From the NCBI GenBank assembly GCA_024743095.1, contig JANSXF010000002.1, positions 1 to 64,000 on the forward strand: DNA of 64,000 nt, written 5' to 3'. Below, in pieces: positions 1 through 64,000 of this stretch. Positions within the stretch are counted from its first letter, which is position 1; every line of letters starts with the position of its first letter. The notes beneath the pieces are model-generated. The model was not told the origin of the DNA. It did not search any database and saw only the letters and a list, made by a program, of their open reading frames with translations. Source of the stretch: Flavobacteriaceae bacterium. Lineage in GTDB: Bacteria > Bacteroidota > Bacteroidia > Flavobacteriales > Flavobacteriaceae. Made by a program: the position numbers and the translations under genes.

Positions 1-997
1 AATTTTTAAGCGCAATACCCGTACCTCGAACAACTGCCCTCAAAGGATCTTCGGCAATATATACGGGCAAATCCGTTTTTTGGGAAAGACGTCTGTCCAG
101 CCCTCGGAGCATGGATCCCCCACCAGCCAAATAAATACCGGTGTTGTATATATCCGCGGCAAGTTCCGGTGGTGTCTGGGACAAAGTTTCCATAACAGCA
201 TCTTCAACGCGTAAGATACTCTTGTCCAGCGCCTTTGCAATTTCTCGATAGGAGACTTGGACCTGTTTTGGCTTTCCTGTTAAAAGGTCGCGCCCTTGAA
301 TGGATTTGTCGTCCGGTGGGGATTTTAAATCCTCGGTAGCGGAACCGATTTCTATTTTGATGGCCTCCGCCGTACTTTCACCAACATATAAATTGTGCTG
401 CGTTCTCATATAGTAAATGATGTCGTTGGTGAACACATCACCTGCAATTTTCACGGATTTGTCACAAACGATACCGCCCAATGCAATGACAGCGATCTCC
501 GTGGTACCACCACCTATGTCCACGATCATGTTTCCTTTGGGCTGCATAATGTCCAGACCGATACCGATAGCTGCTGCCATGGGCTCATGGATCAGGTACA
601 CCTCTTTGCCATTGACACGTTCCGCTGATTCACGTACCGCTCGCATTTCCACTTCCGTTATGCCCGAAGGAATACAGATGACCATGCGCAGTGCAGGTGG
701 AAACCATTTTTTCTTGAGTGCTGGAATATTCTTGATGAACATACTGATCATCTTTTCCGATGCATCAAAGTCTGCGATCACACCGTCTTTCAACGGTCGG
801 ATGGTTTTGATGTTTTCATGGGTTTTCCCCTGCATCATATTGGCTTCGCGGCCCACCGCGATAATTTTTCCTGATACGCGGTCCCTCGCTACAATGGACG
901 GACTGTCTACGACCACTTTGTCCAAGTGGATGATCAGGGTGTTTGCAGTACCAAGGTCAATGGCTATTTCCTCGGTCATGAAATCAAAAAATCCCAT
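1..997 (-). CDS. mreB: Rod shape-determining protein MreB (3' end outside window)
   Basis: MreB is the bacterial actin homologue that polymerises along the inner membrane and guides the peptidoglycan elongation machinery. About 332 codons lie in the window from ATG at 997, and the last ten or so codons are cut off by the window edge (family length about 340). The N-terminus carries the first actin phosphate-binding signature (AIDLGTANTLI), the middle the second (MIVDIGGGTTEIAV) and the end the adenosine motif (IYLAGGGSMLRG). The frame is open throughout. purH lies 55 bp upstream on the same strand, so the two are probably cotranscribed. Identity is very secure. Confidence 0.95.
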   Translation of the reverse strand, partial: MGFFDFMTEEIAIDLGTANTLIIHLDKVVVDSPSIVARDRVSGKIIAVGREANMMQGKTHENIKTIRPLKDGVIADFDASEKMISMFIKNIPALKKKWFPPALRMVICIPSGITEVEMRAVRESAERVNGKEVYLIHEPMAAAIGIGLDIMQPKGNMIVDIGGGTTEIAVIALGGIVCDKSVKIAGDVFTNDIIYYMRTQHNLYVGESTAEAIKIEIGSATEDLKSPPDDKSIQGRDLLTGKPKQVQVSYREIAKALDKSILRVEDAVMETLSQTPPELAADIYNTGIYLAGGGSMLRGLDRRLSQKTDLPVYIAEDPLRAVVRGTGIALKN

Positions 998-1052
998 AAA
1001 AAAAGCGTCTATTTCGGATTAACGGTAAAATTTAACGGCTAAAGTACTAAAA

Positions 1053-2582
1053 TTAATGTTTAAAATGTCGAGTACCTGTCATCACCATTGCCAATCCATT
1101 TTCATTGCAATAATCAATGCTCAATTGATCTTTGATCGAGCCTCCCGGCTGGATGACGCTTTTAATGCCTGCTTTGTCCGCAATCTCCACGCAATCGGGG
1201 AATGGGAAGAAGGCATCACTTGCCATGACGGCACCTTCCAAATCAAATTCGAACGACTTGGCTTTATGAATGGCCTGGTTCAGGGCATCAACACGTGAAG
1301 TCTGTCCTGTTCCGCTGGCACACAATTGTTTGTTCTTGGCCAAAACAATGGTGTTGCTTTTGGTGTGCTTGCACAGTTTTGAAGCAAAGATTAAATCCTC
1401 GATTTCTTCGGAAGTGGGCTTTTTGTCGGTAACAGGGTTCAAGTCTTCTTTAGCATCGGTTTTGGAATCTTTATCCTGAACCAGAACACCGTTCAAACAG
1501 GTTCTTACCAAAGTTTCTGGCAATTCAATCTCGTTTTGAACCAAAATGATCCTGTTTTTCTTGCCCTTCAAGATTTCCAAAGCCTCATCAGAATAACTTG
1601 GGGCGATAACCACTTCGCAGAATAGATTGTGGATTTCTTCGGCTGTTGGTTTGTCGATTTCAACATTGGAGATCAAAATACCTCCAAAAGCAGAGACCGG
1701 GTCACCGGCCAAGGCATCCACATAGGCTTGTCTTATGGTGCTGCGAGTGGCCAATCCACAGGCATTGTTGTGCTTTAGGATGGCAAAGGTGGGATCGTCA
1801 TTTTTAAATTCGCCCATCAGGTTTACCGCGGCATCCACATCCAATAGGTTATTGTAGGACAGCTCTTTGCCGTGCAATTTGCTGAAGATGGCATCAAAAT
1901 CACCAAAGAAATATCCTTTTTGGTGCGGGTTTTCCCCGTAGCGCAATACTTGACCTTTGGTCTGGCTGATCTTTAGTACGGTTTCTTCTTTTTCTTGGTT
2001 GAAATAGTTGAAGATGGCCGCATCATAATGCGAAGAAATATTGAAGGCCTTGGTGGCAAAACGTTTTCGGTCATCCAAGGTAGTATTTCCTTTGCCTTGA
2101 GTGATCACGTTCAAAAAGTCTCCGTAATCCTCCATGGAGGATACACAGAGTACATCCTTAAAGTTCTTGGCGGCAGCCCTGATCAGGGAAATCCCGCCAA
2201 TGTCGATTTTTTCGATAATATCTTGTTCCGATGCACCGCTGGCAACGGTTTTTTCAAAAGGGTAAAGATCTACGATCACAATGTCCAACTGCGGAATTTC
2301 AAATTCTGCCATCTGTGTAATATCACTTTCATTGTCCTGACGGTTCAAGATCCCTCCAAAAACCTTGGGGTGCAATGTTTTTACGCGGCCGCCCAAAATA
2401 GAGGGGTAGCTGGTCACATCCTCAACAGGTACCACATCGATACCGAGGTCACGGATAAATTTTTCGGTTCCCCCTGTGGAATAAAGGGTTATGCCGAGTT
2501 CATCCAATTTTTTAACGATGGGTTCCAAACCATCTTTGTGAAATACTGAAATTAATGCAGCGGAGGCTTTTTTAGCAGTCAT
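1053..2582 (-). CDS. purH: Bifunctional AICAR formyltransferase / IMP cyclohydrolase
   Basis: PurH catalyses the last two steps of de novo IMP synthesis in the cytosol: formylation of AICAR by 10-formyl-THF, then ring closure. The 509-residue length is normal for the family. The N-terminal MGS-like cyclohydrolase domain occupies about residues 1-145, with GGRVKTLHPKVFGG near residue 65. The transformylase domain follows, with RYGENPHQKG and the catalytic-type LKHNNACGLA stretch. Start ATG at 2582 is followed by a typical MTAKKASAALISV opening. A TAnnTTTG -7 element lies about 35 bp upstream. It sits directly upstream of mreB. Confidence 0.97.
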   Translation of the reverse strand: MTAKKASAALISVFHKDGLEPIVKKLDELGITLYSTGGTEKFIRDLGIDVVPVEDVTSYPSILGGRVKTLHPKVFGGILNRQDNESDITQMAEFEIPQLDIVIVDLYPFEKTVASGASEQDIIEKIDIGGISLIRAAAKNFKDVLCVSSMEDYGDFLNVITQGKGNTTLDDRKRFATKAFNISSHYDAAIFNYFNQEKEETVLKISQTKGQVLRYGENPHQKGYFFGDFDAIFSKLHGKELSYNNLLDVDAAVNLMGEFKNDDPTFAILKHNNACGLATRSTIRQAYVDALAGDPVSAFGGILISNVEIDKPTAEEIHNLFCEVVIAPSYSDEALEILKGKKNRIILVQNEIELPETLVRTCLNGVLVQDKDSKTDAKEDLNPVTDKKPTSEEIEDLIFASKLCKHTKSNTIVLAKNKQLCASGTGQTSRVDALNQAIHKAKSFEFDLEGAVMASDAFFPFPDCVEIADKAGIKSVIQPGGSIKDQLSIDYCNENGLAMVMTGTRHFKH

Positions 2583-2615
2583 CTTCTGTGTCTTAGAATC
2601 AATTTATTAAGCGCA

Positions 2616-2623
2616 CAAAAGTA
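2616..2623 (-). promoter_or_regulatory. -7 promoter element (TACTTTTG) of purH
   Basis: On the minus strand this reads TACTTTTG, an exact match to the Bacteroidota -7 consensus TAnnTTTG, about 34 bp upstream of the purH ATG. I see no TTG at the usual -33 spacing, so only half of the promoter is supported. Confidence 0.5.
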
Positions 2624-2675
2624 CTTTTTTTGAAGCTAAAATGCAGAACGGTTTATCAACAAAATTCGTTAAGTT

Positions 2676-3128
2676 TTACAGAATCTTGGCCACTTCGGCA
2701 TTGATGAATTCCAAAAAGCGCTCATCTTCTTCTGTAAATGGGTCGGGAGTATTGGAATCAATATCGATTTGCCCCACATTTTCGCCATTTACAAACAAGG
2801 GAACCACAATCTCCGCTTTTACGGTAATACTGCATGCGATATAATTGTCTTGGGCGGCCACATCGGGTACCACAAAGTTTTGATTGCTCACGGCAACCTG
2901 TCCACAAATACCTTTTCCAAATGGGATAATGGTGTGGTCGGTAGGGGCACCAGCGTAGGGTCCAAGCTTTAACTCTTGCTTGTCGCCATTTTTAAAATAA
3001 AACCCTACCCAATCGTAATGGTCCACATTATTGCGCAGAAGCTCGCAGATTTCGCCCAAACGGGTATCCGCGGATTTGTTTCCATCCTTCACTATTTCGA
3101 GCACCTTGGGTTCCAATGATTTTAGCAT
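2676..3128 (-). CDS. GAF-domain free methionine-(R)-sulfoxide reductase-like protein
   Basis: Proteins of this family reduce free Met-(R)-O in the cytosol using a GAF fold and active-site cysteines. The 150 residues match the family: WVGFYF near residue 40, KLGPYAGAP, GKGICG, IACS, EIVVPL and DIDS. Of the three cysteines used by E. coli YebR (84, 94, 118), the equivalents of 94 (GKGICG) and 118 (IACS) are present. The first, in the IAC-x-x-IP position, is replaced by Asp/Thr (PTDHTIIP). I chose ATG 3128 because a full TTTTG-N21-TACATTTG promoter sits just upstream; the longer reading frame back to 3227 would begin upstream of that promoter. It could also be a GAF sensor with altered chemistry. 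Confidence 0.8.
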   Translation of the reverse strand: MLKSLEPKVLEIVKDGNKSADTRLGEICELLRNNVDHYDWVGFYFKNGDKQELKLGPYAGAPTDHTIIPFGKGICGQVAVSNQNFVVPDVAAQDNYIACSITVKAEIVVPLFVNGENVGQIDIDSNTPDPFTEEDERFLEFINAEVAKIL

Positions 3129-3142
3129 GAGGTGTTTTTTTG

Positions 3143-3176
3143 CAAATGTATTGAATAGTGGTTTTGTTCGACAAAA
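3143..3176 (-). promoter_or_regulatory. Promoter of the GAF/fRMsr gene (TTTTG-N21-TACATTTG)
   Basis: On the minus strand TTTTG (3176-3172) is followed after exactly 21 bp by TACATTTG (3150-3143), matching the Bacteroidota housekeeping consensus at both elements. The predicted transcript starts about ten bases before ATG 3128, which fixes the start of the downstream gene. Confidence 0.7.
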
Positions 3177-3244
3177 GAATAGAACCTTACATGCAGAAAA
3201 CAGATAAAGTTCTGTTAAGCAAAACAATAAATGTTAATATTTTG

Positions 3245-3252
3245 TAGTTTTG
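3245..3252 (+). promoter_or_regulatory. -7 element (TAGTTTTG) of the copper block
   Basis: TAGTTTTG matches TAnnTTTG and ends only 7 bp before ATG 3260. It lies in a tandem TTTTGTAG-TTTTGTAG repeat (3241-3255 region). No -33 TTG is seen at the usual distance, which would fit a promoter that needs an activator, such as the HMA-AraC protein encoded further downstream. The transcript would be leaderless or nearly so. Confidence 0.5.
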
Positions 3253-3259
3253 TAGTCGA

Positions 3260-3646
3260 ATGAAACAGATTTTTCATCAAATACTATCCTCTTTGATGGC
3301 CCTTTTGGTCTTGGCCTCTACCGTTTCGTGGACGGTGGACAAGCATATTTGTATGGGCCGGGTGATGGATATTTCCCTGTTCGCCCATGCCGATGATTGC
3401 GGAATGGATATGGATATGGAAACATCCTGTTGCGATGAGGAATCGTTCACCGTTCAAGGTCAGGACGACCTAAAAATTGCTTTGGAAAAATTTGATTTGG
3501 GCCAACAGGTTTTCTTGGTAAGCTTTGTCCAAACTTATTTTCAACTTTTCGATTTAGACTCTGACGGACCAAGCACTTTCAATGCGTACAACCCACCACC
3601 GTTGATACGGGATGTGCAGGTTCTTGACCAGATCTTCCTTATTTGA
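3260..3646 (+). CDS. Small Cys-rich envelope protein, HYC_CC_PP type
   Basis: This is a 128-residue Bacteroidota protein with one N-terminal membrane segment or signal (residues 8-26) followed by three landmarks: HIC (residue 29 on), TSCC (about residue 55) and a late PPP. These correspond to the 'HYC_CC_PP' family, usually found at the head of heavy-metal efflux clusters. A Met/Asp-rich stretch (CGMDMDMETSCC) could bind Cu(I). The biochemical role is not established; the position in front of cusA points to metal binding or delivery. It is the first gene of the copper block and starts right behind a -7 element. Confidence 0.75.
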   Translation: MKQIFHQILSSLMALLVLASTVSWTVDKHICMGRVMDISLFAHADDCGMDMDMETSCCDEESFTVQGQDDLKIALEKFDLGQQVFLVSFVQTYFQLFDLDSDGPSTFNAYNPPPLIRDVQVLDQIFLI

Positions 3647-3665
3647 TTTAAATGGATTGAATGTA

Positions 3666-3684
3666 CCCGGCCAAACTGGTCGGG
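3666..3684 (+). promoter_or_regulatory. Intercistronic hairpin before cusA
   Basis: Arms 3666-3673 and 3677-3684 form an 8-bp GC-rich stem with one G-T pair and a 3-base loop, 54 bp before the cusA ATG. There is no U-run directly behind it, so it looks like an mRNA processing or stability hairpin rather than a terminator. Confidence 0.35.
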
Positions 3685-3738
3685 CAAATGCGTTTAGGCG
3701 TGTTTTTAGTGTCAATCTAATGTTTAAATCAAACCTTT

Positions 3739-6700
3739 ATGCTGAACAAAAGCATCAAATTTTTAATAGAGAACAAATTGGTGGCCGTGTTGCTCCTGCT
3801 GTTATTTATGGCATGGGGCATGGTGAGCACTCCCTTTAATTGGGATACCGGTGGCATTTTGCCAAACAATCCCGTTGCGGTGGACGCTATTCCCGATATC
3901 GGGGAAAACCAACAAATTGTTTTTACCAAATGGCCCGGACGTTCTCCTCAGGATATCGAAGATCAGATTACCTACCCGTTGACCACCTCCTTATTGGGCA
4001 TTCCAGGGGTCAAGACCGTTCGTAGTTCATCCATGTTCGGTTTTTCGAGCATCTACATAATTTTTGAGGAAGACGTGGAATTCTACTGGAGCCGCAGTCG
4101 CATTTTAGAGAAACTCAATTCGCTTCCCAACAACTTATTGCCCGATGGGGTAAACCCTGCCTTGGGGCCGGATGCCACAGCTTTGGGACAGATTTTTTGG
4201 TACACCCTGGAAGGTCGTGACAAAGAGGGAAAAGTTACTGGAGGATGGGACTTACAGGAACTCCGTAGCGTACAGGATTACTATGTAAAATATGCGCTTT
4301 CTTCCGCATCTGGGGTGTCCGAAGTGGCATCCATTGGAGGATTTGTGCAGGAATATCAAGTAGATGTGGACCCCGAACTGATGAAGCAGTACAATGTGGG
4401 GTTGGATCAGGTGGTAAAGGCCGTTAAACAGAGCAATAGGGATATTGGTGCGCAGACGTTGGAAATCAATAAAGCTGAATATTTGGTGCGTGGCCTAGGC
4501 TTACATCAAATCTTTGGACGATATCCAAAACGCGGTGGTCACGGCAACGGATTATACCTCTATCCGTGTTCAGGATGTGGCCCGTGTTTCTTTGGGCCCC
4601 GCCGTGCGTCGAGGAATTTTGGATAAGGAGGGTGCTGAAGTGGTCGGTGGTGTGGTGGTTGCCCGTTATGGGGCCAATCCATTGGAAGTGATCAATAATG
4701 TAAAGGAAAAAATCAAGGAATTGAGTGCGGGCCTTCCCTCGAAAGTTTTGAAAGATGGTACCACTTCACAACTCACCATTGTTCCTTTTTATGATAGAAC
4801 GGAACTCATCCAGGAAACCCTTGGTACTCTTAATGAAGCTCTGACCCTCGAAATTTTGATTACCATTTTGGTGATTGTGGTGATGGTATTCAATCTAAGG
4901 GCTTCTGTTTTGATCTCTGGATTGCTACCTGTTGCTGTTTTGATGGTTTTCATTTCGATGAAGATGTTTGGTGTTGATGCCAACATTGTGGCATTGTCAG
5001 GTATTGCCATAGCTATTGGAACCATGGTCGATGTCGGGGTGATTCTTTCCGAAAATATCATCAGGCACATGGATGGGAATAAGGGGGGGCTATCTATAAA
5101 TGAAGTGGTTTACAATGCAACTTCCGAGGTTTCAGGAGCTATTTTGACAGCGGTGTTGACGACTATCATCAGTTTTATTCCAGTGTTTACGATGGTAGGG
5201 GCCGAAGGAAAACTTTTCAGGCCATTGGCCTTTACCAAAACCATGGCTTTGACGGCATCCATTATCGTAGCCTTGTTTTTGATTCCACCCTTTGCAGCTA
5301 TCATTTTTAGAAAGAAAGGTTCAAATCAAGTGCTCAAATATATTTGGAACGGCATTTTGATTGTTTTGGGATCGGTTGCCATCGCCTTCGGATATTGGCC
5401 GGGCTTGGCCCTGATTGCCTTTGGTGCTATAGGAATCCTCAAATTGAGAAATATTGTTGATGAGAAGAAAGCAGAAATGCTCAATGTGGGTAGTTGCGTT
5501 GCCATCATTGTTTTCTTATTGGCCACGTATTGGAGGCCTTTGGGCTTTGATCGTAGCATAGGTGTCAATCTCATCTTTGTTGGATTGATTTGTGGTGTCT
5601 TGCTCGGTGTTTTCTATCTCTTCAGACAATACTACAGCCGAATCTTAACGTGGGCCTTGGAAAACAAATTGTTGTTCCTGTCCATTCCGGCGGTCATCGT
5701 TGTTTTTGGATTCTTCATTATGCGGAACACAGGTCAGGAGTTTATGCCCTCATTAAATGAAGGTTCGTTTTTGTTGATGCCAACCTCATTGCCGCATTCT
5801 GGAGTTGAAGAAAACAAAAGAGTGGTGCGGCAGCTGGATATGGCCGTGGCTACCATTCCGGAAATCCAAACAGTGGTCGGAAAAGCAGGAAGAACAGAAT
5901 CCGCTTTGGACCCTGCTCCACTCTCCATGTACGAGAATATTATTCAGTACCGATCGGAGTACCAAAAAAATGAAGCGGGAAGTCCACAGCGATTTAAGGT
6001 CAATGCTGACGGTTATTTTGAATTGCGTAACGGAAAAGTGCTTGCCAATCCAAATTTGGAGGTAACCAATGAACGAAACTATAAGGACATCCACGTAAGC
6101 GAACCCTTGCGAATTGATAGGGGTTTATTGATTCCGGACCATGATGGGGAATATTTTAGAAACTGGAGACCAGGGATTCAAGGTCCAGATGACATTTGGA
6201 ATGAAATCGTGAAAGTTACCAAATTGCCTGGGGTCACTTCGGCTCCCAAATTACAGCCCATAGAAACACGATTGGTGATGCTTCAAACAGGGATGCGTGC
6301 GCCCATGGGCATTAAGGTAAAAGGTCAGGACTTGAAAGAAATTGAAAACTTTGGTCTTCAACTGGAACCTATTTTAAAAGAAGCTACCGGAGTTAAGGAT
6401 GAAGCGGTTTTTGCTGATAGAATTGTGGGCAAGCCTTATCTGCTTATCGATATTGACCGCGAAAAACTCGTTCGCTACGGTCTCGTGATAGAAGACGTTC
6501 AGCAAATTTTGGAGGTTGCACTTGGTGGGATGACGCTGACACAAACTGTTGAAGGAAGGGAACGTTACGCAGTACGCGTAAGATACCCAAGAGAGCTACG
6601 GGAAAACCCGACCGATATAGGAAATATTTATGTTCCCGTACAAAAGGGCAGCCCTGTTCCGTTGAGCGAATTGGTGACCATCCGATACGAGCAAGGACCC

Positions 6701-7480
6701 CAAGCCATTAAAAGTGAGGATACTTTTTTGGTGGGCTACGTGCTGTTTGATAAGCAAGAAGGTTATGCTGAAGTTGATGTGGTTGAAAATGCCCAGGCCA
6801 AGATTTTGGAAAAAATAGAAAGTGGTGAATTGGTGGTGCCCAAAGGCATTGGCTATCAATTTACAGGCTCGTATGAAAATCAGTTGCGAGCCAAGAAAAC
6901 CTTGTCCATAGTGGTTCCGTTGGCATTATTGATCATCTTTTTGATCCTGTACTTCCAGTTTAGGTCAGTGGCCACATCCTTGATGGTCTTTTCAGGGATT
7001 ATGGTGGCATTTGCCGGTGGATTTTTAATGATTTGGTTCTATGGTCAGGATTGGTTCCTCAACTTCAGTTTTATGGGTGAAAACCTGCGCGACCTTTTCC
7101 AAATGCATGCCATCAACCTGAGTGTGGCCGTGTGGGTCGGATTTATTGCCCTTTTTGGTATTGCCACGGATGATGGGGTGGTGATGGCCACCTACCTCAC
7201 CCAAACTTTTGATAGGAACAAACCGGAAAGCTTGAAGGGAATCCGTGCTTCGGTATTGGAAGCAGGTGAAAAACGTATCAGACCTTGTTTGATGACCACG
7301 GCGACCACTATTTTGGCACTATTGCCTGTTTTGACCAGTACAGGAAGAGGAAGTGACATAATGATACCTATGGCCATTCCAAGTTTTGGGGGCATGTTGA
7401 TTGCCTTGATTACTTTATTTGTAGTGCCTGTATTGTTCAGTTGGAAAAGTGAAATGCAACTTAAGATGCAAAATCGATGA
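3739..7480 (+). pseudogene. cusA: CusA/CzcA-type heavy-metal RND efflux permease, split by a +1 frameshift
   Basis: This inner-membrane RND antiporter exports Cu(I)/Ag(I)-type metals through a CusCBA tripartite channel. Codons 1-254 read in the frame of ATG 3739. At 4501/4502 one extra T shifts the frame, and the family sequence continues without loss (Y-I-K-S-L-D-D-I-Q) to the stop at 7480. The corrected protein is about 1,246 residues, matching the long flavobacterial CusA form. TM4 carries GTMVDVGVILSEN (about residue 425), and the matching C-terminal segment is GIATDDGVVMATYL. Everything apart from the one base is intact, so this is either a very recent mutation, a sequence error or a recoding event. 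Its stop overlaps the ATG of the TolC gene (ATGA). Confidence 0.85.
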
Positions 7481-8697
7481 GAAAAATAGTCGTTTATATA
7501 GTTTTTGCTTTTGTAGCAATCGGGCTAAAGGCCCAGTCATTGGAAAGCTATCTTCAAGAGGCCCAGCAGAACAGCCCCATGATCCAGGCCTTGGAACTAC
7601 GCTACAACATTGCCAAGGAAAAGGTCAACGAGGTAAATACCTTGCCCAACACCACTTTGGGTGCCGGGTATTTTGTGAGCGAACCAGAAACCAGAACAGG
7701 GGCGCAACGGGCGAAGTTTTCGGTGTCGCAGATGTTGCCTTGGTTCGGAACTATCACGACCCGTGAAAATTATGCAAGTTCCATGGCGGAGACCGAATAT
7801 GCGGAAATTGTAATCGCCAAACGAAAATTGGCCCTTTCCCTAGCACAATCGTACTACAGATTATTTGGAATCCAGGCCAAACAAAAGATACTTCAGGAAA
7901 ATATTCAATTACTAAAGACCTATGAAACTTTGGCCTTGACCTCTGTTGAAGTGGGAAAGGCATCTGCTGTGGATGTACTGAAACTTCAAATTCGCCAAAA
8001 CGAATTACAGCAGCAGAAAGATGTGTTGGGGCAATCTTACACCGCAGAGCAGGCGGTGTTCAATAATCTGTTGAACCGTGACGAAAGTATTGCCGTTGAT
8101 GTGGTGGATAAAATGAATATTCCAGAAAATGATCCTATACTCAACAAAGAGGATTTGAGCCTAAACCCGGAATTATTGAAATACGATCAATTGTATGAAT
8201 CAGTCACGCAATCCGAATTGCTCAATCAAAAAGAAAATGCCCCAAGCTTTGGGGTTGGTCTCGATTACATTCCTGTCTCGCAACGTGATGATATGGCTTT
8301 TAGCGATAACGGGAAGGATATTGTAATGCCAATGGTCACTTTTTCAGTGCCGATTTTCAACAACAAGTTTAAATCGACCACCAAGCAGAACGAACTTCGT
8401 CAAAAGGAAATTGAACTCCAAAAAGAGGAGCGCTTGAACGTTTTGGAAAACGCCTATGCCAACGCCATTTCGCAGCGGAACCAGGCTCGAATAGCCCATC
8501 AAACACAAGAAAAGAACTTAAAACAGGCCAAGGATGCCGAAGAAATCCTGATCAAGAATTACGAAACGGGAACGATCAACTTTAACGATGTGTTGGATAT
8601 TCAAGAGTTACAGTTAAAATTTCAAACCAATCAAATACAATCAGTGCAGTTGTATTACCTGCAATCCGCTATCATCAATTATTTAATAAACAAGTAA
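7477..8697 (+). CDS. TolC-family outer-membrane efflux protein (CusC-like)
   Basis: This is the outer-membrane channel of the CusA-type pump. The 406 residues start with a signal peptide (about 1-19, ending KAQ), followed by two long helical OEP repeats rich in Gln, Glu and Ala heptads. Typical TolC features are LAQSYYRLFGIQ near residue 125, TVEVGKA-like ALTSVEVGKASAVDVL, and in the second repeat ILIKNYETGTINFNDVLDIQ. The ATG overlaps the cusA stop by four bases, indicating translational coupling. The short length is normal for the CusC branch in Bacteroidota. Confidence 0.9.
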   Translation: MRKIVVYIVFAFVAIGLKAQSLESYLQEAQQNSPMIQALELRYNIAKEKVNEVNTLPNTTLGAGYFVSEPETRTGAQRAKFSVSQMLPWFGTITTRENYASSMAETEYAEIVIAKRKLALSLAQSYYRLFGIQAKQKILQENIQLLKTYETLALTSVEVGKASAVDVLKLQIRQNELQQQKDVLGQSYTAEQAVFNNLLNRDESIAVDVVDKMNIPENDPILNKEDLSLNPELLKYDQLYESVTQSELLNQKENAPSFGVGLDYIPVSQRDDMAFSDNGKDIVMPMVTFSVPIFNNKFKSTTKQNELRQKEIELQKEERLNVLENAYANAISQRNQARIAHQTQEKNLKQAKDAEEILIKNYETGTINFNDVLDIQELQLKFQTNQIQSVQLYYLQSAIINYLINK

Positions 8698-8713
8698 ATT
8701 AATTTTATCAAAA

Positions 8714-9019
8714 ATGAGAACAAACATTAGAACAATTATCGGAATCGCATTCGCTTCAGTATTGGTGCTTGCCGTATCCTGCAAGGGCAAAACAGAGGAG
8801 GTAAAAGAAACTTCTACAGAGGCCACTATGGATCATGAGGGACATGGGATGGACACTATGGAAACTGCCGATAAGCAAGGCAAGGAGTACACCTCCAAAT
8901 ATGTGTGCCCAATGCACTGCGAAGGTAGTGGTAGCGGCGAAGAGGGTAAATGCCCCGTTTGCGGTATGACCTATGTATTGAACGAGGATTTTCAAATGGA
9001 AGGCCACGACCAACACTGA
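8714..9019 (+). CDS. Heavy-metal-binding-domain lipoprotein
   Basis: This 101-residue lipoprotein has the lipobox LAVSC (Cys about residue 23), a His/Met-rich linker (HEGHGMDTME) and one HMBD zinc-ribbon-like module, YVCPMHC...GKCPVCGM, at residues 63-86. The same module recurs in the P-type ATPase and the adaptor of this cluster. It probably buffers Cu in the periplasm or hands it to the pump. It lies 16 bp after the TolC gene and 23 bp before the regulator, within one operon. Confidence 0.85.
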   Translation: MRTNIRTIIGIAFASVLVLAVSCKGKTEEVKETSTEATMDHEGHGMDTMETADKQGKEYTSKYVCPMHCEGSGSGEEGKCPVCGMTYVLNEDFQMEGHDQH

Positions 9020-9042
9020 TCAAAAATTCATTTGTCCCGAAG

Positions 9043-9594
9043 ATGCGCATTAAAGTAAAAAATATGGTTTGCGACAGATGTAAGGCAGTCCTAAATCAAG
9101 AATTTGGGAAGGCTGGCATTGAAGTGGTGCAGATGGAGCTGGGGGAAATTCAGTTTGCTGAAAATGCCCAGAGACAAATGGAACGTATTGGGGAGATTCT
9201 GACAAAAAATGGTTTTGAATTGATAGATGATCTAAGCAACAGTTACATCGCTGAAATAAAAAAACATTTGATCAATGCCCTGCAAAACGATAGTCATCAG
9301 AATCTCTCAAAGTACCTTTCCGAAAAAATAAACAAGGAGTATTCTGTGTTGAGCAAAATGTTCAGCATAAAAGAAGGGTTGACCATTGAAAAATACTTTA
9401 TCCTTTTAAAAATAGAGCGGGTAAAGGAAGAGATTCAAATGGGTGCCAAAACATTTTCAGAAATCGCATACGACCTAAATTATAAGAGCAGTAGTCATTT
9501 GGCCAAGCAGTTCAAATCCATAACAGGTCTGTCCATGAGCGATTATAAGAAATTAAAAGATTGGAATAGGAAGCCTTTAGATCAAATTGTATAA
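9043..9594 (+). CDS. HMA-like domain fused to AraC helix-turn-helix, putative copper-responsive regulator
   Basis: The protein has 183 residues from ATG 9043. Residues 1-65 look like a heavy-metal-associated ferredoxin-like fold with a CxxC (NMVCDRCKAVL, Cys 10 and 13). Residues 85-175 are an AraC-type double HTH with IERVKEEI, FSEIAYDLNYKSSSHLAKQFK and TGLSMSDYKK. There is no cupin or other AraC sensor domain, so the HMA unit is the only evident ligand site and Cu(I) binding is inferred. It sits between the metal-binding lipoprotein and copA and probably controls the whole block. Frames opening further upstream overlap the lipoprotein gene and lack family similarity. Confidence 0.85.
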   Translation: MRIKVKNMVCDRCKAVLNQEFGKAGIEVVQMELGEIQFAENAQRQMERIGEILTKNGFELIDDLSNSYIAEIKKHLINALQNDSHQNLSKYLSEKINKEYSVLSKMFSIKEGLTIEKYFILLKIERVKEEIQMGAKTFSEIAYDLNYKSSSHLAKQFKSITGLSMSDYKKLKDWNRKPLDQIV

Positions 9595-9661
9595 AAAAGA
9601 CCCATAATTGTAAAAAGCATCCAACTGGTGTTCAGCTAGTTTTGAATAAAAAACAAACAAG

Positions 9662-12157
9662 ATGAAACATACCTATCACATACATGGAATGAGCTGCAAT
9701 GGTTGTAGAAACCATGTGGAGCAAACCCTATCCAAAGTTGATGGGGTCAACGCAGTTGAGGTCAATTTGGAAAAGGCCGAAGCTGTGATCGAGATGGAGG
9801 AGCATATTCCGATCGAAAGGTTCCAAGAAGCTTTACAAAATGATGGAGGAGGGTATAGTATTCATACGAACGCTGATCATAAACCTAAGGAGAAAAAGAA
9901 GAAGCCGAGTTTAAATGGCAGCGGTACATTTTATTGTCCCATGCATTGCGAGGACGATAAAACCTACGACAAACCTGGTGATTGTCCCGTTTGTGGAATG
10001 GATTTGGTAGAGGAGCACAATACATCATCCAGTTCCACACAACAATGGACTTGCCCCATGCATCCCGAAGTGGTGGAGGATGGTCCAGGTTCCTGTCCAA
10101 AATGTGGAATGGACCTCGTGCCCAAGGAGCCCGAAGCCAGTGCGGAGGAAAGAGCCTATAAAAAATTGCTTGCAAAGTTTTGGGTGGCATTATCATTTAC
10201 ATTGCCCATCTTTTTGATTGCCATGAGCGATATGATTCCCAATAATCCGCTTTATGAATTAATGGTGCCACAATACTGGAATTGGGTTCAGTTTGTACTT
10301 TCACTCCCCGTGGTCCTTTATGCCACATGGATGTTCTTTCAACGCGCTTACCGAAGTACCAAAACATGGAACTTGAACATGTTCACCTTGATCGGAATTG
10401 GCGCAGGGGTAGCATTTGTATTTAGTGTATTTGGGTTATTGTTCCCTAGTTTTTTTCCTGATCAGTTTAAGGGTGGAACAGGGGCCGTTCATGTTTATTT
10501 TGAAGCGGCAACCGTAATCCTCACTTTGGTGCTTTTAGGTCAATTGTTGGAGGCAAGGGCACATAGCAAAACCAACAATGCGGTAAAGGAACTATTGAAA
10601 TTGGCACCGAACAAAGCTGTTCAAGTTGTTGATGGGGAAGAAGTAGAGGTAAGTATCGATGACATTGAACTTGGAGATATCTTACGGGTAAAACCAGGAG
10701 ATAAAATTCCTGTGGATGGAATTATTACCGAAGGTGAGACCTCTGTGGATGAGTCCATGATCACAGGGGAACCTATCCCTGTCGAAAAAGGGGTTGAGGA
10801 TAAAGTGAGCAGCGGTACCATTAACGGAAACCGATCCTTTTTGATGAGAGCCGAGAAGGTGGGCAGTGATACCCTGCTCTCCCAAATCATCAACATGGTC
10901 AACGAAGCCAGTCGAAGTCGCGCACCTATTCAAAATTTGGCCGATAAAGTATCCGCTTACTTTGTGCCAACGGTTGTTATTATTTCTATGCTGACCTTTG
11001 GGGTGTGGGCCATTTGGGGGCCACAACCCGCTTATGTGTATGCCTTGATCAATGCCATTGCAGTTTTGATCATTGCTTGTCCATGTGCATTGGGACTTGC
11101 CACGCCAATGTCCGTAATGGTTGGAGTGGGAAAAGGAGCCCAAAATGGAGTGCTTATCAAAAATGCAGAAGCTCTGGAAAAAATGGCCGATGTTGACACC
11201 TTGATCATTGATAAAACCGGGACCATCACTGAAGGAAAACCCACTTTTGACAAATTGGAAACATTTACAGAGGCCTACTCCGAAGAGGATTTGCTGCAAT
11301 ACCTGATTTCTGTAAATGCCAATAGTGAGCATCCTTTGGCCCAAGCGACGGTGAAATATGGTAAGGAAAAGAACATCAAAATCCTGAAGACAGAATCCTT
11401 TAATGCTGTCACAGGAATGGGTGTTGAAGGTAAGGTCAAAGACTCGGAAATTCATTTGGGAAACATTAAACTGATGGAAAAAACCAATGTGGAGATTTCT
11501 GATCAGATCAGGCATAGGGTCAAAAAGGCACAAGAAAGGGGAAAAACAGTATCCTATCTGGCCATTGATGGAGAGTGTCATGCATTTGTGTCCATTGGTG
11601 ATAAAATCAAGGAGACAAGCAGTAAAGCCATCAAAGCGATTCAGGATAAGGGAATTTCGGTAATCATGCTTACGGGCGACAACGCAACTACGGCAAAAGC
11701 AGTTGCCGGCGAACTGCATTTAGATGACTTTAAGGCCGAGACTTTGCCCGAGGATAAAATGAAAGAAGTGGAGCGCTTGCAGAGTGAAGGAAAAGTGGTT
11801 GCCATGGCGGGTGATGGTATCAACGATGCTCCGGCATTGGCCAAAAGTGACTTGGGTATTGCAATGGGTACCGGTACCGATGTTGCCATAGAGAGTGCCA
11901 TGATCACTTTGGTAAAAGGCGACCTTCATGGTATTGTAAAGGCACGGAACCTAAGTGAGGCGGTCATGAAAAATATAAAACAGAACTTGTTCTTTGCGTT
12001 GATCTATAACACCATCGGCGTGCCAGTCGCAGCGGGTGTGCTCTATCCCTTCTTTGGGGTCTTGCTCTCACCGATGATCGCCGCCTTGGCCATGAGCTTT
12101 AGCTCGGTGTCCGTTATCGCCAATGCATTAAGGTTACGAACTAAATCAATCGACTAA
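9662..12157 (+). CDS. copA: Cu(I)-exporting P1B-type ATPase with HMA and two HMBD modules
   Basis: It pumps Cu(I) from cytosol to periplasm. The domains of the 831 residues are as follows: HMA with GMSCNGC (9-15); two HMBD modules, CPMHC...CPVCGM (about 97-118) and CPMHP...CPKCGM (about 130-150); eight TM helices; the actuator TGE (ITGEPIP); the ion-path CPC (IACPCALG, about 471); phosphorylation site DKTGTITEG (Asp about 517); [18 protein letters not shown]7 carries YN and TM8 MSFSS, the P1B-1 copper signature. The next genes follow at 7 and 3 bp, so they are cotranscribed. A 67-bp gap separates it from the regulator. Confidence 0.95.
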
Positions 12158-12164
12158 GACAAAA

Positions 12165-12872
12165 ATGGTAAAACGGACTACAGCGGTCAAGATTAGAAAG
12201 GCCCACAGGTACTTGGGTATATTTTTGGGCATTCAATTCATTATGTGGACGGCCAGCGGATTATATTTTAGCTGGACGGATATTGACGAGATCCACGGAG
12301 ACCACTTTAGAAACATGGATTATCAACCCGCTGCATTTGATGGTCTTATCGGGTTTTCCCAAATCAGCAACCCCGCTAAAATCCGTTCGTTGAGTTTAAA
12401 GGAAATCGCAGGGAAACCCTATTATTGGATCAATAATAAGTTTTTGGTGGATGCCAAAACAGGCAATCCTAAAGAAGGGATTTCGAAAGAAGAAGCTCTC
12501 GCTGTTGCCGAGCGTGAAATGTCATCTGAATTAAAGATAAAGGAAGTTGAGATACTTAATGAGACCGATAGGCATCACGAGTACCGCGAAAAAAAGTTGC
12601 CTGCTTATGTCATCAGTTATGATTCCCCGGAAAATATCAAGGCTTACGTTTCAGTTGCCGATGGATCGTTCCAGACAGTTAGGCACCGGGATTGGAGGTG
12701 GTTCGATTTTCTTTGGATGACCCACACCATGGATTACGAAGGTCGGGACGATTTCAATACCACCGTACTTCGAGCTTTCTCCCTTTTGGGATTGATTACC
12801 GTGTTGAGCGGATTTTTACTTTGGTTTACCTCCTCACCAACAATGAGGAAAGTCGTTAAACGAAAAAAATAA
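12165..12872 (+). CDS. PepSY-domain membrane protein
   Basis: This 235-residue protein has a TM helix near residues 14-36 (YLGIFLGIQFIMWTASGLYF), a periplasmic region with PepSY-like elements (ISKEEALAVAERE; AYVSVADGS), and a second TM near residues 203-225 (LLGLITVLSGFLLWF) preceded by the conserved MTHTMDYEGRDD. Such two-TM PepSY proteins occur with copper and iron transport genes, where a role in reduction or electron transfer has been suggested. None is proven here. It sits 7 bp after copA and 3 bp before the adaptor gene. Confidence 0.8.
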   Translation: MVKRTTAVKIRKAHRYLGIFLGIQFIMWTASGLYFSWTDIDEIHGDHFRNMDYQPAAFDGLIGFSQISNPAKIRSLSLKEIAGKPYYWINNKFLVDAKTGNPKEGISKEEALAVAEREMSSELKIKEVEILNETDRHHEYREKKLPAYVISYDSPENIKAYVSVADGSFQTVRHRDWRWFDFLWMTHTMDYEGRDDFNTTVLRAFSLLGLITVLSGFLLWFTSSPTMRKVVKRKK

Positions 12873-12875
12873 AGT

Positions 12876-14612
12876 ATGAAAAAGGAAAACATCATTTATA
12901 TCGGAATTGCCGTCGTGGCCGGCCTATTGATCGGATACCTCATATTTGGCGGTAATGCACAAACAACCACTTCGGATGAACATGACCACGGCACGGAAAT
13001 CGCTTCGGGCGAAATGTGGACCTGTTCCATGCACCCGCAGATCATGCGGCCAGAACCGGGCTCTTGTCCTATTTGTGGCATGGATTTGATCCCTGCTGAT
13101 AATGGAGGCGAGGGATTGGCCGCTAACCAAATTAAAATGACGGAAAATGCCATGGTATTGGCAGGTGTGGAAACCGTAATGGTCGGAGCTGGGGTCGATG
13201 GTGAAGAAAGTATTAAGATTTCCGGTAAAGTCGCGGTCAACCAACAATCGGATGCAGTTCAGTCAGCGTACTTTGATGGTAGAATAGAAAGTATCAGTGT
13301 CAATTTTCAAGGGGAAGAAGTACGAAAAGGTCAAAGGTTGGCCACCATTTATGCCCCGGCATTGGTTGCGGCGCAGCAGGAATTACTAACGGCGGCCAAT
13401 GTAAAAGAGTCCCAACCACAATTGTACAAAGCCGTTCGGAACAAATTAAAGCTTTGGAAGTTGTCGGATGCTCAAATAAATCAAATTGAAAGCTCTGGAC
13501 TGGTACAGGAAAACTTTCCAGTGTATTCCAATGTGGGCGGAACGGTTTCCGAGATCATGGTGGAGGAAGGCGATTACATCAAAACAGGTTCCCCTTTGGT
13601 GAAAGTGGCCAATTTAAGTTCCGTTTGGGCCATTTTTGATGCCTATGAAAACCAGTTGAGCCTAATTAAGGAAGGTCAAACATTGAATGTGACCACAAAC
13701 TCCTATCCAAATGAAACCTTTGGTGCCAAAATTTCCTTTGTTGCTCCCTTGATGAACAAGCAAACCAGAACATTGGAGGTACGTGCAGAGCTCGACAACA
13801 AACAAGGAATGCTCAAACCTGGCATGTTCGTGCAAGCGAAGGTCGAGGTGACAAACAAGACAGATGGTGAGGTGTTGACCATTCCTGAAAGTGCTGTTTT
13901 ATGGACGGGTAAGCGCTCCTTGGTGTACGTGCAACCCAACCCGAACAATTCAACCTTTGAAATGCGTGAAGTGGAGCTCGGAAATTTAATGAATGGAAGT
14001 TACGCTGTCATTTCAGGATTGCGGCCGGGAGAAATGGTCGTGGCCAAAGGGACTTTCACAGTAGATGCTGCTGCTCAATTACAGGGTAAAAAATCCATGA
14101 TGAACCAAGGAGGGGAAACCATGCAAATGGGCCACGAAGGACATTCTAAAATGGGAGGAACTATGCAGATGGATTTTTCCCAAGAGGCGGAAACAAAGTT
14201 CGGTGAACTTTTAAAGGTCTATTTGGACTTAAAGGATGCCCTGGTCGCTTCAGATCGGGGCCAAGCACAGAAATTGGCACGGAAGGGTGCTGGAATGGCT
14301 TCTCAAATCAATGGGATGCAAATGGATGACATGGGCAAAAGCCATATCGAACAATTGGAGAACCAACTAAACGATATGGGTTCAAAAAGTAACTTGGAAG
14401 GTCAACGTGAAACATTTGTGTTGCTCTCCCAAAACATGATTCAAATTGGTCAACAAATGCAAGGTCTGGAGGTGAAACTCTATGTGCAACACTGCCCCAT
14501 GGCCAATAATGATACGGGTGCCAATTGGCTGAGTTTGGAAGAGGAAATCCGAAATCCGTATTATGGCGATGCTATGCTCACCTGCGGAAGCGTGGTGGGT
14601 AGAATTGACTGA
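12876..14612 (+). CDS. cusB: CusB-type RND periplasmic adaptor with HMBD and C-terminal DUF3347-like domain
   Basis: This is the membrane-fusion subunit linking the CusA-type pump to TolC. The 578 residues contain an N-terminal TM anchor (6-26), one HMBD (MWTCSMHPQ...CPICGM, about 46-70), then the barrel-sandwich, alpha-hairpin and beta-barrel domains (GKVAVNQQ to VVAKGTFTVDA). A Met/His-rich linker follows (MQMGHEGHSKMGG), and then a C-terminal domain with YVQHCPMAN and MLTCGS, the DUF3347 pattern that resembles periplasmic copper-binding proteins. It is the last gene of the block and is far from cusA in gene order, an unusual arrangement (A-C ... ATPase ... B). Confidence 0.88.
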   Translation: MKKENIIYIGIAVVAGLLIGYLIFGGNAQTTTSDEHDHGTEIASGEMWTCSMHPQIMRPEPGSCPICGMDLIPADNGGEGLAANQIKMTENAMVLAGVETVMVGAGVDGEESIKISGKVAVNQQSDAVQSAYFDGRIESISVNFQGEEVRKGQRLATIYAPALVAAQQELLTAANVKESQPQLYKAVRNKLKLWKLSDAQINQIESSGLVQENFPVYSNVGGTVSEIMVEEGDYIKTGSPLVKVANLSSVWAIFDAYENQLSLIKEGQTLNVTTNSYPNETFGAKISFVAPLMNKQTRTLEVRAELDNKQGMLKPGMFVQAKVEVTNKTDGEVLTIPESAVLWTGKRSLVYVQPNPNNSTFEMREVELGNLMNGSYAVISGLRPGEMVVAKGTFTVDAAAQLQGKKSMMNQGGETMQMGHEGHSKMGGTMQMDFSQEAETKFGELLKVYLDLKDALVASDRGQAQKLARKGAGMASQINGMQMDDMGKSHIEQLENQLNDMGSKSNLEGQRETFVLLSQNMIQIGQQMQGLEVKLYVQHCPMANNDTGANWLSLEEEIRNPYYGDAMLTCGSVVGRID

Positions 14613-14698
14613 TTTTTATTTTAGTTAATTTTTAGCCAAATAAAATCTACGGATTCAAATCTGAAATACATTTACTTCAGTTTTTAATTTATTGACTG

Positions 14699-14794
14699 AT
14701 GAAACAAGCAAAGTCAAACGGAAAGTCATCTCCGGCTAAAGCTGTAAAGCCTGTTGCCAAGAAGACTGCCCAAGCTACTGGTAAGAAGAAGTAA
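14699..14794 (+). CDS. 31-residue Lys/Ala-rich basic ORF
   Basis: ATG 14699 opens a 31-codon frame ending TAA 14794. The peptide is about one-third Lys with Ala, Ser and Thr (SPAKAVKPVAKK, ends GKKK), resembling the tails of bacterial histone H1-like proteins. A TACATTTA element (14667-14674), one base off the -7 consensus, lies 25 bp upstream, and a strong terminator follows at 14844. No function is assigned. It could be a nucleic-acid-binding small protein or a non-coding transcript with a chance frame. Confidence 0.5.
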   Translation: MKQAKSNGKSSPAKAVKPVAKKTAQATGKKK

Positions 14795-14843
14795 CTTGTG
14801 GTTTTGGTTCTCACGCAGAACCGTACAACTTAAGAGAAAAGAA

Positions 14844-14875
14844 AACGCCCCGATGCAAATCGGGGCGTTCCTATT
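14844..14875. terminator. Bidirectional terminator between the small ORF and groEL
   Basis: Arms 14844-14854 and 14859-14869 form a perfect 11-bp GC-rich stem with a GCAA tetraloop. It has T-rich flanks on the plus side and an A-run on the other, so it can serve both converging transcripts. Confidence 0.85.
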
Positions 14876-14893
14876 TTATTTGACGGGATGCTA

Positions 14894-16534
<1,641 letters not shown>

Positions 16535-16550
16535 TTAGTTGATTTTTTAG

Positions 16551-16829
16551 TTATACAATTGCCAAAATATCGCTTTCGCGCATCATCAAATAGTCGGTGC
16601 CATCGAACTTGAGCTCGGTACCGGCATATTTTCCATAAAGGACGGTGTCACCAACCTTAACGGTCACTTTTTCGTCCTTGGTTCCAGGTCCAACGGCCAC
16701 AACAGTTCCTTTTTGCGGTTTTTCTTTTGCGTTGTCCGGGATGATGATACCGGAGGCAGTTTTTGTCTCAGCCTGTAGCGGCTCGATCAAAACCCTGTCT
16801 GCCAATGGTTTGATATTGATTTTAGCCAT
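16551..16829 (-). CDS. groES: Co-chaperonin GroES (10 kDa)
   Basis: This is the lid heptamer of the GroEL chaperonin. The 92 residues show [12 protein letters not shown], the mobile loop ([12 protein letters not shown]), and the roof and second sheet motif [14 protein letters not shown]. It is cotranscribed with groEL. The upstream region has no TAnnTTTG box and no CIRCE repeat, but does contain the palindrome TTGTGC-CAAT-GCACAA at 16884-16899. Confidence 0.97.
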
Positions 16830-16883
16830 ATTTTTAATTTTTAGGTGTTTGTTTTAAAAATTCTTGAAGATAAGAGACAGAAA

Positions 16884-16899
16884 TTGTGCCAATGCACAA
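16884..16899. promoter_or_regulatory. 16-bp palindrome upstream of groES
   Basis: TTGTGC and GCACAA are separated by CAAT, a perfect 6+4+6 dyad 55 bp upstream of the groES ATG, next to a TGTCAG on the minus strand. It may be a stress-response operator or part of an alternative promoter. Only the symmetry is seen; the function is inferred. Confidence 0.35.
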
Positions 16900-16920
16900 A
16901 AACTGACAATCTGGAAAACA

Positions 16921-16955
16921 AAAATGCCAGCTTGTCATTTAAGCTGGCATTTTTC
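16921..16955 (-). terminator. Terminator downstream of secG
   Basis: Arms 16921-16933 and 16941-16953 form a perfect 13-bp stem with a 7-base loop, flanked by A/T runs. It closes the miaB-to-secG transcript before the groESL promoter region. Confidence 0.85.
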
Positions 16956-16974
16956 TATGCTTTGTCACTTCGTA

Positions 16975-17337
16975 TTATCCAATGGTATCTACTGGACTTG
17001 TAGTGCTGGCCGGTGGAAGTTGTTCAGGTACTTCCTCTGGAACCGTTTCTGGTATTTCAGTATCGTCTCCCTGTAGTAATTTGGAATCTGCTTGGCTATA
17101 GTTTCCTTTTAAGGAAACATTGGAAAGCAAAATCAAAACAATCAACAAGGTGGCAAGTGTCCAAGTACTCTTGTCCAAAAAGTCCCCGGTCTTCTTAACA
17201 CCGCCAACAACTTGGTTGCCACTTCCTCCAAAGGACGAGGACAATCCACCTCCTTTGGGGTTTTGGACCATAATGACCAAGACCAACAAAAGGCACACGA
17301 TAATTATCAGTACCAAAAAAATTGAAAACGTGCTCAT
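16975..17337 (-). CDS. secG: Preprotein translocase subunit SecG
   Basis: SecG is an inner-membrane accessory subunit of SecYEG. The 120 residues have TM1 (residues 3-23, rich in Ile, Val and Leu), the diagnostic loop MVQNPKGGGLSSSFGGSG (24-41) and TM2 (about 54-72), followed by an acidic Pro/Glu-rich C-terminal tail (EVPEQLPPAS) that is common in Bacteroidota SecG. It overlaps the upstream TPR gene by four bases, which suggests translational coupling. Confidence 0.95.
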   Translation of the reverse strand: MSTFSIFLVLIIIVCLLLVLVIMVQNPKGGGLSSSFGGSGNQVVGGVKKTGDFLDKSTWTLATLLIVLILLSNVSLKGNYSQADSKLLQGDDTEIPETVPEEVPEQLPPASTTSPVDTIG

Positions 17338-18251
17338 TTCTTATCTTTTTCTTTCTGCAGCTTTTTCACTGCCTGAATTTGGTCTGCAAAGAAACCACTT
17401 TTTTCTGGATATTTCAAACTCAATATTTTAAAAGCTTGAATGGCTTTTTTATACTTTTTTTGCTCTAAATAAACCTTTGCCAAAGTCTCGGTCATTAACT
17501 CGTTTTGGTCAATTTTGGTAGACTCTTTTATGTTCACTTTTGGGTTGGATTCTTTTGGAACTATTTTAGGGTTGTTCTCAATGAACTTATCCAAGAGATC
17601 AAATTTTTTCTTGCGCTCCAATTGGTCCGGCACATCTTTGTCCCGATCCCCATCAATGGCATCTTGTTTCACAACGGGTTCGTCGTGGGTGGATGTTAGT
17701 TGAAGCCATTCGGTAAAGGAATGTTTCTCCTTTTTGGTAAATGGAATGGGTTTGCCCAAATTCAAATCGGTATCGGGCCCTTTTTTGATTTCCTCTACTT
17801 TTTCGATCTTCGGTAGGGGCGTTCGGGATTCAAAAAGCTTGGGGTCCAGGATCTGCTCAGCATCGTTCAAATTCTGGGGCAGGGCAGGTTCGCTGGATTC
17901 TGAAAGCATACTTGCCGTATTTGGATTGGGCTGGATTTCTTCGGACACAGCTTCTTGATCCTCAAGTTTGGATCCTCTACCGGCAATGGCATCCGCAATA
18001 TTGTTTTGAACGAATTCTTTGGAGGTAATATAGTCAAAAAGCACATCCCTATCTGTGGTGTGTGCCGCAGTTACCTTTAAGGAATTGTTGTATTTATAGC
18101 TGTCCAGATTTTTGAGTCCCTTCAAATGTAATGCCCGTGCAGCCTGAAAATAGGGATACTCTTCAATAATATCTTCCAGTTCCCGGGTTTGTTTGGGGGA
18201 TAGGATGGTATTTGAATTTTGAAGAATATGTATAAAATCTGAAATATTCAT
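17334..18251 (-). CDS. Tetratricopeptide-repeat-like cytosolic protein
   Basis: The 305 residues lack a signal peptide. The N-terminus (residues 1-60) is helical with EYPYFQAARALHLKGLK. The middle is acidic and low in complexity. The C-terminal 60 residues contain one TPR-like pair (LAKVYLEQKKYKKAIQAFKILSLKYPEKS). This gene lies between lptE and secG and is found in that place in other Bacteroidota, but its job is unknown; a scaffold role in envelope assembly would be a guess. Spacing is 6 bp from lptE, with overlap of the secG start. Confidence 0.8.
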   Translation of the reverse strand: MNISDFIHILQNSNTILSPKQTRELEDIIEEYPYFQAARALHLKGLKNLDSYKYNNSLKVTAAHTTDRDVLFDYITSKEFVQNNIADAIAGRGSKLEDQEAVSEEIQPNPNTASMLSESSEPALPQNLNDAEQILDPKLFESRTPLPKIEKVEEIKKGPDTDLNLGKPIPFTKKEKHSFTEWLQLTSTHDEPVVKQDAIDGDRDKDVPDQLERKKKFDLLDKFIENNPKIVPKESNPKVNIKESTKIDQNELMTETLAKVYLEQKKYKKAIQAFKILSLKYPEKSGFFADQIQAVKKLQKEKDKK

Positions 18252-18257
18252 ATAGTA

Positions 18258-18776
18258 TTACCAATTTCCCAGGGAGGCATTAAAAATGTCCTGGGTGAGT
18301 CGTTCAAAAATTTCCTCGTGCGCAGCGGCCTGCACGGACGGTAGGGGAGCTGCGGCATCAAAATCGTAAAAGAAGGAAAACCTTCTTTCAAAATCAGCAT
18401 CTTCTTTAGTGGTGTTGTAGAACCGGACATTTACGCTCATGGTCAATCGGTTTTGTGAGGTTCGCTGGTCGGCAGTGGCCGTCATGGGCACTACCTTGTA
18501 CTCCACAATTTCGCCTTCATAGATCAAATCGCCATTGCTTCCGGTAAGGGAAAGGCTTGTAAGGTTGTTGATCATATCCTGAAGCGCCAAGGTAAAATCC
18601 CTGCCCAATCCAGGCACGATTACCGAACCCGGTGTCTGGTCTGCATAGTTTTGGAAAAAATTGACCTGAAAACTCTGCGCGGTACCAATATCGGCACCGG
18701 AAAAGTTATAGGCACCACAACTTTGCAAGAAGAAAACCAATCCTAGCAATCCGATTTTAATTCCATTTTTTTTCAT
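18258..18776 (-). CDS. lptE: LPS assembly lipoprotein LptE (Bacteroidota type)
   Basis: This is the outer-membrane lipoprotein that plugs LptD for LPS insertion. The 172 residues have lipobox FFLQSC (Cys 20), followed by GAYNFSGADIGTAQSF and a LptE-like pattern of alternating strands (FTLALQDMINNLTSLSL, SVNVRFYNTTKEDADFE). The family is diverged from E. coli LptE, so the call rests on the Bacteroidota family pattern and the usual neighbours (sigma-54 activator upstream, TPR and secG downstream). Confidence 0.85.
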   Translation of the reverse strand: MKKNGIKIGLLGLVFFLQSCGAYNFSGADIGTAQSFQVNFFQNYADQTPGSVIVPGLGRDFTLALQDMINNLTSLSLTGSNGDLIYEGEIVEYKVVPMTATADQRTSQNRLTMSVNVRFYNTTKEDADFERRFSFFYDFDAAAPLPSVQAAAHEEIFERLTQDIFNASLGNW

Positions 18777-18805
18777 CTCTGACTTGTAACTGTATTGGGT
18801 GTAAA

Positions 18806-20086
18806 TTAAAGGTCGTACTGCTTTATTTTTCTGTAGAGCGTCCTTTCCGAAATGCCGAGCTCTGCAGCTGCAGCTTTTCTTTTTCCTTTATTGCGCTCCA
18901 ATGATTTTTTGATCAATTCGATTTCCTTTTCCTGTAAAGATAGGGTTTCTTCTTCTTCGATTTCCTCAGCAAAATGATATCTATCTTCCGGGGGCAATTG
19001 CGACGGGGTAGGAGCTGGTGGTTCCAAGACTGGTTCCGGCAAATGGAGCAATTCGGCAGGTGTTTCCTCATGCTCTATTTCTTCTTCAGGCTCTTGATTG
19101 CCATAGATTTTACGGATCAATCCTTCGTTTTCCCGTTGCACTTTATTGGAATCGTTGTCCTTTAGTAATTCCAAAGTCAATTTTTTAAGGTCGTTCAGGT
19201 CGCCCTTCATATCAAAGAGCACTTTGTACAATATTTCCCGTTCGTTGCTAAAATCACCTTCCTTTTTGGCCTGGCCCACAACGGCCGGTAAATTGGAACC
19301 GGTGGAGTTGGGAAGATAACTCTTCAAGGTTGAAGCGGAGATATTCCTGTTTTCTTCCAATACGGAAACCTGTTCTGCAATGTTCCTTAATTGACGGATA
19401 TTTCCGGGCCAACGGTATTTTAAGAGCAGGTTCACCGCATCGTCTTCCAAACGAATGGTCGGCATTTTGTATTTCTGGCCAAAGTCGGAAGCAAATTTCC
19501 TGAAAAGCAGATGGATATCCTCCCTTCTATCGCGAAGCGGCGGTAAATTGATTTCGACCGTGCTCAATCTATAATAAAGGTCTTCCCTGAATTTTTCCTT
19601 CTCTATGGCCTCGAACATGTTCACGTTTGTAGCGGCCACGATCCGAACATTGGTTTTTTGAACCTGTGATGAACCAACTTTCAGAAATTCGCCATTTTCC
19701 AAAACACGGAGCAAACGCACCTGGGTGGTCAATGGAAGTTCACCCACCTCGTCCAAGAAAATAGTACCTCCATCGGCTACCTCAAAATAACCACTACGGG
19801 TTTGTGTGGCTCCGGTAAAGGCCCCTTTTTCGTGCCCGAACAATTCACTGTCGATGGTTCCCTCGGGAATCGCACCACAGTTTACCGCAATATATTTGGC
19901 ATGCTTTCGGTGGGACAGCGAGTGGATAATTTTGGGAATGGATTCCTTCCCCACACCACTTTCACCCGTTACCAGAACAGAGATGTCCGTAGGGGCGACC
20001 TGTATTGCTTTTTCTATTGCCCGGTTGAGTTTTACATCGTTCCCGATAAGCTCGAACCGTTGTTTTATGGATTGTACGTTTTCCAT
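18806..20086 (-). CDS. Sigma-54-dependent transcriptional activator without receiver domain
   Basis: This bEBP activates RpoN promoters. The 426 residues from ATG 20086 contain the AAA+ domain (about 10-250) with Walker A GESGVGKE, the sigma-54 contact loop GAFTGA, Walker B GGTIFLDEVGEL and the arginine-finger region FREDLYYRL. A variable Glu/Pro-rich linker (about 310-375) follows, then a C-terminal Fis-type HTH (AAAELGISERTLYRKIKQY). There is no receiver, GAF or PAS domain, so activity must be controlled by level or by a partner. Its location between miaB and lptE suggests an envelope or stress regulon. A TTG six codons upstream is a less likely start. Confidence 0.92.
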   Translation of the reverse strand: MENVQSIKQRFELIGNDVKLNRAIEKAIQVAPTDISVLVTGESGVGKESIPKIIHSLSHRKHAKYIAVNCGAIPEGTIDSELFGHEKGAFTGATQTRSGYFEVADGGTIFLDEVGELPLTTQVRLLRVLENGEFLKVGSSQVQKTNVRIVAATNVNMFEAIEKEKFREDLYYRLSTVEINLPPLRDRREDIHLLFRKFASDFGQKYKMPTIRLEDDAVNLLLKYRWPGNIRQLRNIAEQVSVLEENRNISASTLKSYLPNSTGSNLPAVVGQAKKEGDFSNEREILYKVLFDMKGDLNDLKKLTLELLKDNDSNKVQRENEGLIRKIYGNQEPEEEIEHEETPAELLHLPEPVLEPPAPTPSQLPPEDRYHFAEEIEEEETLSLQEKEIELIKKSLERNKGKRKAAAAELGISERTLYRKIKQYDL

Positions 20087-20179
20087 ATGGTATTGTTCCT
20101 GCAAACGCTGGAACGCTATTTTTTTGATTTTTCATGAGCTCGCTCTATGCCCGGCATCATGAAGAATGACAAAAGATTA

Positions 20180-21643
20180 TTAATTGTTTTCTGAATATCC
20201 TACTGCTTCTCCGATAAGGGTGGCCGAGGTACATTCGTTGATTTTTACGTTGACAAAATCACCTATTTTGTAGTGTTCTTTTGGGAAAACTGCTACGGTA
20301 TTCTGTGAATTTCGTCCCATCCAATGAGCGTCCGATTTTTTGGATGTCCCTTCGATCAAGATTTCTTCGGTTTTTCCCAAATGCTCCTGTGTGCGATAAT
20401 GGCTATGCTTTTGCTGAAGGTCGATGATTTCCGTTAATCTCCTTTTTTTGGTTTCTTCAGGAATGTCGTCATCCATTTTTCGCTCTGCAAGCGTTCCGGG
20501 ACGTTCGGAATAGGCAAACATGAACCCAAAATCATATTTCACATATTCCATCAAACTTAGGGTGTCCTGATGGTCTTTCTCGGTTTCTGTAGGGAATCCG
20601 GTTATCATATCCTGACTTATGGCACAATCTGGAATCAGCTTTTTGATGTTGTCGATCAACTCAAAATATTCCTCACGAGTGTGCAAACGGTTCATTGCCT
20701 TTAAAATGCGGTTGCTTCCGCTTTGGACGGGCAGGTGAATGTACTTGCAAATGTTTCTGTATTTGGCCATGGCCTGGATTACGTCCAAGGTCATATCCTG
20801 AGGGTTGGATGTCGAAAAACGGATGCGCATCTTGGGCTGTGCCTGTGCTACCAGTTCCAAAAGTCCGGCAAAGTTTACGGAAGTGGCCTTTTGCATGTCC
20901 GTTGCCTTGTCGAAATCCTTTTTCAATCCGCCACCGTACCAAAGGTAGCTGTCCACATTCTGGCCCAACAAGGTGATTTCTTTGAAACCTCTGTCCCATA
21001 GGTCGTTTACTTCTTCCAAAATGGATTGTGGGTCGCGGCTTCGTTCCCTTCCCCGGGTAAACGGAACCACGCAGAAGGTACACATGTTATCACATCCACG
21101 GGTAATGGAAACAAAAGCAGAGACTCCGTTGGTATTTAATCGGACCGGCGCCACATCACCGTAGGTCTCATCTTTGGAGAGGATAACGTTCACGGCATTC
21201 CTGCCCTCGTCTATTTCTTGTATCAGATTGGGAAGGTCCTTGTATGCGTCCGGTCCTACCACCATGTCCACTATTTTTTCTTCTTCCAGGAACTTGCTCT
21301 TCAAACGTTCGGCCATACATCCCAAAACACCCACTTTCATGTTGGGCCTTGTTCTTTTTACGGCGTTGAATTTTTCCAAGCGCTTGCGTACGGTCTGTTC
21401 GGCCTTTTCTCGGATGGAACAGGTATTTACCAGAACCAAATCTGCGTCGTTCAGGTCTTGGGTGGTATTGAAACCTTCCTTTGCCAAAATGGATGCAACA
21501 ATTTCACTGTCCGAAAAGTTCATCTGGCAACCGTAGCTCTCAATGTAGAGCTTTCGACCGTTCTTTTCGTTGTTTTCCAGTGACAGGCTACTTCCCTGTT
21601 GGCTTTCATCTATTATCTTTTCCACGCTTTTTTCCTCTATCAT
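20180..21643 (-). CDS. miaB: tRNA-2-methylthio-N6-dimethylallyladenosine synthase MiaB
   Basis: This radical-SAM methylthiotransferase modifies i6A37 of tRNAs reading UNN codons. The 487 residues carry the N-terminal UPF0004 domain with three cluster cysteines ([27 protein letters not shown]), the radical-SAM CxxxCxxC ([14 protein letters not shown]) and a C-terminal TRAM domain. Start ATG 21643 is preferred over the TTG at 21664: a TTG-N21-TATCTTTG promoter ends just upstream and would put the transcript start between the two. Confidence 0.96.
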
Positions 21644-21661
21644 AAATGTTTCAATGGGGTG

Positions 21662-21693
21662 CAAAGATAGTGCTTATTACATTTTAGTGACAA
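21662..21693 (-). promoter_or_regulatory. Promoter of miaB (TTG-N21-TATCTTTG)
   Basis: On the minus strand TTG (21693-21691) is followed after 21 bp by TATCTTTG (21669-21662), matching both Bacteroidota promoter elements. The predicted start lies about 13 bases before ATG 21643. Confidence 0.7.
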
Positions 21694-21718
21694 TATGGCA
21701 GTATTTTTTAATAATATA

Positions 21719-21748
21719 TTGCGATATCCCTTGTTAATATTACCTTTC
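21719..21748 (+). promoter_or_regulatory. Promoter of the 21776 membrane-protein gene (TTG-N19-TACCTTTC)
   Basis: TTG 21719-21721 and TACCTTTC 21741-21748 are spaced by 19 bp; the -7 box differs from consensus only in its last base. It lies back to back with the miaB promoter. Confidence 0.5.
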
Positions 21749-21775
21749 ACTTTAAAAAACAATTTAAACAGTACA

Positions 21776-22504
21776 ATGAATTTCACCAGTCTTTCCAATA
21801 GAATACAACAAAGTGTCCCGGTAGAATTCGGGTCCGTGTTCAACAACTCCATTGAACTTTTCAAAAAAGTATGGCTGCAAGGCTTTATTACCCTTGTATT
21901 GACATTTGCTGGGATTCTTCCGTTCTATTTATTGATCTATTTGCCGATGATAGCGGTGGGCATAAGTGACCCTGACATATTTGAACAGCAAGAAATGCCG
22001 CCGGTATTTGCAGGATTGATGACTTTGATCATGCCCTTGTTTATGATTGGTGTAATGACAATAGGTATCTGTCTGAACGCCGCTTTTCTGAGAATCTGCA
22101 GAAAATATGATTTGAACGAATCCGGTAAGGATGACTATTTCTACTATTTTAAAAAGGAATATTTGGCCAAGGCATTGATCATTTCCTTGATTATGGTGGG
22201 TCTGTCCTTTTTGGGCGTGTTGGCTTGCGGCTTGGGAATTATTTACCTGATGGTGCCCATGTCCCTGTTTCCTGCATTTTTTGCTTTTGACAGGGAACTC
22301 ACCGCTTTGGAAGTGGTGAAGGCAAGTTTTGCCCTTGGCAACAAAAACTGGTTGATGATATTCCTTTTGATACTTGTTTCAGGGTTCGTTGGTCAACTGG
22401 GGGCGATTCTTTGTTTGGTGGGAGTATTGTTTACTGCAATGTTCAGTAAGATACCGATTTATTTTATTCATAAAGATACCATTGGCATTTCAATGGACGC
22501 ATAA
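21776..22504 (+). CDS. Polytopic membrane protein of unknown function
   Basis: The 242 residues from ATG 21776 contain about five to six hydrophobic helices: roughly 28-55, 75-105, 125-150, 150-175 and 200-235. A helical N-terminal part (SNRIQQSVPVEFGSVFNNSIELFKK) and an internal SFALGNKNWLMIFLL stretch are visible. It resembles the glycerophosphodiester-phosphodiesterase-type or DUF975-like membrane domains only in general layout. I do not recognise a function. The longer frame from 21695 would begin upstream of the promoter. Confidence 0.7.
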   Translation: MNFTSLSNRIQQSVPVEFGSVFNNSIELFKKVWLQGFITLVLTFAGILPFYLLIYLPMIAVGISDPDIFEQQEMPPVFAGLMTLIMPLFMIGVMTIGICLNAAFLRICRKYDLNESGKDDYFYYFKKEYLAKALIISLIMVGLSFLGVLACGLGIIYLMVPMSLFPAFFAFDRELTALEVVKASFALGNKNWLMIFLLILVSGFVGQLGAILCLVGVLFTAMFSKIPIYFIHKDTIGISMDA

Positions 22505-22572
22505 TTTTATTGTGTTAAATGGCGCAACTAAATCCTTTGGTTTGCATCTAAGTAATTAAAGAACAAACCGCT

Positions 22573-23826
22573 ATGAGAACCAAGGTCCTTTTATTTTTAT
22601 GTCTCAATTTAGTATTGGCCACCTCTTGCTCCGATGATGATTCCAATGGGAGATATGAAGAATATTTGGTGGCCCGTCCTTTGACGATGAATAGGGCAGA
22701 GTTTGCCAATAGTGTAGATATTATCGCCCCCCGCCCCATGGACGAATCAGGCAAGGTCTACACGTATGGGGATTATATCTTGGTCAATGATAAATATAAA
22801 GGAGTACATGTAATAGACAACAGTAATCCGAACCAACCCGTTAAGGTGGCCTTTATTGAGATCCCTGGAAATGTGGATATTTCGGTGAAGAACGATTTTC
22901 TTTATGCCGACAGTCTAATGGATTTGGTGATTTTGGATATTTCCGATCTTGATAACATCACAATAGCAAATCGGTTGGAAAATGTGCTGCAAAGCTATGT
23001 GGCAGCTCCATTTGAGGCAGATTTGGTCGATTATAGTGATTATGGTTATGATTCCGAAGAAATTGTAATTGGATGGGAAATGGTTTCCGAACGCTTGACA
23101 TCCGAACAGTATCGATCCCGTTTCGGGAATTTCGGAATTGCCTTCGCCGAAGCGGCCAACGATGCCAATGCGCAAATAGGTCAGGGTGGGTCGTTGGCAA
23201 GGTTCAAAATTGTGGAAGATTATTTATACGCTGTCGATAGTCACAACATTAATATCTTCAATATTTCGGATTTGGACAATCCACAGGTTATGGACGATGT
23301 GCACGCTGGTTTTGATATAGAGACCATATTTAACAGGGACAATTATCTGTTCTTGGGAAGCATGAGGGGAATGTACATCTATGATATTTCATCTCCTGCC
23401 GCACCAGCCTTTGTGTCGGAGTTTCAACATGGCACGGCCTGCGATCCTGTTGTGGTGGATGGGGATTATGCTTACGTGACTTTAAGGGGCGGAAATATGT
23501 GCGGCGCTACCGAGAGCGGATTATATATCGTGGATATTTCCAATATAGAAAATCCTGAACTGGCCATAACCTATCCCATGGAAGGGCCGTATGGTCTGGG
23601 AATCAAGGATGAAAAAATATTTATCTGCGACGGGGATTCAGGTCTTAAGGTGTACGATAAGACCGATATTAATGATTTAACCGAATTGAACCATTTTGAA
23701 GATATTGTCACCTATGATGTCATTCCAATGGAAAACCATCTGATCATGGTCGGTGATGAAATATTGTATCAATATGAATACCTGGACGGAGGTATCAAGT
23801 TAATAAGTCAGATAGGGCTCAACTAG
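22573..23826 (+). CDS. LVIVD-repeat surface lipoprotein
   Basis: The 417 residues start with a lipoprotein signal (LVLATSC, Cys 19) followed by the acidic export-type SDDDSNG. The body is a series of beta-propeller blades with the LVIVD signature (VHVIDNSNPNQPVKVAFI, LVILDISDLDNI, IFNISDLDNPQ, MYIYDISSPAAP, LYIVDISNIENP, LKVYDKTDIND), about six blades. Such proteins are exposed on the cell surface in Bacteroidota and probably bind proteins or glycans. It is monocistronic and is closed by a terminator at 23848. Confidence 0.85.
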   Translation: MRTKVLLFLCLNLVLATSCSDDDSNGRYEEYLVARPLTMNRAEFANSVDIIAPRPMDESGKVYTYGDYILVNDKYKGVHVIDNSNPNQPVKVAFIEIPGNVDISVKNDFLYADSLMDLVILDISDLDNITIANRLENVLQSYVAAPFEADLVDYSDYGYDSEEIVIGWEMVSERLTSEQYRSRFGNFGIAFAEAANDANAQIGQGGSLARFKIVEDYLYAVDSHNINIFNISDLDNPQVMDDVHAGFDIETIFNRDNYLFLGSMRGMYIYDISSPAAPAFVSEFQHGTACDPVVVDGDYAYVTLRGGNMCGATESGLYIVDISNIENPELAITYPMEGPYGLGIKDEKIFICDGDSGLKVYDKTDINDLTELNHFEDIVTYDVIPMENHLIMVGDEILYQYEYLDGGIKLISQIGLN

Positions 23827-23847
23827 ATAAAAAAATCAACGCTTCCC

Positions 23848-23874
23848 ATCCCACTTTTAGTGGGATATTTTTTT
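23848..23874 (+). terminator. Rho-independent terminator of the LVIVD gene
   Basis: Arms 23848-23855 and 23859-23866 form a perfect 8-bp stem with a TTT loop, followed by A and eight Ts. Confidence 0.85.
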
Positions 23875-23913
23875 ATTGGTAAAGGGCAAAACCGCAAAAT
23901 CGAAAAATTGATA

Positions 23914-23921
23914 TACTTTTG
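23914..23921 (+). promoter_or_regulatory. -7 element (TACTTTTG) of topA
   Basis: TACTTTTG matches TAnnTTTG and ends 19 bp before ATG 23941. No clear -33 TTG is seen. It supports the short start, because the longer frame from 23860 would overlap the terminator of the previous gene. Confidence 0.5.
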
Positions 23922-23940
23922 TTGGGACAAAACCAAGTGC

Positions 23941-26421
23941 ATGCCAAAGAATTTAGTTATTGTAGAGTCCCCCGCCAAAGCAAAGACCATTGAACGATTT
24001 CTAGGAAAAGAATTTCAAGTCGAGTCCAGTTTTGGGCATATTGCCGATCTTCCCTCAAAGGAGCTTGGCGTAGATGTTGAGAACGATTTTAAGCCGAAAT
24101 ATACTGTTGATAAGGAGAAAAAAGCCTTGGTGAAAAAACTCAAGGACTTGGCCAAAAAAGCGGAAACCATATGGCTTGCCAGTGATGAAGACCGAGAAGG
24201 GGAGGCAATTTCATGGCACTTGGCAGAGGAATTGGGACTGGACAAGGAAAAGACCAAACGAATCGTATTCAACTCCATTACCAAATCGGCCATTCAAAAG
24301 GCGATAGAAAACCCAAGGGACATTAATTACAACTTGGTAAATGCACAACAGGCCCGTAGGGTTTTGGACCGATTGGTGGGTTATGAGCTATCACCCGTTC
24401 TTTGGAAGAAAATAAAACCGGGGCTCTCGGCAGGGCGTGTGCAATCCGTAGCGGTACGTTTGATCGTTGAGCGGGAAAGGGAAATCGAAGGCTTTACCCC
24501 CGAGGCTTCTTTTCGTATCAAAGCTGAATTTAAGACAGACGAAGGAAATGCATTTGCAGCAAAGCTGAGCACTACGTTTCCGACGAAGCAAGCGGCAGAA
24601 TCATTTTTAAAGGAAAATATCGGGGCGGACTTTTCAGTTTCCGATTTGGCCCAAAAGCCGGCAAAAAAATCTCCGGCAGCACCGTTTACCACATCTACCT
24701 TGCAACAGGAAGCTTCCAGAAAGCTGTACTTTTCGGTAAGCCGAACCATGCAGGTGGCGCAGCGCTTATATGAAGCAGGTCTCATCACCTATATGAGAAC
24801 GGATAGCGTCAACCTATCCAACGAAGCATTGGCCGCCGCAAAAGAGGCCATTCTGGATAATTATGGCGAAAAATACAGTCAAACCAGAAACTTTACAGGA
24901 AAATCCAAAGGAGCACAAGAGGCGCACGAGGCCATCCGTCCTACCGATATGAAATTGCAATCGCCCCAATTGGAGCGAGATCAGGCCAAATTATATGAAT
25001 TGATATGGAAGCGTACCCTGGCATCCCAAATGAGCGATGCGCAGTTGGAACGTACCAATGTCAGAATAAAAGCGAGCACACACAGCGAAGAATTCTCCGC
25101 GAATGGAGAGGTTGTAAAGTTCGATGGTTTCCTTAAAGTATATCTGGAAGGTACCGATGATGAAGATGGGGAGGAGCAAGATGGAATGCTTCCGGCCATG
25201 AAAGTAGGGGAACCGCTTCAAAATGTGTTTATTTCGGCAACCGAAAGATTTTCAAGGCCCCCTTACCGTTATTCGGAAGCTTCTTTGGTAAAGAAATTGG
25301 AGGAGTTGGGCATCGGTAGACCATCTACCTACGCACCTACCATATCTACCATTCAAAACAGGGGCTATGTGGAAAAAGGCACCGTAGAAGGCTCAGAACG
25401 TAACTATGTACAGTTGGTATTGGAAGATGGAAAAGTGTCCGACAGTCAACTCAGCGAAATGGTCGGTTCCGAAAAGGGAAAGATCGTACCTACCGATATA
25501 GGGATGATCGTAAACGACTTTTTGGTGACACACTTTACCCAAATTTTGGACTACAACTTCACGGCGCAAGTGGAAGAAGATTTTGATGAGATAGCATCCG
25601 GTGACGAGGATTGGCAGGAAATGATGAAAAATTTCTATAAAGATTTTCATCCCAATGTACTTGAGGTTGAGGAAAACGCTGAACGTGCCAGCGGAGAACG
25701 TGTTTTGGGAACTGACCCAAAATCTGGCAGACAGGTGTCCGTACGATTGGGCCGCTTTGGACCAATGGTGCAAATTGGGACCGTAGATGATGAGGACAAG
25801 CCGGAGTTTGCCAGCTTGTTGCCAGATCAGTCCATAGGTACCATTACTTTTGAAGAAGCCATGACACTTTTTGAGCTCCCAAGAAAGTTGGGTGTTTACC
25901 AAGGGGAAGAGGTAGAGGCCAATGTGGGCCGATATGGCCCTTATGTACGATTTGGTAAAAAATTTATATCACTGGATAAGGGCGAAAGCGCTTTTGACGT
26001 GGATATGGACCGTGCCATTGAACTGATCAAGGCAAAACAAAAAGCCGATGCGCCCATTGCTGCTTATGAAGGTAAAGATGTTACCAAAGGAGTAGGTAGG
26101 TTCGGACCGTTTATCAAGTGGGACGGCATGTTCATCAATGTGAACAAAAAATATGATTTTGACAATCTATCCGACGGGGATATAGGTGAGTTGATTGAGG
26201 CAAAGAAGAAAAAAGAGGCCGAGAAACTCATTCAGGAGTGGCCCGAAGAAAAGATACGGATAGAAAAAGCCCGTTGGGGAAGACACAATATTATAAAGGG
26301 CAGGGTGAAAGTGGAGCTTTCCAAGGATGTGGATGCCACAAAAATCACATTGGAAGAAGCCCAGACTCTGCTGGAAAAGAAATCACCAAAGAAAAAAGCC
26401 AAGACAAAAGCTAAGAAATAA
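23941..26421 (+). CDS. topA: DNA topoisomerase I
   Basis: This type IA topoisomerase relaxes negative supercoils. The 826 residues start MPKNLVIVESPAKAK. The Toprim domain carries DEDREGEAISWH (acidic triad) and the active-site Tyr lies in LITYMRTDSVNLS (about residue 285). The C-terminus has no Cys4 zinc fingers. Instead it has the Lys-rich repeats typical of Bacteroidota TopA (VGRYGPYVRFGKKF, VGRFGPFIKWDGMF) and a Lys/Ala tail. It is followed after 2 bp by the arginase-fold gene, clearly one operon. Confidence 0.97.
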   Translation: MPKNLVIVESPAKAKTIERFLGKEFQVESSFGHIADLPSKELGVDVENDFKPKYTVDKEKKALVKKLKDLAKKAETIWLASDEDREGEAISWHLAEELGLDKEKTKRIVFNSITKSAIQKAIENPRDINYNLVNAQQARRVLDRLVGYELSPVLWKKIKPGLSAGRVQSVAVRLIVEREREIEGFTPEASFRIKAEFKTDEGNAFAAKLSTTFPTKQAAESFLKENIGADFSVSDLAQKPAKKSPAAPFTTSTLQQEASRKLYFSVSRTMQVAQRLYEAGLITYMRTDSVNLSNEALAAAKEAILDNYGEKYSQTRNFTGKSKGAQEAHEAIRPTDMKLQSPQLERDQAKLYELIWKRTLASQMSDAQLERTNVRIKASTHSEEFSANGEVVKFDGFLKVYLEGTDDEDGEEQDGMLPAMKVGEPLQNVFISATERFSRPPYRYSEASLVKKLEELGIGRPSTYAPTISTIQNRGYVEKGTVEGSERNYVQLVLEDGKVSDSQLSEMVGSEKGKIVPTDIGMIVNDFLVTHFTQILDYNFTAQVEEDFDEIASGDEDWQEMMKNFYKDFHPNVLEVEENAERASGERVLGTDPKSGRQVSVRLGRFGPMVQIGTVDDEDKPEFASLLPDQSIGTITFEEAMTLFELPRKLGVYQGEEVEANVGRYGPYVRFGKKFISLDKGESAFDVDMDRAIELIKAKQKADAPIAAYEGKDVTKGVGRFGPFIKWDGMFINVNKKYDFDNLSDGDIGELIEAKKKKEAEKLIQEWPEEKIRIEKARWGRHNIIKGRVKVELSKDVDATKITLEEAQTLLEKKSPKKKAKTKAKK

Positions 26422-26423
26422 CT

Positions 26424-27581
26424 ATGGCATTCGATTTTCTGGTTCCGGTCAAGGAAAAAGTATTGGCACATTCCGAATTGTTGCCAGAACAGGCATTGGG
26501 CAAGAATATCCACATGCATACCGCAAAAGATGGGCTGCCTGTGTTCGCTCAAGCTGATGTCGCTATTTTTGGAGTCTTGGAATCCAGAAACGCTTTCGAG
26601 AAAAAGCCCGAGAAATTGGACCTTGATGAGGTCCGTATCCAGCTTTACCGGTTAATGATGGGTAACTGGAACTCCACTATTATAGATATTGGCGACGTAG
26701 AGGAAGGAAATACCGTCGAGGATACTTATTTTGTGGTAAAGGAAATCGTGGCAGGCCTGCTCGAGGAAAACATCATACCGATCGTCTTGGGTCTTACCCA
26801 GGACATTACCTTTCCTACCTACCGCGCTTTCGACAAAATAAAGAATATGGTGAACCTGGTCTCCATCGATAGTCGGTTCGACTTTGGGGAGGATGACGAA
26901 CTGATCTCATCACATTCCTACATGAGTAAGATCATTACCGATAAGCCCAACAACCTTTTCAATTTTTCCAACATTGGCTACCAGAGTTACTTTAATGCCC
27001 AAGAGGAAAAGGATTTGATGGAGCGTCTTTTTTTTGATGCTTATCGTTTGGGTGAGGTTGCCGCGAACATTGAATTGGCGGAACCGGTATTGCGGAGCAG
27101 CGATATCGTAAGCTTGGATCTAAGGGCAGTTCGAGCCAGCGAAATGGGCGGCTCAAGAAATTTTTCTCCCAACGGGTTTACCGGAAGGGAGATATGTGCC
27201 ATTGCCCGTTACGCCGGAATAAGTGATAAAGTAACCCTGATTGGTATATACGAGGGAGAGAATTCCTATCAAGCCTTTCAGATGATCGCCCAGATCATCT
27301 GGTACTTCATAGAAGGGTTGAGTTTTAGAATAAAAGAATACCCAAGCTCTAAGAGCGAAGACTTCACAAAGTTTACCGTGCCCACGGACACCGAGGAATT
27401 GGTCTTCTTCAAAAGCCATGTTACAGAAAGATGGTGGGTGGAAGTGCCAACAATTTTAGCAGAACATACTAAAACAAATTCGGTGGCGTTATTACCATGC
27501 ACCGAAGAGGACTATCTGGATGCTTGCAACCAGAACATTCCCGAACGGTGGTTCAAAGCCTACAGAAAAGGGCTGAACTAA
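26424..27581 (+). CDS. Arginase/formimidoylglutamase-fold protein with degenerate metal site
   Basis: This 385-residue protein of the ureohydrolase fold is usually annotated formimidoylglutamase in Bacteroidota. The positions that bind the Mn pair in active enzymes are mostly changed. GGDHS becomes GLTQDI (His lost), DAHxD becomes DSRFD (Asp-Ala-His lost, final Asp kept), and SxDxDxxDP becomes SLDLRAVRASE (second Asp lost). A hydrolase role is therefore doubtful. It may be a binding or scaffold protein. It is tightly coupled to topA (2 bp) and followed 121 bp later by gldK. Confidence 0.8.
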   Translation: MAFDFLVPVKEKVLAHSELLPEQALGKNIHMHTAKDGLPVFAQADVAIFGVLESRNAFEKKPEKLDLDEVRIQLYRLMMGNWNSTIIDIGDVEEGNTVEDTYFVVKEIVAGLLEENIIPIVLGLTQDITFPTYRAFDKIKNMVNLVSIDSRFDFGEDDELISSHSYMSKIITDKPNNLFNFSNIGYQSYFNAQEEKDLMERLFFDAYRLGEVAANIELAEPVLRSSDIVSLDLRAVRASEMGGSRNFSPNGFTGREICAIARYAGISDKVTLIGIYEGENSYQAFQMIAQIIWYFIEGLSFRIKEYPSSKSEDFTKFTVPTDTEELVFFKSHVTERWWVEVPTILAEHTKTNSVALLPCTEEDYLDACNQNIPERWFKAYRKGLN

Positions 27582-27702
27582 ATAAATTAAATTTTGACCA
27601 TTAATTGTTTTTACACAATAATTCATTCAAAAATCAGTTTTGAGAATAATAAACCTGTGTATTACAGTTATAAATCTTGAATCGAATAATTTAACCTAAA
27701 GT

Positions 27703-29082
27703 ATGAGAAAGCTATTCTTTTCATCTATAGCACTTGTTTTTTTGCTTACCAGTTGTGGCTCTAAATCAAGATCAAAAGGTGAACTAGTTGGGGTCAGTGG
27801 TAAAAAATGGCATCCAGAAAAACCCTATGGAATGGAACTGATTCCCCGCGGCGCCTTTGTTATGGGTAAAGCCGAGGAGGATCAGGCGAAAGTATTGAAC
27901 GCTCCCACAAGAACGGTTACCGTACGTTCCTTTTATATGGACGACACGGAAATCACCAATAGTGAGTACCGACAGTTCGTGGAGTGGGTCAAGGATTCCA
28001 TAGTAAGAACAAGATTGGCCATTTTGGCCGACGAGCTGGGAATAAGCCCAGAGGATGAAGGTATCGGGGAGTATGCTTTTAAGGATACGGACACTACCGA
28101 ACTTTCCGTTTATGACAAATACATGCTCGACAACTACGCGGGTCTGGGAGCGACCGGGTACGAAGGAAGGGCTTTGAACAAAGATGTGGATTTGGTATGG
28201 GATACATCCGAATATCCAGATGAGTACTACGCAGAGGTGATGGATTCCATCTACCTTCCTGAGGAGGAAAGCTACAATGGATTGAGAAGTGTTGATGTTA
28301 CCAAGTTAAAATATAAATACAGCTGGATGGATATCGAAGCTGCTGCCAGGGCAAGAACCGGTAACAGAAAGGATTTCATCAAGCACGAAGAATTGGAGAT
28401 TTATCCTGACACCACAGTGTGGATCCGGGATTTTGAATACAGCTACAACGAGCCAATGCACAACGATTACTTCTGGCACGATGCCTACAGTGATTATCCT
28501 GTAGTAGGTGTTAACTGGATGCAGGCCAAAGCTTTCTGTAACTGGAGGACCAAGTTCAAGAACGACGACCAAAAAAGTCGTGGCAAACAGTTCGTAAACC
28601 AGTTTAGGTTGCCGACCGAAGCTGAGTGGGAATATGCTGCAAGAGGTGGGATCGAAGGCGGAACATACCCTTGGGGCGGTCCTTATGTGATCAGTGATAC
28701 CGGATGTTTTATGGCCAACTTTAAGCCCCAACGCGGAGATTATGCCGCCGATGCCGCTCTGTATACCGTAGAAGCTAAGTCTTTTGAACCCAACGAATAC
28801 AACCTGTACAATATGGCCGGTAACGTTGCCGAATGGACCAACTCCAGCTTTGATGCAGGTGCTTACGAATACTTGTCCACCATGAACCCGAACATTGGTT
28901 CACAGGACAACCAACGTAAAGTGATCCGCGGAGGGTCTTGGAAAGATGTTGCTTACTTCTTACAGGTAAGTACCAGGGATTACGAATACCAAGATTCTGC
29001 AAGAAGTTATATCGGATTCAGAACCGTTCAAGATTACATGGGTGAAGAAGATTCGACCAACGGTAGCAGAAGCGGACTATAA
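27703..29082 (+). CDS. gldK: Gliding motility / T9SS lipoprotein GldK
   Basis: This outer-membrane lipoprotein forms, with GldN, the periplasmic ring of the type IX secretion system. The 459 residues have lipobox LLTSC (Cys 18) and a formylglycine-generating-enzyme (SUMF1) fold: MELIPRGAFVMGK, MDDTEITNSEYRQFV, VVGVNWMQAKAFCNWR, FRLPTEAEWEYAARGG, YNMAGNVAEW, VIRGGSWKD. The fold is structural here, not catalytic. It is the first gene of gldKLMN. Confidence 0.96.
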   Translation: MRKLFFSSIALVFLLTSCGSKSRSKGELVGVSGKKWHPEKPYGMELIPRGAFVMGKAEEDQAKVLNAPTRTVTVRSFYMDDTEITNSEYRQFVEWVKDSIVRTRLAILADELGISPEDEGIGEYAFKDTDTTELSVYDKYMLDNYAGLGATGYEGRALNKDVDLVWDTSEYPDEYYAEVMDSIYLPEEESYNGLRSVDVTKLKYKYSWMDIEAAARARTGNRKDFIKHEELEIYPDTTVWIRDFEYSYNEPMHNDYFWHDAYSDYPVVGVNWMQAKAFCNWRTKFKNDDQKSRGKQFVNQFRLPTEAEWEYAARGGIEGGTYPWGGPYVISDTGCFMANFKPQRGDYAADAALYTVEAKSFEPNEYNLYNMAGNVAEWTNSSFDAGAYEYLSTMNPNIGSQDNQRKVIRGGSWKDVAYFLQVSTRDYEYQDSARSYIGFRTVQDYMGEEDSTNGSRSGL

Positions 29083-29167
29083 TAAAACAACGAGAGAACA
29101 TTATATAAACAAGTAAGAGTAGTAACCAAATACTTATTTTTTATATAACTTAATTAAAACTAGAATT

Positions 29168-29824
29168 ATGGCGCAGTCAAAATCAACAAAAAAGCTGTTT
29201 AACATGGCCTACGGGCTTGGAGCATCGGTAGTAATTATTGGTGCATTGTTCAAGATCCTTCACTGGGAGTTCGGACCACTTACCGGTGGACTTCTTCTCG
29301 CAGTTGGACTTATTACCGAGGCATTGATCTTTGCCATCTCTGCATTTGAACCAGTAGATGATGAATTCGATTGGTCTTTGGTATACCCGGAATTGGCCGG
29401 TGGTGAAGCAAACGCTTCCAGAAAACAAGAAGCTAAGGACGCTCAAGAAGCTGAAGGTCTTCTTTCCAAGAAATTGGACAACCTACTTAAAGAGGCCAAA
29501 ATCGATTCTGATCTTTTTGCCAACTTGGGCGAAAGTATCAAGAGTTTTGAAGGTGCCGCTAAGAATATCACCCCTACAACAGATGCTATCCAACACACTA
29601 AGAAGTATTCTGAGGAATTGTCTCACGCAGCAGCTCAAATGGAATCTTTGAACAGCCTGTACAAAGTACAATTGGAAAGCGCTAGCAGACAAGCTTCCAT
29701 CAACGAGGAAGTTGTACAGAATGCAGGTGCTTTGAAAGACCAAATGCAATCATTGGCCACTAACCTTTCTTCTTTGAACGGAGTTTACGGTGGTATGCTT
29801 ACAGCCATGGGCGGAAGAAACTAA
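29168..29824 (+). CDS. gldL: T9SS inner-membrane motor protein GldL
   Basis: GldL is the pentameric proton-driven stator of the type IX secretion/gliding motor. The 218 residues have two N-terminal TM helices (about 14-34 and 38-60: MAYGLGASVVIIGALFKILHW, LTGGLLLAVGLITEALIF) containing the conserved Glu of TM2 and a Lys/His-containing turn. A long cytoplasmic helical domain follows (EELSHAAAQMESLNSLYKVQLE). The gene is 85 bp after gldK. Confidence 0.96.
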   Translation: MAQSKSTKKLFNMAYGLGASVVIIGALFKILHWEFGPLTGGLLLAVGLITEALIFAISAFEPVDDEFDWSLVYPELAGGEANASRKQEAKDAQEAEGLLSKKLDNLLKEAKIDSDLFANLGESIKSFEGAAKNITPTTDAIQHTKKYSEELSHAAAQMESLNSLYKVQLESASRQASINEEVVQNAGALKDQMQSLATNLSSLNGVYGGMLTAMGGRN

Positions 29825-29887
29825 TTAGAGTTTGATCAACAGAAAACAAACCAAATCAAATTAATTATTAAATCTAATTAGAAAAAC

Positions 29888-31459
29888 ATGGCAGGAGGAA
29901 AACAAACACCACGTCAGAAGATGATCAACCTTATGTACTTGATCTTCATCGCGATGTTGGCCCTTAATATGAGCAAGGAAGTACTTGCGGCATTCGGACT
30001 TATGAACGAAAAGTTGGAGACTTCCAACACAAGTATGGATTCCAACAACGCTAGCTTCTTTGCTAGTTTGGAAACCAAAGCTTCCGAAAATGCTGAAGAG
30101 TACGGAGAGCTTTACCAAGATGCCCAAAAGGTAAAAGAACTTTCCGATAGCTACTACAGCTATTTGGAAGGATTGAAAAAAGAAATGACCGCAGATTTGG
30201 AAGACCCAAAGGACTATGTGGTTATGGATAAATCCGACTACTTGGACCAAAAATTCTTTCAAGGTGACAATTTGGGCCCGGAAGGAAAGAAGTTCATGGA
30301 ATACATCAACAACTACCGTGATGGTGTGATCAATGCATTGCCGGAAGGTAAGTTCGAATCTTTGAAATCTGCAGTAAAAGCTCGTTTTGCTACAGGTGAT
30401 GAAGATGGTAAAGTTGAGAAAAGAGACGGTACACGCCAAGATTGGATCAACTATCACTACGAAGGATTCCCATTGGTGGCTTCTTTGACCAAGATGACCC
30501 AATTGCAAGCCGACATCAAAACTACCGAGCAAGAGGTGTTGAAAACCCTTTTGGAAGGTGAATTGACCGAAGCTGTATCGTTGACAAACTTTGCAAGTTC
30601 ATTGTCCGCTCCAAAAACGGCTTACTATGCAGGTGAAAAGTATGATGGAAAAATCATTGTTAGCAAAACTGACAAGACTTCCACTCCTGTTAAAGCTGAG
30701 TTGACCTTGGACGGAAGACCAATGACAGAAGGTAAGGATTACGAATTGGAAGCTGGTGGTATCAAAATGTTGATCAGTGCCGGTACTCCAGGTGACCACA
30801 CGATCAAGGGAACCATGACATTCATGCAGGATGGTGAAGAAGTTCCAGTAGAGGTGAACAACACTTTTGCTACGATTTCCATGCCCAATGCAGCGGTTAT
30901 CTCCGCAGATAAGATGAACGTGGTTTACCGTGGTGTTGCCAATCCAATGACGATTTCCATTCCTGGTATTCCAGATAACAAGGTATCTGCAAATGCTCCT
31001 GGTTTGAGCAGAAGAAGTGGAAGCCAGTATATTATGAACCCCGGTACAGGTAGGTCTGTGACCATTACAGCCTCCGGTACATTGCCGGATGGTAAAGGTA
31101 TCAGTACCAAGTCCGAATTCCGTATCAAGGATATTCCAAGACCGAGCGGTACCGTTCGTGGGGAGTCTGGTAGTATCAAAATGCCAAGAAACAACCTGGA
31201 AATTTCCACAGTTAGCGCTATGTTGGAGGACTTTGATTTTGATTTGAACCTTGCTGTAAGCCAGTTTAAGTTCAAAGTGCCTGGTCAACCTACGGTAGTC
31301 GTAAACGGAAACAAATTGGATGGTAGAGCCAAATCTGCACTTAAAAGAGCAGGTAGGGGCGAGTCTGTCCAGATATTCGATATCCAAGCTTACATCACAA
31401 ACAACAAGAGCTACAAGTTGAAAAAAGTATCTCCTGTAGTGGTTGAGCTTACAAACTAA
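29888..31459 (+). CDS. gldM: T9SS motor protein GldM
   Basis: GldM has one TM helix near residues 17-37 (MYLIFIAMLALNMSKEVL) that inserts into the GldL pentamer, and a long periplasmic dimer of helical and Ig-like domains that reaches GldKN. The 523 residues begin MAGGKQTPRQKMINLMYL, the conserved GldM opening. Later domains are rich in beta strands (APKTAYYAGEKYDGKIIV, VVYRGVANPMTISIPGI). It is 63 bp after gldL and 26 bp before gldN. Confidence 0.97.
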   Translation: MAGGKQTPRQKMINLMYLIFIAMLALNMSKEVLAAFGLMNEKLETSNTSMDSNNASFFASLETKASENAEEYGELYQDAQKVKELSDSYYSYLEGLKKEMTADLEDPKDYVVMDKSDYLDQKFFQGDNLGPEGKKFMEYINNYRDGVINALPEGKFESLKSAVKARFATGDEDGKVEKRDGTRQDWINYHYEGFPLVASLTKMTQLQADIKTTEQEVLKTLLEGELTEAVSLTNFASSLSAPKTAYYAGEKYDGKIIVSKTDKTSTPVKAELTLDGRPMTEGKDYELEAGGIKMLISAGTPGDHTIKGTMTFMQDGEEVPVEVNNTFATISMPNAAVISADKMNVVYRGVANPMTISIPGIPDNKVSANAPGLSRRSGSQYIMNPGTGRSVTITASGTLPDGKGISTKSEFRIKDIPRPSGTVRGESGSIKMPRNNLEISTVSAMLEDFDFDLNLAVSQFKFKVPGQPTVVVNGNKLDGRAKSALKRAGRGESVQIFDIQAYITNNKSYKLKKVSPVVVELTN

Positions 31460-31485
31460 GAAGTATAAAAAGTATACAAGTGATC

Positions 31486-32388
31486 ATGAATTGGAAAAAC
31501 GCATTATTAATTGGATTGTTGGGCATATTGCCGGTATCAATCATGGCGCAGGCAAACATTTTGAATGCCAAGCTGCCCGAAGATATAGGCAAGAAAACCC
31601 AAGCTCAGATAGAGCAAGATGCCGATGAGCCTTTGGAATACGGTTATGTGGACGATAGGGATATTCTTTGGTCCAAGACCGTTTGGGAAATCATCGATCT
31701 TGACGAGCGGGTTAACTTTCCATTGTATTACCCGACCGATACCATAGGTATTGGAGCGGATAGAAGGTCCTTGTACCATGTTTTGATGAAAAACATCAGA
31801 AACGGTAATCTTACCGAGGTATATGCAGACTCTTACTTTACCGAGAAGAGAAAGCTGGAAGACCTATCGGCGACCTTGCGCAAAGTGGATACCACCGACC
31901 TTGGATATGAACAATTGAATGCCGGTGAGCAAATATCCCCTGAGTTTATCAACAGAAGGGATTTGACAGCCGCTGATATTGAAGAATTCCGTATCAAAGG
32001 AATCTGGTATTTCGATAAACGTCAGGGAGAACTTAAGTATCGCTTATTGGGAATTGCCCCTGTTGCTCCCGATGTAAACTTCATCGATGATGAGTCTATT
32101 GGTGCAGGGGAGAACAAAGTGGAACTGTTCTGGGTGTGGTATCCTGCAGCACGTCAGATTTTGCACGATGCCAAGGTATATAACCAGCGCAATTCAGCAA
32201 GACCACTTTCTTTTGATATGCTATTGAACGCGCGTCGATTCAATGGTGTGATCTATAAAGAGGAAAACGTTCACGAAGACCGTGAAATAAGCGACTACAT
32301 TTTTGATAATGCATTGTTCCAGCTCTTGGAAGCCCAAAGAATAAAAGAGGGTATACGGGACAGGGAACAAGATATGTGGGCGTATTGA
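31486..32388 (+). CDS. gldN: T9SS periplasmic ring protein GldN
   Basis: This is the partner of GldK in the periplasmic ring. The 300 residues from ATG 31486 have a signal peptide (residues 1-20, ending IMAQA), then the conserved blocks DDRDILWSKTVWEIIDLDERVNFPLYYP and LFWVWYPAARQILHDAKVYN. A GTG two codons upstream gives the same frame, but the ATG gives the normal MNWKNALLI start. It is the last gene of the set and is closed by a terminator. Confidence 0.96.
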   Translation: MNWKNALLIGLLGILPVSIMAQANILNAKLPEDIGKKTQAQIEQDADEPLEYGYVDDRDILWSKTVWEIIDLDERVNFPLYYPTDTIGIGADRRSLYHVLMKNIRNGNLTEVYADSYFTEKRKLEDLSATLRKVDTTDLGYEQLNAGEQISPEFINRRDLTAADIEEFRIKGIWYFDKRQGELKYRLLGIAPVAPDVNFIDDESIGAGENKVELFWVWYPAARQILHDAKVYNQRNSARPLSFDMLLNARRFNGVIYKEENVHEDREISDYIFDNALFQLLEAQRIKEGIRDREQDMWAY

Positions 32389-32422
32389 TCGTTCACGGAA
32401 TATTTCCAATTCAATAAAACAA

Positions 32423-32452
32423 AACGTCGCACTTAGTGCGGCGTTTTTTTGT
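32423..32452 (+). terminator. Terminator of the gldKLMN operon
   Basis: Arms 32423-32432 and 32436-32445 form a 10-bp stem with one T-G pair and a TTA loop, followed by a run of T. Confidence 0.85.
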
Positions 32453-32494
32453 ATAAAACCATTGCCAGTCTCGTCAAGGAATCAATGAGATGCC

Positions 32495-32502
32495 TAATTT
32501 TG
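32495..32502 (+). promoter_or_regulatory. -7 element (TAATTTTG) abutting the FAD oxidoreductase ATG
   Basis: An exact TAnnTTTG ends 4 bp before ATG 32507, so the predicted transcript start coincides with the start codon. No -33 TTG is at normal spacing. Confidence 0.5.
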
Positions 32503-32506
32503 CACT

Positions 32507-33562
32507 ATGTTGGATTATATCGTAGTAGGTCTGGGTTTGGCAGGAATCTCTTTTTGTGAGGTTCTGGAAGAAAATGGGAAAACTTTTAAGGTGGTTTCCG
32601 ATGATTCCCAACAAGCGTCCCAAGTTGCAGGTGGCCTGTACAATCCAGTTATTTTGAAGCGCTTCACCATGGCTTGGAACGCCAAACAACAATTGGAAGG
32701 TGCAAAACCATTTTATCAAAGATTGGAAGAAAAATTAGGGGTCAGATTTGATTACGAACTTCCGGTTTTGCGAAAATTTGCATCGATAGAGGAACAGAAC
32801 CTATGGTTTGAAGCTTCTGACCGCCCAGATCTAGATTATTTTCTTTCCACTACAATAGTTGCGAACAACAATCCTTGGGTGAATGCCCCTTATGGCCTTG
32901 GAGAGGTCAAACATACCGGTAGGATTGACACCAGAGCTTTGGTCCGATCTTACAAAAGCTATCTCAAAAAAAGTGATTTACTTTTGGAAGCGCCGTTTGA
33001 TTTTGATTTGCTATCAATCTCAAATAAAATAGCATCGTATAAGAACATTACTGCAAAAAATATTGTATTTGCTTGTGGTTTTGGTCTCAAGCAGGATCCA
33101 TATTTCGGTTATCTGCCCTTGAACGGGACCAAAGGGGAGTTGCTGATCATCTATGCTCCTGATTACAAAGAGCAGAACGTGATCAAATCGTCCGTTTTCA
33201 CCATACCGATGGAGAACGACAGGTATTTGGTCGGTGCCACCTATAAATGGAAGGATAAGACCAATGAGCCCACAGAGGAATCCAAGAACGAACTCTTGGA
33301 AAAACTCAAGACCTTTTTACAATGTGATTTTGAGGTAGTGGATCATGTGGCGGGCATTAGGCCTACAGTAGTGGACCGGAGACCTTTGGTGGGAAGGCAT
33401 CCAGAGCATCAAAACCTTTATGTCTTGAACGGATTTGGCTCTAGGGGCGTGTTGATAGGACCGTACGCCTCCAAACAATTATTCGATCATATAGAAGAAC
33501 AATCCCAGCTAGACCCCGAAATGGATATAAAACGATTTACCAAAAAATACTACTCGGATTAA
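32507..33562 (+). CDS. FAD-dependent oxidoreductase (DAO family)
   Basis: This is a flavoprotein of the D-amino-acid oxidase/glycine oxidase fold. The 351 residues start with the Rossmann dinucleotide motif GLGLAG at residues 7-12 and end with the FAD-closing motif FGSRGVLIGPYASKQL. Between them are VAGGLYNPVILKRFT, GTKGELLIIYAP and VAGIRPTVVDRRPLVG. The substrate cannot be read from the sequence; amino-acid or amine oxidation is possible. It converges with the DUF983 gene with a 4-bp stop overlap. Confidence 0.85.
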   Translation: MLDYIVVGLGLAGISFCEVLEENGKTFKVVSDDSQQASQVAGGLYNPVILKRFTMAWNAKQQLEGAKPFYQRLEEKLGVRFDYELPVLRKFASIEEQNLWFEASDRPDLDYFLSTTIVANNNPWVNAPYGLGEVKHTGRIDTRALVRSYKSYLKKSDLLLEAPFDFDLLSISNKIASYKNITAKNIVFACGFGLKQDPYFGYLPLNGTKGELLIIYAPDYKEQNVIKSSVFTIPMENDRYLVGATYKWKDKTNEPTEESKNELLEKLKTFLQCDFEVVDHVAGIRPTVVDRRPLVGRHPEHQNLYVLNGFGSRGVLIGPYASKQLFDHIEEQSQLDPEMDIKRFTKKYYSD

Positions 33563-33960
33563 CCCTTTACCGTTTGGTGCTTCTTGGCCAAAGTTGCATC
33601 GTATTTCACAAAAAAGTTGATCCATATGTTTCTGGACAATCGTATTATTACAGGCATAAAAACCACCAAAGTGCCCACTATGGCAATAAAAGTAGTCGGT
33701 AGTGAGGCATCAAGAAACAAAAAGGAAATCACAAAGGCAGCTACCGCAAACGCTATACCTACGCCATAGCTCACATACATTGCACCATAAAAGAACGAAG
33801 GCTCGATCTTATATTTTAAACCGCAATGCGAACACCTTTCGTTCATGCTGAAAATTTTGGAAAGTGTATAGGGATTGGACTTTTCATACATACTCTCCTC
33901 ATGGCATCTTGGACAGTTTCCTGTTAAAATGCTGTACATTTTGGTTCCTTTTTTTAACAT
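33559..33960 (-). CDS. DUF983 zinc-ribbon membrane protein
   Basis: The 133 residues from ATG 33960 (MLKKGTK, the usual family start; ATGs at 33966 and 33939 are also possible) contain two CxxC pairs (CPRC about residue 14, CSHC about residue 41) that would form a zinc ribbon, then two TM helices (about 55-83 and 85-110). The function of DUF983 is unknown. A TACCTTTG -7 element 16 bp upstream supports a start in the 33960-33966 region. Confidence 0.82.
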   Translation of the reverse strand: MLKKGTKMYSILTGNCPRCHEESMYEKSNPYTLSKIFSMNERCSHCGLKYKIEPSFFYGAMYVSYGVGIAFAVAAFVISFLFLDASLPTTFIAIVGTLVVFMPVIIRLSRNIWINFFVKYDATLAKKHQTVKG

Positions 33961-33976
33961 TTGCACGGCTTTTGTA

Positions 33977-33984
33977 CAAAGGTA
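33977..33984 (-). promoter_or_regulatory. -7 element (TACCTTTG) of the DUF983 gene
   Basis: This is an exact TAnnTTTG on the minus strand, 10-16 bp before the candidate start codons. The -33 element is not clear. Confidence 0.5.
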
Positions 33985-34025
33985 TGCATTAGCCGATCAA
34001 AGTTTTGTAATCAAGGTCACATAAT

Positions 34026-35939
34026 ATGCTAAATGTTCATAATCTATCCGTAGCTTTTGGAGGGGAATATCTGTTCGAGGAAATATCTTTTCGTCTTAAT
34101 GGGGGCGATAGGGTCGGGCTTATCGGAAAGAACGGTGCAGGAAAATCAACTATGCTCAAACTCCTTGCCAAGGAAATGTCCTTGGACCAAGGAGCCATAG
34201 CAACCGAAAAAAATATCAAGATAGGCTTCTTAAAACAGGATATCGATTTTGAGGAAGGTAGAACGGTGTTGGAGGAATCTTATCAAGCATTTTCGGAGAT
34301 CAAGAAAATGGAGCTGAAACTCGATGAGATAAACACAGCGCTGGCGGAACGGACAGATTACCAGAGCGAGGGGTATCATCAATTGATGGTAGATCTGAAC
34401 GATGTGACCCACAGATATGAAATATTGGGCGGGTACAACTACCAGGGCGATACCGAAAAAGTATTGCTTGGATTGGGTTTTAAACGGGAGGATTTCAATA
34501 AACTCACCGATACCTTTTCCGGTGGATGGCGCATGCGGATCGAGCTCGCTAAACTTTTGCTGCAGAACAACGATGTACTCTTGCTCGATGAGCCAACCAA
34601 CCACCTGGATATTGAGTCCATAATATGGTTGGAACAATTTTTAAAGAACTTTACCGGAGCGGTGGTAATCGTTTCGCACGATAAAATGTTCCTGGATAAT
34701 GTCACCAACCGAACCATCGAGATTTCCTTGGGAAGGATATACGACTACAGCAAGCCCTATTCCGAATTTTTGGTGCACCGCAAGGAAATCAAAGAGCAGC
34801 AATTGAGCGCACAAAAGAACCAGGAAAAGCAAATTCAGCAGACCGAAAGGTTGATAGAAAAATTTAGGGCAAAATCCAGTAAGGCATCCATGGCCCAATC
34901 CTTGATCAAGAAGTTGGACAAGATGGAGCGTATCGAAGTGGATGAAGAGGACAATAGTGTGATGAACCTTCGGTTTCCTGTTTCGGTCAATCCAGGAAAA
35001 GTAGTTGCCGAGATGGAAGGGGTTTCTAAAAGCTATGGACAAAAAAAAGTACTGGAAGACATCGATCTGATGGTCGATAGAGGGAGTAAGACCGCATTTG
35101 TAGGTCAAAATGGCCAGGGAAAAACGACCCTTGCCAAAATTATGGTGGGGGAGTTGGAATACAAAGGTGATTTAAAAATAGGGCACAATGTCCAGTTGGG
35201 CTACTTTGCCCAGAACCAGGCCGAATATCTGGATGGCAACAAAACCATTCTAGATACCATGATAGATGCAGCCAATGAAAAAAACCGTAGTAAGGTGCGG
35301 GATATCCTCGGGTCATTCCTTTTCAGGGGCGATGAGGTGGACAAGTATGTGAAAGTGCTCTCCGGTGGTGAACGTAACCGATTGGCCTTGGCCAAGATGC
35401 TCTTGCAGCCTTTCAATGTTTTGGTGATGGACGAACCCACCAACCACTTGGACATCAAATCCAAGAATGTTTTAAAGCAAGCTTTGCAAAATTTCGAAGG
35501 GACATTGATTTTGGTATCGCACGACCGTGATTTTCTTCAAGGATTGACCGATAGGGTCTACGAATTTAAAGACGGAGGGATCAAGGAATATTTGGGAGAT
35601 ATTGATTTTTACCTAGAACAACGTAAAATGGAAGATTTCCGTAGCGTTGAAAAAGGGGATCAAAAAAAGGAAGAAAAGTCCCAAGAAAAAGCAAAGGAGA
35701 GCGACTACCATACCCAGAAAAAGCAAAAATCACTGAAAAATCGACTCAGTGGAGTGGAAAAGCGAATCTCGCACTTGGAAAAGGAGATTTCGGATATTGA
35801 CCATGACCTTCTTATGGATTACGATACAACAATTGCCAAGCCTGATTTTTTTGACAAATACGAAGGGAAAAAGAGGGAATTGGAAGGACTTCTGGAAGAC
35901 TGGGAAACTTTGTCCCACGAGCTGGAAGCATTGGATTAA
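34026..35939 (+). CDS. ABC-F family ATPase (Uup/EttA-like)
   Basis: This is a soluble twin-ATPase that acts on ribosomes or in related quality control, not a transporter. The 637 residues have ABC1 (1-~245) with GKNGAGKST, FSGGWRMRIELAKLLL and LLDEPTNHLD. A charged linker (about 245-300, the P-site tRNA-interaction motif region) follows, then ABC2 (~320-530) with GQNGQGKTT, LSGGERNRLALAKMLL and VMDEPTNHLD. The C-terminal coiled coil (~550-637) is as in Uup, which favours the Uup-like branch. Confidence 0.93.
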   Translation: MLNVHNLSVAFGGEYLFEEISFRLNGGDRVGLIGKNGAGKSTMLKLLAKEMSLDQGAIATEKNIKIGFLKQDIDFEEGRTVLEESYQAFSEIKKMELKLDEINTALAERTDYQSEGYHQLMVDLNDVTHRYEILGGYNYQGDTEKVLLGLGFKREDFNKLTDTFSGGWRMRIELAKLLLQNNDVLLLDEPTNHLDIESIIWLEQFLKNFTGAVVIVSHDKMFLDNVTNRTIEISLGRIYDYSKPYSEFLVHRKEIKEQQLSAQKNQEKQIQQTERLIEKFRAKSSKASMAQSLIKKLDKMERIEVDEEDNSVMNLRFPVSVNPGKVVAEMEGVSKSYGQKKVLEDIDLMVDRGSKTAFVGQNGQGKTTLAKIMVGELEYKGDLKIGHNVQLGYFAQNQAEYLDGNKTILDTMIDAANEKNRSKVRDILGSFLFRGDEVDKYVKVLSGGERNRLALAKMLLQPFNVLVMDEPTNHLDIKSKNVLKQALQNFEGTLILVSHDRDFLQGLTDRVYEFKDGGIKEYLGDIDFYLEQRKMEDFRSVEKGDQKKEEKSQEKAKESDYHTQKKQKSLKNRLSGVEKRISHLEKEISDIDHDLLMDYDTTIAKPDFFDKYEGKKRELEGLLEDWETLSHELEALD

Positions 35940-36072
35940 GGAATATTCCCTTTTTTACAACGTTTTTTGATGAATTCACAACATATTGCGGTGAGTTTGT
36001 CGATAAAACTTGTAGGATGTTTCGCATTTTTATTAATTTGTATGTAAATTTCCTACAACTAAATAAGAAAAA

Positions 36073-36960
36073 ATGCTTCGTATTACGATTTTTCTCTTTT
36101 GTTTGATGTCCTTCGCTGGTATATCGTTTGCCAATGGACAGGTTTCCCCTAAAGAAAAATCTGCATTGGTAGACCTTTATAACAGTACCAACGGCAAGGA
36201 ATGGAATTCATCGTGGGATTTAAATGCCCCGGTGAACACTTGGAAAGGAGTGGAAATCAAACAAGGCCATGTGGTCGGTCTAACGCTTTTCATGAACAAT
36301 TTAAGTGGTACCTTACCTGAAAGCTTGGGCAACTTAAAATATCTTTCCACATTGAACTTAGCTTTCAACCAGATTACGGGCACACTTCCCAAAGGCATGG
36401 TGAAGCTAGAGAAATTAAAAACTTTTCGTTTGGAGATGAACCGAATCAAAGGTGAAATTCCAGAGGGAGTCAACAATCTTGAACAATTGGAAGTGTTCTC
36501 GATGTTCAATAACTTTTTAACGGGAAGTATACCGGAAACCTTTGGAGAGCTTAACAACTTAAGGGAACTGAACTTATCGAGCAATAATCTCAAGGGGGGC
36601 ATACCCAAATCTATCGGGAATCTTTCAAACTTGGAGGCCCTGGGCCTTTTTGAGAACAAATTGGAAGGCCGGATACCTGCAGAAATCGGGAATTTGATTC
36701 AGTTAAAAGAGCTGGTCTTGTCCAACAATCAATTGGGCGGAGAGATTCCGGCCGAGTTCGGGCAATTGGCAAGTTTAAAAATATTACAACTTCAAAACAA
36801 CAGGTTCGATTCTTTCAATGCCCTGCACGGAATGGACTCCAAGCAGTTTTTGGTATTCGATACCGATGATAAGACTTTGAAACCAAAATTCAACGAAATT
36901 CAAATAGACCGTACTCGAATGGCAGATACCAAATTTGAGGATGAAAACGAAAACGAGTAG
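36073..36960 (+). CDS. Secreted plant-type leucine-rich-repeat protein
   Basis: The 295 residues start with a signal peptide (1-23, ending ANGQ), followed by an LRRNT-like cap (EKSALVDLYNSTNGKEWNSSW) and about seven 23-24-residue repeats of the L-x-x-L-x-L-x-x-N-x-L-x-G-x-I-P type (NLSGTLPESLGNL, NRIKGEIPEGVNNL, NNLKGGIPKSIGNL). These end near residue 255 with a short acidic tail. There is no T9SS C-terminal sorting domain. It is likely a periplasmic or secreted binding protein with unknown partner. It is monocistronic, with its own terminator. Confidence 0.85.
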   Translation: MLRITIFLFCLMSFAGISFANGQVSPKEKSALVDLYNSTNGKEWNSSWDLNAPVNTWKGVEIKQGHVVGLTLFMNNLSGTLPESLGNLKYLSTLNLAFNQITGTLPKGMVKLEKLKTFRLEMNRIKGEIPEGVNNLEQLEVFSMFNNFLTGSIPETFGELNNLRELNLSSNNLKGGIPKSIGNLSNLEALGLFENKLEGRIPAEIGNLIQLKELVLSNNQLGGEIPAEFGQLASLKILQLQNNRFDSFNALHGMDSKQFLVFDTDDKTLKPKFNEIQIDRTRMADTKFEDENENE

Positions 36961-36987
36961 TTAGTATTACTTTAGTTTGTTTGGTTT

Positions 36988-37016
36988 GGGGATACAGGCG
37001 TGTATCCCCATTTTTT
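36988..37016 (+). terminator. Terminator of the LRR gene
   Basis: Arms 36988-36996 and 37001-37009 form a perfect 9-bp stem with GGCG loop, followed by A and six Ts. Confidence 0.88.
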
Positions 37017-37056
37017 ATGACAAAATCTTTGTTGGATTTTATGAAATATTTAACCA

Positions 37057-37083
37057 TTGTAAAAAATGTAGGGGATAGATTTG
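37057..37083 (+). promoter_or_regulatory. Promoter of the second RND operon (TTG-N16-TAGATTTG)
   Basis: TTG 37057-37059 and exact TAGATTTG 37076-37083; the 16-bp spacer is slightly short for the consensus. The ATG is at 37106. Confidence 0.5.
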
Positions 37084-37105
37084 CAGCGACTAAACCAACT
37101 AGCAC

Positions 37106-38227
37106 ATGCGAAAGCTTATAATATCGGCTGTGGTCGGAGGTGTTATTATCTTTGCCTCTCTATATTTTGCCGGACTAATTGCAGATAGTAAGGTAAACAA
37201 TAGGCCACCATCGCAAAAAATAGTGAAGACCGTTTTTGTGGATACGGTACAGAACGGAACTGTGCCCATTATGGTGCCGGCAAATGGCAATCTTCAGGCA
37301 AAAAAAAGGGTAGAGCTGTACTCCGAAGTGCAAGGCGTGTTCAGGCCGGGGAGCAAATTGTTCCGAACAGGACAGGAATATGCAGCAGGCCAAACATTGA
37401 TTAGGATCGATGCAAGCGAGTACTATGCAACCGTGCAATCCGCCAAAAGTAACCTTTACAATTTGCTCACTTCCATAATGCCGGACCTGCGTTTGGATTA
37501 CCCGGAGATCTATCCCAAATGGCAACAATATCTCAATGGCTTTGATTTGGAGAAGACCACTCCGGAACTACCAGAGTTGGATTCCGAAAAGGAAAAGTTT
37601 TTTATAACCGGTAGGGAAATCATCACGACCTATTACAATGTCAAGAATTTAGAGCAGCGTTTGTCCAAGTATACCATAACCGCCCCATTTACCGGGGTAT
37701 TAACGGAAGCTTTGGTCACGGAAGGAACACTGGTGAGATCCGGACAAAAACTAGGGGAGTTTATTGATACGGGTTTATATGAACTGGGAGTTTCGGTAAG
37801 CAAAACCTATGGCGATTTTTTGAGAGTGGGCAGAAAGGTGGAACTGACCAATTTGGAAAAGACACAATCGTATATGGGCGAAGTGACCCGGGTAAACAGC
37901 CGGGTGGACCAAAATTCACAGACGATAATGGTCTATATCGAAGTAAAGGGAGACAACCTAAAAGAAGGTCAATATCTTGAGGCCAACCTTGAGGCCAAGG
38001 AAGAGGCGAACGCCATAGAAATCAATCGTTCCCTGTTATTGGAAAACAACCAGATTTTTGTGGTACGCGATTCCATTTTGGATTTAATGGATGTTGACCC
38101 CGTATTTTTTACGGACAAGACCGTTGTGCTCAAAAATGTTCCTGACGGTCAAGTGATCGTTGCCAAACCGATGACGGGTGCCTATGCCGGTATGTTGGTG
38201 CGCACTTTTGACGAAAGCAAATCTTAA
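37106..38227 (+). CDS. RND efflux periplasmic adaptor subunit
   Basis: This is a membrane-fusion protein of a tripartite efflux pump. The 373 residues have an N-terminal TM anchor (6-25), then the lipoyl/barrel-sandwich part (VPANGNLQAKKRVELYSEVQG, FPGSKLFRTGQEYAAGQTLIRID-like), an alpha hairpin with QRLSKYTITAPFTGVL, and the beta-barrel (VEGTLVRSGQKLGEFID). The C-terminus contains QVIVAKPMTGAYAGML. It is the first gene of the operon with the permease 11 bp downstream. The substrate is unknown. Confidence 0.9.
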   Translation: MRKLIISAVVGGVIIFASLYFAGLIADSKVNNRPPSQKIVKTVFVDTVQNGTVPIMVPANGNLQAKKRVELYSEVQGVFRPGSKLFRTGQEYAAGQTLIRIDASEYYATVQSAKSNLYNLLTSIMPDLRLDYPEIYPKWQQYLNGFDLEKTTPELPELDSEKEKFFITGREIITTYYNVKNLEQRLSKYTITAPFTGVLTEALVTEGTLVRSGQKLGEFIDTGLYELGVSVSKTYGDFLRVGRKVELTNLEKTQSYMGEVTRVNSRVDQNSQTIMVYIEVKGDNLKEGQYLEANLEAKEEANAIEINRSLLLENNQIFVVRDSILDLMDVDPVFFTDKTVVLKNVPDGQVIVAKPMTGAYAGMLVRTFDESKS

Positions 38228-38238
38228 AAAACCCCGCC

Positions 38239-41200
38239 ATGAGAAATCTCATCTCGTATTTTATTAAATACCACATGGCAGTAAATGTCTTTATTTTGGC
38301 ATTTTTTGTCTTTGGGGTCGTAGGTATTCTTTCCTTGAAATCATCATTTTTTCCACTCAACGAAGCTCGGAACATTACCATAACCATTGCGTATCCTGGA
38401 GCATCACCCCAAGAAATAGAGGAAGGAATTGTTCTAAAAATAGAGGACAACCTCAAAGGACTCGAAGGGGTGGAACGGGTTACCTCCACATCAAGGGAGA
38501 ACAGTGGTACCATCAATGTAGAGATCGAAAAGGAACGGAATGTTGATTTTATGCTATTGGAGGTTAAAAATGCGGTTGACCGTGTGCCGACCTTCCCAAC
38601 GGGCATGGAACCCTTGATCGTGGCCAAGCAGGAACCTGTAAGGCCGACCATCAGTTTTGCGGTAAGCGGAAAGGATATTCCTTTGGCAACATTAAAACAA
38701 ATTGCCCGTCAGATTGAGAACGATCTTAGAGCGATCGACGGTATTTCACAGATACAAATAGATGGCTATCCGGACGAGGAAATAGAGATTGCAGTAGATG
38801 AGAACAGCCTTTTGGCATACAACCTGTCCTTTGCCGATGTTGCCCAAGCCGTTTCCAACGCCAATATTCTGGTAACTGGAGGTAACATCAAGACCGTGAC
38901 CGAAGAATATCTGATCAGGGCGAACAACCGTTCCTATTATGGGGACGAGCTCTCCAATATAATAGTTCGGGGCGATGCTGCCGGACGTGCAGTGCGGTTA
39001 AGGGATGTTGCCGTTATCCGGGATAGATTCTCCGAAACGCCCAACGCTTCCTACTTTAATGGTGAGCTTGCGGTAAATGTCACCATTACAAGTACAAATA
39101 CGGAGGATTTGATGGGTTCTGCCGAGAATGTAAGGCAATATATCGAGGACTTCAACGAAAAATATACCAACGTACGGTTGGATGTAATAGATGACCGTTC
39201 CACGACATTGACCCAACGAACCCAACTTTTGACCGAGAACGCAATTGTGGGAATGATTTTGGTGTTGGTGTTTCTATCACTTTTTTTAAACACCAGATTG
39301 GCATTTTGGGTAGCCTTCGGACTACCTATCGCATTTTTGGGAATGTTCGTTTTTGCACCAATGTTCAACGTCACCATCAACGTACTTTCCCTTTTTGGGA
39401 TGATTATCGTTATCGGTATTTTGGTAGATGATGGAATTGTGATCGCAGAAAATATATATCAGCATTACGAAGATGGAAAATCACCTGTGCAAGCCGCTCT
39501 GGATGGTACCATGGAGGTAATACCACCCATTATTTCGGCCATCATCACGACCATATTGGCTTTTTCCATATTCTTGTTTTTGGATAGCCGTATCGGTGAA
39601 TTCTTTAGTGAAGTCTCCGTAATCGTAATTCTCACCTTGGTAGTTTCCTTGGTGGAGGCATTGATCATATTGCCTGCTCACTTGGCGCACTCCAAGGCAC
39701 TGCACCCCCAGGTTGATAAACCCAAGACCGGAATAGGAAAAGTGTTTGCAGAGTTGCGGGTGATCAACAGAATAGGCGACAGGATAATGAACTACATGCG
39801 GGATAATTGGTACAGCCCGGCACTCCAGTTCATGTTGAACTACAAGTTTTTGACCTTTGCCCTATTCTTTATGGCATTGGCGTTAACTCTGGGGTCCATA
39901 GGTGGAGGAGTTGTCCGTACCGCATTTTTTCCAAGAATTGCGAGTGACCAAGTATCCATAGATCTTACAATGCCCAATGGTACCAATGAAAAAGTGACCG
40001 ATTCCATTATTAGTCTAATTCAGGAGAAAGCACATATCGTAAACCAGGAATTGACAGATGAATATTTACAGGGCATGGACAAAATGCTCTTTGTGAACAT
40101 GATCAAAAACCTTGGCCCCGGTTCATCTACGGCAACACTGGAAATCAACTTGTTGCCCGGTGAGGAGAGACCGGATGGCATACGTGCCGATATGGTCACC
40201 ACACGTCTTCGTGAACTTGTAGGCCCTGTGATCGGGGTGGAGAGTTTGATCTACGGTTCGGGCGGTAATTTTGGTGGAAACCCGGTATCGGTATCCCTGT
40301 TGGGAAATAATATCGAAGAGCTTAAAGCTGCGAAAATGGAGCTTAAGCAAGCTATGGAAGCCAATTCGAATTTAAAGGACGTAACGGACAATGATCCTGC
40401 GGGGATCAAGGAAATACGTTTGCAGCTTAAAGAGAATGCCTATCTGCTCGGATTGGACCTTCGTACGGTAATGAACCAAGTTCGAGGTGGGTTCTTCGGT
40501 GCACAGGCGCAGCGTTTCCAAAGAGGGCAAGATGAGATCAGGGTGTGGGTACGCTACGATAGGGGAAACAGGTCTTCCATTTCCGATTTGGACGAAATGC
40601 GGATATTGGCCCCAAGCGGCGACCGTATCCCATTGAAAGAAATAGCCACGTACACTATCGAAAGAGGAGATGTGGCCATCAACCACTTGGAAGGTAGAAG
40701 GGAGATACAGGTGTCTTCGGATTTGACCGACCCCGAAACCACGAGCGGAACCGATGCCATGTTGTGGATACGAAACGAAGTGTTGCCAGATATATTGGCG
40801 AAATATCCAACCATCAGTCCATCATACGAAGGACAGAACAGGGAGGCCAATAAACTGATAGGATCTCTCGGGTTTGTAGGCCCTATTGTATTGTTCCTCA
40901 TTTTTATAACCATTGCCTTTACCTTTAGAAGCATCAGTCAGCCGTTACTGTTGATTTTTATGGTGCCATTCAGTTTAATAGCTGTGGCTTGGGGGCATTG
41001 GTTACATGGTTTTCCGATCAATATTCTTTCCATGTTGGGAATCATTGCCCTGATAGGTATTATGGTCAACGATGGACTGGTGCTCATTGGCAAGTTCAAC
41101 ATCAATCTAAGAAATGGGATGAAATTCGATGATGCCCTATATGAAGCTGGCCGTTCACGTTTTAGGGCCATTTTCTTGACATCCGTAACCACTATTGCCG

Positions 41201-41529
41201 GTTTGGCACCCTTACTTTTGGAAAAAAGCCGTCAGGCCCAGTTCTTAAAGCCCATGGCCATTTCCATTGCATACGGAATAGGTTTTGCCACCATTTTGAC
41301 ATTGCTCATGCTCCCTTTACTGCTTTCCTTTGGAAACAATATTAAAGTTTTGGCAAAACGGTTGTGGACAGGAGAGGAGGTTACACCGGAAGAGGTGGAA
41401 CGCGCCATTCGCGAAAAGCATGAAGAGGAAGAGATGCGCTCAAACAGGGTAAGCCTGAACGGAACGGACAATACCGGTATGCCACAAAAAGGAGAAGAAA
41501 CCTCAAAAGTTGCAGAAGAGACCAGATAA
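38239..41529 (+). CDS. AcrB-type (HAE/Nod-like) RND efflux permease
   Basis: This is an inner-membrane proton-driven exporter. The 1,096 residues have TM1 (12-34), two large periplasmic loops and TM2-12. The proton-relay acids lie in TM4 (VIGILVDDGIVIAENI, about residue 400), and the second-half equivalent reads GIMVNDGLVLIGKFN, lacking the acid pair, as usual. The opening SYFIKYHMAVNVFILAFFVFG, the SSFFPLN segment and GIEEGIVLKIED-like loop place it in the broad HAE1 branch rather than HME. Its stop overlaps the ATG of the TolC gene (41529). Confidence 0.92.
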   Translation: MRNLISYFIKYHMAVNVFILAFFVFGVVGILSLKSSFFPLNEARNITITIAYPGASPQEIEEGIVLKIEDNLKGLEGVERVTSTSRENSGTINVEIEKERNVDFMLLEVKNAVDRVPTFPTGMEPLIVAKQEPVRPTISFAVSGKDIPLATLKQIARQIENDLRAIDGISQIQIDGYPDEEIEIAVDENSLLAYNLSFADVAQAVSNANILVTGGNIKTVTEEYLIRANNRSYYGDELSNIIVRGDAAGRAVRLRDVAVIRDRFSETPNASYFNGELAVNVTITSTNTEDLMGSAENVRQYIEDFNEKYTNVRLDVIDDRSTTLTQRTQLLTENAIVGMILVLVFLSLFLNTRLAFWVAFGLPIAFLGMFVFAPMFNVTINVLSLFGMIIVIGILVDDGIVIAENIYQHYEDGKSPVQAALDGTMEVIPPIISAIITTILAFSIFLFLDSRIGEFFSEVSVIVILTLVVSLVEALIILPAHLAHSKALHPQVDKPKTGIGKVFAELRVINRIGDRIMNYMRDNWYSPALQFMLNYKFLTFALFFMALALTLGSIGGGVVRTAFFPRIASDQVSIDLTMPNGTNEKVTDSIISLIQEKAHIVNQELTDEYLQGMDKMLFVNMIKNLGPGSSTATLEINLLPGEERPDGIRADMVTTRLRELVGPVIGVESLIYGSGGNFGGNPVSVSLLGNNIEELKAAKMELKQAMEANSNLKDVTDNDPAGIKEIRLQLKENAYLLGLDLRTVMNQVRGGFFGAQAQRFQRGQDEIRVWVRYDRGNRSSISDLDEMRILAPSGDRIPLKEIATYTIERGDVAINHLEGRREIQVSSDLTDPETTSGTDAMLWIRNEVLPDILAKYPTISPSYEGQNREANKLIGSLGFVGPIVLFLIFITIAFTFRSISQPLLLIFMVPFSLIAVAWGHWLHGFPINILSMLGIIALIGIMVNDGLVLIGKFNINLRNGMKFDDALYEAGRSRFRAIFLTSVTTIAGLAPLLLEKSRQAQFLKPMAISIAYGIGFATILTLLMLPLLLSFGNNIKVLAKRLWTGEEVTPEEVERAIREKHEEEEMRSNRVSLNGTDNTGMPQKGEETSKVAEETR

Positions 41530-42854
41530 TGAAAAGCTTTTTTTATAGACTACCCCTGATTTTTATGTTGATTGGCTCATTGGTTCATGCGCAAGATGAG
41601 GTGCTTGCCAAGCAAGAGGCCATCGACTTGATTTTGGAAAACAATCTGGATATCAAGGTCGCGAGAAACACCAAGTTGATCGACGAGAACAATGCCGATA
41701 TCCTAAATTCAGGCTATTTGCCTTCGGTTACCGGAAATGCCAGTGGCAGTATCGACAAGCAAAATTCCGAGGGAGTTTTGGCAAATGGGGATACCAGAAC
41801 GGCACAAGGGGCGGAGACCAGAAGGTACAGCGCAGCGGTAAATGTCAATTATACTTTGTTCGATGGTCTGGGGAGGTATTACAATTACAAGAGTTTTCAG
41901 GAAAGATCAGAACAATCGGAGCTTGAGGTTAGGCAGACCATTGAAAATACCATTCTACAATTATTTACAGTGTATTACGAGGCGGCCCGTCTTACCGAAA
42001 ATACAACGACATTGGAACAAGCCTTGGAGATTTCCAAGGATAGGTTGACAAGGGCGCAGTACCAATTTGAATTTGGACAGAATACCGGTTTGGATGTATT
42101 GAATGCCGAAGTGGACATCAATACGGACAGTATCAATTTGTTGAATTCCAGACAGCAGCTAAGAAATACCATGCGGGATTTGAACCTGATACTCAATCGG
42201 GACTTATCCGCCCAGTTTGCCGCTGATACAACGGTGACATTTGTTCCTGGCCTTCAAATGGAGAATATGTACAACGAGGCCCAAATGAACAATGTTAGGC
42301 TTCAAATTGTGGAAAGGGACATCAACATGGGGCGAAACGATATCAGAATAGCCAAAAGCGGTTATTTGCCCACTATTGGGCTTACCGGAACCTATGGTTG
42401 GAACGAGTCAAGTAACAACAGTCCATTGGCCTTTGCGCTGCAAAATACCTCTACCGGCGTAACGGGGACCGTGAATCTTACCTGGAATTTGTTTGATGGG
42501 GGAACTACGATCACCGGAATAAAAAATGCCAAGATTGCCTACCAGAATCAGGAAATTGCAAAGAAGCAGATACAGTTGGAGGTAGAACGGGATATTAGAA
42601 ATGCATGGGACAGTTATACCAATGCGCTCTATGTTTTGGAAGTTCAGGAGAAAAATCTACAGACCAATCAGAACAACTTCAATCGTACCGATGAAAGGTA
42701 TAAACTTGGTCAGGTCACTTCCATTGAATTTAGGCAGGCCCAGTTGAACCTGTTAAATGCCGAATTGGCCAAAAGCCAGGCCAAGTACAATGCAAAATTG
42801 GCGGAACTCCAAATGCTTCAGGTTAGCGGACAATTGCTCAATATTGACTTTTAG
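41529..42854 (+). CDS. TolC-family outer-membrane protein
   Basis: This is the outer channel of the adjacent RND pump. The 441 residues have a signal peptide (1-20, ending VHAQ) and two OEP repeats with the expected helices (LARAQYQFEFGQNTGLDVLNAEVDI and, in the second half, RTDERYKLGQVTSIEFRQAQLNLLNAE). The first strand region has NLDIKVARNTKLIDENNADILNSG. It is translationally coupled to the permease by a one-base stop/start overlap. Confidence 0.92.
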   Translation: MKSFFYRLPLIFMLIGSLVHAQDEVLAKQEAIDLILENNLDIKVARNTKLIDENNADILNSGYLPSVTGNASGSIDKQNSEGVLANGDTRTAQGAETRRYSAAVNVNYTLFDGLGRYYNYKSFQERSEQSELEVRQTIENTILQLFTVYYEAARLTENTTTLEQALEISKDRLTRAQYQFEFGQNTGLDVLNAEVDINTDSINLLNSRQQLRNTMRDLNLILNRDLSAQFAADTTVTFVPGLQMENMYNEAQMNNVRLQIVERDINMGRNDIRIAKSGYLPTIGLTGTYGWNESSNNSPLAFALQNTSTGVTGTVNLTWNLFDGGTTITGIKNAKIAYQNQEIAKKQIQLEVERDIRNAWDSYTNALYVLEVQEKNLQTNQNNFNRTDERYKLGQVTSIEFRQAQLNLLNAELAKSQAKYNAKLAELQMLQVSGQLLNIDF

Positions 42855-42857
42855 GCC

Positions 42858-43040
42858 ATGTACGAGCATTTTTTTCAATGTCCATATTGTTGGGAAGAAA
42901 TTTCCTTTTTGTTGGATGTCTCCGTGGTAAAACAAACCTATGTGGAAGATTGCGAGGTGTGCTGTAATCCCATCGAGGCCACCGCAAAGTTCAGTAATCA
43001 AGAGCTGGTCTATTTTCAGGCCAAGGAACTCGGCCAATAA
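42858..43040 (+). CDS. CPXCG-motif cysteine-rich small protein
   Basis: The 60 residues have two zinc-binding Cys clusters, CPYC at residues 8-11 and CEVCC at about 32-36, typical of the CPXCG family. No TM or signal is present, so it is cytosolic. It starts 3 bp after the TolC gene and ends at a terminator, so it is part of the RND operon. Its function is unknown; a zinc-ribbon regulator or assembly aid is possible. Confidence 0.85.
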   Translation: MYEHFFQCPYCWEEISFLLDVSVVKQTYVEDCEVCCNPIEATAKFSNQELVYFQAKELGQ

Positions 43041-43041
43041 A

Positions 43042-43070
43042 AAAAGCCGAAGTCTAAGCTCCGGCTTTTG
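43042..43070. terminator. Bidirectional terminator between the RND operon and the GH16 gene
   Basis: Arms 43042-43049 and 43062-43069 pair as AAAAGCCG/CGGCTTTT, extended by AG/CT beyond one mismatch. A-runs and T-runs flank both sides, so the convergent transcripts can share it. Confidence 0.75.
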
Positions 43071-43156
43071 GTCGATTGGAATAAGTAATGGTACTTTTCC
43101 AAAATCTTGAAATTGCAATTCTCAGTAATCTAACTCGTTTGCACTTGAATTGTGTT

Positions 43157-44302
43157 TTACTGATATATTCTTACGTAATCAATTTCAAAGATATCTTCGG
43201 TGAAATTCGCAGGTACATCACCTCCCAAATTTCCGCCTATAGCTATGTTAAGGATCAAATAATGTTCATGGTTGAACGGTTTGTTGGTGCCGTTCTGGAA
43301 TTCATGCACCAAAGTATCGTCCACATAGGTCTTGATGGTTTCGCTGTCCCACTCCATGGAGTATATATGGTATTGTGAATCGGCATTTTCAACGGCCGTT
43401 TCGCCACCTTCATCACTGTACACCTCCGTATTTAAGTCTCCCCAATGAAAATGCGAGATAGTACTGTTTTTGTCCCAGCCTGTTTGTTCCATAATATCTA
43501 TTTCACCACAAAGGGGCCAGCCTACGTTTCCATATTGGCCACCAAAATAGTTGCCGGTTTCATTGGAATTTGCGCCCAAGGTCCAAATGGCGGGCCATGT
43601 GCCCGCGGTGCTTGGGAGCTTGGCCCGTACTTCCACACGTCCGTAGGTAAAGGCGAACTTGGCGTTCAACCTGGCCGAGGTGTATTCCTTTGTGCTTCCG
43701 TTAAATGAGTACTGCTCTTTGATGGCCTTGATTTTTAAGGTTCCATCATTTACATACGAGTTTTCTTCCCTGTCCGTATAGTGCTGTAGTTCATCGTTGT
43801 GCCAGCTGCCATTGTTCGGTGGAATTATTTGATAATGCCATTTTTGATCATCCGGTCTTCCCTCGTTTTCAAATTCATCGGAAAAAACCAATGTAGCGTA
43901 TGCTTGATCGGACCTGTAAACATCCACACTATAACTCTCATTGATAAATTCTCCCGACCCGGAATAGGCCCAGACCGAAATATTATGGGTGTTGGTCCCA
44001 TTTTGAAGGAAGGTGTGTTCTATGGTCCCTGTTTCACTATCAATCTGGTCACCACTGCCAAAACGGAAGGCGTACCTGACCGCATTGTTGGCCGAAGCGG
44101 TTATCTGGACCGTTCCTGAACCATCTCCATTGGGGTTGCCATCATTTGTCCCAACAACGGAAATGTCGACATTTAGGTTGGTAGGGATGTCGTTGGAATC
44201 GGAATCCCCTGAACTGCAGGAAATGGCCAATAGGAGAGATAATATAGAGATATTGAAAATGCTCATTTTTACTATTTGATATATGGATACTTTGTTTTTC
44301 AT
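43157..44302 (-). CDS. GH16 family endo-beta-glucanase lipoprotein (laminarinase-like) with PKD-like domain
   Basis: It cleaves beta-1,3 (or mixed) glucans or related galactans, probably at the cell surface. The 381 residues have a lipoprotein signal with LAISC (Cys about 29; an ATG at 44266 would give a shorter signal). A PKD-like beta domain (about 45-130) follows, then the GH16 jelly roll from about residue 135 (VFSDEFENEGRPDDQKWHYQ). The catalytic ExDxxE is EIDIME at about 266-271, with the pair of Glu as nucleophile and acid/base. W-rich TWPAIWTLG and the C-terminal FEIDYVRIYQ are typical. It is the last gene of the PUL. Confidence 0.93.
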   Translation of the reverse strand: MKNKVSIYQIVKMSIFNISILSLLLAISCSSGDSDSNDIPTNLNVDISVVGTNDGNPNGDGSGTVQITASANNAVRYAFRFGSGDQIDSETGTIEHTFLQNGTNTHNISVWAYSGSGEFINESYSVDVYRSDQAYATLVFSDEFENEGRPDDQKWHYQIIPPNNGSWHNDELQHYTDREENSYVNDGTLKIKAIKEQYSFNGSTKEYTSARLNAKFAFTYGRVEVRAKLPSTAGTWPAIWTLGANSNETGNYFGGQYGNVGWPLCGEIDIMEQTGWDKNSTISHFHWGDLNTEVYSDEGGETAVENADSQYHIYSMEWDSETIKTYVDDTLVHEFQNGTNKPFNHEHYLILNIAIGGNLGGDVPANFTEDIFEIDYVRIYQ

Positions 44303-44316
44303 AGAAAACCTTAGTT

Positions 44317-44355
44317 GGATCAGAGCCCCTTTCCGACAAGGAAAGGAGCTGATCC
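44317..44355 (-). promoter_or_regulatory. Long intercistronic hairpin before the GH16 gene
   Basis: The arms starting GGATCAG...CCTTTCC (44317-44334) and GGAAAGG...GATCC (44340-44355) form two 7-bp helices separated by a small bulge, 15 bases upstream of the GH16 ATG. There is no U-run directly after it, so an attenuator or mRNA-stability role is more likely than termination. Confidence 0.45.
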
Positions 44356-44417
44356 GTTTGCTTAATTAACTAACTCAAATCAATTTATGATTTGTTTCTT
44401 TATTATGTGTGTTATTG

Positions 44418-46553
44418 TTAGTGGAAATAGATATTATCCAAGAAAATGGTGCCATCGCCATCAAACTTCAACTGGATTACATCAGTTAAATCCACTACTC
44501 CCGAAAATTCTGTCAAAGGAATGTCCACACTTACCCATTCTCCAGTGGTTACTTCGAATGCGTATGGAGTCTCAGTAGGCCCTGTGCTGATCAATGATAG
44601 GTTAAGGGCCGATGAATCCTGTGTCCAATAATCCACATGTACCATCGTCATACCAGAAACATCCAATGCAGATGTGAACTGTGTTCCTTGATAGTTAAGG
44701 CCTTCATATTTTAAGGTACTGTTTCCAGCTATATCCTCTTGCGTAACCAAAGTGGCCTGTCCCCAATTAGGATTGAAATCCGTATCGGCAATATCCGTGT
44801 ATGAATCACTAAATATAGAGATTACATCGGCCTGTGCCAATGTAGGGGTAGGTGCTCCAGCTACAGGCTCAGTGGGAGGAGGTGAAAAGAAGTAAATATT
44901 GTCCAAATAAATGGTTCCGTTACCATCTAACTTCAATTGGATTACATCCGTCACATCTACCACACCGGAGAACTCTGTCAAAGGAATATCTATGCTTACC
45001 CACTCACCAGTTGTAATATCAATGGAATACGGAGTCTCAACAGGTCCAGAACTAATTAATGATAGATTAAGCTCTGACGAATCGGAGGTCCAATAATCCA
45101 AATGAACCATCGTCAGACCGGAAACATCCAATGCAGAAGCGAACTGTGTTCCTTGATAGTTCAAGTTTTCATATTTCAAGGTATTGTTGCCAGCGATATC
45201 TTCTTGTGTTACTACGGTAGACTGACCCCAATTGGGGTTGAAGTCTGTGCCTGCAGCGTTGGTATAGGTGTCACTGAACACGGAGATCATATTGGCCTCG
45301 GGCATGGTCGGTTCCGGGGCTCCTGCTGTTGGGGCATTTGAAATTCCTGCTTCATTGTAGAAGAGTACATTGTCCACATATACCGTGTTTGCTCCGCTAG
45401 GGGCGCCCACGAATATCAACTGGGCAATATGCTCTTTGGTAGTAAGTCCTGTGAAATCAGACAGTGGAATATCAAGGGTTACCCATTCTTGCTGAGCGGG
45501 TGCTTCAAATGTCAATTCGTGCTCTACATCGTCACCTCCCTCAAAAGCACCATCTGCTCCAAAGTCTACCAATTTTATTTTGAACTCGGTTGCATCGCCT
45601 GTCCAGATATCCGTTCTAAAATGGGTCATCCCAGAAGCATCAATTGTACTGGAGGTGGTTTCTACTCCTACAAAGTTAAGCTCGCTGTACTTTTTAACTG
45701 CATTCCCACCAATTTCGATGTCCTCCAATGTTGCGTTGGACCAATCGGTTCTCCATGTGTCCACGGCAACGGTGGTATATACATCGCTGAACAGAGAAAT
45801 TACTTGTGTTGGGTCAATGGTTGGGTCGGGAGCAGGGGCGGTAGGTTCGCCAGTTTCCACAGGCTCCTCCACTTCACCGCCTTCGCTCATCACGATATCG
45901 TCGAAATAATGGATGGTTTCGGCACTTTTCTCACCATTGAAATCAAAGAACAGAATCATTCTGTCAAATTTGTCGGAATCACTTGGTGAAAAAACAAATG
46001 ATAATTCCTCCCATTCGTTGGCGACCGTTGTGGTCGCTTGGACTTCTTTCGCAATGGAATCATCGGTCTTGTCCTCAAACTTCATCAGTACAATTTGGTC
46101 TGCAGCAGGAGAATAGACCTTTATTTTTACAGTTTGCATTTCGGTGAAATCCACTTTGCTGGCCAAATCAAAAAAGAAGCCTGCCCATGGTTCAATGTCG
46201 GCTGTTTGAGTATATTCCACTACGGTTTCCGATGTATTGATGCCGGATGGATCTGGATTTTCTATGTATTCAAGGGTAAAGGAGCCATCTTTTTCTCCAA
46301 AGAAGGTTACTTCGGGTCCCCCGCATTCAAAATCCATTCCTTCGGACAATTCGGGGACAATGGTAGAGAAGGTGCAGTCTTCACCTGGTTCGGGCTCGGG
46401 TTCCGGTGTTGGAGGAACATAGGCGGAGGGTGGCGGAATATCGTCCTCCGTTTCGCAAGAAATAATGGTGCCCAATATGCCCAAGGCCATTACCAGGGCC
46501 ATTATGGGCAATTTTGAACGGGATATGTTCTTGTTGTTATGGTGCTTTTTCAT
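44418..46553 (-). CDS. Multi-module surface glycan-binding lipoprotein of the PUL
   Basis: The 711 residues have lipobox IISC (Cys about 33), then a Pro/Glu spacer (PPTPEPEPEPGED) of the kind that holds domains away from the membrane. Four beta-rich modules follow. Module 1 (about 58-235) differs from the rest. Modules 2 (about 245-405), 3 (406-560) and 4 (561-711) are homologous, each opening with ISxFSDxYT and closing with xYLDNIYFF-like strands. Modules 3 and 4 are nearly identical. No catalytic motif is seen. Its place between SusD and GH16 fits an SGBP-B or SusE/F-like glycan binder. CBM function is inferred. Confidence 0.85.
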   Translation of the reverse strand: MKKHHNNKNISRSKLPIMALVMALGILGTIISCETEDDIPPPSAYVPPTPEPEPEPGEDCTFSTIVPELSEGMDFECGGPEVTFFGEKDGSFTLEYIENPDPSGINTSETVVEYTQTADIEPWAGFFFDLASKVDFTEMQTVKIKVYSPAADQIVLMKFEDKTDDSIAKEVQATTTVANEWEELSFVFSPSDSDKFDRMILFFDFNGEKSAETIHYFDDIVMSEGGEVEEPVETGEPTAPAPDPTIDPTQVISLFSDVYTTVAVDTWRTDWSNATLEDIEIGGNAVKKYSELNFVGVETTSSTIDASGMTHFRTDIWTGDATEFKIKLVDFGADGAFEGGDDVEHELTFEAPAQQEWVTLDIPLSDFTGLTTKEHIAQLIFVGAPSGANTVYVDNVLFYNEAGISNAPTAGAPEPTMPEANMISVFSDTYTNAAGTDFNPNWGQSTVVTQEDIAGNNTLKYENLNYQGTQFASALDVSGLTMVHLDYWTSDSSELNLSLISSGPVETPYSIDITTGEWVSIDIPLTEFSGVVDVTDVIQLKLDGNGTIYLDNIYFFSPPPTEPVAGAPTPTLAQADVISIFSDSYTDIADTDFNPNWGQATLVTQEDIAGNSTLKYEGLNYQGTQFTSALDVSGMTMVHVDYWTQDSSALNLSLISTGPTETPYAFEVTTGEWVSVDIPLTEFSGVVDLTDVIQLKFDGDGTIFLDNIYFH
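44424..45345 (-). repeat. Tandem 465-bp coding repeat in the glycan-binding gene
   Basis: Two copies of a 155-codon unit (about 44424-44888 and 44889-45345) align in register at a 465-base offset, with near-identical segments such as QEDIAG, LKYE and NYQGTQF. A third, older copy lies just upstream in the gene. The DNA similarity points to recent in-frame duplication. Confidence 0.75.
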
Positions 46554-46590
46554 CTTTCAATGTTATAAGTTAATGCTAGTTTGTGCCGGT

Positions 46591-48204
46591 TTAGTTATAC
46601 CCATCGTTTTGAGGGTAGTTGGGTCCTAAGAGGTCCATTTGTTGCTGTGGAATGGGCCAATTTTGCATGTACTCCCTAAGAATATCATTTGGGTTACCTT
46701 CAGGATACGATTCGTTCATATTGTCGTTGTTCATATGATCTAAAAGGTAATCGTACAACAATCCGGTACGTTTTAGGGTGAACCATCGTTGACCTTCAAA
46801 AGCAAGTTCGCGGGCTCTTTCTTCCAATATGGTTTCCAAATCAATGCTGTTCACTGGAGCGGTATTTGCCCTTGTCCTTACCTCATTCAGATATTCCAAT
46901 GCCTTGGCAGAATTGTTCAGCATCATATGGGCCTCGGCACCGATCAAATAGGTCTCGGCCAAACGGTAGATCATAATGTTCTTAAAATGATTTCTATCGG
47001 TAGGCTCCACCGTATCATCAAAAAACTTGATGATGCCCGGATTTTGCCTTCTATAATAGAGCATAAACTCATTTTGATCGTCCTCGCTGTTCTCGTACAG
47101 GTCCAATGGGTCGCCCAGTTCTCTTCCGGGAGGAAGAGCAGTTTCGTCGTTGTAGGCGTACTCAAAAATGTAGTAAGTGTTGTTTTTTCTATCATCATTA
47201 GGGTCCTCGTTAAGGAGGTCGATGGTATATTGGTTCAAAGAAATAAATCCAGCTCCAGCACCACCATTTTCCACGGACTGAATCAAACCTGGGGCATCGG
47301 CATAGCTGGCAACCATGTTCCAGTTCATGATATGTTCACTTCCACCTCCAATGGTCTGTCTTTCAAAATTGATGGCAAAAAGGGTCTCGGAATGATTGAG
47401 TTCTCCTGCAAACACTTCTGCCGTGGTCTCGGTCAAACTATGGCTGCCACTTGTAATGAGAGCATCGGTTTGGGCGGCTGCTTCGGTCCAGTCGTTTTCC
47501 CACATGGCCACTTTGGCTCTCAGGTGTCTTGCGGCGCCTTGGGCCCAACGTCCAAATTGAGGCGTAGCATAGTCCAAATTTGCGATAGCGAAGTCCAAAT
47601 CGGAACGCAAAAGTGCAAAGATTTCTTCTTCGGAAGATTTGTCCTGTGGTACATCAAAAGCATTCTCGGGCGTAGTGGGCTCAGTGGTGATAAAGATGTT
47701 GTTGAACAGGCGGTAAAGCGTGAAGTAGGCATGGGCTCGCATACATTTGGCCTCTGCGAGAATCTGGTTTTTTCTACTTTCCTCGATATCTTCCAAATTC
47801 TCTGCCCCTTGGATCACGGCATTGGCCCGGTCAACTATTTTATAGTAGTTCACCCAGTAGGCATTAATGCCCGAGGTGGTACCGTAATCGCCCAAACTGG
47901 CTCCCCACAGCAAACGGCTGTACAGGGAAACCTCTCCGGTGATACCTACGCCCAAATCACTTTTTGCCTGTGGAATTAGTGGGTAGGTCCCATTTAAATC
48001 CAAGTTTTGGTAAAGGTCCCTGTTGAGGGTATACAGCCCTACAACGGCATTTTCCAGGCCCTCTGGTGTGGAGTAGAGGAAGTCGACCGAGGTATCGGAC
48101 AAGAGTTCGTCTTCCAATTCTTTTTCGCACGATGCGAACGTGGTAACGAGAAGCAGTATTGCCAACGTCTTTTTTGATGTTATGTGTTGAAATATATTTT
48201 TCAT
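46591..48204 (-). CDS. SusD/RagB family nutrient-uptake lipoprotein
   Basis: This is the outer-membrane lid that binds the oligosaccharide over its SusC channel. The 537 residues have lipobox FASC (Cys about 27), then the family opening KELEDELLSDTSVDF and STPEGLENAVVGLYTL. TPR-like helices include AEAKCMRAHAYFTLYRLFNNI, and the C-terminal SusD domain has YRLAETYLIGAEAHMML and ERARELAFEGQRWFTLKR. It follows the SusC gene by 10 bp. Confidence 0.95.
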   Translation of the reverse strand: MKNIFQHITSKKTLAILLLVTTFASCEKELEDELLSDTSVDFLYSTPEGLENAVVGLYTLNRDLYQNLDLNGTYPLIPQAKSDLGVGITGEVSLYSRLLWGASLGDYGTTSGINAYWVNYYKIVDRANAVIQGAENLEDIEESRKNQILAEAKCMRAHAYFTLYRLFNNIFITTEPTTPENAFDVPQDKSSEEEIFALLRSDLDFAIANLDYATPQFGRWAQGAARHLRAKVAMWENDWTEAAAQTDALITSGSHSLTETTAEVFAGELNHSETLFAINFERQTIGGGSEHIMNWNMVASYADAPGLIQSVENGGAGAGFISLNQYTIDLLNEDPNDDRKNNTYYIFEYAYNDETALPPGRELGDPLDLYENSEDDQNEFMLYYRRQNPGIIKFFDDTVEPTDRNHFKNIMIYRLAETYLIGAEAHMMLNNSAKALEYLNEVRTRANTAPVNSIDLETILEERARELAFEGQRWFTLKRTGLLYDYLLDHMNNDNMNESYPEGNPNDILREYMQNWPIPQQQMDLLGPNYPQNDGYN

Positions 48205-48214
48205 GACAATTTTT

Positions 48215-51193
48215 TTAGAATCCTAATTTTACACCTAGGGTTATGTTTCTGGTCTCTGGGAACGCAGAGCCATTTTGGTCATTGTTCAACGGGGTCTGTT
48301 CGGGGCTGTACGATCTAAAATCGGTAAAGGTGAACAGGTTGGTTCCCGTTAAGTATATCTTGGCGCGTTGCAACCCAAGCTTGGAGAAAGCATCTTTAGG
48401 TATGTTGTACCCCAATGTAAGTGTTCTCAACCTCACGTAAGAAGCATCCCTTACAGCAAAAGAATAAAGGTGCAGGTGGGTGTCAGGTTTTGGTCTTGGG
48501 TATTCGGTGGATGGATACTCTGGAGTGTAATATTTGGTCCTGATACCGTTTATGGCACCCTTCCAAAGCTCACCATTGGCAAGAACAGGATTTAATCTTG
48601 TTGCATTTTGCACAATGTACACATCGGCAAACAGGTCAAAGTTCTTGTAGGTGATCGTGTTGGTGATCGAACCGTACCAATCCGGGTCGGTGTTTACAAA
48701 AACATTATCACGGTTATCTATTTGTCCGTTGCCGTCCTGATCCACCACGCGAACATCACCTGGTTGGGCCAATGGATTTCCAGAACCGGCAATATCATCG
48801 CCTTCTTGGTAAATGCCATCGTATTTTGGCAGCCAGATATTGTTGATGGACTGTCCTATGGACAAACGTCTTCCTGAATTGGCATCGGTTATATCAATAG
48901 GATTGCCTTGATCGTCAAGTTCTCCCGTTAGGGAGATTACCTCGTTTGTGTTTCTGGAGAAAACGAGTCCCAAAGACCAACTAAAATTTTCTTTTCGGAT
49001 AATGTTGGAGGTCAAAGAAGCTTCAATACCTTGGTTTTGAATTTCACCTGAATTGAATCGAATCACATTAAAACCTGTGGTTCCGGCAATGGCCCTATCC
49101 AATAACAAGTCAGTTGTATTGGCCTTGTAATATTCAAAAGTTCCTTGGAAAAGGTTATTGAACAGCCTAAAATCGACACCTGCGTTCAAAGTGGTGGTGG
49201 TCTCCCATTTTAGGTCGGGGTTGGGCAATCGGGACGATGCAGTGGCACCTGCCACTGTTTCATCGCCAAAGACATACGGTAGGTCGTCGGCAACCCCTAA
49301 AGATTCCAATGGGTCTATTCCTTGATTACCTGTGGCACCATAACTCACCCTAAACTTCATCTCGTTGATGGCATCTATATCTTGCATAAAGGGTTCCATA
49401 TGCATTTTCCATGCTAGGGACACCGCTGGGAAGAAGCCCCATTTGTTGTTTGCGGCAAATACCGAGGCGCCATCCGCACGCGCGGTCGCTTCCAAAAGGT
49501 ATCTGTCCAAATAACCATATCTAATCCTTCCCAAGAAAGAAAGTAGTCTACGTTGGGAAACATCCCTAACGTTGTTCAGAAGCTCAGTGGCATTGCCATT
49601 GAAACCAAGGGCATCGTTGGTAAATCCGGATTTATCCAGTTGTGTATACTCGGTACGGCGTTCATCAAATGCCTGTACGGCAGTCAAATCAAGGCTGTGC
49701 TTGTCATTGATTTGAGGAGTATAGTTCAGGATGTTTTCTACAAGCACTTGTTTGAACAATGTATTGGACAATACCCCCAATCCATCGATGCCTTCGTCAC
49801 CTGCAGAGTGCAATGAGGAACGATAAATGCCTTGGTTGGTGTTCCGGTTCCTCAAAAAGGTCTTAAGGGTATAGCTCAAATTGGGCGCTATGTCGTAGAT
49901 AAGGCTCAAGTTGACATCCGTAAGGTTGATTTTGGTCTCATCCGTAGACTCCCTTTGGTCCCACAACGGGTTTACGGATGTGTTCGATGGGCCGAGGTAG
50001 AACTTCTGGAGCTCACCGTCCGCAGTATAAGGTTGTGCAAGCGGTGTTATAGTGGTAAAGTTTATTCCTCCTGTTTCGCGGTCCTGTTTTGCGTTCTGAT
50101 AGTTGATGATTCCACGGAATGTCAATTTATCAGATATTTTTTGTTCTAAGTTTAGTTTGAATGTGCCTCTGTCAAAACCTGAATTTGGAATAATACCTTC
50201 TTGTGAAAAATAGTTGAAACTGGAAAAAACCTTGGTCTTTTCGCTACCAGCGGAGAAGCTTAGTGCATGGCTCTGGATTACTGCATCCCTAAGTACCAAA
50301 TCTTCCCAATCTACAAAATCTTGGTTCTCAATGGCATCTAGTTCAAAAGGTGTGAAAATGTTCACATCGTTCAAGTAGTCGCCCGTGAACCTGTTCCTGT
50401 TGGCTTCTCTTCTTAGGTCTATAAATTGTGAGCCAGTGTATTGATTGAAGTTTTTGGTCAACGTTTGTACGGTAGTGTAACCGTGGTAGTCTATGGTAGC
50501 TTTACCTGTTTTACCCGTTTTCGTTGTTACCAAGATAACACCGTTGGATGCCCTTGAACCATAAATGGCGGTTGAGGAAGCATCTTTTAGGATCTCAATG
50601 TTGGCAATGTCGTCAGGTGCCACATCATTTAGGTCGTCAAAAGGAAGACCGTCCACAATGATCAATGGAGAGTTTCCTCCGGGAGCAACGGATACGTTAC
50701 CCCTAATTACGATGTTGGAGTTACCACCGGGTCTTGCGTCACCAAGGTTTACCTGAACACCGGCCGCTCTACCCCGAAGCATTTCGGAAACGTTGGTGGT
50801 GGGCACATTGGTTGCTTCCTCCACCTCTACGCTTGTCACGGAACCGATAACGTTACTTTTCTTTTGGGTACCGTAACCCACAACAACAACTTCATCAAGT
50901 GCTTGGGTGTCTTCACTTAATGTAATGTTGATTTCATTCTGGGAGCCAACGGGCACTTCTTGGGACACAAAGCCAATGTAACTGAATACCAAGGTATCGT
51001 CATTGGAAACATCGTCAATGGTGAATTCACCATCAAAATCGGTAACAACCCCATTGGTCGTTCCTTTTACAAGTACGTTTACACCCGGCATGGGTCCCAT
51101 ATTGTCGGATACCGTACCTGTTACGGTTTTAGTTTGTGAATATCCATAGGCGGTACATAAAAGCACTATCCATGTTAAAAATCCATATCTCAT
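48215..51193 (-). CDS. SusC/RagA TonB-dependent outer-membrane transporter
   Basis: It imports oligosaccharide across the outer membrane, powered by TonB. The 992 residues have a signal peptide (1-20), a carboxypeptidase-regulatory-like domain (GTVSDNMGPMPGVNVLVKGT), the TonB-box-like region DEVVVVGYGTQKK, the plug (GRAAGVQVNLGDARPGGNSNIVIRG) and a 22-strand barrel ending in Phe (GVKLGF). It is the first gene of the PUL, with a TTTG-N21-TACTTTTA promoter upstream. Confidence 0.96.
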   Translation of the reverse strand: MRYGFLTWIVLLCTAYGYSQTKTVTGTVSDNMGPMPGVNVLVKGTTNGVVTDFDGEFTIDDVSNDDTLVFSYIGFVSQEVPVGSQNEINITLSEDTQALDEVVVVGYGTQKKSNVIGSVTSVEVEEATNVPTTNVSEMLRGRAAGVQVNLGDARPGGNSNIVIRGNVSVAPGGNSPLIIVDGLPFDDLNDVAPDDIANIEILKDASSTAIYGSRASNGVILVTTKTGKTGKATIDYHGYTTVQTLTKNFNQYTGSQFIDLRREANRNRFTGDYLNDVNIFTPFELDAIENQDFVDWEDLVLRDAVIQSHALSFSAGSEKTKVFSSFNYFSQEGIIPNSGFDRGTFKLNLEQKISDKLTFRGIINYQNAKQDRETGGINFTTITPLAQPYTADGELQKFYLGPSNTSVNPLWDQRESTDETKINLTDVNLSLIYDIAPNLSYTLKTFLRNRNTNQGIYRSSLHSAGDEGIDGLGVLSNTLFKQVLVENILNYTPQINDKHSLDLTAVQAFDERRTEYTQLDKSGFTNDALGFNGNATELLNNVRDVSQRRLLSFLGRIRYGYLDRYLLEATARADGASVFAANNKWGFFPAVSLAWKMHMEPFMQDIDAINEMKFRVSYGATGNQGIDPLESLGVADDLPYVFGDETVAGATASSRLPNPDLKWETTTTLNAGVDFRLFNNLFQGTFEYYKANTTDLLLDRAIAGTTGFNVIRFNSGEIQNQGIEASLTSNIIRKENFSWSLGLVFSRNTNEVISLTGELDDQGNPIDITDANSGRRLSIGQSINNIWLPKYDGIYQEGDDIAGSGNPLAQPGDVRVVDQDGNGQIDNRDNVFVNTDPDWYGSITNTITYKNFDLFADVYIVQNATRLNPVLANGELWKGAINGIRTKYYTPEYPSTEYPRPKPDTHLHLYSFAVRDASYVRLRTLTLGYNIPKDAFSKLGLQRAKIYLTGTNLFTFTDFRSYSPEQTPLNNDQNGSAFPETRNITLGVKLGF

Positions 51194-51217
51194 TTTTGAG
51201 TAAATTTAGTTTGGACA

Positions 51218-51250
51218 TAAAAGTAAGTGGCTTAACGTCTTCTTAACAAA
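51218..51250 (-). promoter_or_regulatory. Promoter of the PUL (TTTG-N21-TACTTTTA)
   Basis: On the minus strand TTTG (51250-51247) is followed after 21 bp by TACTTTTA (51225-51218), one base off the -7 consensus. The predicted transcript starts about 20 bases before the SusC ATG. Confidence 0.55.
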
Positions 51251-51405
51251 GGAGCTACCTCTATAAAAAACCTACATCGGCAATTTTATGGGATTAAAAT
51301 TGATGTTTTGCTATTTAAACCCCTTGAAATATGATGATTTGAAAAAAATATACCCCTGATTATACTGTCTGGCAAATCGCTGAATTTGAGGTGATTTGTG
51401 AAAAT

Positions 51406-51462
51406 GTAGAGTTATTGTAGGGGTAATTTTAAGAAATGTAGGGCTGTGATGTGGGAAAGTAG
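51406..51462. promoter_or_regulatory. Four phased GTAG repeats, candidate operator array
   Basis: GTAG starts at 51406, 51417, 51438 and 51459 (steps 11, 21, 21 bp), each preceded by an A/T-rich triplet and followed by AG or GG. The steps equal one or two helical turns. The array lies between the regulator stop and the PUL promoter, about 160 bp upstream of the -33 box. Function as a binding site is inferred. Confidence 0.4.
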
Positions 51463-51468
51463 AGTTGC

Positions 51469-54264
51469 CTAAAAGTTTAAAATGTAATCTATAAGGTTAT
51501 CGTGGTGTGGCAGGTCGAATTTTTTACGGAGCCTGTAGCGTTTCATTTCAACACTTTTTACCGATATATTGAGCAATGGTGCAATCTCCTTGGAGGAAAG
51601 ATTTAATCTTAAATAGGCACACAATCTTAAATCGTTATTGGTTAGACTATCGTGTTTGCTCTTGATTCGCTTTAAAAAGTCTTTGTCAGCATTGTTGAAT
51701 GCATCTTCAAAGAACTTCCAATCATCTTCGCTGTTTATGTTCTGGTCTATTTCCCTGATTACGGTTCTAATGTTCCTGTCTTTGTCGGGCACCTCTTTAA
51801 GTTGCGATTTTAGAGAGGAAAGAAACTTATTTTTTTTGACCAAACTCATTGTGGAAATGGCAAGTTCACGATTCTTGTTGTCAATTTCGTTTTGAAGTTT
51901 CTCCGTTTGTATTTGGGCAATGCGTTCTTTTTTCTCCAATTCCCTTCTTTCGAGTTCTTTGCGGTTCTGTTTAATAAGGGACTCTTGTTTTTTCCGATAG
52001 TAGTTGTTGTAAAGCCCGTGCACCAAAATAAACAGTAAAGTAATGGATATAATGTATGCCAACAGTGCAAGATTGGATAGGTACCATGGGCGAGATATGG
52101 TAAAACTGTACGAAACGGTATTCGAACTCAAGTTATTGCCCACCATGGCCCTGACCGTAAATGTATAGTCTCCAAAGGAAAGGTTCTTGAATGTGACCTC
52201 TGTGTTTTCGGACCATTCATTCCAGCCTTCGTATAAATTTTCCATTTTATATTGGTACCGTACTTCGGTGTATTTATCAAACTCCGGTACACTGTACTCG
52301 AACCTAACATTGTTGTTGACATATTGAAATACCCCGTCTGAGTTAGTAGGGGTTTTGAAGGACAGTTCTTGGTAACCTCCAAAATAAATGGAATTTATCT
52401 GTACTTCTTGCTTAGAAGGTTCAACCTTGGTAAGGTCCAAAGAAACAAATCCATTTGAACTTCCTATCAAATATTTGAAGTCGGATATTTTTGAGATGTT
52501 CTCAAATCCAGAGACCCCTAAATTGGCACGGATGTCCTTAGGTATGGAAATATGGGAAGTACTAAGTTTATTGCTAAGGGTACTTTGGGTAACATATTGT
52601 ATGCCGTAATCTGTGAAAAACCAGAGCCGTTGTTCGGAATCTTCGGGAATTATAATACTGATTTGCCCATTACTTTCATTAAAGATCATTTGGGTCAAAG
52701 TGCTGTCCAGTGCAATATCATTTTCTCCATCAATATTGTAGATGGCTGCATTGGTTTTATAGTAAAGTTCATCCTGAAAACTAAAGATGTTCGAACTGTG
52801 ACCGATACGTTCCACATTGGTTACCTGCTTAACTTCTCTGAAGCTTGGATCGAGCTCGATAAAATACAGTCCTTTTTTTTCATGGTCCACGACTACTTGA
52901 AGGGAATCCATCTCAAAAAAACGACTGGAAATGGTAAAACCATCGATGGCATTCCGGAATTTCCAAGAACCATCTACCTTTTCAAGAATGCTCAATCCGT
53001 TGTAATTTCCCTGTAATAAAAGGTTGTCATGTGCTTTTATAGGTTTTACGCCCCATGTCCCGGGATAATCCGAAATAAGTTCGGCCCTGTTTTCCTCGAT
53101 AATGAAAGTGCCATTATTGTGTCCGCAGAAGATGGTGGAATCCAAAAGCTGAAGATTCCATACTTGTCCTTGCGTGCCATCGATCAACCTAAAAGGGCCT
53201 TGAGAGGCGGTCCTTCGGTAAAACAAGCCCTGATTGGTGCCCAAATATAAGTGTCCTTCGTGGTCCAGTGCGGAATATACCAGACCAAGGTTGCCCAATT
53301 TGTCCACATACTCGTTAAACGGGGAGTAGAGGTTGACCGTGGCAATCCCATTGTCAAGGCCCAGCCATAAGTTGTTTTCGGCATCTTCAAAAAGTGACAA
53401 TACCGTATTGTTGTTCAGCCCCTTTTCTTGGTCTATGTTTTGTATGATGGTCCCACCATCCGGGGAGAGGTGATAGAAGCCATTGGAAATACTGCCCACA
53501 ACAAAAGAGCTGTCATTCAGGCGGATGCTGCTGTAGAGCTTAATGTTCAGATCATCCAATGCGGTTTCCCATGGCGTAACAGTTTCCGAATCATATCTGT
53601 AAAACCGGGAACTTTCGGTAAGGATCAATAGGTCATTTCCAACACCGTACAGCCCAACTATGGGCTCTTTGGTAAATACAGGGTCGTTGCTTACCAATTG
53701 TGCCTCTCCATTTTGAATGGTGAACAAACCTTCTTTGGCAATTTGAAAATAAACATTGTTGTTTACGATACCCATGTTTGCCTTGTCCGATTTTGCTTCG
53801 ATCACCTTAAAGCTGCTTTCAAGGTTGTCATGGATATAGATTCTGTCCAGTGATTGGAAGAGGACCCACTGGTCCAGGACAACAATATCCCAAAATTCTT
53901 CGTCCTCGGAAATGGGGGTCTCCATTTTTTGGGATAATGAGGTATATGCAAGTTCGCCATTTGCTTTTTTGGCCCAAAAACCAAATTCACGGTAGGATCC
54001 CGTGTAAATTTTGTCCCCAACGGCCTTTACCGAGCGAATTACAGGAGATGTAGGTAATTTATATTGGTGCCACTTGCTCCCATCAAACTCCAAAAGACTG
54101 GTGTGGTTGGCTACATAAATGTTCTTTGAAGGGGATTGTGTGATTCCCCAATTCTGAAATTCCCCATTATATTCCTTTGGGGTATAATTTTTAATAGGGG
54201 GAAGCTCCTGACCAACCAGCGTTGAAGAAAATACAAATAATAAAAAAGCGATTAGGAGTCTCAA
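51469..54264 (-). CDS. Membrane-anchored propeller / Y_Y_Y sensor with C-terminal LuxR HTH
   Basis: The 931 residues start with a signal peptide (1-18, ending LVGQ). A periplasmic beta-propeller of two-component-regulator type follows (about 20-620; blades with NLWLGLDNGIATV, LYLGTNQGLFYR), then a Y_Y_Y domain (about 640-720; YRYQYKMENLYEGWNEWSE), one TM (about 730-752) and a cytoplasmic coiled coil. The C-terminal HTH (about 865-931) has LRLNLSSKEIAPLLNISVKSVE. There is no histidine kinase or receiver, so it is a one-component trans-membrane activator. It lies directly upstream of the SusC gene on the same strand and probably regulates the PUL in response to the glycan. Confidence 0.9.
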   Translation of the reverse strand: MRLLIAFLLFVFSSTLVGQELPPIKNYTPKEYNGEFQNWGITQSPSKNIYVANHTSLLEFDGSKWHQYKLPTSPVIRSVKAVGDKIYTGSYREFGFWAKKANGELAYTSLSQKMETPISEDEEFWDIVVLDQWVLFQSLDRIYIHDNLESSFKVIEAKSDKANMGIVNNNVYFQIAKEGLFTIQNGEAQLVSNDPVFTKEPIVGLYGVGNDLLILTESSRFYRYDSETVTPWETALDDLNIKLYSSIRLNDSSFVVGSISNGFYHLSPDGGTIIQNIDQEKGLNNNTVLSLFEDAENNLWLGLDNGIATVNLYSPFNEYVDKLGNLGLVYSALDHEGHLYLGTNQGLFYRRTASQGPFRLIDGTQGQVWNLQLLDSTIFCGHNNGTFIIEENRAELISDYPGTWGVKPIKAHDNLLLQGNYNGLSILEKVDGSWKFRNAIDGFTISSRFFEMDSLQVVVDHEKKGLYFIELDPSFREVKQVTNVERIGHSSNIFSFQDELYYKTNAAIYNIDGENDIALDSTLTQMIFNESNGQISIIIPEDSEQRLWFFTDYGIQYVTQSTLSNKLSTSHISIPKDIRANLGVSGFENISKISDFKYLIGSSNGFVSLDLTKVEPSKQEVQINSIYFGGYQELSFKTPTNSDGVFQYVNNNVRFEYSVPEFDKYTEVRYQYKMENLYEGWNEWSENTEVTFKNLSFGDYTFTVRAMVGNNLSSNTVSYSFTISRPWYLSNLALLAYIISITLLFILVHGLYNNYYRKKQESLIKQNRKELERRELEKKERIAQIQTEKLQNEIDNKNRELAISTMSLVKKNKFLSSLKSQLKEVPDKDRNIRTVIREIDQNINSEDDWKFFEDAFNNADKDFLKRIKSKHDSLTNNDLRLCAYLRLNLSSKEIAPLLNISVKSVEMKRYRLRKKFDLPHHDNLIDYILNF

Positions 54265-54349
54265 ACGGAACCGATTTAATTAAGTATCAAAACTTTTAAA
54301 TATAAAGGTAAGTACTATAATTAAAACTTGTTTTTTATCTGTTTGGATA

Positions 54350-54384
54350 AAATCAAGGGGCTTTTATGATAAGCCCCTTGATTT
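54350..54384 (-). terminator. Terminator downstream of the barrel-protein operon
   Basis: Arms 54350-54363 and 54371-54384 form a perfect 14-bp stem with a 7-base loop, with T-rich sequence behind it on the minus strand, 17 bases after the 54401 stop. Confidence 0.85.
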
Positions 54385-54400
54385 CTGTATGGATTGTAAA

Positions 54401-55258
54401 CTACTTATGTTTTGGTTCCCAAATAAGTCGCAAAAATGAACTGAAGCGCTCATTCTCCCTGCTAATGGGAACTCCCGCGATAATGCCTATCATTAAATTG
54501 TCAGCGATTCCGAGTCGCATTTGGGGGCGCATGGTCATATCAAAATCACTGCCCTCCCAGGTTTTGTTGAACTCTACCCCAATAAAGTTCCTTGTACCTG
54601 GAATCATATAGTGAAAACTGGTGTTAACATCATAGGATGTATGTACTTCCCCGCTTTCGTATTCGTGACCTATCATAGGACCGGTATACACCAAGGAGTG
54701 GAAATTGTTGCCCCAACGTTTGGCAACCACCAAGAAAGGGTTGTATACATTTCCAGAGATCAAGGGCTTGCCAAAATTTCTGAAGTCCGATAGTTCGAAC
54801 TCATTGATATACCCGATTGCCATCGAAGTGGCCATTCGTTCATTTACAAAGAACGACCATTGGGTCGCAATTTTGATACTGTTCAATCTATTGGAAGGTG
54901 TTTGGACCCCGCCATTGTCCGCCAACGGAGAATAAAAGGTAAAGGGCAGTTCTACTTCAAGGCCCAACCTATCCATTGGGGCCCATTCGTACTCGATAAG
55001 AGCTTCGTAGGAATCAAAAGTGAGCTCGTCTGTCAGCCCCAATCCAAGGTTCCACTCCCGTTCCCCTTTTCGTGCACCGAGGTCACGTATCAGGTCAATA
55101 TATAAGGGTTCTGCGTGCAGCACCTTGGCAGGTTGTTTTTTTTCCTCGATTTGATTTATGTAAAGACTGTCTTTCTCGGTATTGCTAATTTGGGAATAAG
55201 CTGTACCGGATGATACCAACAGAACTATCGGCACCATTTTTTTTATGATGTTTTTCAT
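54401..55258 (-). CDS. Predicted outer-membrane beta-barrel protein, function unknown
   Basis: The 285 residues have a signal peptide (1-22, ending AYSQ). The conserved HAEPLYIDLIRDLGARKGE motif (about 48-66) follows, then a run of amphipathic strands (EALIEYEWAPMDRLGLEVELPF, SIKIATQWSFFVNERMATSM, FIGVEFNKTWEGSDFD) and a basic C-terminal end. The strand pattern suggests a small barrel or porin. I recall similar proteins near metal or drug efflux genes in Bacteroidota but cannot confirm it here. It is the last gene of the MFS operon, 80 bp after the small protein. Confidence 0.7.
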   Translation of the reverse strand: MKNIIKKMVPIVLLVSSGTAYSQISNTEKDSLYINQIEEKKQPAKVLHAEPLYIDLIRDLGARKGEREWNLGLGLTDELTFDSYEALIEYEWAPMDRLGLEVELPFTFYSPLADNGGVQTPSNRLNSIKIATQWSFFVNERMATSMAIGYINEFELSDFRNFGKPLISGNVYNPFLVVAKRWGNNFHSLVYTGPMIGHEYESGEVHTSYDVNTSFHYMIPGTRNFIGVEFNKTWEGSDFDMTMRPQMRLGIADNLMIGIIAGVPISRENERFSSFLRLIWEPKHK

Positions 55259-55338
55259 GTATTCTGATTTGTTTTATGTGAATGTTGAATTGCCCGAACC
55301 TTATTGTGAAAAGGGACGGGTTTGGCTAAGAAAACAAA

Positions 55339-55725
55339 TCATACTTCGGGAGGAGGGGTGTCCTTCTGGATGTATAGATGGGTCAAGAGAGAGTTCTTAT
55401 CTGGAAACTTTTTCTTTTTACCCATCAAAATATGGTATCGGGAATAATCAGGGTTGGGTTGATGTACGGTTAGCTTAATTTTAAAACTGGAGCCACTATT
55501 ATGGTCTTCTTTATCAGGGTCGTCGTATTCTTTAAATACATCCCCGTAGCCCAGGACCTTTTCAACCAAGATCTCGATAATACTCTCTTGATCGTTAATG
55601 GATAGGTCTTCGGGAACATGGTCGGGATACCGGTCCGGTGAGTCCACACTGATGTTCAATAGGTAAAGACCCATCAAACTCCAGAATATCTTTAGAAAAG
55701 TGCTATTTCGTATAAGGCCGAACAC
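55339..55725 (-). CDS. Small membrane-anchored protein of unknown function (GTG start)
   Basis: The 128 residues start with GTG at 55725, 9 bp after the MFS stop, with no ATG that keeps the N-terminal helix. One TM or signal helix (about 8-26, FLKIFWSLMGLYLLNISVD) is followed by a charged acidic soluble part (VPEDLSINDQESIIEILVEKVLG) and a C-terminal PPPEV. The DLSINDQESIIEILVEKVLG block looks like the conserved core of the family. It probably works with the flanking MFS and barrel proteins. No known domain is recognised. Confidence 0.65.
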   Translation of the reverse strand: MFGLIRNSTFLKIFWSLMGLYLLNISVDSPDRYPDHVPEDLSINDQESIIEILVEKVLGYGDVFKEYDDPDKEDHNSGSSFKIKLTVHQPNPDYSRYHILMGKKKKFPDKNSLLTHLYIQKDTPPPEV

Positions 55726-55734
55726 GCTGTAAAA

Positions 55735-56931
55735 CTAAGACTCTTTTTTTCTTTTGGATAATTTTTCCATGTAAAGAATCACAATTCCTATCACACCGCC
55801 GATACAGGCCAAAATACCTCCTACAACACTGGCGTAGTTGAATCCCAGTCCAAAAACCATAGGTAGACCACCAAAATAAGCGCCCGAGGCATTTCCCATA
55901 TTAAAAGCACTTTGGTTCATGGAAGACCCTAGTTTCTCTGCGCCCTTGGCAGCTCTTATGATGGCTATTTGGATGGGTGCTGAGATAGAAAAGGTAATAA
56001 CGCCGACAATAAAGCTAAGTATGTATATGGCAATGTTGTTGCTTGCGAAAATAGAGTTCAACAGAAGTATCATTGTCATGCTAAACATGCTTATGACCAC
56101 GGATTTTACGGGATTGAAAGTTTCCACCATTCTCGCCCCTAAAAAATTTCCAAAAAACATCCCGAATCCTGCCACGATCATAACGTATCCAACGTTTGCT
56201 TCGGGAAGCTTGGTTACGTTGATAACCAAAGGGGCAATGTAGCTGTACCAGGCAAAAAAGCCGCCGGTACCCACAGTGGTAAGGGCAATCAAGGCCCATA
56301 ATTTTTTGTTTTTTAGGCCGGGTGAAGGGTTTTTAGAGTCGGAATTATCAGCTTCATCCAATCCTTTTTTTGGCATCCAAAAATAAAGGCTGCAAAAAGT
56401 GGCAATACCAGCAACCCCTACCAACATAAAAGAATAACTCCAATGCAGTTCCTGTCCAATATATGTGCCTAGCGGTACTCCAATAATATTGGCGACGGTC
56501 AAACCTGAAAACATTACGGCCATGGCCTGAGCAGCTTTGCCCGGTTTGGCCAAATAACCCGATACCACAGCACCAATGCCAAAAAACGCTCCGTGCGGCA
56601 TTCCCGAAAGAAAACGGAAAAGCATCATTGTCCAATAATTTCCCGAAAAGGCCGACAATGTGTTGAAAATGGTAAACCAAACCATTAAGAACAACAAGGT
56701 TTTCTTTGGATTGAGGTTGTTGGTGATCCTTGCCATTACGGGTGCGCCGATAACCACCCCAAGGGCATAGATGGCTATGAAATGCCCTGCTTTAGGAATG
56801 GAAATATCAAGAGAACCGGCAATATTGGGAAGAATTCCCATAATCACAAATTCTGTGAGGCCGATTCCGAAACCACCTATTGCGAGAGATAAAAGGGCTT
56901 TTTTATTGGTTGATTGTGAAGTCTTGTCCAA
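55735..56931 (-). CDS. MFS transporter, DHA1/AraJ-like
   Basis: This is an inner-membrane major-facilitator transporter, probably a drug or sugar efflux type. The 398 residues have 12 TM helices. The opening GGFGIGLTEFVIMGILPNIA (about 17-36) and the A-loop region GVVIGAPVMARITNNLNPKKTLL are typical of the AraJ/SotB/YdhP branch. The start is TTG at 56931: the in-frame codon upstream is a stop and the next ATG lies inside TM1. A TTG-N23-TACCTTTG promoter is immediately upstream. It is the first gene of a three-gene operon. Confidence 0.88.
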   Translation of the reverse strand: MDKTSQSTNKKALLSLAIGGFGIGLTEFVIMGILPNIAGSLDISIPKAGHFIAIYALGVVIGAPVMARITNNLNPKKTLLFLMVWFTIFNTLSAFSGNYWTMMLFRFLSGMPHGAFFGIGAVVSGYLAKPGKAAQAMAVMFSGLTVANIIGVPLGTYIGQELHWSYSFMLVGVAGIATFCSLYFWMPKKGLDEADNSDSKNPSPGLKNKKLWALIALTTVGTGGFFAWYSYIAPLVINVTKLPEANVGYVMIVAGFGMFFGNFLGARMVETFNPVKSVVISMFSMTMILLLNSIFASNNIAIYILSFIVGVITFSISAPIQIAIIRAAKGAEKLGSSMNQSAFNMGNASGAYFGGLPMVFGLGFNYASVVGGILACIGGVIGIVILYMEKLSKRKKES

Positions 56932-56949
56932 GCTTATTTATTAAGAGGA

Positions 56950-56983
56950 CAAAGGTAATTGGAATCCCTCAATTCCTAAGCAA
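56950..56983 (-). promoter_or_regulatory. Promoter of the MFS operon (TTG-N23-TACCTTTG)
   Basis: On the minus strand TTG (56983-56981) precedes an exact TACCTTTG (56957-56950) by 23 bp, at the upper end of the accepted spacing. The transcript would start about 13 bases before the TTG start codon. Confidence 0.5.
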
Positions 56984-57223
56984 GGATATTGGCTTAATTC
57001 TATATTCAATTACCTTACGGAAATAAACAGCCTTGAAGTTTGGACTAATTCAAATACATTCAAAAAATGAAACAAATACTTTTGAAAGGATATTTTGGGT
57101 TCAAGGCTGTTATTTGCTGTTGATTAATCTGTTGCCAAATTAGGGCAACACCTGTTTTTTCTCGGAAACCCTCAACCACAAGTACTCTTTCCCGATGTAT
57201 TAGCACCTTTTTTGCCAAAAATG

Positions 57224-57254
57224 AAAGACCCGCTCCAAATGAAGCGAGTCTCTT
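57224..57254 (-). terminator. Terminator of the second SusCD operon
   Basis: Arms 57226-57234 and 57243-57251 pair with G-T wobbles; on the minus strand the stem is followed by TTTCATTTTT. It lies about 25 bases behind the 57277 stop. Confidence 0.6.
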
Positions 57255-57276
57255 TCTTGAACAAGTTTGTAAAAAA

Positions 57277-58077
57277 TCAATTGATACACGGAGATGGATT
57301 GGGTCCAAATGGCCCCAAAACCTCGCCCTCGGGTGTTTCAACGGTGTACACGTGTTCTTCTTCAAAAGCACCACTGGTGTAGGAGACTACCAAACTGCTG
57401 GTTCCTTCGGGCACATTTACATTAAAAGTCGCTGCATCACCAGCGGTAAACGTATAGTCAGTCGTGACCCCATCAATCTCGAAGGTTACAAAGGCACCGT
57501 CCCATCCATCACCAAACAAGTCCTGCATTTCTATTACCCAAGTTCCGGGCACCGTCGTCCCTGAAATGGGAGAACACTTTACAAGGACAATAAAGTTGAA
57601 CGCCTGCAATTGTTCAGGTTGCCCTGTTAGGGTTGCGCTATAATTGGCAACGGTGGTCACTGTGCCATCAGTTCCTGTGGATTCTCCCAAAAACCGGATG
57701 AAGTCGCCTCCGGAGATATCATCCACTGTTATGCCCAGTGTACTGGCAATGTCGGTATAAGGAATGGAAAGATCGCTCGGGAACTCTGTTATTGTCGCCA
57801 ACGGTACGGTATCGGAAGATACTCCGCCAGACTCCAAAGTTACGCTCAAATCCCATGAGGCTACGTTGTCGCTTGGGTCGTCAACGGTGCCGGAGAAAGT
57901 AGAATTGGCCAAGTCACCTTTGGCAACAATGGTTTCGTCCAGCTTTATCCTTACATAAGGTGCGGCCGAATCTTCCAGTTCAAACACGTTGAGTGGATTT
58001 TTGTCCTCGTCTTCACAGGCCGCTATTCCCAAAATCAATAGTGATAGACCAAGTATATGTATAAAGTTACTTTTCAT
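57277..58077 (-). CDS. Lipoprotein of the second SusCD operon with a GDGW motif domain
   Basis: The 266 residues from ATG 58077 have lipobox GIAAC (Cys about 20). A CARDB/SusE-like beta part (about 35-170) contains SAAPYVRIKLDETIV, and a C-terminal domain opens with MQDLFGDGWDGAFVTFEIDG, a DGW-type module seen in marine surface proteins. It starts 22 bp behind the SusD gene and probably binds the operon's substrate. No enzymatic motif is seen. A longer frame starts inside the SusD gene and lacks the signal peptide. Confidence 0.8.
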   Translation of the reverse strand: MKSNFIHILGLSLLILGIAACEDEDKNPLNVFELEDSAAPYVRIKLDETIVAKGDLANSTFSGTVDDPSDNVASWDLSVTLESGGVSSDTVPLATITEFPSDLSIPYTDIASTLGITVDDISGGDFIRFLGESTGTDGTVTTVANYSATLTGQPEQLQAFNFIVLVKCSPISGTTVPGTWVIEMQDLFGDGWDGAFVTFEIDGVTTDYTFTAGDAATFNVNVPEGTSSLVVSYTSGAFEEEHVYTVETPEGEVLGPFGPNPSPCIN

Positions 58078-58099
58078 AAGTATTGTTTTTAGAATTAAA

Positions 58100-59815
58100 T
58101 CAATCAACGAAACCATCGGGGTTGGTGTCCCAGAACACTGGAGTGCTCGGTGCACTTTTCTGTGTAATGTTCGTGTTACTGTCGGCAGCGGTCTGTGAAT
58201 ACCACATGGATCTTAGGAATGGCCCTGGGGCGTTGGTGGTAAAGGCAGGTGTGAGGTTATCAGGTTGACCTGTTCTTCTATAGGTGTTGTATGCTTCAAT
58301 TCCGTTGCACCATAAAGCAATAAAGTATTGCTCCACAATAATTCGAAGTTTGTCCGTATCGTTGCCGGCATCATAGGCTGCCAATATCTCTGCAACATGA
58401 TTGTCGACGGCTGTTGAGGTCGGGACAAATCCCGTACCACTTGCCAAGGACGCTCCAAAGTCCATAACGGTGCCAATGGATTGTCTTATGGCTGTTTCCA
58501 AATAATCCCGGGCACTTCCAGTGGTATTTAGTGTCAATGATGCTTCTGCCAACATGAAATGGGTATAGGAGGACATCAAAATAGGTGATATTCCTGCGCC
58601 TGAAAGCCCTTCGTTTACCGCTCCGGAACCTGATACATTCCTAAAAGAGTCGTCATCGAACGGTCCGCCAACCGGGTAGGTTCCGTGCAGCGTCCTAAAG
58701 GCATCATCTGGTGGAATACCGTCATCATCCAAATGGTTTCTGCCCCAATATCCGCTTAAACCATTGGTGGCGGGAACCAAACAGTAGGGTTCGGAAGGGT
58801 CCCACCATGCAGGTAGTGATATTTCGGTAACACATTCCTTGGTAACCACATCAGCCCCGGAAAAGTCGGATTGTTGCCTGTAGAAATAGTAGCGAATCCG
58901 TGGGTCAGGCTCTCCATATTGGTTGGCCATCAAATTCATATAATAATTACAGGTATAAAAGTCTGAGCTTGGTCCCGCACCATCGTAGTTGGCATCAAAA
59001 TAGGGGTGTCTACTGTCCGGAGATGCATTATTGGTCCCCCATTGAAAGAAAAAATCATCAGCAGGATCCAAAATCAGTTGGTTGCCCGCAATCAATTCAT
59101 TGATACGCGAAGTGGAAACGGATGCTCCAAAACCTTCGGCAGATGCCAAACGGGTCTGAAGATATAACTTCAAGCGCATGGTGTTTGCCACTTTTGTCCA
59201 TTGGTCTTCATTAGCATTATAAAATAGGTCATCCGATGGGAGGGAGGTTTCGTCCTTGTTCAAATTGGCAATAGCATCCACCAAAAGTTGGTCCGCCGCT
59301 TGGTAAATGGTAGCTCCCGAGTCAACAGTTGGGTTTAAAATTCCCTCGCCGCCCATTGCGGCTTCAGAGTAAGGTACATCTCCAAAGAAATCAACCATGG
59401 ACATCATAATGTACGCTTCCAATATCTGGCCAATGGCAATATGTGTGAATTGCCCTGCTTCTTCGGCCAATGGGTTCATGGTCCTAATATCTATCAAGGC
59501 CCTGGCATACACATTGTCCCAAACCCTATCAAAATCCGAAGGATCGTAGCTTTCACGATAGGTAGGACCAAAACCATGTTGTATTCTCACAGGTTCCATT
59601 CCAAATTGACTTAGGCCATTTTCGGCACGGCCTTCCTCACCGGAATGAATCTGGGCGGTCATTAGTTGTATTTGATTCAAAAAGAAATCAACGCTCGCCT
59701 GCGACGGGTTTAATGCATTGGGGCTCTCCACTACATCCAATGTAGTGCTCTCGCAGCCCAGCATAACTGTCAGTGCAGCGATTATGAGACTTAGTATATT
59801 TGATATTTTTTTCAT
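58100..59815 (-). CDS. SusD/RagB-like lipoprotein (SusD-like_2 type)
   Basis: This is the surface lid of the second SusC transporter. The 571 residues have lipobox VMLGC (Cys about 21), then the family start STTLDVVESPNALNPSQAS. Internal helices include IAIGQILEAYIMMSMVDFFGDVPYSEA, the SusD-like_2 hallmark, and VANTMRLKLYLQTRLA. The C-terminus has QYFIALWCNGIEAYNTYRRTGQPDNL. It is 27 bp behind its SusC gene. Confidence 0.93.
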   Translation of the reverse strand: MKKISNILSLIIAALTVMLGCESTTLDVVESPNALNPSQASVDFFLNQIQLMTAQIHSGEEGRAENGLSQFGMEPVRIQHGFGPTYRESYDPSDFDRVWDNVYARALIDIRTMNPLAEEAGQFTHIAIGQILEAYIMMSMVDFFGDVPYSEAAMGGEGILNPTVDSGATIYQAADQLLVDAIANLNKDETSLPSDDLFYNANEDQWTKVANTMRLKLYLQTRLASAEGFGASVSTSRINELIAGNQLILDPADDFFFQWGTNNASPDSRHPYFDANYDGAGPSSDFYTCNYYMNLMANQYGEPDPRIRYYFYRQQSDFSGADVVTKECVTEISLPAWWDPSEPYCLVPATNGLSGYWGRNHLDDDGIPPDDAFRTLHGTYPVGGPFDDDSFRNVSGSGAVNEGLSGAGISPILMSSYTHFMLAEASLTLNTTGSARDYLETAIRQSIGTVMDFGASLASGTGFVPTSTAVDNHVAEILAAYDAGNDTDKLRIIVEQYFIALWCNGIEAYNTYRRTGQPDNLTPAFTTNAPGPFLRSMWYSQTAADSNTNITQKSAPSTPVFWDTNPDGFVD

Positions 59816-59842
59816 AATATTTCTGATTCTTGTTAGCTGCGA

Positions 59843-62800
59843 TTAAAATGATGCCCTTACGGTAAGGCCATATCTTCTGGTGGACGGACCGGTGAAGAAA
59901 TCAATTCCTTGTCCGTTACCAACTCCTGTACTCGATGAGTTGGTATCGTATCTGACGTCATCGGGGAAGTTCACGGCCTTGTACCATAAGTTGGATCCTG
60001 AAAGCGTTAATGATAGGCTTCCGAAAGGGGTTTTCTCCAACATTTTCTTTGGAATGGAATACCCCAATGAAGCTTCCTGTAACCTGATGGTGGTGCCATC
60101 AAATACGTTTACTTCGTTGATATCTCCCCCAAAAAAGGTATTGAAACCAAACTCGGTTGCTGTAATGGCTACGTTATTTGGGCTTCCATCGGCAAAAACC
60201 CCTGGGAGTATATAATTTGATTCTCTATCAATTGGATTATCAGGATCAACAACTCCACGCCCTATCAGTCCTGCCGTTGTTACCGAATACACATCTCCAC
60301 CATGGCGATATTGCAAGTTGGCCGAAAGGGTGAAGTTCTTAAAGCTGATGGTCGGAATCATGGCAGTGGTCCAATCTGGGTTTGGATCACCAATTTCTGT
60401 GATGTTGTTGTCCACCAGGTATCTACCATTTGGCCCTACCACTTTGTTGCCGTTGTCATCTCTTTGGATGGTGCTGCCGAGCAATACCCCAAATGGTCTG
60501 CCTTCCACGGCATAGTTGGCAGCTTCACCGGCTACCGCGAAGGTCAACAAAATGTTGTTGGTTCCCTCAGCCAAGTCGGTCACCGTGGTTTCACTGGCGG
60601 TAAAGTTTCCTGCAAGGTTAAAACCGATGCCTGCTTCGCTTTCCCTGAGTATGGTAAGGTCGTAATCGGCTTCTATACCTTTGGTTTCAACCTCCCCAAT
60701 ATTTACAAAAGTGGAGCGGAAACCTGTTGAACTGTCCAATGTACGGTTGGTAATAAGGTCCGTGGTCGATTTTTGATACAAGCTGACATTAAAGTTCAAC
60801 CTATTGAAAAGGCGTGTATCCAAACCTATTTCAAGTTCTTGTACTCTTTCTGGCGAGAGGTCGCGGTTACCCAGCACATCGGAAACAGTATTTCCGGAAA
60901 CTACATTGCCATTGAGGTCCACAAATGTTCTGGAATTCAAGGTGAGTACATCCCTAGTGTTAAATGGAGTTGGGAAACCTGCTGAGGAACCATAGCCCAC
61001 CCTAAGTTTTGCATAATTGAGCAGATCTCCCTGCAATGCCGGAAAGGCTGTAGTTGGAATAAAGGATAAACTGGCTCCCGGGTAAAACAGGGAATTGTTT
61101 TCTCTTTCCAATGTGGACGACCAGTCGTTTCTCCCCACGATGTTGAAATACAATAAATCTTTATAGGATAGGGTCGCATCCAAATAAATACCAACAAGGT
61201 TTTCCTCGAAGTTTTGATTCAGGTCGGTCCCGGAAAAGGAGTTTATGGAGGATGGTGTGGTAAAGTTAAAGTGTTCAAGTACTCCAAATACCAATTGTCC
61301 TTGACTCTCTATGCCGTCCTGAGCATAGGTGTCCCTACGGCTATTGGCACCCAACGTGGCGGTCAGGTTCAAATCTTCGGAAAGATTTTTCTCTGCACTA
61401 AGAATCAGATCGTGGTTCCAAATCGAGTTTCGAACGGAGGTAGTTCTTAAAATTCCCAAAGTGGGCCCATCCACACCACCTCTGTTCTGTCCGTATGAGT
61501 TTAATTCGGTATAGGTGTCCAGACCTACCCGATATGTCAGGTTCATCCAATCGTTCAAGGCATAGCTCATGGAAACGTTCCCGGTAAATCGATCGGTTTC
61601 TTGACTGGTTCTTGAGTTGGCAACGGTCCAGTATGGGTTTTGGATATCGTTACCTGACCTATAGTATAAACTTCGGCCATCCGCCGCTTGGAACGGGAGA
61701 TTGGTCAAATCGATGTTTCTTGGTGTGTAGAGTACGTCACCAAATATGGCGGAACCGTTAAAAGCGGCACCGCTACCCGTACTCACGGCATTTGGCGGCG
61801 ATTTATAGCCCGTTCTTGCAAAATTGAATACCCCGGAGACCGTAAAGTTGTTGGATAGTACCGCATTTCCCCCTAAACTGAAGTTGTTACGTAGCAACTT
61901 GTTGCCAGGGGTTACCCCGATATCTTCCGTACGACCGTAATTCGCATTGAAATTTACTTTTTCGGAACCACCACGAACATTTACGGAAGTGCTGTACACA
62001 TATCCCGTTCTGAAGAATTCTTCTACCCCATTGTATGATCGGTAAGGGTACTCCAGGTTCAATAAATCTTCGTAACCGGCAATTAAGGTAGGGTCTGCTA
62101 TATAGTTGAACGGATGCCGGGTCAATGCCACTCCGTTTGGACCAGTTCTTATGTATTGGGCTGCCGTGGCAATACCATCATCGTCCGTACGGTCAAAACG
62201 AGGGCCCCAGTTACTGAAGAAGAACCCAAATCCTTGATGGAATCCACTTCCATAGTCGTTTTGGAACTTTGGGAGTACGGCATTGGACATAAATATGGAC
62301 TGTGTAACGGAAACTTCTGTTTTGGAAGGGGCATCTCCAGAAGCGGAACCTTTTGTTGTGATCAGTATCACACCATTTCTACCTCGGTTACCATAGAGTA
62401 CCGTTGCGCTCAACCCTTTCAATACGCTTACACTTTCAATATTGTTCGGGTCAAGGTCAAGAAATCGGCTGGATTCCGTATTTCCGTCCAAAAAGTTGGT
62501 CTGTGTATTGGTTCCTGAATCAAAAGGAATCCCATCGACAATAAATAAGGGCTGATTGGACTGTGTTGCCGAAGAATACCCTCTAATGATTATGTTGGTT
62601 CCCGAACCGGACATACCGTTATTGGAAGTAATGTTCACCCCGGCAACTTTACCGTTCAGTACCCTGGCAACATCCGCTTCCGGTCTTGATTCTACCTTGT
62701 CGGATTCCACCGTGGTTACCGAATAGCCCAAGGAACGCTTTTCCCGGACTATACCCTGTGCGGTGACCACTACTTCTTCCAGTTGCGATGCGTCTTCCTC

Positions 62801-63085
62801 CATTTGAACGTTCAAAACGCTTGCTGCACCTACGTTTCTCTCAAGTGTTCTTTGCCCTAAATAGGAGAATACAAGGACATCTCCTTCGTTGGCCTCGATG
62901 ACATAGTTGCCATCAAAATCGGACTGAGTTCCCTTAACGGTGCCTTTCACAACAATGTTGACACCGGGCAAGGGTACCCCGTCTTGGTCGGTGACCGTAC
63001 CGGTAACCGTTTTTTCTTGAGCGTGGACAAATGCAATGGATAGACACATGGCCAATAGCGCTCCAAACAGTTTCTTTACTTTCAT
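59843..63085 (-). CDS. SusC/RagA TonB-dependent outer-membrane transporter (second)
   Basis: This is an outer-membrane importer of the SusC type. The 1,080 residues have a signal peptide (1-22, ending VHAQ), the N-terminal extension GTVTDQDGVPLPGVNIVVKG, the TonB-box-like region LEEVVVTAQGIVREKRSLG, the plug (NGKVAGVNITSNNGMSGSGT), and a long barrel ending in Phe (RASF). It is larger than the first SusC of the window and belongs to a different branch. It is the first gene of the operon, with no clear consensus promoter in the 370 bp upstream. Confidence 0.95.
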   Translation of the reverse strand: MKVKKLFGALLAMCLSIAFVHAQEKTVTGTVTDQDGVPLPGVNIVVKGTVKGTQSDFDGNYVIEANEGDVLVFSYLGQRTLERNVGAASVLNVQMEEDASQLEEVVVTAQGIVREKRSLGYSVTTVESDKVESRPEADVARVLNGKVAGVNITSNNGMSGSGTNIIIRGYSSATQSNQPLFIVDGIPFDSGTNTQTNFLDGNTESSRFLDLDPNNIESVSVLKGLSATVLYGNRGRNGVILITTKGSASGDAPSKTEVSVTQSIFMSNAVLPKFQNDYGSGFHQGFGFFFSNWGPRFDRTDDDGIATAAQYIRTGPNGVALTRHPFNYIADPTLIAGYEDLLNLEYPYRSYNGVEEFFRTGYVYSTSVNVRGGSEKVNFNANYGRTEDIGVTPGNKLLRNNFSLGGNAVLSNNFTVSGVFNFARTGYKSPPNAVSTGSGAAFNGSAIFGDVLYTPRNIDLTNLPFQAADGRSLYYRSGNDIQNPYWTVANSRTSQETDRFTGNVSMSYALNDWMNLTYRVGLDTYTELNSYGQNRGGVDGPTLGILRTTSVRNSIWNHDLILSAEKNLSEDLNLTATLGANSRRDTYAQDGIESQGQLVFGVLEHFNFTTPSSINSFSGTDLNQNFEENLVGIYLDATLSYKDLLYFNIVGRNDWSSTLERENNSLFYPGASLSFIPTTAFPALQGDLLNYAKLRVGYGSSAGFPTPFNTRDVLTLNSRTFVDLNGNVVSGNTVSDVLGNRDLSPERVQELEIGLDTRLFNRLNFNVSLYQKSTTDLITNRTLDSSTGFRSTFVNIGEVETKGIEADYDLTILRESEAGIGFNLAGNFTASETTVTDLAEGTNNILLTFAVAGEAANYAVEGRPFGVLLGSTIQRDDNGNKVVGPNGRYLVDNNITEIGDPNPDWTTAMIPTISFKNFTLSANLQYRHGGDVYSVTTAGLIGRGVVDPDNPIDRESNYILPGVFADGSPNNVAITATEFGFNTFFGGDINEVNVFDGTTIRLQEASLGYSIPKKMLEKTPFGSLSLTLSGSNLWYKAVNFPDDVRYDTNSSSTGVGNGQGIDFFTGPSTRRYGLTVRASF

Positions 63086-63458
63086 ACGAATAAAGTTTTG
63101 TTAGTAATTTGAAATGAGTTAGTGCAACTGAGAAAGGTGGACGGCGCTAGGAAATTGATAGCTAATTCAAATAATACTTCTGGGAAGTGAACAAAACTCA
63201 ATGGATTTTGTCTTTTTAAGAAGTAGAGCCTCTCACCGCCCTACCTTTACAATTGCATAACAAATCAACTTATAAGTGTGTAGGAGAGGGTACTTTTTAA
63301 ACGGCTAGAACCTCAAAAAGATGGAAGCCCTTGGGGAAGTACCGTTTTTAACACTTCTCGCAATGTTTTATAACAATTTGATAATGAATCATTAAAAAAC
63401 CTCTTGGTGTTCCAAGAGGTTTGTGTGGGAATAGCTCTTAACGATTTAGATTCCGCCG
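63086..63458. other. 373-bp intergenic region upstream of the second SusC
   Basis: There is no gene in it. It holds the terminator of the AraC gene (63394-63422) and probably the promoter of the SusCD operon, though no exact TAnnTTTG is present. The nearest match is TATTATTTG near 63176-63168, which has one base too many between the TA and TTTG parts. Confidence 0.5.
63394..63422 (-). terminator. Terminator of the AraC-type regulator gene
   Basis: Arms 63397-63407 and 63412-63422 form a perfect 11-bp stem with a 4-base loop. On the minus strand it is followed by a T-run. Confidence 0.88.
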
Positions 63459-63941
63459 TTACACCATTTGCATTTCGTGTTGCCTATCGAAATTAGTGCT
63501 TACCGCAGCTCGGTAATCGTTGGGGCTATACCCGGTAATTTTCTTAAAGGCGCTGTAAAAGCTGTTTTTACTGTTAAAACCAACTTCGTACATAATCGCC
63601 TTTACACTGAGGGAGGGGTCTTCTACCAGAAGATCTTTGGCCTCTTCAATTCTGTATTCGTTCAAGAACGAATAAAAATTCTTGGAGAAGAAGGTATTGA
63701 TTACCTGTGAAACCTTATACCTGTTTTCCTTAATATGATCAGCAAGGTCATCAAGGCAAAGGGTATTGTTCCGGTAGATCTTGTTCTGATCAAAGGCATT
63801 CTTGATTTTTCTTCGAATCAAAACAGCTTCCTCCCCAGTTAATCCGGACTTTTTGTACTTTTCATGACTGTTCGTTTGGGCCAAAGTCCGTTCAGGGCCC
63901 ACAACGTACTTTACAACGAATTGTTTAAGTAGTCGTTTCAT
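63459..63941 (-). CDS. Short AraC-family transcriptional regulator
   Basis: The 160 residues from ATG 63941 are complete: an in-frame TAG lies 27 bases upstream. The AraC double HTH spans about residues 50-145, with DLADHIKENRYKVSQVIN and the second helix block IMYEVGFNSKNSFYSAFKKITGYSPNDYR. The N-terminal 45 residues show no sensor domain, and no TM is seen. The HTH resembles the C-terminal part of Bacteroidota 7TM/PAS-AraC regulators. It is upstream of the SusCD operon and on the same strand, so it is a candidate regulator of it. Confidence 0.85.
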   Translation of the reverse strand: MKRLLKQFVVKYVVGPERTLAQTNSHEKYKKSGLTGEEAVLIRRKIKNAFDQNKIYRNNTLCLDDLADHIKENRYKVSQVINTFFSKNFYSFLNEYRIEEAKDLLVEDPSLSVKAIMYEVGFNSKNSFYSAFKKITGYSPNDYRAAVSTNFDRQHEMQMV

Positions 63942-63965
63942 TGATTGATGATTTTTGATTGATGA
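63941..63965. repeat. 11-bp direct repeat upstream of the AraC gene
   Basis: TTGATTGATGA occurs at 63941-63951 and 63955-63965, with a 14-bp period that overlaps the start codon. It is a possible autoregulatory site, or chance in AT-rich DNA. Confidence 0.3.
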
Positions 63966-64000
63966 CTACTAGTTAGTTAGAAAACCAATGTTTTTAGGTG

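Follow-up and report, generated by a model that had tools for sequence, protein, structure and literature searches.

In Enterococcus, copper export is jointly controlled by a separate HMA chaperone, CopZ, and a winged-helix repressor, CopY. Ada and the archaeal TRASH-Lrp copper regulators (CopT) join a cysteine-type metal domain to a DNA-binding domain, AraC-type in the case of Ada; Ada senses DNA methylation damage. The I1 and I2 half-sites of AraC have a 21-bp spacing. YbtA, the regulator of the Yersinia high-pathogenicity island, is AraC-type and responds to a copper-siderophore complex; to our knowledge it has no HMA domain. In one paper the MerR, ArsR and CsoR families are given as cytoplasmic regulators of copper (PMC6769254), and another describes how the Yersinia high-pathogenicity island responds to copper in a siderophore-dependent way (PMC8725597).

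The regulator described here is encoded in a 64,000-nucleotide stretch of a Flavobacteriaceae genome (contig JANSXF010000002.1, positions 1 to 64,000), referred to below as the window. Its gene is intact and complete at the place given by the initial annotation, 9043–9594 on the + strand, with an ATG at 9043, a stop codon at 9592–9594 and a product of 183 amino acids. As the annotation also stated, it lies within a copper export cluster, all of whose genes are on the + strand. The cluster begins with a gene for a HYC_CC_PP family protein (3260–3646), followed by a cusA-like RND pump gene (3739–7480) in two overlapping frames (3739–4626 and 4514–7480), a gene for a TolC-like outer membrane efflux protein (7477–8697), and a gene for a small HMBD-containing protein (8714–9019) directly upstream of the regulator gene. 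Downstream are copA (9662–12157), the proposed target, whose product is a Cu+-type P1B-1 ATPase with an N-terminal HMA domain and two HMBD stretches, a gene for a PepSY_TM protein (12165–12872), and a gene for a CusB-like periplasmic adaptor with HMBD and DUF3347 (12876–14612). The closest relatives of the regulator (93% identity and below) are found in Allomuricauda/Flagellimonas (Flavobacteriaceae), and the gene order of the cluster is mostly kept in 33 near-relative loci. In the five close relatives examined, the cusA-like gene runs uninterrupted for about 1250 codons; by this comparison its two frames in the window would reflect a frameshift or an assembly error.

The product has an HMA-AraC architecture. 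Residues 1–61 (9043–9225) are a metallochaperone-like HMA domain, and residues 65–183 (9235–9591) are an AraC-type DNA-binding domain. The latter had been placed at residues 85–175; the domain is there, and that range is a little short. It is matched in Pfam by HTH_18 (E 1.3e-10, residues 94–170) and HTH_AraC (E 4.1e-7), both of which also match 39 of 39 diverse family members. The AlphaFold2 model (mean pLDDT 87.5, pTM 0.62) has a β-α-β-β-α-β arrangement over residues 2–61 with the AraC helices after residue 61, and aligns with MarA (1bl0) over residues 65–183 (VIA-align Z 14.6, 115 aligned residues, rmsd 2.5). The sequence C10-D-R-C13 (9070–9081), the proposed metal site and part of a conserved NMVCxRC motif, is at the start of helix 1, which spans residues 11–23 in the model. 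Apart from the HMA domain, no sensor domain was seen in the protein in silico.

The HMA assignment, also made in the initial annotation, is borne out by profile, structure and family-profile searches, though Pfam is silent: the regulator has no match to PF00403 at the gathering score, and just 2 of 39 diverse members match at E≤0.01 (best 0.0019). Residues 1–61 of the model align with Atx1 (2xmv; Z 8.7, 58 aligned residues, rmsd 1.8). AcuB (Z 8.3) and an ACT domain (Z 7.8) are also among the structure matches, so a Z near 8 is weak alone for so small a fold and the assignment is carried by the sequence evidence. An hhalign comparison of 65 family N-termini with 88 HMA domains from other ORFs of the same loci, family members excluded, gives a probability of 97.0 (E 8.5e-11, 60 columns); the highest of 40 column shuffles is 7.7, and the reversed alignment gives 3.7. 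Searching with a profile built from 39 members recovers copper HMA domains of known structure, including those of ATP7B (E 1.8e-7, positions 4–62) and CopZ (E 7.8e-5, positions 2–63), with all such matches within positions 2–72. In the other direction, of 74 family ORFs, 22 have an N-terminus matched by an ATPase and chaperone HMA profile whose 64-row seed contains no family members; for six the E-value is 1e-3 or lower, the best being 2.7e-5. The family HMM comprises 66 rows, one of which is a 17-residue fragment that is absent from the N-terminus comparison.

The regulator is distinct from CueR, CsoR, CopY and two-component copper control, as had been proposed: NCBIfam and Pfam reveal no such model or domain in it. 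The NCBIfam scan at E≤0.001 returned eight models, all AraC-type and far under their cut-offs, with the CueR model TIGR02044 not among them, and the eight Pfam families found at E≤1 include none typical of CsoR, CopY or two-component copper regulators. PADLOC gave no match.

Family members are present in 182 of 395 Bacteroidota genomes (E≤1e-8) and in 142 of 299 genomes of the taxonomic family to which the source genome belongs (E≤1e-12). The CxxC is present in 115 of 116 members. Among 39 diverse members the invariant positions of the HMA part include M8, V9, C13, L33 and G34, and C10 and R12 are nearly invariant. Plasmid matches covering at least 80% of the query number 29 records, from genera that we take to be all Bacteroidota; 15 Hymenobacter plasmid records have matches, and the family is therefore also carried on plasmids. 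Where the matches in the 32 plasmid records listed carry an annotation, it is AraC-family, helix-turn-helix, response-regulator or hypothetical protein, and no metal is named. No description of the HMA-AraC family was found among the matches listed from the open-access literature.

The source genome has three paralogues of the regulator, with 37–40% identity. One of them (L071, contig C45, 6522–7079) is the sole exception to the CxxC, with SLRC in its place and the first cysteine lost. It lacks a P1B ATPase within 5 kb as well as a 21-bp repeat (see below) that reaches 11 of 14 letters, and is, judged by its sequence, a natural loss-of-sensor case. Another, L070 on contig C88, encodes a protein nearly identical to L077 of genome G198, and one HYC gene is preceded by the same DNA in both. 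This likeness across two genera suggests recent transfer.

The metal type of the neighbourhood was assigned from the nearest P1B ATPase within 5 kb by short motifs, and five of the proteins were checked with NCBIfam. Of 91 CxRC members, 59 are near a Cu+-type P1B-1 ATPase (33 of them close orthologues of the window gene, the other 26 from the wider set), seven are near other CPC-type ATPases (six with Cu-like ends and one cut off), four are near a CPH type, and 18 have no P1B ATPase within 5 kb. The remaining three are near a Zn/Cd-type ATPase, always on the opposite strand, and each of those three ATPases also adjoins a CxHC paralogue. The 24 CxHC members are mostly near Zn/Cd-type ATPases (18); four are near an SPC type, one is near a CPC type on the opposite strand, and one has none. 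Scores against the copper-subfamily model TIGR01511 (cut-off 397) are below the cut-off for two Zn/Cd-type ATPases (372.8 and 368.2) and 633 for the copper ATPase, and two SPC-type proteins, at 398 and 407.5, are so barely over it that the score does not settle their metal. TIGR01512 does not discriminate, as the copper ATPase passes it as well.

In a tree built without the two inner CxxC residues, the 24 CxHC rows form one clade (SH-aLRT 100, quick method), so the switch between CxRC and CxHC is a single event. Many of the CxHC loci were chosen from one taxonomic family since CxHC had been noticed there. A histidine in the motif is also seen in small HMA chaperones that neighbour Cu+-type ATPases (CQHC, CNHC, CHHC), so a histidine inside the CxxC does not by itself indicate zinc. 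Because of the single event, the targeted loci and the histidine of these copper-side chaperones, the link between R/H and metal is a hint and not a statistical result. The copper-only scope of the initial annotation is nevertheless too narrow, as the CxHC clade lies mostly beside Zn/Cd-type or SPC-type ATPases; going by gene neighbourhood, these homologues may likewise sense Zn/Cd or the ion of the SPC-type ATPases.

Two places in the cluster were considered as the operator of the regulator. The initial annotation had pointed to 3200–3260, upstream of the first gene, where the element TAAANTTCTGTTAANC (3204–3220, + strand) belongs to the HYC-cusA promoter and is strongly conserved in the genus. 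Among 30 fetched pattern matches from Flavobacteriaceae, 20 have TAAANTTCTGTTAANC before an HYC-cusA operon, 54–61 bp ahead of the HYC gene, often with a second TGTTAA about 19–20 bp further on and a TANNTTTG-like box (3204–3252 in the window). In eleven of these 20 genomes a search at E 1e-12 finds no family member. Of the 20 operons, four were observed to include the regulator (the window, L073, L209 and L210); L196 and L203 are truncated by contig ends. Near matches of the element in the source genome number 26, against 22 for reversed controls, which is no excess. The region was rejected as the operator because the element is present in genomes without the regulator and its near matches are not in excess; TAAANTTCTGTTAANC is probably the site of a different regulator.

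The better operator candidate, from comparison of sequences, is the direct repeat before copA. It has the form AATNNTRYA/AATNNTRYA with its halves 21 bp apart, at 9585–9614 directly 3' of the regulator gene. Half-site 1 (AATTGTATA, 9585–9593, + strand) overlaps the last codons and the stop codon of the regulator gene, and half-site 2 (AATTGTAAA, 9606–9614, + strand) follows 21 bp later. An alignment of the regulator-copA gap of the window and 23 relatives has a conserved AATTGT past the stop codon, and its partner is 21 bp upstream in the last codons. The conservation of half-site 1 is partly coding, since in Flavobacteriaceae it lies within conserved C-terminal codons. Far relatives have the same repeat layout, also past the stop codon in non-coding DNA, and the repeat of the CxHC clade is a TGCA-type variant.

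At spacing 21, 53 of 88 members have at least 12 of the 14 letters and 22 are perfect, compared with 3.1 for random windows; 14 other spacings give 4–23 of the 88 members, with at most one perfect. The consensus was drawn up after inspection of the family, and the sole independent test is a hold-out of 38 regions (40 less two on contigs of the same length as those of L066 and L067). Of these, 22 pass at spacing 21, seven perfectly, whereas shuffles average 2.1 and never exceed 6; 12 other spacings give 2–13 and none perfect. When the repeat is sought from the stop codon onward in one member per 60% identity cluster, 13 of 38 pass and eight are perfect (eight other spacings: 3–6 of 38, none perfect). 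Spacings 19 and 24 in the 88 members and 23 in the hold-out are also somewhat over chance, and 35 of the 88 members and 16 of the 38 hold-outs are below 12 of 14 at spacing 21. Upstream of the regulator gene itself the repeat is weak (4 of 38 clusters). Upstream regions of 16 copA genes without an adjoining regulator reach 12 of 14 letters in five cases and 13 in none; four of the five have half-site 2 on the copA start codon, and three of those four are one sequence.

In the source genome, the only exact match to the copper-type repeat is at 9585–9615. With up to one mismatch there are six places, against four for reversed controls, and at four of the five inexact ones no metal gene was recognised by eye. 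A one-mismatch copy on contig C88 (14436–14466) lies about 0.8 kb behind the C88 paralogue and before small genes that include one for an HMA protein, and is possibly a second site, to judge from its position. In the 299 genomes, a scan with AAATTGTA-N14-AATTGT finds matches in 94, most of them away from any regulator, with many in the reversed control as well; in six genomes, including the source, the match is at or within about 50 bp of the 3' end of a regulator gene (coordinates compared by eye). In genome G516 (contig C8, 188885–188933), overlapping matches 21 bp apart form three tandem half-sites behind a family member.

The proposed copA promoter has a −7 box, TAGTTTTG (9637–9644, + strand, from sequence and alignment), 31 bp from the start of half-site 2 at 9606. 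Promoters of Bacteroidota have −7 and −33 consensus elements, and class II activators of the AraC type have their site in place of the upstream element, ahead of the −7 box. Half-site 2 spans about −42 to −32, where the −33 element would stand. Among 73 operators taken from 107 members, the exact TANNTTTG box is at 31 (12 operators) or 32 bp (six) from the start of half-site 2 in 18. The range of 30–42 bp includes 19 such boxes (shuffle mean 0.4, maximum 3), and within 90 bp the box occurs at two other positions, once each. A relaxed −7 box is found at 31–32 bp in 30 of the 73. The 107 members include 20 of the 22 passing hold-outs; of the two left out, L251 and L252, one has the TANNTTTG box and one does not.

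We consider it likely that the protein is a one-component regulator in which the CxxC of the HMA domain senses Cu(I), the AraC domain binds the 21-bp repeat, and copA is activated in class II fashion. The two folds, the CxxC conservation, the gene context, the repeat with its spacing and, where a box is found, its fixed distance were computed; from these we infer Cu(I) as the ligand, dimerisation, and activation rather than repression. The cytoplasmic regulator would have its probable Cu(I) sensor in the N-terminal CxxC and would bind DNA through its C-terminal domain. Two subunits, probably a dimer and perhaps linked by a metal ion shared between their CxxC sites, would occupy the AATTGTA/AATTGTA repeat at 9585–9614. 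Half-site 2 would replace the −33 element, so that RNA polymerase would be recruited to the promoter at 9637–9644 and copA switched on, with the genes after copA expressed by read-through. The extension of this scheme to a Bacteroidota-wide family, in which a chaperone domain serves as sensor, metal bridges the two CxxC sites of the active dimer, the residue inside the CxxC helps to set the metal (R for copper, H for Zn/Cd or the ion of SPC-type ATPases) and all members are class II activators with a single operator plan, the 21-bp direct repeat between regulator gene and exporter, is plausible and somewhat short of probable; its R/H part is weakened by the histidine in the small copper-side chaperones.

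A repressor on the same repeat, released from DNA by the metal so that copA is derepressed, is unlikely. A protein on half-site 2 could also block the polymerase, and many metal sensors of export genes (CsoR, CopY, ArsR) are known generally to repress; however, half-site 2 stops short of the −7 box, and 18 of the 19 operators with a box at 30–42 bp have it at 31–32 bp. An activator is favoured because half-site 2 is at the −33 position and at this fixed distance from the box. It is quite improbable that the CxxC is instead a thiol-disulfide switch or a docking site with a signal other than metal. The CxxC is also a redox motif, and an arginine within it is absent from the ATPase and small-chaperone HMA motifs compared, but the fold is that of HMA domains, the near-invariant CxxC occurs close to metal ATPases, and the only member without the first cysteine lacks both a P1B ATPase within 5 kb and a repeat at 11 of 14 letters.

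Control of the whole operon by the regulator from a promoter at 3204–3260 is very unlikely. The strong conservation of TAAANTTCTGTTAANC in the genus and the frequent second TGTTAA would fit such a role, but its half-site is unlike the family repeat, 11 of the 20 genomes have no match to the regulator, and the regulator was seen in four of the 20 operons. The regulator could, last, serve chiefly as a chaperone that passes copper to CopA, or dock with the HMBD proteins, with a minor or degenerate AraC part. Small HMA proteins do occur within 2.5 kb of several members, often directly before the ATPase. Against this, both AraC-type Pfam families match every one of the diverse members and the repeat adjoins the gene in many taxonomic families, and we give the chaperone role very little credence.

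If the preferred reading, a copper-sensing activator of copA, is correct, a likely metal-export sensor can be named for a large phylum, in nearly half of the sampled Bacteroidota genomes. It would come with a defined DNA site and would be a compact part for metal biosensors, and metal selectivity could be studied in variants of a single scaffold that occur naturally next to copper and zinc pumps. At its cut-off, TIGR02044 finds CueR in none of 198 Bacteroidota genomes; weaker MerR-type matches to this model occur in 124 of them, with up to 137.6 bits against the cut-off of 147.4. CsoR-family proteins are present in 62 of the 198, including the source genome, and HMA-AraC therefore need not be the sole copper sensor. 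The one in the source genome (contig C89, 9651–9821; 40.9 bits, cut-off 22.8) lies roughly 4 kb away from a further regulator paralogue.

HMA-AraC is a variant of the one-component regulators, widespread and, in the open-access literature searched, not described. CueR (MerR), CsoR and CusRS/CopRS likewise place export genes under copper control, cytoplasmic or periplasmic, and their folds are unrelated to it. With the AraC/XylS proteins (AraC, MarA/SoxS) it shares the DNA-binding domain and, in its candidate operator, a paired direct repeat at 21 bp; its sensor is an HMA fold, in contrast to the cupin sugar-binding domain of AraC, and it is only 183 residues long. Yersinia YbtA is also AraC-type and tied to copper, but differs in ligand and sensor domain, and the metal domains of Ada and CopT have folds other than HMA. 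With the HMA proteins (CopZ, Atx1, CopA/ATP7B; PF00403) the family shares the β-α-β-β-α-β fold and a CxxC at the start of helix 1. Those proteins have GMxCxxC, whereas the regulator family has NMVC[x][R/H]C and a conserved LG between strands 2 and 3, is fused to a DNA-binding domain, and is mostly under Pfam's reach. In CopY and CopZ an HMA domain and a regulator are likewise paired, as two chains; in HMA-AraC they are one.
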